Virus record (IMG/VR): IMGVR_UViG_3300006810_000110
Span: 1-41,596 of that record
DNA from: a virus
Length of the DNA stretch: 41,596 nucleotides
Direction: 5' to 3' (one strand)
The position numbers and the translations under genes were made by a program. Below, piece by piece: positions 1-41,596 of this stretch. Under the pieces are notes generated by a model. It was not told the origin of the DNA. It saw nothing but the letters and a program-made list of their open reading frames with translations, and did no database searches. Within the stretch, counting starts at the first letter, position 1. Every line of letters starts with the position of its first letter.

Positions 1-483
1 GGTAATGCTGGAGCATACGGTGCTGTAGGTGGAGAGACAGGTGGCTATGGTACAGGTTATGGGATGGGTAACCTTGCGAATGTATCAAGTAATACTCCCA
101 TTGATAGGGAAGTTTTTGACCCATACCGAGACTATTCAACATCACGAGGCCAGTTACTGGCAGGTCGTGGTATGGAAGGCCAGCAGGGACAATTTGCTGG
201 ATTTGGAACAAAAAAAGGTGAGCATATGTTTGTAAACAAAATTGGAGACGAGATAATGAAAGAACTGACAGCACGCATTCACAAGGCGAACTGCGGTAGT
301 ACTGAACTGAAGGCCGATTGCCCAAAGTGCGGTAAAGAATGCAAGTGCGATGAAGCGAAAAAGGCTGATGACAAAAAGAAACCTGCCCATGGCATGGTCA
401 TTGTCATTGGTTCAAAGGGCGCTGGCCCCGGTCCTTCAAAAGACGGTAAGCGTGAAAAACTCGACTCTGAAAAGAAAGAGTGA
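1..483 (+). CDS. Gly-rich protein with C-terminal zinc-binding tail (5'-truncated)
   Basis: The reading frame is open from base 1, so the true start lies left of the window; 160 residues are visible. The first 75 are rich in Gly, Tyr and Gln, a low-complexity composition. The rest holds a short Cys cluster (CPKCGKECKC) likely to bind zinc, then a very charged Lys/Glu tail. A strong SD (GGTGAG, 217-222) sits three bases before an in-frame ATG at 226, so an 85-residue C-terminal product may also be made. It ends in TGA, followed by a 108-base non-coding gap. No family was recognised. The low-complexity composition recalls the protein at 3233-3874, and both flank the GTPase gene. Confidence 0.7.
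   Translation, partial: GNAGAYGAVGGETGGYGTGYGMGNLANVSSNTPIDREVFDPYRDYSTSRGQLLAGRGMEGQQGQFAGFGTKKGEHMFVNKIGDEIMKELTARIHKANCGSTELKADCPKCGKECKCDEAKKADDKKKPAHGMVIVIGSKGAGPGPSKDGKREKLDSEKKE
217..228 (+). promoter_or_regulatory. Internal Shine-Dalgarno and in-frame ATG
   Basis: GGTGAG is followed by CAT and then ATG at 226-228, in frame with the surrounding gene. The three-base spacing equals that of the GTPase gene (GAGGTGAT, ACA, ATG at 1462). This would allow separate translation of the zinc-binding C-terminal 85 residues. It is either a nested start, or the true start of a gene whose upstream frame is open by chance; the Gly-rich upstream translation looks like real protein. Confidence 0.4.
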
Positions 484-500
484 ATTTGAAGTCTGTTTAC

Positions 501-552
501 CTCTTCGCTCATCATGAGCCGAAGAGACAGCCCTCTCAGTTTCTTCGGCTCA
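501..552 (+). promoter_or_regulatory. Overlapping alternative hairpins in the intergenic gap
   Basis: TGAGCCGAAGA (515-525) is a perfect 11-base inverted repeat of TCTTCGGCTCA (542-552), with a 16-base loop. The same middle segment can instead pair with CTCTTCG and CTCAT at 501-512. The two stems cannot form together. This arrangement fits an attenuator or processing site before the membrane/GTPase genes, but no T-run terminator follows directly. Confidence 0.4.
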
Positions 553-562
553 CCCAATTTAG

Positions 563-576
563 TGATACTTAAATGC
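563..576 (+). promoter_or_regulatory. Possible archaeal TATA box upstream of the 592 gene
   Basis: An AT-rich TACTTAAAT element lies about 20-25 bases before the ATG at 592, inside one of the few non-coding gaps of the window. The position roughly suits an archaeal TATA box for a short-leader transcript. The upstream BRE is not clear, and the call depends on the host being archaeal. Confidence 0.25.
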
Positions 577-591
577 GTATGCTAACCTTTT

Positions 592-1197
592 ATGTACGCT
601 GTTGTCGTCGCATTGACGAGAGGGATTCAGCATATGCAGAGCAATCTTGAGCAAAATCGTGAGCATGACAAGGCCGAAATTCGGCTTATGGGACTCATTT
701 TGACACAAGCCGTATCCATTGGTATCGCAGTCGGTATTTTTGATGCAGGTCTATGGTTGAAGTTGGAAGACCCAACACTAAACGGTGTAACTTACGCTAT
801 GGCTGCGTTTGCAGTACAGGGTTTGGCGTACTATCTTTTCAAAATGTTCTTCCAACAAGGTATGGACGAACGTGCACGTATGGCTTTGCAAGAACGGGAC
901 CGTCGAAACCGCTACCGTTCAATGGAATTTACCTTTGAGCGACGGCGACAAGACATGGAATTGCGTTTGCAAGAGCGACAGTTGGAGGCTGAACTTGAAT
1001 GGATGGAGAAAAATCCCGGTAAAACACCGCCTTGGATTGAATCAAGGATGTACGGCGGTAGCACAGGAACCGTGAATTTCATTCCAGAAGAAACAAAGTC
1101 AGCAGCCCCTCTTAGTTTGGGATTGGATTTCAAAGAAGAAGACGAGCCAAAGCGTGTACGGGGACCAGACGGTAAGTTTGTGAAAAAGGAAGAGTGA
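592..1197 (+). CDS. Membrane protein with two TM segments and charged helical tail
   Basis: The product has 201 residues. Two hydrophobic stretches (about residues 33-55 and 68-88) are probable membrane helices forming a hairpin. A long Arg/Glu-rich segment (about 92-145), likely helical or coiled coil, would lie outside the membrane, followed by an acidic/basic tail. The ATG at 592 has no SD; an alternative ATG at 634, preceded by GAGAGGG, would remove 14 residues. No family was recognised. Its position just before another membrane protein and a GTPase with a hydrophobic N-terminus suggests a shared membrane complex. Confidence 0.7.
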   Translation: MYAVVVALTRGIQHMQSNLEQNREHDKAEIRLMGLILTQAVSIGIAVGIFDAGLWLKLEDPTLNGVTYAMAAFAVQGLAYYLFKMFFQQGMDERARMALQERDRRNRYRSMEFTFERRRQDMELRLQERQLEAELEWMEKNPGKTPPWIESRMYGGSTGTVNFIPEETKSAAPLSLGLDFKEEDEPKRVRGPDGKFVKKEE

Positions 1198-1203
1198 TGA
1201 ACG

Positions 1204-1452
1204 TTGGGACGTATCTTCAAGACGCCGTCTGATGACGCAGTCGAAGAAACGTTACGTAGTATGCACATCGCCAACACTGTTGATGTCGCCTATGAACGAG
1301 GCATGGGATGGATAAAGGTCATCATCTTTTCAATAATAACAGCCTTTACGGTCAGTGGTTTTGAATTTTATACGGACTGGAATCTATGGGAATCGTCAGG
1401 GAATTGGCTGAAAGAGAAATTGCAAAACGCTGCTGATTCTATTTTCAATTGA
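1204..1452 (+). CDS. Small single-pass membrane protein
   Basis: The product has 82 residues and starts at TTG 1204, placed by the GAGTGATGA SD-like stretch that overlaps the end of the previous gene. One hydrophobic segment (about residues 36-52) is a likely membrane helix, with a charged N-terminal half and a short amphipathic C-terminus. The TGA stop is fused with the GAGGTGAT ribosome site of the GTPase gene, so the two are probably translationally coupled. No family was recognised; the coupling suggests a partner or anchor for the GTPase. Confidence 0.65.
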   Translation: MGRIFKTPSDDAVEETLRSMHIANTVDVAYERGMGWIKVIIFSIITAFTVSGFEFYTDWNLWESSGNWLKEKLQNAADSIFN

Positions 1453-1461
1453 GGTGATACA

Positions 1462-2181
1462 ATGGGTGCAATGGCAGGTTCGGCTTTGGTTGGAGGCGTT
1501 GTGTTCGCTAAAGAACTCTACCACTATTGGAAGCCTCGACGTGTCGGCGTGTACGGTCCGACCATGGTCGGCAAGACGACGCTCGACCGTTACATGACAA
1601 CGCCGGGTGAGATGGAAGAAATCCCGCTCGATGAGCGTACCAAGCATTTCAAAGTACCCGGCATCAATCGCTTCCTTCTTCCTCGCCCAACACGCAAGCG
1701 TGTCAATTACAAAGGCGTGACACGCGTCGTTTATTCTTCTGATATTGCAGGAGAAGAGCGTTTTTGGAATCTTTGGGTCGATGACATGGTCAATCGTCAA
1801 GTCGAATGCATTGTGTTTGTCTTTGACCACCGTTGCATGAAAGGAGGCGATGCTGCTGTTCAGGCTGTTGGCGGTTTCAAGTATCTTGTCGATTCTATCT
1901 TACATCGCCAGTACCGCTATCGTAACCTTCGTTCGTGGTGGAAAGGGAAGAAGTACTCACCGAAGTTGATTATGCTGGTAGCGAACAAGGCTGACCAGTG
2001 GTGGGATGACCAAGCCAACGTCCTTTGGCAACAACAGCGATTGGGTGAGCACAAGATGTTCGACCCGTTCCGTGAAGATTTGATTCGATTGCAAAAAGCA
2101 GGTGTTCCGACGAAGCGTGGTATGATGGCGACGAAAATCGGCTGGAATGTGGAAAACACGATGTTGGAATTATTGACGTGA
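1462..2181 (+). CDS. Ras-superfamily-like small GTPase with N-terminal hydrophobic segment
   Basis: This 239-residue protein should bind and hydrolyse GTP. The P-loop (G1) is GPTMVGKTT at residues 32-40. G3 is DIAGEE at 94-99, the switch II DxxG form with the following Glu typical of Ras/Arf-type proteins. G4 is NKAD at 175-178, giving guanine specificity, and ATKIGWNV near 223-230 sits where G5 is expected. Residues 4-16 are Gly/Ala/Val-rich and may insert in a membrane. The start is fixed by GAGGTGAT three bases before the ATG. The neighbours are two small membrane proteins and two low-complexity proteins. Such GTPases are unusual in tailed-virus morphogenesis clusters. The cellular role (trafficking, cell division, virion assembly) cannot be read from sequence. 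Confidence 0.85.
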   Translation: MGAMAGSALVGGVVFAKELYHYWKPRRVGVYGPTMVGKTTLDRYMTTPGEMEEIPLDERTKHFKVPGINRFLLPRPTRKRVNYKGVTRVVYSSDIAGEERFWNLWVDDMVNRQVECIVFVFDHRCMKGGDAAVQAVGGFKYLVDSILHRQYRYRNLRSWWKGKKYSPKLIMLVANKADQWWDDQANVLWQQQRLGEHKMFDPFREDLIRLQKAGVPTKRGMMATKIGWNVENTMLELLT

Positions 2182-2182
2182 G

Positions 2183-3223
2183 ATGAAAATTATGATGCGA
2201 TGGAGACCGGGCGGGTACGGACAAGTACCTCAAAACGATATGAATTTGGCGAACATGAGTCAGGCACACTTGGCTGCACTGGGACAACAAGGTAATCCAA
2301 GTCACGAGCAGTTGCTTGAAATGCAAGCGGCACAGCAGGGTATGAAACAAGTGGCGGAGAAGAAGAACATCGAAGTACCCAAAGTCAATTTTTATCCAAG
2401 CCGTCACCCTGACCCACGCAAAGGGCGTAAGCAGGACATTCGTCAAGCCAGAAAGTTGCTTCGTCCAACCAAGCGAAGCCTGTTCAATCCGTTGCGATGG
2501 ATTTGGGGTCACAAGTACCGATACAATCGACAGAGCAACTTGTGTGTTATCGACGGTTGCAACTGTGAAGAGTTAATCAAGTATGATAACCTCTACTCCA
2601 AAATTTGTGACGAAGAATCAGGTAAGAGCCTTTGGGAGATGTACTGGCGTAATCCAGTTACACAGACACCTGAGGCATTTGTTGCACGAGAACAAGTTAC
2701 GAATGGTCGAAAGATGAAAGGAACATATTGTCCTGAGCATCTTCATTTGTATCATTTGCTTTGCAAGTGGGAATCTGAGGCCGATAAAGACCATAACAAG
2801 ACCCGAACAGGTATGAAAGAAATGGTCAAGAAAGGTGTAAGCACTGTCGCTGTACCCATTTCAATTGTCAAGAAAAAAGACAACACGCCTGAGTTCCTCA
2901 AGAAGTATGAGCCGTTCTTTGTCGAATTGGAAAAAGACTCCAAGTCACAACCGGGCATCAATCTCCTTCACTACAAAAATCCTGAAACAGGCATCAATGA
3001 CGTGACCATGATTGTCTTTGATTTGCGCCTTTTCCAAAAAGAAATCATGGCTACACACCCAACACTCGCTGATGCTATTACGAATCTCGGCATCATGCAG
3101 GCACCGCTTCCGAGCACTCAACAAGATGCACAGGTGCCTGTTCATCAAATAACCAGTCCAACCAATGACGTTATGAATCAGGGTGACCTGCCCTTAACAG
3201 AGCAAGGATTATTTGTACAATGA
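2183..3223 (+). CDS. Unknown protein with Cys-rich putative zinc site
   Basis: The product has 346 residues, with the ATG one base after the GTPase stop. The N-terminal 70 residues are Gln/Met-rich. A basic stretch (about 72-118) follows, then a cluster containing CVIDGCNC (near 121-128), a further Cys near 142 and CPEH near 185, compatible with a zinc-binding treble-clef-like fold. The remainder is mixed alpha/beta with a disordered C-terminal tail from about residue 310. No family was recognised. The tight spacing with the GTPase gene implies co-translation and possibly a shared complex. Confidence 0.7.
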   Translation: MKIMMRWRPGGYGQVPQNDMNLANMSQAHLAALGQQGNPSHEQLLEMQAAQQGMKQVAEKKNIEVPKVNFYPSRHPDPRKGRKQDIRQARKLLRPTKRSLFNPLRWIWGHKYRYNRQSNLCVIDGCNCEELIKYDNLYSKICDEESGKSLWEMYWRNPVTQTPEAFVAREQVTNGRKMKGTYCPEHLHLYHLLCKWESEADKDHNKTRTGMKEMVKKGVSTVAVPISIVKKKDNTPEFLKKYEPFFVELEKDSKSQPGINLLHYKNPETGINDVTMIVFDLRLFQKEIMATHPTLADAITNLGIMQAPLPSTQQDAQVPVHQITSPTNDVMNQGDLPLTEQGLFVQ

Positions 3224-3232
3224 GGAAGATAC

Positions 3233-3874
3233 ATGTTTGGTAACACACAGCAAAACGGAGCACTGAACTTGGGGGCAAACGGAGCAGGCGGTCAGCCTGC
3301 TATGAACAACCCGTTTGCTCAACAAGGAGGGATGATGCAACAAGCCGCTCAGAACCCGTTCATGTCAGGCATGATGGGCGGGGCAGGTATGCAGCAGAAC
3401 ATGATGCAGCAAAACATGATGGGGCAACCGATGATGCCTCCTTCTGAAATGGATATTCAGTTGGCATTGATGCGAACGGTCGCACCAATTGACCGCTTTA
3501 TCGCAGGCACAAGTATGGTGACACTCGTTCAAATGTTCAACGACCTTGTTAGTTTCTCCGTCCTTGAGATTCTCAAGAACGCTACATTTGTTATCAACGA
3601 AGACGATGGTACGATGAAGATGGACGTTACGTCTTTGCCTAACAATCTTCAAACAATGAGCGCTGAAAATGTTACCAGTCAATTCAATGCTTTGAAGATG
3701 GCCAGTCAGCAAAACATTCAGCAAGTCGAGATGCAACAGCAACAGATTGCGGCGTTTGCTCAACAATCTATGATGGGCGGAGCGCTCAATGCGGCACTGG
3801 CTGACGAAGGTTTCATGAACAGAGCGGGTAGTGCTGCTGGTAACTTTATGGGCAAGTTTATGGGGATGAGATGA
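3233..3874 (+). CDS. Met/Gln/Gly-rich low-complexity protein
   Basis: The product has 213 residues and starts at ATG 3233 after a GAGGAAG ribosome site. Residues 1-70 are almost wholly Gly, Met, Gln, Asn and Ala, a prion-like composition. Residues 75-155 look like a folded core with hydrophobic periodicity. A Gln/Met-rich helix and a short Gly/Phe/Met C-terminus follow. No family was recognised. With the Gly-rich protein at the left edge, it gives the GTPase module two proteins with self-associating composition. A structural or scaffold role is possible but is inference only. Confidence 0.65.
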   Translation: MFGNTQQNGALNLGANGAGGQPAMNNPFAQQGGMMQQAAQNPFMSGMMGGAGMQQNMMQQNMMGQPMMPPSEMDIQLALMRTVAPIDRFIAGTSMVTLVQMFNDLVSFSVLEILKNATFVINEDDGTMKMDVTSLPNNLQTMSAENVTSQFNALKMASQQNIQQVEMQQQQIAAFAQQSMMGGALNAALADEGFMNRAGSAAGNFMGKFMGMR

Positions 3875-4116
3875 TGAGAGCAAGTGATGGATTTTATGGA
3901 CTTTCGACAACAGCGATGGAGATTTTTTCACCCATCAAGAGCGTCATCATTGACATGATTATGGTTCAGTTACTGGCAATCGTTGTCACACTTGGACTGG
4001 TCCTTCTCACAGGAGGCGAAAACTTGGGCAGTGACACTGTTGCTTACTTAGTCGCTGGGTTGTTCGGCGCTTTCTTCATGCTTGGCAGTATCTATTCCAA
4101 GATTTCTGAGATTTGA
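3871..4116 (+). CDS. Small two-TM membrane protein
   Basis: The product has 81 residues. The start codon overlaps the preceding stop (ATGATG at 3871-3876; either ATG could serve). Two hydrophobic helices (about residues 29-47 and 57-75) are separated by a short Gly/Asn/Asp turn, so it should form a membrane hairpin. Its size and topology resemble a holin or a small anchor protein, but no holin family signature was recognised and no endolysin gene is adjacent. Its last 69 bases overlap the convergent - strand gene. Confidence 0.6.
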   Translation: MMRASDGFYGLSTTAMEIFSPIKSVIIDMIMVQLLAIVVTLGLVLLTGGENLGSDTVAYLVAGLFGAFFMLGSIYSKISEI

Positions 4117-4383
4117 GGGAACGTATCTTCCCCACTTTTTCAGTGGACACTCGCTTGACGTAAGACTTGCTTTGACTCGCATCTGGCATCCGCACTCTGT
4201 GCAGCGATTGAACGTTTCGTTCCAACTCGGACAGGCTTTGCATGTTGCCATTCGTAAGTGCTTGACATCATCAGGGACGTAGCGTTTCATCAAAATGTCT
4301 CGACCAGCCCTTGAAAGACTCTTGGCTGTGTCTATAGACACAGGTACGCCCATGATTTTCGGCTGAATTCTGGGCAACTTCAT
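4048..4383 (-). CDS. Small Cys-rich zinc-binding protein, the only - strand gene
   Basis: The product has 111 residues, starts at ATG 4383-4381 and ends in TAA. The centre holds a conserved-looking array: CKACPSW, then CTECGCQM with a following Lys, then CPLKKW. Small phage proteins with an R..C..C...C.ECGC...K...CP..KW pattern are familiar from marine phages; the function is unknown and zinc binding is expected. A longer upstream frame on this strand is the shadow of the 4444 gene, so the Met at 4383 was chosen. It converges on the membrane protein gene and diverges from the 4444 gene, making it a separate transcription unit. Confidence 0.7.
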   Translation of the reverse strand: MKLPRIQPKIMGVPVSIDTAKSLSRAGRDILMKRYVPDDVKHLRMATCKACPSWNETFNRCTECGCQMRVKASLTSSECPLKKWGRYVPSNLRNLGIDTAKHEESAEQPSD

Positions 4384-4443
4384 GGCACACGCTGGTCGTT
4401 TTTGTTCAAAAGGGTTATCCGTGAGCATACCCTGCGATATGTC

Positions 4444-5145
4444 ATGGGCGGTGAGCGTCAGACAAAACGTTCCTGTCCTTTCTGTCAGCACGAAGAACGT
4501 GATGTGTTTGAACAGAACATCATTGACGGCATCGCTACGCCTCAAGTTCTTGACAAAGACATGGGATGGAGAGCAAACACTGCCGAGCGACACATGAAGA
4601 ATCACACAGGTGCTTATCACGAAGGTGCAAACCACTCATGTGTGGTCTGTACGCACGATGACAGGCGCTTTTTGGAAGTTGCTTACTTTGAAGGAGAGCG
4701 CACAACGGACGACATCGCTGAGGAATTGGATTGCAGCGAAGAGGCAGTGTATCGTCACATGAAGCATCACTTCCAACCGCTTGTCAAGAAGAGTTCCACA
4801 GCCATTGTTGCTGTCAAGGTTGGCGAAGAGATTGACATTTTACGAGAAAACGTACAAGGTCTTAACGGTAAACTCGCTCAATTCATGAACGAAACCAACA
4901 TTCACGACGACGGTGTCATCGGTGACATGGTTCGTCTTCACAAAGAAGTGCGAGAAACACTCAAAGATTTGACAACGTATCAAGAAAAATGGGCTGAGCC
5001 AACGGCCAATATCGCCAACAACACTATCAATGTGTTGAAAGTGGAATTGGGCAAGGAGAGTCCTGAGGTTTGGAAACGTGTCAAAGCAAGTTTGCTTACA
5101 CAATCCGATGGCGAAGTCGATGAAGACATACTGGAACTACTATGA
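4444..5145 (+). CDS. Tandem zinc/HTH DNA-binding protein, candidate terminase small subunit
   Basis: The product has 233 residues from ATG 4444; a TTG at 4402 would add 14 and no clear SD decides. Two repeated units each begin with a CxxC knuckle (CPFC, then CVVC) and end with a His-rich helix (RHMKNH, RHMKHH). The second contains a clear helix-turn-helix (DIAEELDCSEEAVYRHMKHH). A long Glu/Lys-rich helical region, probably coiled coil, follows with an acidic C-terminus. A DNA-binding N-terminus plus an oligomerising helix, placed upstream of the large terminase, fits a small terminase that recognises packaging sites. A transcription factor is the alternative, since the gene has its own upstream gap. 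Confidence 0.6.
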   Translation: MGGERQTKRSCPFCQHEERDVFEQNIIDGIATPQVLDKDMGWRANTAERHMKNHTGAYHEGANHSCVVCTHDDRRFLEVAYFEGERTTDDIAEELDCSEEAVYRHMKHHFQPLVKKSSTAIVAVKVGEEIDILRENVQGLNGKLAQFMNETNIHDDGVIGDMVRLHKEVRETLKDLTTYQEKWAEPTANIANNTINVLKVELGKESPEVWKRVKASLLTQSDGEVDEDILELL

Positions 5146-5155
5146 GGTGAAATGA

Positions 5156-6532
5156 ATGCCAATGAATACAGGTTCTGACACCCGGATGTACAGTCCGAGA
5201 AGCGAGTCAAACCTTGGCTACACCAAAGACGATGACGAGTATCGTCACGGTTACGGTGACCCTGAGCAAATGGAAGTCGCTCGTGACAAGAAGTTGCAAG
5301 AGAAAGAGCAACCGACAATGACCGAAGAGTTGCCTCATTTGCAAATATCTGTTCCAGAGCCTGCCCCTGAGATGCCTCCAATGATGCCACCGATGGAAGA
5401 AGAGGAGGAAGAAGGTATGCCACCGGGTGTTGAGAACCTTATGGCGGCTGACCTTAACGGCATGACAGGTATGCCTGATACTGGTAATTTGAGCATTGGA
5501 AACGCAACAGGTACAATGCCTGCTCCGGGCGGTATGCTTGCGACTGGTGAGCCGATGGAACATGCTTGGTCGTCGTTGATGAAGGAAGATTCAGTTTGTC
5601 CTAATTGTCAAGGAACGGGTAAAGACCCTAATCAAAAAGGCATTCCCGAACAAGGTATTGAACCCGGAGAATGCGAACCATGTGACGGTTCGGGTATGTA
5701 TTGGGAGCAGGTACTACTTGATGAAAGAGGTTTTCCAATCGAATCGTATGAGGAAAACGACCCTAATTGGCAAGATAGTATAGAAACAGGTGAGCCAATG
5801 AACGACGCTTGGTCGAGTTTGATGAAGGCTCGACTTGACAAAGTCAAAGGTGCCAAAGACAAGTCATGGCAACAGCCTCAGTACGAAACTCAGCCGGGTG
5901 GCTCAGACATTACGACAGGTACATCCCGACGAGCCAAGTTACAATCTCGATTCCTCCAGCCTCACAAGAAGCGAGGTATTGACCAAGCACCTTTGAGCGT
6001 ACATCGTACGCACTTGGGTGTCGAAACCAAACAACCATTGCGTATGTTCCCAGAAAAGTACGGTCATCAAATGGCAACGCAGGCTCGACGAAAGTTGATG
6101 GGTAATGTCCCGCAAACTCCTGCTGGTCACGGCGTAGGAGCCGAGCGAAGTTACAACCCAAAGGCTCCGAAGTCAGCACCATCAGGCGGATTGCCACTGA
6201 CGGAGCCAAAAGCACCTATGGAGCGAGGCAAGTCGTTCGCAAAGTCAATGCGAGAGGACATCGAAGAAGTCCGCAAGAAGATGGATTACATGCGTTTTTC
6301 TCAGATTCGACGATTGTTGCAACAACTCAAAGACGCAACTGAGCGACAGGAGCGTAGACTCAAGGCAGCAAAGCAAGGCGGTCACGGTAACAACCGAGAA
6401 GCAGGTCATCGTGAAGCACAAGACAGTACGACTCGACCCGAAGGCGCTACCGAAGATATGGAAAACGACCCGAAGAATTGGGGCGCACCTTCGACACTCT
6501 TTGCAGCGAAAGGAAGTGGGAGGGTCGGTTGA
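5156..6532 (+). CDS. Acidic, disordered protein with DnaJ-type zinc motifs and repeated AWSSLMK peptides
   Basis: The product has 458 residues; GAGGTGA five bases upstream fixes ATG 5156 rather than the out-of-frame ATG at 5152. Residues 50-95 are Pro/Met/Glu-rich. A zinc module has two CxxCxGxG-type motifs, CPNCQGTG and CEPCDGSG, near residues 148 and 173; DnaJ has four. It is flanked by two near-identical peptides, GEPMEHAWSSLMK and GEPMNDAWSSLMK (near 131 and 212). Basic regions and an Arg-rich coiled coil (about 360-405) follow. No family was recognised. Placement among packaging genes suggests a virion or assembly protein that docks by short repeated peptides. Confidence 0.65.
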   Translation: MPMNTGSDTRMYSPRSESNLGYTKDDDEYRHGYGDPEQMEVARDKKLQEKEQPTMTEELPHLQISVPEPAPEMPPMMPPMEEEEEEGMPPGVENLMAADLNGMTGMPDTGNLSIGNATGTMPAPGGMLATGEPMEHAWSSLMKEDSVCPNCQGTGKDPNQKGIPEQGIEPGECEPCDGSGMYWEQVLLDERGFPIESYEENDPNWQDSIETGEPMNDAWSSLMKARLDKVKGAKDKSWQQPQYETQPGGSDITTGTSRRAKLQSRFLQPHKKRGIDQAPLSVHRTHLGVETKQPLRMFPEKYGHQMATQARRKLMGNVPQTPAGHGVGAERSYNPKAPKSAPSGGLPLTEPKAPMERGKSFAKSMREDIEEVRKKMDYMRFSQIRRLLQQLKDATERQERRLKAAKQGGHGNNREAGHREAQDSTTRPEGATEDMENDPKNWGAPSTLFAAKGSGRVG

Positions 6533-8415
6533 TGTTTAAGGTCCACTTGCCAGCAACGACTTATCTCAGAAAGAATGTCCCATTCTTCGGAACCAATCAC
6601 TTTCTCAAAGCGTATCGCTCACCTCTGTTGAAAAGCGCAGGGCTGACATTCTTCGGACGAGGAGGTCACGAATTCCACAGTTGGGCTCCAAGTGATGCTG
6701 GTATCAGCACGGACCCCGACGAGCATGACCATCCGCCGTGGAACCACGACCCGAAGACAGGCGAATTGCTTGAAGGCGGTATTCACCCAATTGATTACGT
6801 TCACCGTGACTTGCAACAACGTTTTGGCTTATCGCCAGAGGCCAGTCAGAAAATTATTCAAAATGCCATCGACCGTTACAACAGCAAGCATCCAGAAGAC
6901 GGCAACCATCACTTGCCGAATTTCGATAGTTCGCAATGGAGAAAGGTCTTCATTGGTCCTCACTACGACCATAACGAACAAACACACATGCGAAAAGTAC
7001 GTGGTGCTGACCCTTTGTACGAAGACGGCCCTCGCCCATTGCTGACATACGCTTACAACCGTGGTAACGTCGATGGTGCATCAACGGGTCGCTGGATTGA
7101 CAGTGGTTTTATTCACATGAACAAAGAACTTGGCGAAGTTTTGACAGGTTATGGGGTTCCAGAAGACTTGGCGAACAGTTTGAACTACGTCAAATACAAC
7201 GCTCTTAAGCCCGGTAGTCTGAGCGGAGGCGTTGTTCAGTCGATTGGTAAAGGCGATTATCGAAAGTATCAGCAGTCAGGGCAACTTCCTGACCACTATT
7301 TGACAGACGAGATGCGCCAACAGATGTCTGATGAGCGATTTCATCCTGAAATACATGCACATCAATTGGCAAAGTTGCTTCCTGATGCATTCTTTCACGC
7401 TCCTACGGGTAGCGGTGGAGGACGTGGTGCAGGATTAACAGGTGAATTGTTGGGGCAACATCTCAATACGATGGGTGTAGACCACGGTTTGAGTCCAGAA
7501 GACCTCGACAAAATCGCAGGTACGCGTGTCATGAAGTATCTTTTCCAGCCAAAGCATCAGAAAATTGCTACAACGGGTACTGGAGGAGGCGCTGTAACCA
7601 CACTTTTCAGAGACTTAATGCGTCAAATTGACGCTGACCATAACGATGAACGTTATGGTATGCATTTGAGTCACGCAAAGAATGCAAAGACTGATGCAAA
7701 TCTTCCATTAGCAAGAGCAGCGAACGAGCGCTCAAAGGAAGTTGTAGCCCACATGAGCCTTGCTGCTCACAAATTGATGGAGCAGGGCATGTCCGAAGAG
7801 GACGCTATTGCTGAAATAGCGAGCCGTATGCGTGACGCTGATGTTTCCAAAGGTCGATTTCAACCCGAAGAGGGACTACGAGATACCATTGAGGGCGTTA
7901 TCGACTTGATGCTGGGCGCAACAGGTCACGAAAATTTCTCACTCGGCAAGATTCCAACCGACCCAGACGCGCATCACTTGCGGACACCTGAGGTCGAGTT
8001 CGGACATCACGAAGCACCTGAGCATTGGGGTAAGCGTATTGTCATGGGCGACCATGAACTTGCTCCAATCGGTAACACGGTGCGAGAAGAAGCACCTTTG
8101 AGCGAGCAAGTAAGGGTGCGTCCACCAGCCGAAGAGCCTGCTCCCACTCCTGCACCTGCACCTGCACCAGCGCCAGCGCCAACTGCTGCACCAGTAGCAC
8201 CTCCACCAATGCGTACGGCAACGCCGATGGAGATGGCATTCCAACAAATGCGAGGCTTGCCTCCGCAACAGACGTTCTTTGACGTCGGAACAGGTGGACT
8301 GGTTCAACAAGACCCACGTTTGATTCAGCGCTCTGTCAATGTCAGTCGTGGCATGGACGAGATACGAAAGAAGATTGGCTACTTCGATGGCTTCCTACGA
8401 GGTGGTAAGTCGTGA
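6532..8415 (+). CDS. Large unknown structural candidate with Pro-Ala linker
   Basis: The product has 627 residues. The ATG shares its A with the preceding TGA, so it is coupled to the upstream gene; earlier in-frame starts lie inside that gene. The N-terminal part is rich in His, Asp and Asn. A Gly/Thr-rich stretch lies near residues 285-300 and predicted helices run through 370-470. A Pro-Ala linker (repeats of PA, about 540-560) leads to a C-terminal tail with an RKKIGYF element resembling the RKKMDY element of the preceding protein. No family was recognised. The size and position suggest an internal head or packaging-associated protein. Confidence 0.65.
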   Translation: MFKVHLPATTYLRKNVPFFGTNHFLKAYRSPLLKSAGLTFFGRGGHEFHSWAPSDAGISTDPDEHDHPPWNHDPKTGELLEGGIHPIDYVHRDLQQRFGLSPEASQKIIQNAIDRYNSKHPEDGNHHLPNFDSSQWRKVFIGPHYDHNEQTHMRKVRGADPLYEDGPRPLLTYAYNRGNVDGASTGRWIDSGFIHMNKELGEVLTGYGVPEDLANSLNYVKYNALKPGSLSGGVVQSIGKGDYRKYQQSGQLPDHYLTDEMRQQMSDERFHPEIHAHQLAKLLPDAFFHAPTGSGGGRGAGLTGELLGQHLNTMGVDHGLSPEDLDKIAGTRVMKYLFQPKHQKIATTGTGGGAVTTLFRDLMRQIDADHNDERYGMHLSHAKNAKTDANLPLARAANERSKEVVAHMSLAAHKLMEQGMSEEDAIAEIASRMRDADVSKGRFQPEEGLRDTIEGVIDLMLGATGHENFSLGKIPTDPDAHHLRTPEVEFGHHEAPEHWGKRIVMGDHELAPIGNTVREEAPLSEQVRVRPPAEEPAPTPAPAPAPAPAPTAAPVAPPPMRTATPMEMAFQQMRGLPPQQTFFDVGTGGLVQQDPRLIQRSVNVSRGMDEIRKKIGYFDGFLRGGKS

Positions 8416-9482
8416 GCAAAGTGCTTGTAAGAAAGGCTGTTCAGGCACAGTATCCAGTAGGGGCAGGAGCGCCCATTTTGGTCGTTGGTGGAAATCAAGG
8501 ACGGCGAGGTAATGCGAGGACACTCAGAGAAAGCGCTGGCGGTTTGGCAGGCGGTGCATTAGGTGCACTCGGAGCATTCGCTGGTCAGCATAGAAGTTTA
8601 GGTAGTCTGTTACAAAGTGCCATATCAGGTTCCGCACAAGGAGGCGCTATCGGAAGAGGACTCGGAAGAGTATTCGTGGGTCCAGAAAGTCAAGCGAGAG
8701 CCAACATACGTCAAGATTTGACAGATAGATATGCTTCGGCAAGGGCGGCTGGTGAATTCGATAGGCACGGTATCGTAGCAGGTAAGACACCAAGAACTCG
8801 TGTAGGTGCTATGCTTGCAGGACAAGGTAACGATTCGATGATGGCAAGGCGACTTTCTGAGTTGGAGCAAGCCAAGCAATCAGAAAAGGACGCACAAGCA
8901 ATGGAACGACAGCGACAAGAAGGTCGAGCCAGAGTCATGGGAACAGAAGCGGCTCAGCGAGAAATGGATAGGATGAGGGCTGATTCACAATTCGGTCGAA
9001 ACATGAGGAATGTTATATCCGGTATGCACGGCCTAAGTGACGAAGAAATATACGCTGCTGGTCAGCAAGGTGGCACTGCTGCTCGTTCAGGACAGGGCTC
9101 GGTACGTGTAGAGCCAGCAGGACCAACGCCTAATGTGAACGCTGCTGGATTACCTGTGCAAGTGATTGGTCCGAACACGCCTATGAATATGCTACCTGCT
9201 CCTTCCAATCTGGGTGATACGGCTGCTGGTGAAAATAAGCGTATGGACGATATGGGTAACCAAGCACTGGTAGCACAAGGTACGGATAATGCGCGTGCTA
9301 AAACTGTAGAGGTGACACCTCCTCAACAGCAAGAAGGCGACGTTCAACAACAAGAAGGCGACGTCGGTTCGGCCAATGTAGCGTCTTTTGAAGCATTTGA
9401 ACGACTAAAGCGAGAAAAGGAAAAGCGAGAGCGAGGGTCGCAACAAGGTGACATGTCTGGGCAACAAGAAACGTTGTTTTGA
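8412..9482 (+). CDS. Gly-zipper, Gln-rich helical protein of unknown role
   Basis: The product has 356 residues and starts at a GTG overlapping the previous stop by four bases. Residues 40-90 form an Ala/Gly/Leu-rich stretch with small residues at regular intervals, like a glycine zipper or membrane-active helix. Residues 95-200 are a charged, Arg/Glu/Gln-rich helical region. The C-terminal third is Pro/Gly/Gln-rich and contains a tandem QQQEGDV repeat. No family was recognised. The composition would suit an injected internal virion protein, a suggestion only. It directly precedes the large terminase gene. Confidence 0.6.
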   Translation: MSKVLVRKAVQAQYPVGAGAPILVVGGNQGRRGNARTLRESAGGLAGGALGALGAFAGQHRSLGSLLQSAISGSAQGGAIGRGLGRVFVGPESQARANIRQDLTDRYASARAAGEFDRHGIVAGKTPRTRVGAMLAGQGNDSMMARRLSELEQAKQSEKDAQAMERQRQEGRARVMGTEAAQREMDRMRADSQFGRNMRNVISGMHGLSDEEIYAAGQQGGTAARSGQGSVRVEPAGPTPNVNAAGLPVQVIGPNTPMNMLPAPSNLGDTAAGENKRMDDMGNQALVAQGTDNARAKTVEVTPPQQQEGDVQQQEGDVGSANVASFEAFERLKREKEKRERGSQQGDMSGQQETLF

Positions 9483-9495
9483 GGAGTGATGAGAT

Positions 9496-10977
9496 GTGTC
9501 GGACGTCAATAAACTCATCCACGACATGGACATTGAAATGTCGAAGAAGTCGTTCGATTACTTCTTCACCGAAATCTTGGACTTTGAGTTATCAGACCAT
9601 CACAAAGATTGGCTGAAAGGGCTCAACGGTCATCGCTACTACTGCGTTAAGGCGTCTCGTGACCACGGCAAGTCCGTGTTTTTCATGTCGTATGCGCTTT
9701 GGATTGCAGCGTTTCAACCCAATACGCATATCATGGTGTTCAGTCACTCGTTGGAACAGACACTTGAACACATGCGTTTCATTCGCAACAACATTGAATC
9801 GAGCGATATTCTCAAACATCTCAAGCCTCAAGGTAAGCCTTGGGCAAAATCCTACTTTGAATTTACCAACGGTAGTCGTATCATGGCAAAGTCCGTTGGC
9901 GGTGCTACGCGTGGTTTCTACCCTGACGTTGTTGTTTGTGACGACATTCTATGGGGTACGACCGCTTCTGAACTTCAACGTGCAGCCGACTGGTTCTATA
10001 CCGTTCTTCTTCCTGTTCTTCACCACACTGGTCGTCTGATGATGGTCGGTACACCGTTTTCGTACAACGATTTGTATGCCGAATTGGAAGAGAAAGATAC
10101 GTTCCAAGTTGAAACGTATCCTGCTATTTTGCCAAACGGTGAACCGCTTTGGCCAAGTCGATGGCCACTTGATGCACTTAAGCAACGTGAAGAATCCATG
10201 CCTGCTATCAAGTTCGCTCGTGAGTATCTATGTGAACCTATCCACGATATGTCGAGCATGTTTCCTATGGGCCTGTTGGAAAGGGCAAGAGACAAGAGTC
10301 TCGTCTTGCTCGACAAGGCCGAACAAGAGTTTGATGAAAACGGTGATGCTTCTGGCACGTTCGGTCAGCACTTTATTGGCTGGGACCCAGCGATTGCAAG
10401 TGATGCGAGCGCTGACTACACGGCCATGAGCGTTTTGCGAATCTTACCAGACAGTGATGAGAAGCAGTTGGTGCATGTCGTCAATCAGAAAGGTATGAAC
10501 AGTACGGCTCAGAAGCGACAAATCATCATGCTCAACAGTCGGTTCCGACCTGAACTGATTGAACTTGAAGGTAACAACTTCCAGCGTATGTTTGAGGTCG
10601 AATTGAAAGAGATGCGTGAAGATGTCCCTATCAAGACGTTTATGACAACTCGTCAGAAGAAAGAGAGCATGTTCATGAGTTTACTCATGGCGTTTGAACA
10701 AGGTCAAATCAAAACACCTTGGGGCGATGAACGGAGCAAAGAATACACACGCGCACTTGAGACACAACTCAGTCGCTTTGGTATGCAAAAGAATGGACGA
10801 CTTGAGAGCGTCGGTACGCACGATGACTTGGCCATGAGCCTTGCGTTGGCAAACTGGGCTACAAAGGAATTCAAAGGAAGCATTGTCATGCTTGATGATT
10901 ACCTCGATGGATTTGACCAGTGGTTCGGAGACGTACCACAGAGAACCGTAGCAGGAGCATCTTGGTTTACGATATGA
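9496..10977 (+). CDS. terL: Terminase large subunit
   Basis: The 493-residue protein pumps viral DNA into the procapsid and cuts it. The N-terminal ATPase has a Walker A of the terminase type (SRDHGKS, residues 54-60) and a Walker B (VVVCDD, 145-150). The C-terminal RNase H-like nuclease has GWDPAIASD near residue 295, an acidic centre at ELEGNN, and a final THDDLAMS near 441, which supply the metal-binding acids. The length is normal for the family. The start is GTG at 9496, preceded by GGAGTGATGAG. The portal gene lies one gene downstream, the usual order apart from the endonuclease-like gene between them. Confidence 0.95.
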   Translation: MSDVNKLIHDMDIEMSKKSFDYFFTEILDFELSDHHKDWLKGLNGHRYYCVKASRDHGKSVFFMSYALWIAAFQPNTHIMVFSHSLEQTLEHMRFIRNNIESSDILKHLKPQGKPWAKSYFEFTNGSRIMAKSVGGATRGFYPDVVVCDDILWGTTASELQRAADWFYTVLLPVLHHTGRLMMVGTPFSYNDLYAELEEKDTFQVETYPAILPNGEPLWPSRWPLDALKQREESMPAIKFAREYLCEPIHDMSSMFPMGLLERARDKSLVLLDKAEQEFDENGDASGTFGQHFIGWDPAIASDASADYTAMSVLRILPDSDEKQLVHVVNQKGMNSTAQKRQIIMLNSRFRPELIELEGNNFQRMFEVELKEMREDVPIKTFMTTRQKKESMFMSLLMAFEQGQIKTPWGDERSKEYTRALETQLSRFGMQKNGRLESVGTHDDLAMSLALANWATKEFKGSIVMLDDYLDGFDQWFGDVPQRTVAGASWFTI

Positions 10978-10981
10978 TTAA

Positions 10982-12313
10982 ATGACACCAAAAGTTGGGA
11001 TGTGTATGTGGCCAAGTCTGACAGTAGGAAACCCAAACGCTACTATCGACATGGGTCACGACGTGCTCACAGCCATCGCATCCAACCTCCTTGCACATCC
11101 TCACGTCGATGAGAACATTGCCAAGTCAATTGCTTCTCAGACTGTCATCTTTGAAGAAAGCGATGCGCCTCAGATTCACTACGCTCCTTTTTCTCCGACT
11201 GGTGATGGCTGGTTTGAAGACAAGATTGGCAAAAGCGCTAATCAAGTTATCAGAGATTTGCGAAAGGCACGACGTGTGTTCAAAGAAGACAAGTCTGAAA
11301 TTGACCATCTCATCTCAACGATACGCACACTCAAAAGCACAGAGGTCGAAGCGACCCTTGCTACATTGCCGTGGGGCGAACCTCATCGAGATACCATGCG
11401 AAAAATGGGTTTGAGCGACAAAAACTTACGCTCGCTCCGTTTGTTCGGCAACACAAGAAAGTCGAGCATTGTACGAGCGTGCCATGTATGGGAGAGTGCC
11501 GAAGATGCACTGGCGAAACTCGATGAGTATGAAGACGTCTGGGGTGAAGAAGAAAAGAACGCATGGGTCACGGCCATGGAGATGAAAAAAGAAGCCCGAC
11601 AGATTTGGAGGAACGCTCTTCATCAATTCGATAACCTTTCCAAAGAACAACAGAAATGGATGAGAATGGCAAAGGCCGAGATTGAAGAAAAGGGTGCAAT
11701 GACAGCGAGAACCATTACCAGTAATCTCATCGAAAAAGGCGTACCACGTCTCAATTCCAATCGACTTTCCAAGTTGCTCAACATGTACGGTGAAGAGATT
11801 AACATCATCAAAGGTCATCGTAAAGGTGAGTACATGTGTGTTAGTCGAGAAGGTCTCATCATCAAAGACAACTGGGCGTATGCTGCTGGCTTCCTCGATG
11901 CCGATGGTTATATCACAATCACCGAACGTGGAGAGCCAAGGGCAGGCTTCATTGCGACAGGAGACAGGGGAAGAATGCACTGCGAAGAATTGCACAAACA
12001 CATCGGAGCAGGTGTTCTCCAACTCGACCAAAAGGTGTACAAAGACGGGCAGCGTAGCCAGCATCGTGTCAGTTTTTATGCCAAAGACGATTTGTCAAAA
12101 TTGCTGGACAAACTTACTCCCCATCTCCGTATGAAAGATATGCAGGCCAAAGCGGTCATGGCGTATATTCGTGAAACAGACCCTGTGAAGAAGACACAAC
12201 TCAAGCGATTCGTGCAGTTCTCCAACCGAGAAGGAACAGCGAAAGGTGAGCGTTCTCTGCAAGACTGGGGCGTAGACCGTGACACTGTGATGAGTTGGGC
12301 GGAGGGATTGTGA
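10982..12313 (+). CDS. Winged-helix protein fused to LAGLIDADG homing-endonuclease domain
   Basis: The product has 443 residues. Residues 1-225 are alpha-helical and unrecognised. Residues 235-290 look like a helix-turn-helix or winged helix (TARTITSNLIEKG). At about 299-312 lies AAGFLDADGYITI, a clear LAGLIDADG motif whose acidic residues bind the catalytic metal, followed by about 100 residues with the family's beta-alpha pattern. One motif is seen, so it would act as a dimer or have lost cleavage. It sits between terminase and portal and overlaps the portal start. It may be a mobile endonuclease, or a domesticated packaging or DNA-binding factor; the long N-terminal fusion favours the latter. 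Confidence 0.75.
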   Translation: MTPKVGMCMWPSLTVGNPNATIDMGHDVLTAIASNLLAHPHVDENIAKSIASQTVIFEESDAPQIHYAPFSPTGDGWFEDKIGKSANQVIRDLRKARRVFKEDKSEIDHLISTIRTLKSTEVEATLATLPWGEPHRDTMRKMGLSDKNLRSLRLFGNTRKSSIVRACHVWESAEDALAKLDEYEDVWGEEEKNAWVTAMEMKKEARQIWRNALHQFDNLSKEQQKWMRMAKAEIEEKGAMTARTITSNLIEKGVPRLNSNRLSKLLNMYGEEINIIKGHRKGEYMCVSREGLIIKDNWAYAAGFLDADGYITITERGEPRAGFIATGDRGRMHCEELHKHIGAGVLQLDQKVYKDGQRSQHRVSFYAKDDLSKLLDKLTPHLRMKDMQAKAVMAYIRETDPVKKTQLKRFVQFSNREGTAKGERSLQDWGVDRDTVMSWAEGL

Positions 12314-14055
12314 TGGCTGAAAAAGGCAGAGTAGGAAGATTGTTGGAAACGATTACGAATCCGTTCCGTCGAAGAACGACTCCTGAGCCTCAGATGCCTC
12401 TTTGGACAACGGGCATCCAAGAGCCTGTTCTCGTACAAGGAATTACCATTCCAGCACTGTACGCTGTAGCCAATGAGAATCTGATTCTACGAACTGTTCT
12501 GAGTACACTGCAACAAGAGATTTTTCGACGAGGATACCGTTGGGAGAAGCAGTTTCACAAGAAGTGCGTAGCCTGCGACAAAGAGCATCAGCATGACGTT
12601 GAAGTATGCACTGAATGCAACGGAGAGGTACGTGACCCTGAGCCTGACCAACTGGTGTATCCTCGATGGTTGCTTGACCAGCGCAACTCCATGGAACAGA
12701 CCTTCATGGATGTATTGCGTGAAGTTGAATACGACCTTAACATCACAGACGATGCGTTCTTAGTACTCATCAAGGAATACTACATGGACCCTGAAACCAA
12801 CGAAATTTCGTTTTACAGAATCAAAGAAATCGTACGTGGTGACCCGATTTTTATGCGTATCATTGCCGATAAGCGTGGTGTACGGGGCGGTCGATTCCGA
12901 GTATGCCCTATTCACCGAAACGAAGTCAAGTCGTATTCCGAAGACGACAAGTTCTGTCCTACGTGCAACACAGAAATGGAAGACGTTCATCACGTCAATA
13001 CCGCAGGCTCAGGTAAGACACAGTATTATCTCAAGGGCGAAGTCATTCATGTAAGTAAGTATCAACCTTCAAAGTTGTATGGTCGCAGTCCAGTATCGAC
13101 ACTATGGCGTCAGGCCATGACACTTACGGCGATGGACAATTACATGTACACAGCGTACTCAAAGCGTAGAATACCTCGTGGTATTCTCAGCATTTCGACA
13201 GACAATCTTGAATCAATGAAGGCATTTTGGAAGGCTACCGATGAGAAATTGGAACGTGACCCGCATTACATTCCCAAGATTGCAACAGAGGGTTCTGGCA
13301 AGGGCGGTGTCAATTGGGTCAAACTCATGGACAGCCTTGAAGAAATGCAATACATTCCTGCTCGTGACGAGATGCGACAGCGTATCGCTGCATTCTACGG
13401 CGTATCGAACGTGTTCATGATGGACACAGGTAAATCAGGTGGACTCAACAACGAAGGTATGCAAATTCTTGTTACTAATCGCGCTGTCGAATTCGGTCAC
13501 AAAGTCTACACAGAGCAGTTGTTTCCACGCTTGATGGAACAAATGGATGTAACCGATTGGAAACTTACACTGTATCCGAACGAAGAAGAAGATGAAGTTA
13601 CACGTCTTCGACGAGACGAGATGGAAGTCAATATCGCTCAGCGCATGATGATGATGGGCTACCAGCCAACGCTTGTCGAAGACGCCAGTCGTGACATTCG
13701 CTTCATCTACAAGCAACCTGACCCTACACAACAACCACCTATGCCTCAACAAGGCGCACCTATGGGTGGAATGCAAATGGGCGGAGGCATGGGTACACCG
13801 GGCGCTTTGCCTTCTCGTAACATCCCTCCTCAACTCGCAGCACAGATGGGACGACAAGCACAAGTTCCGGGCGCAGCGAATCCCGGTGGTGAAGGTATGG
13901 GACTGAGAAATCGAGGTCCTGCGAGCCCACAGAATCGAACCAGTATGGGTGCAGGCGCTCCGTTTTCTAGCGTACAACAGCGAGGGGCACCGATGGGCGG
14001 TGTCCAACAGGCGTCCCAAAGTATCATTGATGCACGTAACCCAAGAGGGCAATAG
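12313..14055 (+). CDS. Portal protein with two embedded zinc ribbons
   Basis: The product has 580 residues. GGAGG at 12301-12305 fixes ATG 12313, which shares bases with the previous stop. The portal forms the dodecameric DNA gate of the head. The core shows typical portal features: an N-terminal region with a capsid-exposed wing, the SKYQPSKLYGRSPV segment, and IAAFYGVSNVFMM, as in phage portals that end a long helix before the crown. Unusually, two zinc ribbons are embedded: CVAC with CTEC near residues 85-102, and CPIH with CPTC near 197-220. The C-terminus (from about 475) is Met/Gln/Gly/Pro-rich and disordered. The stop is TAG, followed in frame by TAA three codons on. Confidence 0.88.
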   Translation: MAEKGRVGRLLETITNPFRRRTTPEPQMPLWTTGIQEPVLVQGITIPALYAVANENLILRTVLSTLQQEIFRRGYRWEKQFHKKCVACDKEHQHDVEVCTECNGEVRDPEPDQLVYPRWLLDQRNSMEQTFMDVLREVEYDLNITDDAFLVLIKEYYMDPETNEISFYRIKEIVRGDPIFMRIIADKRGVRGGRFRVCPIHRNEVKSYSEDDKFCPTCNTEMEDVHHVNTAGSGKTQYYLKGEVIHVSKYQPSKLYGRSPVSTLWRQAMTLTAMDNYMYTAYSKRRIPRGILSISTDNLESMKAFWKATDEKLERDPHYIPKIATEGSGKGGVNWVKLMDSLEEMQYIPARDEMRQRIAAFYGVSNVFMMDTGKSGGLNNEGMQILVTNRAVEFGHKVYTEQLFPRLMEQMDVTDWKLTLYPNEEEDEVTRLRRDEMEVNIAQRMMMMGYQPTLVEDASRDIRFIYKQPDPTQQPPMPQQGAPMGGMQMGGGMGTPGALPSRNIPPQLAAQMGRQAQVPGAANPGGEGMGLRNRGPASPQNRTSMGAGAPFSSVQQRGAPMGGVQQASQSIIDARNPRGQ

Positions 14056-14059
14056 GTAG

Positions 14060-14066
14060 TTTAAAG
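14060..14066 (+). promoter_or_regulatory. Possible TATA-like element before the 14091 gene
   Basis: TTTAAAG lies about 28 bases before the ATG at 14091, in the short gap after the portal gene. The spacing suits an archaeal TATA box, but an SD is also present, and the gap is only 35 bases. Weak evidence. Confidence 0.2.
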
Positions 14067-14090
14067 TCAAGGGAAGTATTGGAGATGAGC

Positions 14091-14429
14091 ATGGACTTGA
14101 AGAAACTCGACCCTATGGCGAGAAAGATGAGAACACACGTAGATGAATTCTACAAGGCTTTGGAGAACAGCGATGGTATGTCTGCACGCAGCCACATTGC
14201 TGAAATTATGAAGTACGCTGACTATCTGAACCGAGACATCGACACGGTTGTCTTGAAGCAAGAAAGTCGAGCCACAGGTGTCAATGACATTTACGTCGGC
14301 GGTGTACCTGTCCTCAAGACAGAGGCAGTTCAAGGCGTTCACGAAGTTACGACCAACATCTTGCCGGGTACAATCCGCACCAACCGATTTGGTAAACTGA
14401 ACCGACAGCACAACAACCGTACTCTGTGA
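14091..14429 (+). CDS. Small unknown protein downstream of portal
   Basis: The product has 112 residues. GGAG at 14081-14084 lies six bases before ATG 14091, which is preferred over TTG 14079 and ATG 14085. The N-terminal 60 residues look helical with alternating charges. The C-terminal half contains Gly/Val turns and a basic Asn/Arg tail. No family was recognised. The TGA stop overlaps the next gene's GAGGTGAG ribosome site. Location between portal and head genes suggests a minor head or assembly component. Confidence 0.6.
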   Translation: MDLKKLDPMARKMRTHVDEFYKALENSDGMSARSHIAEIMKYADYLNRDIDTVVLKQESRATGVNDIYVGGVPVLKTEAVQGVHEVTTNILPGTIRTNRFGKLNRQHNNRTL

Positions 14430-14438
14430 GGTGAGTGA

Positions 14439-14813
14439 ATGAGCGACAATGGAGAGGGAAACGTTGCTGAGAAACTCATGGGTGCTTTGATTAGCAAGAT
14501 GGAGAGCATGGACGCAGGTATTCAAGTCCTCAAGGCCGAGAACCAACAACTCAAAGCCATGATTCAAAATCCTACGGCCATGCTACGAAAGGCAGGCTTT
14601 GTCTCTGTATCGACACAGCGACCGCAAGATGTAGTCGAAGACGGATTCAGAAATGACGTTGGCGACCTCTTCCTCAAGGGAGAAGATGGTGATGACATGT
14701 CTTTACCAACAACCAATGCCGAATTCCATAAGATGGAATGGGCTGATATTCACGCATTGGCTGAGCAAGCCAAAGACGCCGGAGCAATCGGCAACCCTAT
14801 GGGAATAGAGTGA
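14439..14813 (+). CDS. Small coiled-coil protein with C-terminal WADIHALA peptide
   Basis: The product has 124 residues. ATG 14439 follows GAGGTGAG. Residues 8-48 form a probable coiled coil (leucines and methionines at heptad-like spacing), and an acidic linker follows. Near the C-terminus is MEWADIHALAEQA. A nearly identical peptide, MDWADVHALAGSV, ends the protease-scaffold protein encoded at 20990-22402. A coiled coil joined to a short conserved tail peptide is typical of scaffold or adaptor proteins, so this may be a second scaffold-like component. No named family was recognised. Confidence 0.65.
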   Translation: MSDNGEGNVAEKLMGALISKMESMDAGIQVLKAENQQLKAMIQNPTAMLRKAGFVSVSTQRPQDVVEDGFRNDVGDLFLKGEDGDDMSLPTTNAEFHKMEWADIHALAEQAKDAGAIGNPMGIE

Positions 14814-14817
14814 TAAC

Positions 14818-15207
14818 ATGCGACCAAGATACGAATTAGCCAACGACAAAGCCTACGAACTTCTGAAAGCAGCAAAGACGCTGGAAGACCGCATCGCAAA
14901 GAAAGAGGGCAGTATGCCTGCTTACGAACAAAGCGAAGGCAGTACAGTAGGTCACGCACGCTTTGAGACGCAACCCGGAAAAGTCCATAACGCATTTTAC
15001 AACACCAACAATGTCGTACCTGAGGTTGAAGACGTAGCCAACAAAGGCGCTATCTCTGAAAACAGCAACATTCTAACGGAGACTTCTCCGTATTATCCAA
15101 CAGCATTCAGTACCACTGGTGCTCTTGAAAACACGGCAGGCGGAGACGGTCCAACCATGACCGACTTGAAAAAGTCCGTAGACCGACTATCCAGCCGTCT
15201 CATTTGA
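14818..15207 (+). CDS. Small unknown head-region protein
   Basis: The product has 129 residues, starting at ATG 14818 just after the preceding TGATAAC. An N-terminal helix (residues 5-33) with Lys/Glu/Leu is followed by a polar Asn/Thr/Glu/Gly-rich middle and a C-terminal helix MTDLKKSVDRLSSRLI. No Cys or membrane segment is present and no family was recognised. It is placed immediately before the giant ligase-like protein gene, with only 16 bases between. Confidence 0.55.
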   Translation: MRPRYELANDKAYELLKAAKTLEDRIAKKEGSMPAYEQSEGSTVGHARFETQPGKVHNAFYNTNNVVPEVEDVANKGAISENSNILTETSPYYPTAFSTTGALENTAGGDGPTMTDLKKSVDRLSSRLI

Positions 15208-15223
15208 ACGGCTGGTGATGTTG

Positions 15224-18200
15224 ATGCGAGAAACCTCTCTTGATACACTTGACAGGGCTCGTGAAATCTTTACCAAGTCGTTGATTGACGGTATCGGTAA
15301 ATCCGATGCTGCTGCTGATTTCTTTCTTTCAGCCGTCAGCGCTGAACGCAATGGTTACATTTTGAGCGAAAGCGATGAGTCACTTATCAAGATGTTTTAT
15401 TCTGTTCTTCGTAAGGAAGAAGAAATATCAGGTCAAGCAGGTTCATACAATCTCGACGAAGAGGGTGATGTCTCAGCAGGTAAAGGAGGTGCGTTTCAGG
15501 CTGACGTTGGTCGTGCCATCAGCGCAGGTGCGGGTATGAATTTGGCTGATAACCCTTCATACAACGAACAACGCGTTGTCCCCCCAATGCCCGGTGAGTC
15601 TCTTTCAGGTCGCCAGTTCAAGACAGTCAATGGTGATGCTGATGACCCTTATCGCACACACAACTATCTCGGCTCGTACCTCAATCCACTTCATGGAAAT
15701 ATGCATGACATCGTTGGAGACTTTTATGTTCATTCCGATGACCCTTATGCACAGTCGCAAAGTGAAATTGACGCATACAAAGAAGCAGGTTGGGAAGACC
15801 ACGCGAATGACAATGAGCACGACTTTCTCCTGAATCAGTTTCACTATGGTCGTCTGGATACCAAGCATGGTACAAATCACGCACTCTATGAACAAGACTA
15901 TCGCAATTGGACGCAGCGCAATCAAAGTCAGTTGGATGAACTTCGTTTACGTATGGAGCAAGATGGCAAAACAGATGATGAGATAAGTCATTACTTGAAA
16001 AAACAGCACATCAATCAGAAAAAGGAGGAATGGAAACAGAACCTTGGTTTGATGGATTACCTGTTTGGCATGGAGTGGTTGACTCCCGAAGAGCGAGCAA
16101 AAGCCTATGCTCACATGGAAAAGCATGGCGGGGCCGATGCTTTGCAGCCATTGACGTTTGGTCGTCATGATGGTAACATTGATTTTATGCCTCGATTCAA
16201 GCGCAACTTTCATCAGCGATTTGCTGGATTGTATGACCATTGGAAGCGAGACCCTGCTGGTCCGGGTCATGGGATGGAGATAACGCACAAGCCTTTGCCT
16301 GAGTCGGCTGAATACGTAGAACAAGTTCACAACATTGATGCTATGGAACGGCACAACACACCCGGTAAACAAAACTCATACGCTCGTGCAATAGCCGATT
16401 TCAATTATAGATACGAAGACTATGCGAGAGTCAATAATCTTGCACGTCGAAACTTTGACAACTCCCAAGTGCCGTACATTTACGGTCGTACCAAAGGTGG
16501 TGCGAAAACGCTTGATAATATCGAATGGCAAAAGCGCGTTGCATCTGACAAAAAAAGTCCCACTGGAATTCGTAACAATCACATGAGTTATGAGATGATG
16601 AAACTCATGCTGGGTGTTGGCCCTGACGGACAGATTTACGAGGACGGTGAACACCCACTTTGGGGCGATTTATGGAGAAAAGACGATGCTGAGTTTTCAC
16701 AAGACGAGGTTGATGCCATCATGCAACAGCGCTCTCGTACTGCAAAGCAAACTGCTGCGGCAGGAAGGATGGCCAGAAATCATGGTTCGTTTCACTATGG
16801 CACGTTCATTGACCCAAGCGTTTACGGATTCAACATTGATGCAAATGGCGCACCTTCCAACGAAACGCTTGCAACGTATTGGCATCGCCCATTTTTGGGA
16901 GGCGGGGGATTAGGTAAACATCCGAATGAGTTGTACAATCTTCTTCACCATCATACACTTAGTTACGTTCCCAAGAAAGAAAGTGCTGGTCGTACATACG
17001 ACGAGGCTGGACAAGTCATTGAACAAGAAGATGACATCAGTGACGAATATGCCGAATATCTCGCTGGTCTTGACGGCGGAGAAAGTGAACAAGAAGAGCA
17101 AGAGATGGTTCCTCACTTTGAAGAAACCACCCTTGGAGCAAATCGGAAACAGCACAGTCTTTTGTTTTCAAGAACGGGTAATGCAATCACAGGTCGTCAT
17201 TCGTACAGTGGTGCAAGCAAACACAGCATGTTACCGTTCTTAGGACCGTTTGGTCAGCAAGATGTTAATTTGTTTCAAATGATGGACCGCAAACAATTGG
17301 CAACGGTCAATCCGAAGGGTGACTCTATGGATGCGACGGCGAATATGAATCCGTGGAACGTTTTGTATTCATCAAGAATCAAAGGTGTTTCTGGAAACAA
17401 CGCTCATACCGAGCGCCATACAACAACGGTTGATTCAGCGTTCAACAACAAGGTCAATCGAGAATATCATAACGCCAGAAAAACAGGTGACAGAGATGCT
17501 GCTGAGAAGGCTCACAAATCTCTTCATGGAGAGATTACTGGCCATCTCAGAACACATAATCCACTGGGTGCCATAGGCGGCTCAACGAACACTGAGCAGT
17601 TTATGAATTCTCAAGCCCATCAGTATCATTATCCCGGTTACATGTTAGGGTTTGCAAATCCTCCAATGAGCCCTGCACCGTCTGTGTTGGCGCACGATGA
17701 CAGACGAATTCGACCTACCTTACGTAATCCCGATGATGTGCACTTACTTGCACGACGCCATGCTCATCCTGCTAAAGCCGAACTTGACGACGTTCTCGAT
17801 AAAATCGACCAAGACTATCAATCGCGCATTAACTTGCCCGGTTTGACTGATGAGCAAAAGCAAGAGTTGGAAGAAGAAATGCAACGTCGTACTGACAGAG
17901 CACATTCCAATTTTAGAACGTCGATGTATCCTTCAAGTGAATCACTGAACATCGCACCTGACTTGGCAGGTGAAGGTTTGTTGGAAGGAAGGCTTAGTGA
18001 AGCCCAACCTTTGACAGAGGACGAAGAGCGATACTTTAGTTTGATTGAACAAGCCCAGCCGATGTTCGACAGATTGGAAGACCCCAATCTCAGTGACAGA
18101 GAAAGGGATGAGATTCGCCAACAAATCATACCTATCAATCTAGAGTTGGATGAGTTAGAATCCAGCCTCGACCGTTATGCAGGTACGATTTACCTACGAG

Positions 18201-20980
18201 GAGCAAGCGGTCATCAGAACACATTCTATGACAAAATGGTAGCCGATACCAATGCTATTGCTGACGCAGGGGTACATCTGAAAAACATCGCAGACCCTGA
18301 AACACTGGCTCAGATTTTCAATCCGAATGCTGACCACGCTACAGTAGAAGCAAACATACGCATGTGGGCAAAGATGGCGAACGATTATCTGAACATGGCT
18401 CCACATGATGCTCACGGTATTCACACCATGGGTACGGGTGAGTATTCAGAAGAAGGTTTCCAGCCTCACACAGACATTGGTCGCTCTGTAAAGCAAGCAA
18501 TTCATCGTATGTCTGACCCGCTTGACATTACGCTTCAAGGGCTGGCTTCAACAGAAGGTGGGCTGGCAAAGGGTGTCGAAAACGCCATAGATTCAATCAT
18601 GGACACACTCGGCTTTGACAGAGGCAATCCTCAGTTGCGAAAAACGGCGACCGAGTATTTTGAAAATACGGTCATGCCTCGCCTTGCTCAAACTGGACAA
18701 CATGGCGCTCCAGTCATGACGCTTGGTCAATTGTTCAAAGAAATGTACCCTGACGTTGATTTGGATGCTGCGGTTAAGAGTTTGTCACAGACAAGCGGTG
18801 CTGCTACTCGTGATACCGATACTATGGCCAAGGTGAATGAACTGTTCCGTTCCATCGACCCGCGCAACGATGAACGAAACAGGCAACTCGGCATTCATCA
18901 TCATATGGCGCACAGTACCGACGACCGACATCCAGAAGGTACGATGACGACCAAGGCTTCTCGGTTTGGCAGCGCAAAGAAGAAACGACAGCGATACATG
19001 GACGAGCATCATAACACGCAACAAAAGTTGAATTCAATCATTACAGGGTTCCCTGAACTTGGCGCTGCTGAACAAATCGTGGACAAGAAGCGAGGTTTGA
19101 CACGCGTACCCATTGACCGCTTTGGTCCGAACTCGCATTCGGTGCACAGTTTGTACAACTCCGCAGGATATGCTCACGAAATGGGAGGCGAGTTTTCTCC
19201 GAACTTCGATTATAAGATTTCTCCAAACGGTGAAGTTTCTATTCGTCTGATGCCTCAAGGTAATCCTCAATTGTTGGTTCAGCCACTTGAAACGTTTTGG
19301 AACAAAGTCGCACCTGATGCTTGGTTGCGTATGCTACGTGGACCTGAACATCAAGAGGCAAGAGAAGGACTAAACACACAAGACAGAATAGGTGCACAGT
19401 TCAGAGTCAATTCTGTAGGACTTACACGTAACGCTGACAAAACCAGCGTTGGTAAAAGCGACATTGGACTGGCTGACTTGACCAATCCTGATATTATCCG
19501 CAAAGAACTTGGCAGTAAGATTCCTACGTTGCAACCAATGCATCGTATCTTTGAACTTGACGACCTTGAACAACTTCGTGGATTCTCAGGCGACTGGATT
19601 GTATCGCACATGCCTGACGGCGAGCGAGGTTTTGTCGAAAAGAAAGACGACGAAGTATCATCTGTTTTGTTTGATTTGTCTGACGAGGACAAAGACAACT
19701 TCAAGCAGGTTACTGATGAAGACTTCCACGTCGATGTCATCAAGTTGGAAGACGGCTACTACATCTTCGACGTTGTCGAGTTTGCAGGTAAAGAAGTACA
19801 CGACGTTATCATATCCGACCGCATCAAAATTTTGCGAGGTGGTATGGAGGGTATCGAAAACGTACATGTTCCAAGTGCAAGCGATACAAGGTTGGCTGAC
19901 GATGCAGGTTTGAAATCAGCCGTTGAAGATTTGCAAAAGGAATACGAAACGCTACTGTTGCGAGATGCCAAGTCCGTTTACATGGCAGGTGAGTTACGTC
20001 ATCCAAAGTGGGTCATGCTCAAACCGGGTCGTGACGTTGTTTTACGTGTACTGGAGCGAAGGGGCAACGGTCCTTACACGTACAGGCTCGGTACTGGTCC
20101 GATTACTCAAGATGAACACATCGGTAACCGTGCGGTCGAATCGCAAGGTGAAACCTACATGGATGTCGGTGCAGCGTTCAACAGTCCTGAAAAGTTCAAC
20201 GAAGGTGACCACGTACGTGTCAATGTTGCCAACGTCAGTAAGGTTGAGTCGGCGGAGGACAACACGGTGTACACATTGTCTGGTTCTGAGATTGTCGAAG
20301 AAGCCGAAGGTGAGGGCCTTGTAAGTCAAGAAACGCTGGGTATGCTCGCTAAGTCACTTGATTCGCAATGGATATGCGAAGTTCACCGAGCCAAGAGTGG
20401 CATTCGTGTTATCATGCCTCAGGGTGATGTCGTGTACAAAACGACAGAGTCAGGTGGAATTTGGACAGCGCACTCTCCGTTGGCGTCAAGCGACTATCTC
20501 ATCCGCCTGTCTGAAAGTCAAAGACCTTACTGGAGTCCAATCGCAGGTGCATTGCTCAAGGCTGATGTCGAAATCAAAGAGGAAGTACACGAAAGTCAAG
20601 GTGACGCTAAGCCTCTCATAGAGCCAAAGAAGGTTCAAGATGCTGAGTGGTGGAACAAGAAACAGAAGCAAAAAGTATTGGTCAAAGGTCTCGCTTTGGT
20701 TGATAAATTCTTGAAGAGTGGTGCAGGAGCGGTAGGTCAATCGAGTACAGGTACGATGGGATTGGGCATTGACTACGCTACACCCATCGAATCACCGATG
20801 GGTCCAACCAATTTGAACGACGAAAAGACCATGCCAGACTTCGACAATCGCAAGCGTCCCGGCGAAGACGCTCCTATTGAGCCCGGAGAGGATGAAGACG
20901 ACGACCCTAAACACGTTACCATTCCCACAGAAGGCGGAGAATTGGAGATAAGTAGCGACAAGGCCATCCTTCGTACTTGA
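15224..20980 (+). CDS. Giant head-region protein with degenerate DNA-ligase-like and OB domains
   Basis: The product has 1918 residues. GGTGAT at 15214-15219 favours ATG 15224; GTG 15215 or ATG 15218 would add two or three residues. Residues 1-1400 are rich in His, Asp, Asn and Tyr, with predicted helices, and match no known family. Residues about 1442-1605 follow the order of ATP-dependent DNA ligase motifs: MPDGER (1463-1468) as motif I, IFDVVEFAGKEVHD (near 1515) as motif IIIa, LLLRDAKSVYMAG as motif IV and HPKWVMLKP (near 1593) as motif V. An OB-like segment follows at about 1640-1690 (EGDHVRVNV). The nucleotide-accepting Lys of motif I is Met and the motif III Glu is not found, so it should be catalytically dead. 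The acidic C-terminal tail precedes the protease gene. Confidence 0.8.
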   Translation: MRETSLDTLDRAREIFTKSLIDGIGKSDAAADFFLSAVSAERNGYILSESDESLIKMFYSVLRKEEEISGQAGSYNLDEEGDVSAGKGGAFQADVGRAISAGAGMNLADNPSYNEQRVVPPMPGESLSGRQFKTVNGDADDPYRTHNYLGSYLNPLHGNMHDIVGDFYVHSDDPYAQSQSEIDAYKEAGWEDHANDNEHDFLLNQFHYGRLDTKHGTNHALYEQDYRNWTQRNQSQLDELRLRMEQDGKTDDEISHYLKKQHINQKKEEWKQNLGLMDYLFGMEWLTPEERAKAYAHMEKHGGADALQPLTFGRHDGNIDFMPRFKRNFHQRFAGLYDHWKRDPAGPGHGMEITHKPLPESAEYVEQVHNIDAMERHNTPGKQNSYARAIADFNYRYEDYARVNNLARRNFDNSQVPYIYGRTKGGAKTLDNIEWQKRVASDKKSPTGIRNNHMSYEMMKLMLGVGPDGQIYEDGEHPLWGDLWRKDDAEFSQDEVDAIMQQRSRTAKQTAAAGRMARNHGSFHYGTFIDPSVYGFNIDANGAPSNETLATYWHRPFLGGGGLGKHPNELYNLLHHHTLSYVPKKESAGRTYDEAGQVIEQEDDISDEYAEYLAGLDGGESEQEEQEMVPHFEETTLGANRKQHSLLFSRTGNAITGRHSYSGASKHSMLPFLGPFGQQDVNLFQMMDRKQLATVNPKGDSMDATANMNPWNVLYSSRIKGVSGNNAHTERHTTTVDSAFNNKVNREYHNARKTGDRDAAEKAHKSLHGEITGHLRTHNPLGAIGGSTNTEQFMNSQAHQYHYPGYMLGFANPPMSPAPSVLAHDDRRIRPTLRNPDDVHLLARRHAHPAKAELDDVLDKIDQDYQSRINLPGLTDEQKQELEEEMQRRTDRAHSNFRTSMYPSSESLNIAPDLAGEGLLEGRLSEAQPLTEDEERYFSLIEQAQPMFDRLEDPNLSDRERDEIRQQIIPINLELDELESSLDRYAGTIYLRGASGHQNTFYDKMVADTNAIADAGVHLKNIADPETLAQIFNPNADHATVEANIRMWAKMANDYLNMAPHDAHGIHTMGTGEYSEEGFQPHTDIGRSVKQAIHRMSDPLDITLQGLASTEGGLAKGVENAIDSIMDTLGFDRGNPQLRKTATEYFENTVMPRLAQTGQHGAPVMTLGQLFKEMYPDVDLDAAVKSLSQTSGAATRDTDTMAKVNELFRSIDPRNDERNRQLGIHHHMAHSTDDRHPEGTMTTKASRFGSAKKKRQRYMDEHHNTQQKLNSIITGFPELGAAEQIVDKKRGLTRVPIDRFGPNSHSVHSLYNSAGYAHEMGGEFSPNFDYKISPNGEVSIRLMPQGNPQLLVQPLETFWNKVAPDAWLRMLRGPEHQEAREGLNTQDRIGAQFRVNSVGLTRNADKTSVGKSDIGLADLTNPDIIRKELGSKIPTLQPMHRIFELDDLEQLRGFSGDWIVSHMPDGERGFVEKKDDEVSSVLFDLSDEDKDNFKQVTDEDFHVDVIKLEDGYYIFDVVEFAGKEVHDVIISDRIKILRGGMEGIENVHVPSASDTRLADDAGLKSAVEDLQKEYETLLLRDAKSVYMAGELRHPKWVMLKPGRDVVLRVLERRGNGPYTYRLGTGPITQDEHIGNRAVESQGETYMDVGAAFNSPEKFNEGDHVRVNVANVSKVESAEDNTVYTLSGSEIVEEAEGEGLVSQETLGMLAKSLDSQWICEVHRAKSGIRVIMPQGDVVYKTTESGGIWTAHSPLASSDYLIRLSESQRPYWSPIAGALLKADVEIKEEVHESQGDAKPLIEPKKVQDAEWWNKKQKQKVLVKGLALVDKFLKSGAGAVGQSSTGTMGLGIDYATPIESPMGPTNLNDEKTMPDFDNRKRPGEDAPIEPGEDEDDDPKHVTIPTEGGELEISSDKAILRT

Positions 20981-20989
20981 TTAAATAGT

Positions 20990-22402
20990 ATGAGCGTAGT
21001 CTATAGAGCAATGGCAGTCACTGCACCACTACGAACTTCTCCTGTTTCTCACAGTGGAAGTATCAGTATTGTGAAGGCTGACAATGACCTTGTTATCGCC
21101 GGATATGCATCCGTCGAAATGGTCGATAAGCAGGGTGACCTCATTACACGAGGAGCCTTGAAAGATGCATTTGGGGAATTCATGAAGGCAGATGGATTCC
21201 GCAACGTACAACTCGCACATTCCAACATCCAAGTTGGACAAGTTATTCCTTCCTACACCGACTCAGATGGTCGTGTTTGGAAGTCTGGCGTCGATGATGC
21301 TGGTATGTTCGTTGTCATCAAAGTACGAGATGACATCGAAAAGGCACGAGAAGTTGCCAATGAGATTCGCAAAGGGGCCCTACGTGGTTTCAGTATTGGA
21401 GGACAAGCATTCAAGCGAATGCGAAAGAGTGACCAAGAACATGGTGACTACACAGAAATCTCCAAACTGGAACTTCACGAAGTGACCATTTGCGAAAAAG
21501 GCATAAACCCGGAGGCGACATTCCGTATATTGAAGGAGGACACACATATGAACGAAGACAACGTATTGAACGAATTATCAGGTGTATTGGACAGATTGAA
21601 TGGACGACTTGACGCAATGGAAAAGGGCGAAATGCCAGAAGGTCTGAAAGAGCACATGGCTGATAAGAAAGACGACGACAAAGACGAAGACAAAGGTGAG
21701 CAAATGGCTGGCAAAGATGAAGAAGAAAAAATGTACGGTAGTGCAGAGAACAAAGGCGAAATGGCAAAGGGCGAATACTCTGACGTCATTTCCAGCGAAT
21801 ACTTGAACTGGATGGAAAACACCTTGAAATCTCAAGGCGTAGACATCGGCAACGCTCGTGCTCACTTTGACAACATCAGCAAGGCGAACCTCGGTAGCAC
21901 CCCTGAACAAATCGGAGACGGTGCTGATTACTTCGCTGGACAAGTTAAGGGACGAGCCCAAGAAGGTGGCTCCCCATCAACCAACGCTATCGGCAAACTC
22001 AACAGTGGCGGTAGTGGAGAAGTTGCAAAGGGTTACCTACACCCAAGCGACGTTACTGCAAGCGACTTGGAGGCTGCTTACTCGGTTTACAAGGCTGCTG
22101 CACTTGAAGAGCAATTCAAGAGCAACTTGGGCAACGTCTTTGCTGACCGACTCCATAAAGAACTCCACGCTGAGGCACAAGCACAAGAGGCTGCTTCATT
22201 CGATGCACGCACTCCTCTCGCAAACATCGAGAAGGCTCTTGGTGACTTGAGTTCCCGAATCGACAACATCAGCAATGCTCCAGTACAGAGCGCTGATATT
22301 CGTAAATCCGTTTCCACTGTCGAAGTCCCGTCTACTACGGACCTTGCCAACATGGACTGGGCTGATGTACACGCATTGGCCGGGAGCGTCTTTGAGGCTT
22401 GA
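20990..22402 (+). CDS. Prohead maturation protease fused to scaffold domain
   Basis: The product has 470 residues. Residues 25-180 match HK97/XkdF-type prohead proteases (S78-like): His77 in QLAHSNI, Ser135 in LRGFSIGG, and LHEVTICEKGINPEATF near 162-178 are the family's core elements. It would cut the scaffold and capsid protein during head maturation. Residues 187-470 form an acidic, Lys/Glu-rich, helical scaffold region with Ala-rich helices, ending in MDWADVHALAGSVFEA. The ATG 20990 lacks an SD; TTAAATAG precedes it. A strong SD and in-frame ATG at 21548 suggest the scaffold is also made alone. The major capsid gene follows directly. Confidence 0.88.
   Translation: MSVVYRAMAVTAPLRTSPVSHSGSISIVKADNDLVIAGYASVEMVDKQGDLITRGALKDAFGEFMKADGFRNVQLAHSNIQVGQVIPSYTDSDGRVWKSGVDDAGMFVVIKVRDDIEKAREVANEIRKGALRGFSIGGQAFKRMRKSDQEHGDYTEISKLELHEVTICEKGINPEATFRILKEDTHMNEDNVLNELSGVLDRLNGRLDAMEKGEMPEGLKEHMADKKDDDKDEDKGEQMAGKDEEEKMYGSAENKGEMAKGEYSDVISSEYLNWMENTLKSQGVDIGNARAHFDNISKANLGSTPEQIGDGADYFAGQVKGRAQEGGSPSTNAIGKLNSGGSGEVAKGYLHPSDVTASDLEAAYSVYKAAALEEQFKSNLGNVFADRLHKELHAEAQAQEAASFDARTPLANIEKALGDLSSRIDNISNAPVQSADIRKSVSTVEVPSTTDLANMDWADVHALAGSVFEA
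21535..21550 (+). promoter_or_regulatory. Internal ribosome site and start for a separate scaffold protein
   Basis: GGAGGA (21535-21540) lies seven bases before ATG 21548, in frame with the protease gene at codon 187, exactly between the protease domain and the scaffold region. It would give a 284-residue scaffold. Phage lambda makes its scaffold Nu3 from an internal start in the protease gene C in the same way. This is a strong SD by the window's standards, while the protease's own start has none. Confidence 0.65.
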
Positions 22403-22438
22403 AGCCTGAGGGTGGAAAACAATTAGGAGATGAAAATT

Positions 22439-23566
22439 ATGGCACGAAACTACATGAGAACAATCAACGACATGGAACGCTACTACTACGGAGCAGGAAG
22501 TTCTTCCGGCTATTCCTACAGTGGTTCAGAACTACTCAAGGCGGACGCTCCGCTTTTGAGCACCACTGCTGGTACGTACCAAGCAATCTACGGACGCAAG
22601 GTTTGGTCACAACTAAACCAAGAATTCAACGCATTCTCTATCCTTCCTAAGAAGCCTTGGGACCGAAGTGGATGGCGTGTTGTCACCGCTAAGCCTTCAA
22701 AGGCTGTTGGCGGCGGTATCGCAGAGAACGGTACACTACCTGACACCACCAAACCTACCTTCCAAAACGTCGCTGCAAAGCCAAAGACCATTGCTCACTC
22801 GTTCGACATGAGCGAAGTTGCAATCTTCCTTAACGACAAGGACGACGGTCTTGGCGACATCCGCAGTGTCTTGAAGGAAGAGATGGGTAAGCACCACGCA
22901 GAGCACATCAACGATATGCTTACTGAGGACGTCACAACCGTAGCCGGTAACGACTTTGAGTCACTTGACCGAATCACCACTGGTAACAACTCGATGACAT
23001 CCGGTACACACTACGATGCAAACGATGAAGACATCTACTCCATCGACCGAAGTGCAAACACATGGGCTTTCGCTGAGGACTCGGCTGACAGTGGTTCGAC
23101 AAACCGAACCCTTTCGCTCGACCACCTTGACGAAACCTTCCGTCTCATTTGGGAACGTGGAGGTAACCCTAAGGTTATGCTCACTGGATATGACACCTTG
23201 ATGCGAATTCAGCAACTCCTCCAAGCGCAACAGCGTTTCATGGAAGAGAAGCGAGTTGTTCCTACTTTCAACGGTGTTAAGGGTGTACCCGGTGTCGAGG
23301 CAGGATTCATTGTTGCAACATACAACGGTGTCCCAATCATTCCAACGAAGGAGATGGCAAGCGACGGTATCAGCCGTATCTACATGCTCGATACCGACTA
23401 CCTCTACTTCTGCACTGCTAAGCCAACTCAGTACTTTGAAAGCGGTATTGAGACCGGTGACCCATTCGCCATTAACCGCCTCGGTCAAGAGGGACTTTAC
23501 CGTACAATGGGTGGAGTTTGGACTACTTTCTTCGGAGGTCAAGGTTCAATCCGAGACTTGTCTTGA
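22439..23566 (+). CDS. Major capsid protein, HK97 fold
   Basis: The product has 375 residues. The start at ATG 22439 has AGGAGATG upstream; ATG 22430 is too close to the SD. It forms the icosahedral shell. The order of elements is that of HK97-type capsid proteins: a helical N-arm, a central region of strands (WRVVTAKPSKAVGGGIAENG), a long spine-like helix (RSVLKEEMGKHHAEHINDMLTE is the likely region, about 138-160), and a P-domain and A-domain pattern with NPKVMLTGYDTLMRIQQLL (near 242-260) and YNGVPIIPTKEM (near 296-307). The last is typical of the C-terminal half of this fold. It directly follows the protease-scaffold gene. Confidence 0.88.
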   Translation: MARNYMRTINDMERYYYGAGSSSGYSYSGSELLKADAPLLSTTAGTYQAIYGRKVWSQLNQEFNAFSILPKKPWDRSGWRVVTAKPSKAVGGGIAENGTLPDTTKPTFQNVAAKPKTIAHSFDMSEVAIFLNDKDDGLGDIRSVLKEEMGKHHAEHINDMLTEDVTTVAGNDFESLDRITTGNNSMTSGTHYDANDEDIYSIDRSANTWAFAEDSADSGSTNRTLSLDHLDETFRLIWERGGNPKVMLTGYDTLMRIQQLLQAQQRFMEEKRVVPTFNGVKGVPGVEAGFIVATYNGVPIIPTKEMASDGISRIYMLDTDYLYFCTAKPTQYFESGIETGDPFAINRLGQEGLYRTMGGVWTTFFGGQGSIRDLS

Positions 23567-23602
23567 GGGTTGATGGAGAAACAACACAGGAGATGATGAA
23601 TT

Positions 23603-24070
23603 ATGGCAACACGAACAGAAGAACACAAAGGCATTACAATTAGTTACGAAGACGGTGACTTTAGCAACGGAACAGTCGATGTCCTCTTGGACCTCGACTT
23701 GCGAACAGGAACCCCAGTCGATGAGACTGCGTGGTTGGACGGCAATTCCGGCGGAGACTATCCGGGTACCCTAACTGGTTTCCTCGCATCCAACTCTGAC
23801 GGTAACGCTGCTGGCAGTATGCGATTGATAACAGTCGCATTTACACTTGCTGACGCTGATGAGCAAACGATGGTTTTCACATCAGGCGTTTCAAAGGTTA
23901 TCGGTATTCTCGGTACTACTTTCGCAGTAGCCGACAAGGTACTATCTGCTACATTTACCAACGAAGGCACAGCCGCTTTCGCTAAGACTGGTGGCTCTCT
24001 ACCGGGACTCACTCTTCACAGTGAAACTGCTGGTGGAGCAGGAACCGTCACAGCAATCGTACTCAACTGA
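23603..24070 (+). CDS. Small Gly/Ala/Thr-rich protein, possible capsid decoration or head-associated protein
   Basis: The product has 155 residues. The leader before ATG 23603 (GGAGATGATGAATT) closely copies that of the capsid gene, implying high expression. The sequence alternates short hydrophobic stretches with Gly, Asp and Thr, as expected for a beta-rich protein; no helix, Cys or membrane segment stands out. A gene of this size just after the major capsid gene often encodes a decoration protein or a second head protein. No family was recognised, so the role is inferred from position. Confidence 0.65.
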   Translation: MATRTEEHKGITISYEDGDFSNGTVDVLLDLDLRTGTPVDETAWLDGNSGGDYPGTLTGFLASNSDGNAAGSMRLITVAFTLADADEQTMVFTSGVSKVIGILGTTFAVADKVLSATFTNEGTAAFAKTGGSLPGLTLHSETAGGAGTVTAIVLN

Positions 24071-24081
24071 GGTGAGACTTC

Positions 24082-24480
24082 TTGCCTACAGTAACCTACG
24101 TAGGGGCTACGGTATATCGTAAGCGCCCAGACAACAAAGACAGTTGGATTCGCAAGGAACCTGTCGAAGTCAGTCAGGAATGGCTTGACAAGTACAGAAT
24201 TCCGATTTGCAGCAACCCAACTGCCTTCCTTGTCGAAGGCGACGAAGGTGTAACCGAAGACCTCGGAGAAGACGGACTACCTGATGCAGGCTGGACCAAG
24301 AAAGACATTTCTTCTTGGCTCGTCGCAAAGGGTGTTGAGTTCGGTGGCTATGCTACAAAGGCAAAACTGCTCGGACTCGTCGAGAGCACACTTAACCCTC
24401 CAGCACCTGAACCAGTGGTCGAAGAACCAGTGGTCGAAGAGGTGCAGGTAGAAACAACAACAACAGGAGATGAAGAATAA
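24082..24480 (+). CDS. Small protein with SAP/HeH-like domain, head-tail region
   Basis: The product has 132 residues and starts at TTG 24082, fixed by GAGGTGAG five bases upstream. The N-terminal 50 residues look beta-rich. Residues about 75-110 (GWTKKDISSWLVAKG, then YATKAKLLGLVES) match the two-helix SAP/HeH (LEM-like) pattern used in DNA or protein binding, often seen in phage head-tail joining proteins. The tail is Pro/Glu/Val-rich with a repeated PVVEE element. The stop TAA overlaps the next ATG by one base. Confidence 0.65.
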   Translation: MPTVTYVGATVYRKRPDNKDSWIRKEPVEVSQEWLDKYRIPICSNPTAFLVEGDEGVTEDLGEDGLPDAGWTKKDISSWLVAKGVEFGGYATKAKLLGLVESTLNPPAPEPVVEEPVVEEVQVETTTTGDEE

Positions 24481-24809
24481 TGGCAAACACAACAGCAACA
24501 ATTGACCCCCGACCAACTTACTTTGGTGACCGAATAGTAGTAACAGGCAGTTATACTGCTGGTGATGGCGCTGGTGCAGTGACAATTGCACTAGCGAGTT
24601 CGCTTACCAGTATTGACGCAATCGTCGTCAATCCGAGTTCTACTTCTCCTCAACCAGTTGAAGAAGGCTCAGCAGGCGATGCATCCGACATCGTTGTCAC
24701 ACAGACGTTTGATTTCGCAACCTTCGCAAGCACAACGATTACAATCACTCCCGGTCAAGCGGGTGGCAATGTAGTCGCCGGAACTTTCCTCGTAATCGGT
24801 CGTCGCTGA
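24480..24809 (+). CDS. Small beta-rich virion candidate
   Basis: The product has 109 residues with its ATG overlapping the previous TAA and GGAGATG upstream. The composition is Thr/Ala/Ser/Gly/Val-rich with alternating hydrophobics, so an all-beta fold is likely; it lacks Cys and Lys. No family was recognised. In position and composition it resembles the 23603 protein and may be a virion surface or minor head component. Confidence 0.55.
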   Translation: MANTTATIDPRPTYFGDRIVVTGSYTAGDGAGAVTIALASSLTSIDAIVVNPSSTSPQPVEEGSAGDASDIVVTQTFDFATFASTTITITPGQAGGNVVAGTFLVIGRR

Positions 24810-24820
24810 GGTGACAACTG

Positions 24821-24994
24821 ATGTCGGATACCAAAGTGTTTGAATTCAAACCTTCGGACGCCAAAGAAACTGGCGCAGCCGTTGCGGGAGGAGTTCAGAA
24901 GGTATTGGACGATTACACGAGCGGTAAGACTGTTGAAGGTATCACATCATACCTCATGCTGGGAAACCTCTATGTGGTAGTCGTAACCTCGTGA
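24821..24994 (+). CDS. 57-residue protein in the head-tail region
   Basis: The short gene starts at ATG 24821, six bases after GGTGAC and eleven bases after the previous TGA. It encodes a helical protein with a charged N-terminus, an AAVAGGVQKVLDDY segment, and a hydrophobic C-terminus (LMLGNLYVVVV) that could be a beta strand or weak membrane segment. No family was recognised. The good ribosome site and tight packing between genes support it. Confidence 0.6.
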   Translation: MSDTKVFEFKPSDAKETGAAVAGGVQKVLDDYTSGKTVEGITSYLMLGNLYVVVVTS

Positions 24995-25009
24995 TAACGA
25001 GGTGAAAGC

Positions 25010-25231
25010 ATGGAGTCCTTCGGTAGCCTTGGCCTTGACGACATTAAGCGTTTGCAAAAGAGAGGCATCAGGCTCAACGAGTCGTACGGTGCCTCTGTCC
25101 GAACCGACGAAGAAGACCCCCTTGCAGGCGTGACGCTCAAGCAACGTAACCGAAACAAGAACGCAGGCGACGTACTGAACATTGGTTCAGGTACACGTTG
25201 CAAGCACTGCGGAATGCTTTACTTTTGTTAG
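25010..25231 (+). CDS. Zinc-ribbon protein interrupted by in-frame TAG
   Basis: ATG 25010 follows GAGGTGAAAGC. The visible product has 73 residues. Residues 1-60 are polar and charged; the end is CKHCGMLYFC, the first half of a zinc ribbon. A TAG stop follows at 25229. In the same frame the next codons read VDKCRTCHKAMD and reach TAA at 25292-25294, supplying exactly the missing second CxxC knuckle. If read through, the product would be 94 residues and the following gene's ribosome site would fit neatly. The TAG may be readthrough, recoding, a mutation or a base-calling error. Confidence 0.65.
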   Translation: MESFGSLGLDDIKRLQKRGIRLNESYGASVRTDEEDPLAGVTLKQRNRNKNAGDVLNIGSGTRCKHCGMLYFC

Positions 25232-25294
25232 GTCGATAAGTGCAGGACTTGTCACAAAGCAATGGACTTCAATCTCAGCAAGAAGGAGTGTTAA
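25229..25294 (+). other. In-frame TAG and likely coding extension of the zinc ribbon
   Basis: The 20 codons after TAG keep the frame of the upstream gene, contain CRTC at the spacing expected for a zinc ribbon, and end at TAA three bases before the GTG start at 25297. The AAGGAG that serves this GTG lies within the extension. An out-of-frame frame starting at GTG 25240 and running into the 25297 gene was not chosen. Confidence 0.5.
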
Positions 25295-25296
25295 TC

Positions 25297-27012
25297 GTGC
25301 CAGTTGTCTTTTCACCCGGTGAGCCTGAGACTCGACCACTCGACCCTGAGGCAATCGTGTACACGACAGGAGACAAGATTGGACAACTCCTTGGCATTGC
25401 TGCGGGTGAACCTGTAGACGGAGCGGCTGACGCAGCGAGCACAGGCTTCTACATCACAGGTACAGACTTGCGAGAGCATGGTTTTGAGAGCGGTGACGCT
25501 ATCTTTGTCTACAGCGACCTCGACCCTTTGGGAACAGAATTCACAATCACTGCTCCAGCAGTTGAGGATGTAAGCGGTACCAAGTACGTCAAACTTCCAA
25601 CGACCATCGCTACGCCTGCGAATTATACGACAGCAGCGAACACGGTCATTCAGAACAAAACCATCTTTACCAACGGCAAGAGTCGTGGTGTGACCAAGAA
25701 CATCATCAACACACGTATCAGGGAGATACAAGACCGCATTGACAACTACACGCACAATGCTTGGCGACCTTATTTGGCAGCAGCCGAGTACATAAACTTT
25801 GACACATACAAGCCATATCGTCGTCGATATTATACGGATTACGTCGGTACAACGCCTCTTTTGTTCAGAAACGTGCAACAGATGCTTCGTATCGAAATAT
25901 GGCAAGGTGAGGATTACACAGAGTTGTGCGGTGCTGAGGCTCGTGTAGAAGTCGTAGACCACAACGAAGCATCCTCGTTTACTATCTTTATGTCACCCGG
26001 AGGCGGTGGCTTTGCTAAACTCGGACAAGGGTCAGGGACACAGCAGTGGAATGCTTCGTTTAACAGAGTCACGACTGCTCAAAACATCGCTGACCTCATC
26101 AACAAAGAGAACAGGGTCAATCGTGGTAACGTAACGTTCACCACCAACGCTGACAGTCCAGACGGTACAACCTATACTTTACCTGACGGCTCATCATCGA
26201 CAGGAACATCGTCAGTTCATCTTCATAACGAATTCATAGCCAGCGCCAATGCTGATTACGGCAACGGTAAAATCAAGATTACCAGTATGCAACCGACTAA
26301 GGGTGGAGAGCAAGCGACAATCGTACTGTACGACAGCGAAAAGCAGGACACTGCCATGACACTTTCACAAGTAAGCACGGTCACAAAGACCATGCAGCAC
26401 AGTACTGCATCAGGTGGTACGTTTGCTGTCGCAGGTGAAACTGAATTTGCCGACTACGGTGTAGCAGTCGCAAAGAAAGTCGGTTCGACTGATGTCAGCA
26501 TTATAGGATACACTGGCAAAGCGTTTGGACTCAACGTGACTGGACTTACTGGCGTGGTTTTGTTGGCAGGCGATGCTATAACAAATTCAGTAGACTACAC
26601 TGTTACACAGCATAAATTCAAATTGGATTTGCGAGGTACTGACACGACGACTGTCGTAGATGCCGTTAGTGGAGAAACATCGAATCAAGGCATAGCCACA
26701 GGTGACCAAGCAAGACTTCGTGATTGGTGGATTGACCATGAGATGGGCATTGTTTATTTCAACAACTCATATCCTTTCTTTGAATGGAACGCTGTCAAGG
26801 CGACGTACATTTATGGCGAGCGATATGTCGAGAAAGCAATCGAAGAAGCGGCCACGAAACTTGTAGCGAGTGAACTGCTCATGGCTGATGACCGCAGTGT
26901 TCTGATACCAGAAGGTACACAGAACATTGACCTCGGCTCCAAAGCACAACTATGGCGTAGAGAAGCCATGGACATTTTGTCTCGCTACAAGGAAGTGGTG
27001 GCCTTCTTATGA
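25297..27012 (+). CDS. Head-tail connector (adaptor) with inserted beta domain, probable
   Basis: The product has 571 residues from GTG 25297, with GGAG six bases upstream; an earlier GTG at 25240 lies in the preceding zinc-ribbon frame. Residues near 145-175 (an IREIQDRIDNYTHNAW helix) and the C-terminal helices (EKAIEEAATKLVASELL, about 528-544) resemble the helical bundle of phage head-completion adaptors. Between them lies about 330 residues of beta-rich, Thr/Gly/Ser-rich sequence, likely one or more inserted domains. It is much longer than classic adaptors (100-200 residues). Position between capsid and tail-terminator genes supports the role. Confidence 0.6.
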   Translation: MPVVFSPGEPETRPLDPEAIVYTTGDKIGQLLGIAAGEPVDGAADAASTGFYITGTDLREHGFESGDAIFVYSDLDPLGTEFTITAPAVEDVSGTKYVKLPTTIATPANYTTAANTVIQNKTIFTNGKSRGVTKNIINTRIREIQDRIDNYTHNAWRPYLAAAEYINFDTYKPYRRRYYTDYVGTTPLLFRNVQQMLRIEIWQGEDYTELCGAEARVEVVDHNEASSFTIFMSPGGGGFAKLGQGSGTQQWNASFNRVTTAQNIADLINKENRVNRGNVTFTTNADSPDGTTYTLPDGSSSTGTSSVHLHNEFIASANADYGNGKIKITSMQPTKGGEQATIVLYDSEKQDTAMTLSQVSTVTKTMQHSTASGGTFAVAGETEFADYGVAVAKKVGSTDVSIIGYTGKAFGLNVTGLTGVVLLAGDAITNSVDYTVTQHKFKLDLRGTDTTTVVDAVSGETSNQGIATGDQARLRDWWIDHEMGIVYFNNSYPFFEWNAVKATYIYGERYVEKAIEEAATKLVASELLMADDRSVLIPEGTQNIDLGSKAQLWRREAMDILSRYKEVVAFL

Positions 27013-27482
27013 CGGCGGATTGGAAGGAACCGTTGCAAACGGTTGTTGATTTGCTCAAAGCCGATTACGATTCGGTCGCCAAGACTGGGTGGAATCGAGC
27101 CAATACGGACAACGTCAAGCCTATTGTCCTTGACATTGCCAGCGATGGGCCAGAGCGAGGTAAGCGCCTTGACCTTCAACGACATGACTACATTCTTTGC
27201 TACGAGACAGCGCTGAACGAAGAAGTGCCAGACTTGCTGTACAACTTCGTCACAACACGAGTGAACATCACTGTCGATATGCGTACGGTCAAGAGTCGCA
27301 GTCGCCTACGAAAGATGGAAGACGAAATGAGGCGAATCATCCACGTTAGTCGAAAAGGTGACGGCGCAAACTTTGACCGCATGATTTTGAAAGTACGCAC
27401 GGATTTGAGCGACAGAACCAAAAAGTTGTTCCGTCACACCTTCCAAGTAGAGGTTGTCATACTGGCGGAGTTGATACCATGA
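27009..27482 (+). CDS. Tail terminator / tail completion protein candidate
   Basis: The product has 157 residues. Its ATG overlaps the previous stop (ATGA). A leading helix (about 8-25) is followed by alternating strands and a helix (residues 95-115) in the alpha/beta pattern of tail-terminator proteins, which cap the tail tube and join it to the head. No decisive motif is present. Its placement directly before the tail tube gene, with a stop/start overlap, is the usual position for this function. Confidence 0.55.
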   Translation: MTADWKEPLQTVVDLLKADYDSVAKTGWNRANTDNVKPIVLDIASDGPERGKRLDLQRHDYILCYETALNEEVPDLLYNFVTTRVNITVDMRTVKSRSRLRKMEDEMRRIIHVSRKGDGANFDRMILKVRTDLSDRTKKLFRHTFQVEVVILAELIP

Positions 27483-29590
27483 GTGGCTTTGGTGCATACT
27501 ACAAGGGTGACGTTTCCGAAGTCACCATTGGTCACGAAACTGGCTTGTTTGTTGAGCACGGTATCCCTCGTACGTGGAGAGCCACGGACAACACAGACTA
27601 CACTGAGATTCAATTCCGTGGTACAAATAGCATCGGTAACGCTGGTATTTTTGAAAACGCATTGCCAATTCTCAAAGTACCGCTCGGTATGCTGATTGGT
27701 CAAAAATTGACATTCCATAACAGTGGTGCTGGTGCAGGGAATTATACGTCACACTACAACACTTCGCTCAAGAGCCGTGTCTATACGATAGTAGACCACA
27801 CGCTTGCATCAAATGCTGATGGTGACAATGCTACGTTCATCAAGATTGTACCGGCCTTGCAAGGTTTCAACAGCAGTGGAGGCGCACTGGACAGTGCTAC
27901 AGGTGATGCTATCTTTTTCCATTCGACAGGGCTACCAACGGTACAAGGTGATGCAAACTTCGCAATGAACAGCGCAGCAGCATCGTCAAAAGAAACCAGT
28001 AAAATTGATGGCTTTGTAGGACTCGCTTCTTTCATGACGCTACCTGATACCACAGTGGATTTGCACAGTTATCACGTCGTAGGTTTGGGGCGACAGGTTG
28101 CTGTTCAACAGACAGGCAAGGTTCATCACATGGGTGGCTCGATTGAAATGCCTATGCACAACGCCAAGTGGCTCTATTACAGCCTTGGTCGAGAAGTCGT
28201 AGACAAAGACATATGCGGTTCACGAGGCCATGCTGCAAGTCCAGAAGTTACAATTTACAAAGACGTTTCACCGGGTCAAGGGCATCTTGATGTTACAAGC
28301 ACTCAGAGTGGTTCTATTCGCTTCGGTGCTGTGGACGCTGCTGTTGGTGATTACATCCTCATCAAAGACACCACGCTTGTTCCTACAACCACGTACAAAA
28401 CGCCCAGCAAAGGTACAGGAGGTACACAATACTGGCCTCCTGATGCTGACGGTGAAAGCGGTCCTAACTCTACACTGGCAAGCGATGCTGCACATTTTGA
28501 ATGGGCTGAGAGCAGTGAATGCCGAAGAATATCAGCCATCGAAGGCTTAGGTAGCAGTCGATTCCGAATCTATGTAGACGACCCATGGCAGTTCGCACAC
28601 ACTACCGGTGATGATATTGAACTGCGCGAATACTCCGACGATACGTCAAACGGTAGCCCGAATGTACGAGCGAGTCGCTTTATCCAAAACCCTGTTCACC
28701 GTCTTTTGTTCTCGGCTGAAACGATTCCAAGTTTCTGTATTGAGCATAGTATCCGAACACGAGACTTGGGTTCATACAACGCTTCCAGCGAATCGACAGT
28801 TGCTCCGGGTGACGCAGGTGACACCAAGCAAATGACACGCGTCTTCAAGGGCTGCAAAGTCGTTGAGTGGGAGATGTCTTCGACAGTGGATGCTGAACTC
28901 AAGTATCGTTGTGTCTTTGACGCTCTTGCTTCGTACACAGATACAGGACGACTTGAATCAGCGAACAAAGGTGACCGATACACAGCGCACCGTATGTTTC
29001 AGAACACAGCCACGACAGAGGCTGAGCGTAAAGCCAGTGGCATCGCCAAAGGCTCTGAGAAGCCGTTCATGTTTTACAACGGAACCGTTCAAGCCTTCGA
29101 CCAAAACCTTGCTTTCATCAGCGCATTTGAACTGAGAGGTAAGACAGGTGTTGAACTGTTCCACACCATACAAGGTAATCCGATTGCTGAATCGGTTGAT
29201 TCTTCGACAAACATTAGCCTCAAGCAAGTACCGTACGGAGGCACGCGCAACGCAAGCATCACTCGTGAAGGACGTGAAGAGTTTGAAATGGAGATGACAG
29301 TCGCTATTGAAGACCAGAATCTTTTCCACGAGTTGCGCTCTCATAACCTTCAATCAGGCACAGTCGGTTCGACAGGTGGCACCATCATGCTAACGTTTAC
29401 CAAGCCAGTGACTGCTGACGGCGCTCACGACGAAGACGAAACGCCTACGCTTAGAATCATCATCGACGATTATTACATCACAGAGTTTCCTATTCCTATG
29501 CCTGATGACAAGGGCTTGCTGTTCACAAAGATGAAGATAAAGCCTCAGAATGTGAAAGTGATAAGTATTGATGCCGATTACCATTGTTGA
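27479..29590 (+). CDS. Tail tube protein, enlarged
   Basis: The product has 703 residues; the ATG overlaps the upstream TGA. It is predicted to form the tail tube. The N-terminal GAYYKGDVSEVTIG and the middle segment FKGCKVVEWEMSS resemble phage major tail proteins, which carry a 'G-cK-v' strand followed by the tube beta-sandwich. At 703 residues it is far longer than usual (about 150-400), so it probably carries inserted or appended beta domains. The C-terminal SITREGREEFEMEMTVAIE and DDYYITEFPIP strands support a beta-sandwich fold. The genes downstream match a chaperone-tape-measure order. Confidence 0.7.
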   Translation: MSGFGAYYKGDVSEVTIGHETGLFVEHGIPRTWRATDNTDYTEIQFRGTNSIGNAGIFENALPILKVPLGMLIGQKLTFHNSGAGAGNYTSHYNTSLKSRVYTIVDHTLASNADGDNATFIKIVPALQGFNSSGGALDSATGDAIFFHSTGLPTVQGDANFAMNSAAASSKETSKIDGFVGLASFMTLPDTTVDLHSYHVVGLGRQVAVQQTGKVHHMGGSIEMPMHNAKWLYYSLGREVVDKDICGSRGHAASPEVTIYKDVSPGQGHLDVTSTQSGSIRFGAVDAAVGDYILIKDTTLVPTTTYKTPSKGTGGTQYWPPDADGESGPNSTLASDAAHFEWAESSECRRISAIEGLGSSRFRIYVDDPWQFAHTTGDDIELREYSDDTSNGSPNVRASRFIQNPVHRLLFSAETIPSFCIEHSIRTRDLGSYNASSESTVAPGDAGDTKQMTRVFKGCKVVEWEMSSTVDAELKYRCVFDALASYTDTGRLESANKGDRYTAHRMFQNTATTEAERKASGIAKGSEKPFMFYNGTVQAFDQNLAFISAFELRGKTGVELFHTIQGNPIAESVDSSTNISLKQVPYGGTRNASITREGREEFEMEMTVAIEDQNLFHELRSHNLQSGTVGSTGGTIMLTFTKPVTADGAHDEDETPTLRIIIDDYYITEFPIPMPDDKGLLFTKMKIKPQNVKVISIDADYHC

Positions 29591-29600
29591 GGGGAGTAGT

Positions 29601-29819
29601 ATGCCAATGCGAGTATGGACGTCTTTGAACCAAAGATGCCACTACGTTGCCTACCCCATCAACGACGAAGAAGAAGAGGGTGGAGACAACCTCTTCGACC
29701 CAGAAGCAGGAAGAGCCAGCGATGACCCGTTCGCTCATCTGAAACTGGAGGATGCTCCCGATACGGCAGTATCCGACGAGGAAGTGAGTAAGTATGTCGG
29801 AGGAACAGAAGAAGAGTGA
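29601..29819 (+). CDS. Small acidic protein
   Basis: The product has 72 residues. GAGGGGAG places the start at ATG 29601; earlier in-frame codons lie in the tail tube gene. The N-terminal MPMRVWTSLNQRCHYVAYPI looks like two short strands, and the rest is strongly acidic (Glu/Asp runs). It overlaps the next gene by 26 bases. No family was recognised. It lies between tail tube and chaperone-like genes. Confidence 0.55.
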   Translation: MPMRVWTSLNQRCHYVAYPINDEEEEGGDNLFDPEAGRASDDPFAHLKLEDAPDTAVSDEEVSKYVGGTEEE

Positions 29820-30159
29820 AATAGAAATAAACGGACTACCTTATCAAATATCAGCGAAACGCTTGACATTTTTCGATATACAAAAGGCAGCACCGTTGTT
29901 CATGAATAGTAATTTTGATTTTTCTGATTACTGGCGATATGCTTTCAGCAATTGGTTGCTGTACGACGATTACTTCGACGTAGACAACCTGACTCCTGAG
30001 GAGGGCAAAGCCCTCGCTGAGTTACTACCTGACCCTTCTCAGATTATGGATTGGCTCGTTTTTCGGCCAGCGAAGTCGGCAGCATCAAACAGTTCGTTCA
30101 TGGCCGACCCGTCCGCAGCAGGCTTCGCTACCAACGAGAAGGGATGGAGTACCTTCTGA
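29794..30159 (+). CDS. Tail assembly chaperone-like protein, first of a pair
   Basis: The product has 121 residues, starting inside the previous gene with a GAGGAAGTGAG ribosome site. It shows a short beta-rich N-terminus (EIEINGLPYQISAKRLTF), a helical middle with aromatic residues and an acidic loop. Size and place, after the tail tube and before the tape-measure-like gene, match tail assembly chaperone G. The next gene overlaps by one base in the -1 frame, as in G/GT pairs, but no canonical slippery heptamer is seen. The role is inferred from position. Confidence 0.5.
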   Translation: MSEEQKKSEIEINGLPYQISAKRLTFFDIQKAAPLFMNSNFDFSDYWRYAFSNWLLYDDYFDVDNLTPEEGKALAELLPDPSQIMDWLVFRPAKSAASNSSFMADPSAAGFATNEKGWSTF

Positions 30160-30314
30160 TGACGCATTACAATATCACTTTACAGGACGTGAGAAATTTG
30201 ACAATACAGGACGCTAAGCAACTTCTTTACTGGGCGCAGGCAATGCAAGGTGAGGAACAGATGGCTGACAACGCAGTTTATTTGGGATATGACACAGTCC
30301 CTCCACTGAGGTGA
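30159..30314 (+). CDS. 51-residue protein, candidate T part of the tail chaperone pair
   Basis: The ATG shares bases with the previous TGA (TGATG), so translation is coupled. The product is helical, with LTIQDAKQLLYWAQAMQ in the middle, and hydrophilic otherwise. The frame is -1 relative to the upstream gene and open from 30033, so a frameshift fusion is possible but unproven. The short size, pairing and place fit the second chaperone component. No family match was recognised. Confidence 0.5.
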   Translation: MTHYNITLQDVRNLTIQDAKQLLYWAQAMQGEEQMADNAVYLGYDTVPPLR

Positions 30315-30318
30315 GACC

Positions 30319-30798
30319 ATGGTAGACGGAGAAATCGACCCCCGCTCAGTTGATGCGATGGAGAAATTCAAGAATTACAGCAAGGAAGCACAGCAAAATA
30401 TGCAGTCGCTTCAACAACAAATGGACAAGTTTACCAACTCGATGTCCATGACGAAGATGCATACAAAGGACCTGACTGAGTCGCTGCGTAACATAGGTAA
30501 CACACAGCCCTTCCAACAGATGGAAGAGTCCATCAAAGAAGTCCAAAGCGGACTTGAGCAAACCATGAATCGCGCTCAGGCTCCTGCTGGTCCTGCTAAC
30601 CGTGAGCGCATTACGCCTGTCAATGAAGGTGCGAGTGCACCCAACGTTACCGTCAATCTCAAGATTGACGTGAGCGGTGTCACAGACAAGACAGACAAGC
30701 GTACGCTTGCGAAAGAAATCAGCGCCATGGTAACCAAAGAATTGCGAACAAAGATGGGAGGCTCATTGACCCAAAGCGGGTTCAATAGGAGTGGTTAG
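30319..30798 (+). CDS. Short tape-measure-like coiled-coil protein
   Basis: The product has 159 residues; GAGGTGAGACC precedes ATG 30319. Residues 15-90 are a long Gln/Lys/Met-rich helix, probably coiled coil. Residues 110-159 (beta strand VTVNLKIDVSGV, then a helix and basic/Gly end) resemble the C-terminal part of tape-measure proteins. The position after the chaperone pair is that of the tape measure, which sets tail length. At 159 residues it would imply a very short tail, unless another protein does that job. The stop is TAG, directly followed by an in-frame ATG leading into the next gene. Confidence 0.5.
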   Translation: MVDGEIDPRSVDAMEKFKNYSKEAQQNMQSLQQQMDKFTNSMSMTKMHTKDLTESLRNIGNTQPFQQMEESIKEVQSGLEQTMNRAQAPAGPANRERITPVNEGASAPNVTVNLKIDVSGVTDKTDKRTLAKEISAMVTKELRTKMGGSLTQSGFNRSG

Positions 30799-30819
30799 AT
30801 GGTCGATGAAGGAGAGCGA

Positions 30820-33357
30820 ATGCCAATCCGCTTGGTGCAGGAAAACGGTGACACTATCTCGCTTGATGCAACGAGTGTTGATATTGTTGTCGCACGTACA
30901 CAGAGCAACTTCGGCATTCCTTTCTATGACGCTAAGAAAATGGGAATCGACCTCAATCAAGCCAGCGTGAACATCGAAATACAGGGTGTACTTGCCGATG
31001 ATGATGGCCAAGAACAGACCGCTCAAGCAACAGCCACGCTTGATTTTTACCAACCCCAGCAAATCGTAAGTTGGGGTCAGCCCATCAACCCCGGTAGCGG
31101 TGGGGTAAACACCGGTCCAGTTGCGTCTGGCTTCAACATGACGGGTTCCACAGCAGGTGTTGCAGCGAGTGTAACAGGCATCGCAAGCGGTATCGGATTC
31201 GGTGGTAGTTATGGCGGTGGAATGGGCGGCAGTCTCGGCGGAGGTGTTACCGATTTCAAAGACTTGGGCAACCGTATCTTACGCTATTGGCATGAAAAAT
31301 ACATTGACTTACCGATAGGTTACAAGGTTGAACAACGAGAAGTCCAGTTGCAAAATCCAGTACAGACCAACTTGCAAATTTGGCTCAAGGGTGATGCTCT
31401 GGCAAGCACGCTCGATACAGGTGACAGTGTTTCCAGTTGGACTGAAAGCAGCAACGGTAGGACGGCTATACAAGGTACATCCGCAGCACAGCCGACATTC
31501 AACAAAGAAGAGAACAGCATTGTCTTTGACGGCACCAATGACTTTCTTTCAATACCGTTCAGTCCGTTTGCAAACTCAGAAGAATTTACCATCTTTGTCG
31601 TAGCCAAAACAGACGACAACTCAGGTGACCAGCCAATTGTGAGTTCAATTCAAGGTACGACCGTAGGTGGAGACGCTGCTGGGTATGCATTGTTTTTCGA
31701 CAGAACAAACGAACACGCTGAGGCGTATTGGCATGAAGGCTCGACGATTGAGCAAAAGGATACTTCGGGCTCTGGTAATGTGGATGTCAAGAACGACAAG
31801 TACATTGTAGGTTACATTATGAGGGATACAGACGCCGATTCTCAATCAGACGAAGTTACTGTTTCTCTAAACGGCAATATCAGAAACAACCAAACAACAA
31901 CTGGTGTAGGGTATGTTCCTGCAACTTCGGCAACACTCAACATCGGTAAGGAAGGCTCTTCGTTTTTCAAAGGGCACATCTATGAAATTTTGATTTACAA
32001 CAGCGACCTCACTACTGACGACAGAGAATTAGTCGAAGGCTATCTTTCTCGCAAATACAATGTCACGTTGAGCAATTCGCATCCGTATAGAAACTTCCTT
32101 TATTCAGGAGATGTGCTACATTTGCGAGTAGGATTTGACAAAGAAATGGTTGGTAGTGTCCAAGAGCCGTATGGATTTTTGAACAGAGACAGACCAACGC
32201 AGTTGTCAATTGCTCCACCTACAAGTGCAGGAGCAACCGTCATCACAGTCACAGGCGACCCAAGGGAATACTTTGAGTTGTCTGAAACAAACAGACCTTA
32301 TGTCATAGAGTTCAGAGAGCCAAGTGGTGCACTCAGACAAACGTCTGGTAATCGACTTTACACTGGCACAGTGACTGCTGTCACAGCGAATACAATTACT
32401 GTGTCATTGAGTCATTCAGGTGCTACGCACAATGTAGGCGACTTCATTCACATTAAGGCTGTCAATTATACGACACCTGATTTAAGAGGTTCACGTAACA
32501 TACCTCGCTTAATCATACCTGTCAAAAACTCTGACGTGTTCAACGACAAAGCCGCTCCTGAACAAGCAGTCGGACCTGAGTTCCCACCTCATGAAAACGG
32601 GGGTGTTCGTGATGATGGTAACGGTATTAAGCGAACCGATGAATACATCACGTATCTCATTTCAAAAGCGATTACAAGTTCTACGATTGACATCGGGCTC
32701 TCTGTTAATTCTTCAAACGAAAAAACGCTGGACAAAGCGTTCAGTACGTCGATTGGACAATCGTATCACGGTTTCAATACACGACTAACCATCACACAAG
32801 TGTATCCTTCTTCGCTGGGCCAATTGTCCGAGAGCATCAACACATCACTTGGTGTAGGTCAAATGCCAGTCACACAGGGCTTTTCAGGCGGACGAAGTGG
32901 TAAGCGTGTAAAGAGTGGTGGTGACAAAGTGCAGGACTTGCTGGGTATTTTGACAAACAGCAACAATTACACAACCAACCCTGACGTCAATGCAGTAGGT
33001 GACGCTCTCGATTTGGCCATTGGCTTTTTGAGCAATCAGGTCAATTCGCCTGACGCTCAGGGTGATTACATTCACGGCATACAGATTCCATACAATTCAC
33101 TCGCTACCAAGGGCAAGAATTCTCTTGATAGCGATGTCGCCCAGCGAAACTTCTTCGTTACGACTGAGGGCAACACTGCTGACAAGTTAGCAACTGCTAA
33201 CACAGTACATGCGTCGAGAACGTTTGCTCGTCACATGGAGGGTCATATGAAAAACGGCATTAGCGGACTGGTTACTGATTTCTACTTTGCTCGTGATGCT
33301 GAAATGAAGGCATACGACTTTACGCTGACGTTTACAGCAGCCGACATTATCTTGTGA
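30820..33357 (+). CDS. Tail tip protein with inserted LamG-like lectin domain
   Basis: The product has 845 residues. AAGGAG at 30809-30814 favours ATG 30820 over the in-frame ATG 30799. The N-terminus (IRLV and EIQGVLADDDG) and the C-terminal quarter (GDKVQDLLG, GIQIPYNSL) pair with the next gene's protein, so they are paralogues. Between them is a Gly-rich linker (about 115-140) and, at about residues 180-415, a concanavalin/LamG-like jelly roll (LQIWLKGDAL, IVFDGTNDFLSIPF, TLNIGKEGSSFFKGHIYEILIYNS). Such domains bind sugars, so it is a receptor-binding or tail-tip candidate. Confidence 0.75.
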   Translation: MPIRLVQENGDTISLDATSVDIVVARTQSNFGIPFYDAKKMGIDLNQASVNIEIQGVLADDDGQEQTAQATATLDFYQPQQIVSWGQPINPGSGGVNTGPVASGFNMTGSTAGVAASVTGIASGIGFGGSYGGGMGGSLGGGVTDFKDLGNRILRYWHEKYIDLPIGYKVEQREVQLQNPVQTNLQIWLKGDALASTLDTGDSVSSWTESSNGRTAIQGTSAAQPTFNKEENSIVFDGTNDFLSIPFSPFANSEEFTIFVVAKTDDNSGDQPIVSSIQGTTVGGDAAGYALFFDRTNEHAEAYWHEGSTIEQKDTSGSGNVDVKNDKYIVGYIMRDTDADSQSDEVTVSLNGNIRNNQTTTGVGYVPATSATLNIGKEGSSFFKGHIYEILIYNSDLTTDDRELVEGYLSRKYNVTLSNSHPYRNFLYSGDVLHLRVGFDKEMVGSVQEPYGFLNRDRPTQLSIAPPTSAGATVITVTGDPREYFELSETNRPYVIEFREPSGALRQTSGNRLYTGTVTAVTANTITVSLSHSGATHNVGDFIHIKAVNYTTPDLRGSRNIPRLIIPVKNSDVFNDKAAPEQAVGPEFPPHENGGVRDDGNGIKRTDEYITYLISKAITSSTIDIGLSVNSSNEKTLDKAFSTSIGQSYHGFNTRLTITQVYPSSLGQLSESINTSLGVGQMPVTQGFSGGRSGKRVKSGGDKVQDLLGILTNSNNYTTNPDVNAVGDALDLAIGFLSNQVNSPDAQGDYIHGIQIPYNSLATKGKNSLDSDVAQRNFFVTTEGNTADKLATANTVHASRTFARHMEGHMKNGISGLVTDFYFARDAEMKAYDFTLTFTAADIIL

Positions 33358-33366
33358 GGTGAAACT

Positions 33367-35439
33367 ATGGCAATACTGATTCGACTTGTTGGCGGCGTAA
33401 ATGGAGAGGTCAGCACTGACCTTGTTGCTCAAAAAGTCGAAGTAAACGTCGATAGGAACGTCAGTGCGTTCCCAACGCCGAACAACATCCTCAAGCGATT
33501 TGCAGTCGATACCAACATCCCCAGAATTACTGTAGAAATAGATGGCATTTTGATTGACGATGAGGGGCTCGGCGTAGACGCTACAGGCGTTACGACCAAC
33601 ATTGAAACAGCGATACCCAATCGTATTTTGATTAACTTCGGCAGCATTATGCCAAACGAGCCGTTTTCTCCGTTCAATCCTGTCAGTACCGCCCATGCGT
33701 ACGTCACACTCGGAGTTCGCAAAGCGGATAAGATATTCCCTTCATTTACCAATTCTACATTTCTGAGAAAAGGCGCTACCAGTACGCTGTTGGGCTTGAC
33801 AGGTAGTGGTAATGCTCAGTACAAGGCGGTAACAGGTAACAGAACAGTGCCCAACGTACCGATTAGAGTGGGGTTGAAGTTTAGCGGAGCGCATAGTGTC
33901 GGTGCAACAGGTCCGCTTACAGTTGCAAGCAACTTATCTCTCAACGGTGTGGTTCAGACGATTTCTGATAACACAGACGAATTAGCAGCCACTGCCTTGC
34001 TGAACATCGGTGACCGAATCACCAAGAGCGACGGCACGTTTCTTGGACTGGTCACTGCATTGACGACAACCAGCATCACATTTACGGATGCGCTTACGAA
34101 TGCTATCTCTGCAAATGACGTTGTCTACGTGACCCCCAAGGCGTTTAACAGTCGCAACGAATTTGTTGGCTATGTCACAGAAATAAGAGACATGGCAACT
34201 GGTGCAGCAGGCTCACTTTCAGAATGGCGAATTACGTTGTCAGGTAACAACGAAACTGAACTTGTCGAAGGTGACGTCATTACTGTGAATCAATCAAATG
34301 ATTCAATCTCTTCTATTTTGGATGGAGAGGCTATCAAACTGATACCGAGTTATTGGTTAGAAGACCGTACGCGTAGTCCACCGAGAGGGCGACTGTCGAG
34401 CAGTATTGACTTCTTGGCCAGTGACGATGACAACCATCGACTAAACGGGATACGTTTGAAATTCAACAGCAACAAGACATCGACACTTCTTGGAGGTTCG
34501 GATTTACCTACTGTCCTTCATACTGCTACGCATTTCAGTCGAGCAGGGACAAACATCGCTGCTTCTGACCGTGTTGATTCACAGTATTATGATGCAGTCA
34601 TTGACGTGCCCATCGGTGGGTTGGTCGATACAGCCGACAGCAACCCTGCTGTAAATTTGGCAAAGGTCGTCGAACAAGCCTTGACCGACAGTACGTTGCT
34701 ATCGACCAACATCAGTTCGACCAAACTCACACCGACCAACGACAAGACCTTGACAGATGTATTCGATGTAGAGCGTAAGGAGTCGGTGATTATTCTCACA
34801 CAAAAGTATGTTGCTGAAACTCCGATTGCTCATCCAGAAATTTTCACAGCAAGAATCAAGTCGTTGTTCAATCCACAGGTGTTTCAGTCAGACGGCACGT
34901 TTAGTACACTTGCCCGACACTCCGCAGGGGACAAGGCTCAGAACCTCATCGGATTGGTTTCCAATGCCGACAAAGCGGTAGACTTGTTCCGAGGCATACA
35001 GATTCCTTATGACAGCCTTATCACAAGTAGCGGTATCAACGGTGTGGCTCGTAATTTCTTCCTTACATTCGGTAACGTACCTGCGAGTGAAAAAGGCTCA
35101 TTGAGCAACACACGAGCAGCGTCGGCATCAATGAACAACCTCATACTTGACGCTTCGGCTGTTGGGGGGAACATAGCCGATGCAGGCACTCGTGAGAAAG
35201 GACTACTTGAAGGGTTGATTGACTATGCTATTCCTGAGAGCATACAGACGTTCACTGGGTTCTTGACAAGTGCTGCTAAAGACATGTGGGTTGGTCTTGG
35301 TGACAGGAGCGTAAGTCGTCGGAATGACGGAGGGATTCGCATTATCCCAGAGAAACTTCATGTGCGATATGATGCTGGCAACAACTACTACGCATTCAAT
35401 CTCGTTCTTGTTGCCACAGACTTTGTGATAGGTGTATGA
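33367..35439 (+). CDS. Tail tip protein, paralogue of the 30820 protein without lectin
   Basis: The product has 690 residues. ATG 33367 follows GAGGTGAAACT. The N-terminus (ILIRLVGG, VEIDGILIDDEG) and the later GDKAQNLIG and GIQIPYDSL segments match the preceding protein, so a tandem duplication is likely. It lacks the LamG insert. A module near residues 210-256 (GDRITKSDG, LGLVTALTTTSI, ISANDVVYV) recurs in the giant protein encoded next. The role is probably tail tip or baseplate; no exact family was recognised. Confidence 0.7.
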   Translation: MAILIRLVGGVNGEVSTDLVAQKVEVNVDRNVSAFPTPNNILKRFAVDTNIPRITVEIDGILIDDEGLGVDATGVTTNIETAIPNRILINFGSIMPNEPFSPFNPVSTAHAYVTLGVRKADKIFPSFTNSTFLRKGATSTLLGLTGSGNAQYKAVTGNRTVPNVPIRVGLKFSGAHSVGATGPLTVASNLSLNGVVQTISDNTDELAATALLNIGDRITKSDGTFLGLVTALTTTSITFTDALTNAISANDVVYVTPKAFNSRNEFVGYVTEIRDMATGAAGSLSEWRITLSGNNETELVEGDVITVNQSNDSISSILDGEAIKLIPSYWLEDRTRSPPRGRLSSSIDFLASDDDNHRLNGIRLKFNSNKTSTLLGGSDLPTVLHTATHFSRAGTNIAASDRVDSQYYDAVIDVPIGGLVDTADSNPAVNLAKVVEQALTDSTLLSTNISSTKLTPTNDKTLTDVFDVERKESVIILTQKYVAETPIAHPEIFTARIKSLFNPQVFQSDGTFSTLARHSAGDKAQNLIGLVSNADKAVDLFRGIQIPYDSLITSSGINGVARNFFLTFGNVPASEKGSLSNTRAASASMNNLILDASAVGGNIADAGTREKGLLEGLIDYAIPESIQTFTGFLTSAAKDMWVGLGDRSVSRRNDGGIRIIPEKLHVRYDAGNNYYAFNLVLVATDFVIGV

Positions 35440-35440
35440 T

Positions 35441-38400
35441 ATGACGCTAACAATTGACCCCGGATATGGATTGAAATTCAACGGAATTAGCGATAGCGTT
35501 CTTGTTCCTGTCAATCAGAAAACAATCCACGGAGAGCAGCAAGAAGAGCGAAAATCACTGCCCTCGTCGCTGGCTTCTTTCACGTTGGAAACATGGTTCG
35601 TACCTGATTGCGGAGGTGTCGTCTTTGAGCAAGAGAACGTTATGCGACTTACAGTAGGAAGTCCGAGCAGTCCCGCTCCAGCGACGTTTGAAATCAGCCT
35701 ACGCAATCAGTCCAATGGACGGAATGCTATCTTCTCACTCAGCACAGCAAAACCAGTCACAAAGGCTAACGGTCGAATTGCTTACTGGGATGGCGTCCTC
35801 TACCCTGCTGCAAGCGACACCAACGACGGTTACTTGGCTACAGATGTTGAACGCACGAACGTAACTGCGTTTAACGAAGGCCATCGAGAACTCATCAACG
35901 CTACTGTGTTGTTCGATGGTAGGTCCATCTCTTTGCTCATCAACGGTGACTTGGCCGTTTCGCAAGAACTGGACGAAGTACACGAACTTGTCACTCAGAA
36001 GAACGTCTTGTACCTCGGAGGTAGAGGTGGTGATTTCAGAGGTACTCTTGAGGCTGTGCACTGGTCAAGCGGTGTGTCTCCTTCTGGATACCAGCAATAT
36101 GCGCCTGTTAAGAGCGATAACACACTTGGACTTTGGCGATTTGAAGAGCCTATCAATCCTATCAGCCTCATCACAACGACACCTTCGATTACCGCATCGA
36201 CGTCCAGTGCTACTTCGATAAACGTCGGTACGACAGCAGCACAGGCATTGGTCGATGAGTTGAGCGGTCAGAGTGGATTGACAGCGATGGATTTCACAGC
36301 AAGCCCGTACAGTCAAGGTTCGTACAAGATACAGAAGTACACGGCTACATCATCGAGTGACATTACCATTCCCAAAGTACCGTACAACATCATCGTCAAT
36401 CCGTTGGGTTACAATCTCAAAACTGGTAAGCCAACGAACAAGGCACCTGAACGAATGCGCCTTCTTAGCATAGACGCCAGTGCTGGAACCATCACTGTAG
36501 ATTCGATTCATTTGGACTTCGCAGGAAGTCCTACAAACGGACGTCGTGGTCCTCTTATGAATCACGATGCTGGTCGATTCGTCATCATCACAGGCGACTG
36601 CATTGTCGATACTGGGAAGGGTAACGAGCACCAGCCGTACGGTAGCGGAACGCAGTTTTCACAGCGACAGGGACAAGTCTGTATCGACGAGAGCGATTAT
36701 GGAAACAACGGTATTGTCTTTTCACAAAGCATGGCAATTGACAGCCACGAATACAACAAGTTCTCAGCGAGCACGACCAATATGGGCAACGATGTGTTAG
36801 CAGGTCACTGTGGTCGGCATATTCTCAACCATGTCAAGAGTCACCCGTTCATGGGTACATTACCGCCAACTGAATCGCACGATGTCGAGAAGAAACTGGA
36901 CATCGGTAGCGATGTCATTTCTGCCACATTCCCATCTCAATTTTCTGATATTCGTTCAACTGTACCGATTAACAGCGTCGTTTCAAGTTACGATACACAT
37001 TCAACGTACAGAATCAAGAGTGTGGAAAACAAAGGATTTGTCAATGTCGTCGTTGAGAACGGTATGGCTGATATTTCTGAAAGCAAGCGTGCAATGCTGG
37101 CTATAGGTGGAGACAATTTTGACCCTACACCTTTCTTGCTCAAATCGGTGACTGGTAACTTTGAACAAGGCGATACCAAGTTCATGATTCCATCAACAGA
37201 GAGCCGAATCGCTACACTTTCTTTGCCTCGCCTTACGGAGTTCAACTACGCTCCTTTCATTCAAGTTCACTACAACGCTATCGACTTTTCAGGCAACAAC
37301 TTCACGGTAGGTGCTACTTCAAGGCTTACTGCTAACATAAGTGGAGGCAACACAGTTCTGACGCTACAGAGCGTCAAGTGCTTTGGCAATGACGGCGAGA
37401 CCATTCTTTCAAGTTCAATTCTTATTGGTGATACGCCTGCTTCGGCTACAACTGGTCATTTTGCCACCATCAACCACAGCGCCAAGACATTGACATTCTC
37501 ATCAGCAGCCGACGCAGGTTTTGTCACATTGGCGACAACTGATGCGATTGTCAAAAAGACAGATGCAAGTCCTATGCTTATGGTGACCAACACCTACCCA
37601 GACGTCTCTACGGACTTAGGTAGCGGGTACCTTATTCTTGATTTGATACTTGAGTCCATGGCAATTGGAGACCTCGTTCTACGCTCGCCCGGAGGCATCA
37701 TAGAATTTGAAGAGCCAGATATGTTTGTCTTCAACGACGGTGAGTTGGAAGGTGAACATTCAGAAGGAACAGTTGCCGAAGACAAATTGGATTATTCATT
37801 GTCACCTGTCAATTACCTACCTTTGAATTCGACTGACCCTGTACAGAGTGCGCCCAAGGCTATACCAGTTGCTACATCTGAAATGCAAAGTCGAGACTCT
37901 GTGTTTCACAAGGTCTTCGTACGCACACACAAGTCCAACATAGGTGAGTTTGAAGAAGTGGCCGGATTGACGGTACAGAAATCAACCAGTGGCGAACGAC
38001 GGCGAATTGGTGTTCTCGTCAACAACGCCTTAGGTTATTCTTCTGGAACCACTACGGCTATGCTTGTCGATGGCGTAAGTGACGCTACGGACTTTATTGC
38101 AGTGGGTGACAGTATCTACAAGTCCAACGGGAAGAACCTCGGAGTAGTTACTGCTGTTACAAGCACGAGCGTTAGCATTGGAGGAGGAACATCGGACGCA
38201 GTTGTTGATAACGACGAACTCTTTGTACAGCCTCAAATTACAGGCGTAGGGACGACAAACCAAAGTTCGTGTGTCCACGATTACTTTGACATCATTGAGC
38301 ACACCACGCTCAACGGTAACGTTCGATTGGTCATACAACCGAGCGACAGAGCCAGATTCAACCTTTTGTCAAAGATGAACGTTTTAACGGAGAATGCCAA

Positions 38401-41400
38401 CTACATCAGCATTGAAAGCCTTGTTTCTCGTGGACGAGTTGTTTCGTTTGCTGACAACGCTGACGGGCATACTGTCATGCGTGCACATGGTATCATTGGC
38501 GATTTGTCTTCATCAAGTGTCTATGTCAAAGGCTCAGCATCACCTGACAGTCACATCGTCAAAGAAATCATGCCGGGTGCACCAGTCGTTACGATGACAC
38601 TTGGCGGGGCTGGCCAAGGTGGTGTCAATACAAAAGAAACGTTTGACCCTGCTCCATTGACTCGATTGGCTTGGAATACACGAAGGGATTGCCAGACAGT
38701 TGTCAGTGACACTGCTTCGGCAACAATCACAGTTTTACCTCTTAACAACAAATCAGATGATTTGCAATCTTGGGGTACGTATTGTTTCCCTAAGACGGGT
38801 CGAATTTACCTTGAACTGGAAGGTAACCAAGGTGAACAAATACGTTTTGCCAGTGCTGAATATACCAGCAAAACAGGTGACGTTTTTACGTTTACATCAT
38901 CGACAGGACGTGTCGGTACAGGTGACTTTTTGCTCGCTGACGGCTCAGAAGCCGATTCATTTGCTGCTTGGAAAACTGCTACAGGTGTAGGTAAGGGAAG
39001 CATTCTCCATGTTGATGACAAGTTTGGAGAAGAGTCAATGTGCAACGACGGTACAACCATCAATGACCGCCTATTCCAAACACTCGATACTGTTCAGCAT
39101 GATTATCAATTAGGTAGTCAGTACGCAAGCACGCGTGCACTTGTTGAGATTCCTTTGTTTGAAGAGTTCTTTTTCGACGTACCTGACAAAGGTATATTCC
39201 CCGGTCCTGATAACAGCATGAAACTTCACGTTGATGCTACGCACACGGCACACTCTTGGAACCCCAATCCTGTTGGGCGTAGACCGAATTCCATTTCACC
39301 TCAAGACCCTGAACTGTTTGGTCCATTTTCTTATGCCATACAAGACCAAAGTCATCGAAGTGGTACAAAGGTAACTCGACCGTACGATTCGGCAAATTAT
39401 CGAATTTACGTAGAAGATGCAGACATATTCCCGATTCCTACCGCTCCTCCAGTCGAAGTTGCTGAATTAGGGGGAAGCGCTCGTTATCGCAGGGCTTTCT
39501 TACCAAACGGAGAATGGGTCGTTTACAGCGCAAGAGACACCACTGACAACTATCTTACGGTGGTCGATTCAGGTGATGACCATGCTTTCAGTCAGCACTT
39601 TTTGCGTGACCTCAAAGTAGGTGCACATTTGACGCCTTCGCCGGGTTACCAAGATATGAATTACAACAGTATCGCTGACAACCCGACACTCATTAGCGCT
39701 GGGTATGAAAATCGACGCTCATTCTACTTCGACAGAGCAAGCGTCATGACGCAAGGAGGTAACGTGGACTATGGACTTAAGCAGTACGTTAGTGCTATCG
39801 AATTGCGTGCTGGACCCACATCAAATCCACATTTACCGAGAGTTGTAAGCAAGCGTCCACGAGCGAAAATTATCGCAAGAACTCCTGCAAGCGGTACGCC
39901 TGTAACTGAACTCGTACTGGATGATGCCAGTCTCTTCCCAATCAAGAGTCCTGACAGTACCAATTATCATTTCAGAGTTGCTCATCGAGATGCCAGTGGG
40001 ACCGTTAGGCGTGGCTTCTACAACAATCGTTCAGGTAACACGCTAACCATCACCAATCCCGATACAGGCTTTGACCCATCAGTGGGTGATGAAATATATG
40101 TCGAGGACCTTTATGCTACCTCAGCAAGCGTTTGGCCGAAGGTCAAGGAAACATATCTGAGTCGAGCATGGGCTCATCCGTACTGTGGAGGTGGGCTACG
40201 ACAAGGTGATACTGTTTGGATGAACATGCACTACACGAATCCCCACGCTATCGAAGGTCTCTTTTGTAAAAGTCGAGGTACGCTGAACGAAGCACAAGTT
40301 TGGTCCGAATTCAATGGAGGCGAGGGCGCTTTCAATTCAAACCCAAGAGATAGCATACCGATGGAAAACTTCCTTATTGGAAACAGTTGTATCGAAACCG
40401 CTCAGAATTTGGCGCAGCATATCAACAAAACCATCGAGATGAATTACAGTGCATTGGGACTTACTGCTTCTGATGCGCCAGTCGTCGCTTACATTGACCC
40501 ATACCAGTGTACCGAACACTTTGCAAGGGTTTTACTGTATGACGTTAAACAAGACCGAGAATTCATTGCATTCCAAGATTTGCACATGCAAGTACAGACA
40601 AGTCCTGCGGCTGCAAAGATTGGCGAAAATTCTGACCTAACAACAGGTAGTATCGACAATTCAAACAGCGCAAGTGGCTCGCTCATTGATGTTGCTGCTG
40701 GATTCCCTACACAGAATAAGAACCTCAATACAACACAAAAATCAGACTTTATTGAGGCGAGTTATGCCCACGCATCGGATTGGAACGAAAGCACTAATGG
40801 AGCAATATCCCAGCATCACGTAGGCAACGTCAGCGAAATGTCAAGACACAGTTTCTCAGAACGTACAAACCAAGCGTCTGCTGTAGCCAGCGAAGCAATT
40901 TTTCAGCACTTGCACATTGACGATTCGACAAGAGAACAATCGACATTTTTTGACACTCCAGACGGTACTCGTGCTATACCTGCGTTCTTAGCGCTCAAGG
41001 GAATACGCAACACTACGCTTGACCTTACGAACGACAGTGTCGATGCTTCGCTACGATACAGAGAGCATTGGACGAACATGGACTTTGTACGACGCCTAAC
41101 CGTTGATTTGGGAGAGGTTAGGCTCAAAGAAGGTGTAAGTGATATTGAATCAGCAGCAAGAGAAGTTGTTCGCTTGATTAACCAAGCAGGTGCCAAAAAT
41201 GGCAAAACCAATGCCCGAAGACCCAATGACCAGTTCCTCGGCGGTAGCAACAAATCAGACCCGGCGTTTACTCATCAAAAGGCTGACTTTGCAGCAACTG
41301 CGTCTACACACGACCCTGCTCCTTTCTGGGACCCCAGTAAAGCGTTTTCAAGCCATGACCGTGGTACGCACATGGGTTACGTAAGAGCCCACCTTGGTCG

Positions 41401-41596
41401 AGTTATTGACTTGGATAAGCCGCTCGATTCTGGAGCGAAGCGTGGTTTTACGATTGTTATTCACTACACTGTTCCCGGTGCTTCGGGTCGTAACTTTTGC
41501 GCTTGGCTTGACAACAGCAAAGCACAGAGCCCTTACCGTCCACCGTTTTTGATTGGTCATGGAGGTCGATTCCGCAATTACTGGTGCCAGCCTGAC
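35441..41596 (+). CDS. Giant tail protein, LamG-like N-terminus, truncated at window end
   Basis: The frame is open from ATG 35441 through the last base, 2052 codons without a stop, so the gene continues outside the window. GGTG at 35431-35434 lies six bases upstream. Residues about 30-205 look like a LamG jelly roll (SFTLETWFVPD, INATVLFDGRSISLLING, NVLYLGGRGGDFRGTLEAVHW). A second module near 870-930 (VGDSIYKSNGKNLGVVTAVT) also occurs in the preceding protein. Further beta-rich segments near 1500-1560 repeat the theme. No membrane helix or catalytic motif was seen. A tail fibre, adhesin or baseplate hub is likely. Confidence 0.75.
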   Translation, partial: MTLTIDPGYGLKFNGISDSVLVPVNQKTIHGEQQEERKSLPSSLASFTLETWFVPDCGGVVFEQENVMRLTVGSPSSPAPATFEISLRNQSNGRNAIFSLSTAKPVTKANGRIAYWDGVLYPAASDTNDGYLATDVERTNVTAFNEGHRELINATVLFDGRSISLLINGDLAVSQELDEVHELVTQKNVLYLGGRGGDFRGTLEAVHWSSGVSPSGYQQYAPVKSDNTLGLWRFEEPINPISLITTTPSITASTSSATSINVGTTAAQALVDELSGQSGLTAMDFTASPYSQGSYKIQKYTATSSSDITIPKVPYNIIVNPLGYNLKTGKPTNKAPERMRLLSIDASAGTITVDSIHLDFAGSPTNGRRGPLMNHDAGRFVIITGDCIVDTGKGNEHQPYGSGTQFSQRQGQVCIDESDYGNNGIVFSQSMAIDSHEYNKFSASTTNMGNDVLAGHCGRHILNHVKSHPFMGTLPPTESHDVEKKLDIGSDVISATFPSQFSDIRSTVPINSVVSSYDTHSTYRIKSVENKGFVNVVVENGMADISESKRAMLAIGGDNFDPTPFLLKSVTGNFEQGDTKFMIPSTESRIATLSLPRLTEFNYAPFIQVHYNAIDFSGNNFTVGATSRLTANISGGNTVLTLQSVKCFGNDGETILSSSILIGDTPASATTGHFATINHSAKTLTFSSAADAGFVTLATTDAIVKKTDASPMLMVTNTYPDVSTDLGSGYLILDLILESMAIGDLVLRSPGGIIEFEEPDMFVFNDGELEGEHSEGTVAEDKLDYSLSPVNYLPLNSTDPVQSAPKAIPVATSEMQSRDSVFHKVFVRTHKSNIGEFEEVAGLTVQKSTSGERRRIGVLVNNALGYSSGTTTAMLVDGVSDATDFIAVGDSIYKSNGKNLGVVTAVTSTSVSIGGGTSDAVVDNDELFVQPQITGVGTTNQSSCVHDYFDIIEHTTLNGNVRLVIQPSDRARFNLLSKMNVLTENANYISIESLVSRGRVVSFADNADGHTVMRAHGIIGDLSSSSVYVKGSASPDSHIVKEIMPGAPVVTMTLGGAGQGGVNTKETFDPAPLTRLAWNTRRDCQTVVSDTASATITVLPLNNKSDDLQSWGTYCFPKTGRIYLELEGNQGEQIRFASAEYTSKTGDVFTFTSSTGRVGTGDFLLADGSEADSFAAWKTATGVGKGSILHVDDKFGEESMCNDGTTINDRLFQTLDTVQHDYQLGSQYASTRALVEIPLFEEFFFDVPDKGIFPGPDNSMKLHVDATHTAHSWNPNPVGRRPNSISPQDPELFGPFSYAIQDQSHRSGTKVTRPYDSANYRIYVEDADIFPIPTAPPVEVAELGGSARYRRAFLPNGEWVVYSARDTTDNYLTVVDSGDDHAFSQHFLRDLKVGAHLTPSPGYQDMNYNSIADNPTLISAGYENRRSFYFDRASVMTQGGNVDYGLKQYVSAIELRAGPTSNPHLPRVVSKRPRAKIIARTPASGTPVTELVLDDASLFPIKSPDSTNYHFRVAHRDASGTVRRGFYNNRSGNTLTITNPDTGFDPSVGDEIYVEDLYATSASVWPKVKETYLSRAWAHPYCGGGLRQGDTVWMNMHYTNPHAIEGLFCKSRGTLNEAQVWSEFNGGEGAFNSNPRDSIPMENFLIGNSCIETAQNLAQHINKTIEMNYSALGLTASDAPVVAYIDPYQCTEHFARVLLYDVKQDREFIAFQDLHMQVQTSPAAAKIGENSDLTTGSIDNSNSASGSLIDVAAGFPTQNKNLNTTQKSDFIEASYAHASDWNESTNGAISQHHVGNVSEMSRHSFSERTNQASAVASEAIFQHLHIDDSTREQSTFFDTPDGTRAIPAFLALKGIRNTTLDLTNDSVDASLRYREHWTNMDFVRRLTVDLGEVRLKEGVSDIESAAREVVRLINQAGAKNGKTNARRPNDQFLGGSNKSDPAFTHQKADFAATASTHDPAPFWDPSKAFSSHDRGTHMGYVRAHLGRVIDLDKPLDSGAKRGFTIVIHYTVPGASGRNFCAWLDNSKAQSPYRPPFLIGHGGRFRNYWCQPD

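Follow-up and report, generated by a model that had tools for sequence, protein, structure and literature searches.

A conserved pseudo-ligase domain in the head module of a probable magrovirus and its relatives

Introduction

In DNA ligases built on the nucleotidyltransferase (NTase)/OB fold, duplex DNA is gripped by the NTase and OB lobes, and the archaeal and human-type enzymes encircle DNA using an N-terminal DNA-binding domain. A fold of this kind can also serve without catalysis: snurportin-1 is a catalytically dead NTase (capping-enzyme) fold that has been reused to bind RNA caps. Among viruses, the magroviruses have been described as having their own DNA ligase within a near-complete replisome (PMC10768690, PMC12999244, PMC10160649), and almost all of them are said to encode such a ligase (PMC10160649; also PMC10768690, PMC12999244). 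In the group A magrovirus contig_156409 (118 kb), a single 678-bp read spans parts of the genes for an 'ATP-dependent DNA ligase' and the prohead protease (PMC7318539).

Here, we analyzed a 41,596-bp stretch of viral DNA (virus record IMGVR_UViG_3300006810_000110; hereafter the window). A preliminary description of its sequence had placed a dead DNA ligase-like domain in a very large protein encoded between the portal and protease genes, and had suggested that the virus reused this domain to bind DNA ends or nicks during packaging, or as a virion protein. Our results confirmed and extended the observation, showing that the head module of these viruses encodes a pseudo-ligase that is conserved, and partly supported its interpretation.

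Results and discussion

The head module and its conservation in relatives

The head module genes of the window are all coded on the + strand, and all coordinates given below refer to this strand. They comprise the genes for the terminase large subunit (TerL; 9496..10977; phrog_38, E 2.6e-62), an HNH endonuclease-containing protein (10982..12313; phrog_5046, E 4.7e-9), the portal protein (12295..14055; phrog_18178, E 4.4e-67), a giant protein of 1921 aa bearing the ligase-like domain (15215..20980), the head maturation protease (20990..22402; phrog_23555, E 1.8e-15) and the major capsid protein (MCP; 22430..23566; phrog_24667, E 2.1e-56). Two small conserved ORFs without a family occupy the portal-giant interval (14439..14813 and 14818..15207, found in 166 and 163 of 177 related loci, respectively), and only 9 bases separate the giant stop from the protease start. 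The head-tail module (MCP, protease, portal and TerL) is related to that of the Druskaviridae, and the nearest named viruses by portal sequence were the haloviruses HVTV-1 and HCTV-5 (29-30% identity). Members of the Magrovirales have genomes of 90-110 kb with a family B DNA polymerase. Such a polymerase was present in all 16 long relatives tested (16/16), the window being a 41.6-kb fragment without it. Because portal likeness, family B DNA polymerase, size and context agree, the window and its relatives fit the magroviruses, which infect marine group II archaea, and probably belong to them.

The order TerL, HNH, portal, two small ORFs, giant, protease and capsid was kept in relatives. When loci were found via the domain, the portal gene was upstream in 116 of 116 and the protease gene downstream in 143 of 147. 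A portal-only scan, in which the domain was not used, yielded 80 loci, 62 of which carried the ligase-like domain; a recognizable protease gene was present in none of the other 18, and four of these 18 were haloviruses or close relatives. Profiles of the domain found no match in the haloviruses HVTV-1 and HCTV-5 or in the methanogen-associated viruses vir335 and vir519. Since haloviruses have a related portal and, by profile search, no such domain, its role should not be universal to this head type.

Two described genes occupy a comparable place. HVTV1_115 of halovirus HVTV-1 (Druskaviridae), whose portal is related to that of the window, is also a very large ORF lying a short distance upstream of the prohead protease gene, but the 1313-aa protein bears zeta-toxin and ADP-ribosyltransferase domains, and a ligase-like domain was not found in it by profile. 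It appears that this gene position may tolerate enzyme-derived domains in very large proteins. If the position can hold enzyme-derived cargo, the giant might be a delivered effector that is packaged and injected, its dead ligase competing with host DNA repair or replication; however, the very tight conservation of the domain (see below) would be unusual for an anti-host factor, and we consider this explanation quite improbable. The second is the annotated ligase gene of magrovirus contig_156409, which lies beside the prohead protease gene; a read covering parts of both genes would be expected if this were the giant gene, and the contig, at 118 kb, is similar in size to the relatives studied here. 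The ligase was reported as an enzyme, unlike the dead domain of the giant (PMC7318539).

A ligase fold near the C-terminus of the giant protein

The giant ORF has 1921 codons from a GTG start at 15215. The length of 1918 residues given in the preliminary description falls short of this full ORF but is correct if counted from the ATG at 15224. Homologues of the giant are ORFs of ~1600-2400 aa at the same genomic place in relatives. The N-terminal ~1390 residues (15215..19381) are fast evolving and have no recognized domain and no Pfam or PHROG family (PHROG matches reached only E 0.02 or worse and were treated as noise); compared with relatives L041-L054, their identity was 3-45%, versus 46-75% for the C-terminal 530 residues. 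The N-terminal DNA-binding domain of archaeal and human-type ligases had no Pfam match in this part of the giant. At the other end, the C-terminal tail (residues 1723-1921; 20381..20977) is conserved (46-82% identity among relatives), has an acidic end, belongs to no known family and was modelled with low confidence.

Both profiles and structure prediction placed an NTase (ligase adenylation) fold at residues ~1443-1605 (19541..20029), followed in the structure prediction by an OB-fold domain at residues ~1606-1696 (20030..20302), in good agreement with the ligase-like region of about 1442-1690 proposed earlier. First, Pfam DNA_ligase_A_M (PF01068) matched the whole protein with E 0.019, the domain alone with E 4.7e-4 and the best relative with E 5.6e-9, and all 53 representative relatives were matched. 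NCBIfam ligase models gave weak matches to the domain. When the family profile was compared with PDB, Thermococcus ligases were found (E 1.4e-4); in weak secondary alignments the motif I strand lay opposite IKYDGAR, with the ligase Lys on a Met/Leu/Phe column. Second, an AlphaFold2 model of residues 1429-1722, built with 53 relatives, returned the NTase/OB fold with a mean pLDDT of 81.5 (mostly ~90 in the NTase core); this tighter core was modelled instead of residues 1390-1921, for which an earlier model was poor beyond the core (pLDDT 56). The best 50 Foldseek matches of the core model in PDB were all ATP-dependent DNA ligases (best E 4.6e-12), and VIA-align against ligases gave DALI-like Z scores of 14.8-17.5. 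The NTase lobe alone aligned with DNA ligase 3 at 2.6 A across 163 residues. The OB fold is C-terminal to the NTase, its strands lying past model residue 177 (178-268), and the ligase alignments covered model residues 1-289. We think that the large rmsd of the whole-protein VIA-align comparisons may reflect differing NTase/OB hinge positions.

The giant shares the NTase-then-OB order with ATP-dependent DNA ligases (PF01068, TIGR00574; Thermococcus 3rr5/4eq5; human LIG1 and LIG3), with a fold match of Z 16-17.5. Chance resemblance of ligase motifs in an unrelated fold might be suspected from the window alone, which reached just E 0.019 in Pfam, but it was refuted by the family matches of 53/53 relatives and the independent structure match, and its probability is negligible. 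Alignments by hhalign against single ligase sequences were weak, missing a true ligase encoded by one relative (G024) and aligning the phi2LM21 ligase over 121 columns only; the fold assignment therefore rests on HMMER profiles and structure. Among named phages, no match was obtained by tblastn of the whole giant protein or with the domain of one relative, and the domain of another relative gave a single weak match, to a genuine phage ligase. No cellular or proviral copy of the domain was found in GTDB genome scans.

Loss of the catalytic residues

To describe the motifs, we aligned 161 distinct NTase sequences derived from 366 related ORFs (some contigs being duplicated). The motif strings quoted in the preliminary description, MPDGER, YYIFDVVEF, ETLLLRDAKSVY, HPKWVMLKP and, in the OB part, EGDHVRVNV, were all found in the protein. 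Of the motifs of ATP-dependent DNA ligases, I, IIIa, IV and V survive as remnants in the domain, which retains the motif I Arg and motif V Trp, whereas the motif I Lys and the first motif V Lys are absent in all relatives, the motif IV Glu is unconserved and the domain is built into a giant head-module protein.

The motif I remnant MPDGER (residues 1466-1471; 19610..19627) has Met at the position of the adenylated Lys of ligases, as had been read from the window, and Lys was kept in none of the 161 distinct relatives (Met 58, Tyr 24, Trp 22, Phe 17, Leu 13, His 12, Gln 7, Ile 3, Ser 3 and gap 2). The Gly and Arg of this motif were kept in 154 and 152 relatives, respectively. The motif III Glu had been reported as missing; its position, which we placed by hairpin geometry rather than from a printed structural alignment, is probably filled by Asp1507 (19733..19735; Asp in 153/161 and His in 7/161), which would be a small change and not a gap. 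In one clade, His takes the place of both the Arg of motif I and the probable Asp of motif III (7 and 7), and this co-replacement suggests that the two residues still pair. The Asp of motif IIIa (YYIFDV, residues 1515-1520; 19757..19774) was found in 154/161. In the motif IV region (ETLLLRDAKSVY, residues 1578-1589; 19946..19981), the basic residue is Arg in 160 of the 161 distinct relatives, and the Glu site is occupied by Asp (47), Lys (34), Glu (31) and others, the window itself having Glu. Finally, the first Lys of motif V (KWVMLK, residues 1598-1603; 20006..20023) is replaced in all sequences (Leu 96, Met 55, Ile 7 and Val 3), a loss absent from the earlier reading, and the Trp is retained in 159/161.

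Taken at the level of sequence, the conclusion that the domain is catalytically dead as a ligase is well supported. It could still be an active nucleotidyltransferase if another residue acted as nucleophile, either the Lys of PKW, present in 160/161, or a Lys one residue before the motif I site, present in 18/161. However, a shift by one residue along the strand should make the side chain face away from the pocket, this Lys is missing in most clades, no relative retains the first Lys of motif V, and the Glu of motif IV is unconserved. With the lysines of both motifs I and V lost, a non-canonical nucleophile is very unlikely.

The residue at the former Lys site is usually large and often aromatic, and snurportin holds its cap via aromatic stacking (review, PMC9145092). 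The domain might therefore be a snurportin-like pseudoenzyme, with an emptied pocket that holds not duplex DNA but a nucleotide, a modified base or the terminus of a nucleic acid (for example, a 5' end or cap-like group). The snurportin m3G-cap-binding model (PF21974) was matched by 12 of the 53 relatives, mostly weakly, and two of 10 divergent relatives passed the Pfam cut-off (E 1.3e-6 and 2.9e-6), the window itself having no match. On the other hand, the domain matches DNA ligases in structure and, for the most part, in sequence, and a cap-like ligand is not known in these viruses, so that we regard such pocket binding as unlikely. Snurportin-1 is the nearest precedent known to us for the reuse of an inactivated covalent nucleotidyltransferase in binding, but we do not claim membership: the likeness consists of a dead NTase fold turned binder and profile matches in some relatives, whereas snurportin-1 is a eukaryotic RNA-import factor of capping-enzyme kin with another ligand and context.

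Selection, ancestry and possible roles

Selection on the domain was strong, the median dN/dS of 60 close pairs (mutually non-independent) being 0.042 for the domain versus 0.142 for the N-terminal part. That the dead domain lies within the most constrained portion of the giant argues for a functional role, and strong purifying selection on a dead enzyme supports the earlier proposal that the virus reused it in a new role. When the Lys site was traced on a midpoint-rooted tree of 71 non-redundant sequences, Trp was placed at the root and 12 changes were counted, none of them to Lys, which indicates that catalysis was lost before the sampled diversity arose. The claim of a dead ligase fold encoded between portal and protease was thus borne out by profiles, structure, motif loss (161/161) and gene order, and the domain apparently represents a clear case of a pseudo-ligase that is widespread in the head module of these tailed viruses and is under tighter conservation than the remainder of its own protein.

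The domain could be a purely structural or protein-protein module, that is, a rigid head scaffold whose pocket is plugged by hydrophobic residues and which has no nucleic-acid role. This is consistent with the replacement of the motif I and V lysines mainly by Met, Leu, Trp, Tyr and Phe, with the nearly invariant RD..S.YM.GE..HPKW-type block and with the location of the gene in the head module. However, the Arg of motif I and the probable Asp of motif III are either kept or replaced together (R/D to H/H), suggesting that the site is apparently still used, and a pure scaffold seems rather unlikely.

Our leading explanation, which we put forward tentatively, is that the giant is a minor protein of the head or of packaging, in which a pseudo-ligase was retained to bind nucleic acid without catalysis. 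In this NTase and OB module of the ATP-dependent DNA ligase type, the adenylation chemistry would have disappeared before divergence of the sampled lineages, and the simplest capacity left after this loss would be binding of nucleic acid or nucleotide. The retained clamp-like NTase/OB surface may still grip duplex DNA, the targets being possibly ends or nicks in the vicinity of the TerL/HNH packaging site or, within the procapsid, the genome itself. The giant would be incorporated into the head, and its variable N-terminal part might be a spacer or assembly region. Because TerL, HNH and portal adjoin, a function in the head or in packaging, for instance to hold the genome at its ends or nicks, may be inferred. 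HNH proteins adjoining terminase genes have been described as components of packaging machines (PMC5304195). DNA end or nick binding in packaging, or presence in the virion, as originally suggested, is plausible on the basis of the fold and gene context, and if ends or nicks are bound, the giant would represent a novel kind of packaging or head component. The domain of the window is not notably basic (K+R 11-13%, D+E 16-25%), which weakens DNA binding as the default assumption, and the fact that the N-terminal DNA-binding domain of ligases was not recognized in the giant also speaks against this explanation.

The ligase attributed to magroviruses

These results bear on the published claim that magroviruses have their own ligase. 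We performed a ligase census in 26 contigs of 80-111 kb, whose completeness is uncertified and in which a very divergent ligase could escape. PF01068 matched the giant in 25 of them, and the giant of the 26th was recognized by the family's own profile; a separate intact ligase was found in only one of the 26 (G024). In 16 relatives, neither the NAD-type ligase (PF01653) nor the RNA ligase (PF09414) family had a match, the controls being detected in both cases. We infer that the 'ATP-dependent DNA ligase' of nearly all magroviruses may often be the dead domain. The ligase resemblance was likely annotated already in 2017, and we found no statement that the domain is dead, the 2017 description itself being outside our coverage.

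In its broadest form, the explanation would be that, throughout an order of archaeal viruses of the ocean, a ligase inactivated long ago serves as a conserved structural component of the head or packaging machine that binds DNA ends or nicks, that the 'replicative DNA ligase' credited to most of these viruses is this non-enzyme and that most of them rely on the host ligase. We consider this possible but doubtful. If an intact ligase is indeed rare in these abundant viruses, the replication steps for which they are believed to rely on the host would have to be revised. The exception in the census, G024, has a clear second ligase-family ORF of 379 aa (E 2.5e-21), in which KFDGVR and further motifs are intact, and its detection indicates that an intact ligase is seen by profile where present. 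A second ligase-family ORF was also observed in G007, which is 459 aa long, weak and degenerate.

Variants of the ligase-like domain and related proteins

In the clade of relatives L247, L259, L276, L286, L302 and others, His stood in place of the Arg of motif I as well as the Asp at the probable motif III position, possibly a paired change within the dead active site of the ligase-like domain. In the clade of L261, L266, L270 and L292, the ligase-profile match ended after the nucleotidyltransferase lobe, and thus the OB part may have been replaced by something else.

One 102-kb relative (the contig of L346) encoded, together with a giant protein bearing the dead domain, a separate ATP-dependent DNA ligase of 379 aa (L395:1222-2361; PF01068, E 2.5e-21) with intact KFDGVR, FDGELY, EGAMVR and KVK motifs. 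The contig of L180 carried, close to DNA polymerase B, an ORF of 459 aa (L224:997-2376, minus strand) that had weak ligase matches and, searched alone, no Pfam match; its motif I region, LHYTGTDALV, lacked the Lys and Asp, and it is possibly a second dead ligase. At the equivalent place in halovirus HVTV-1, upstream of the protease, the giant gene 115 protein (L058:18117-22058) contained zeta-toxin (residues 145-317) and ADP-ribosyltransferase (residues 1148-1297) domains.

Other features of the head region

The C-terminal tail of the window giant (20381-20977), which was strongly conserved, belonged to no known family; it reads GLGIDYATPIESPMGPTNLxDEKTMPDxDNRKRPGED followed by an acidic stretch, and might serve as a motif for assembly or for contact with the protease. 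Between TerL and portal, the HNH endonuclease-like protein (10982-12313) was unusually long (443 aa), its phrog_5046 match being confined to residues 295-405.
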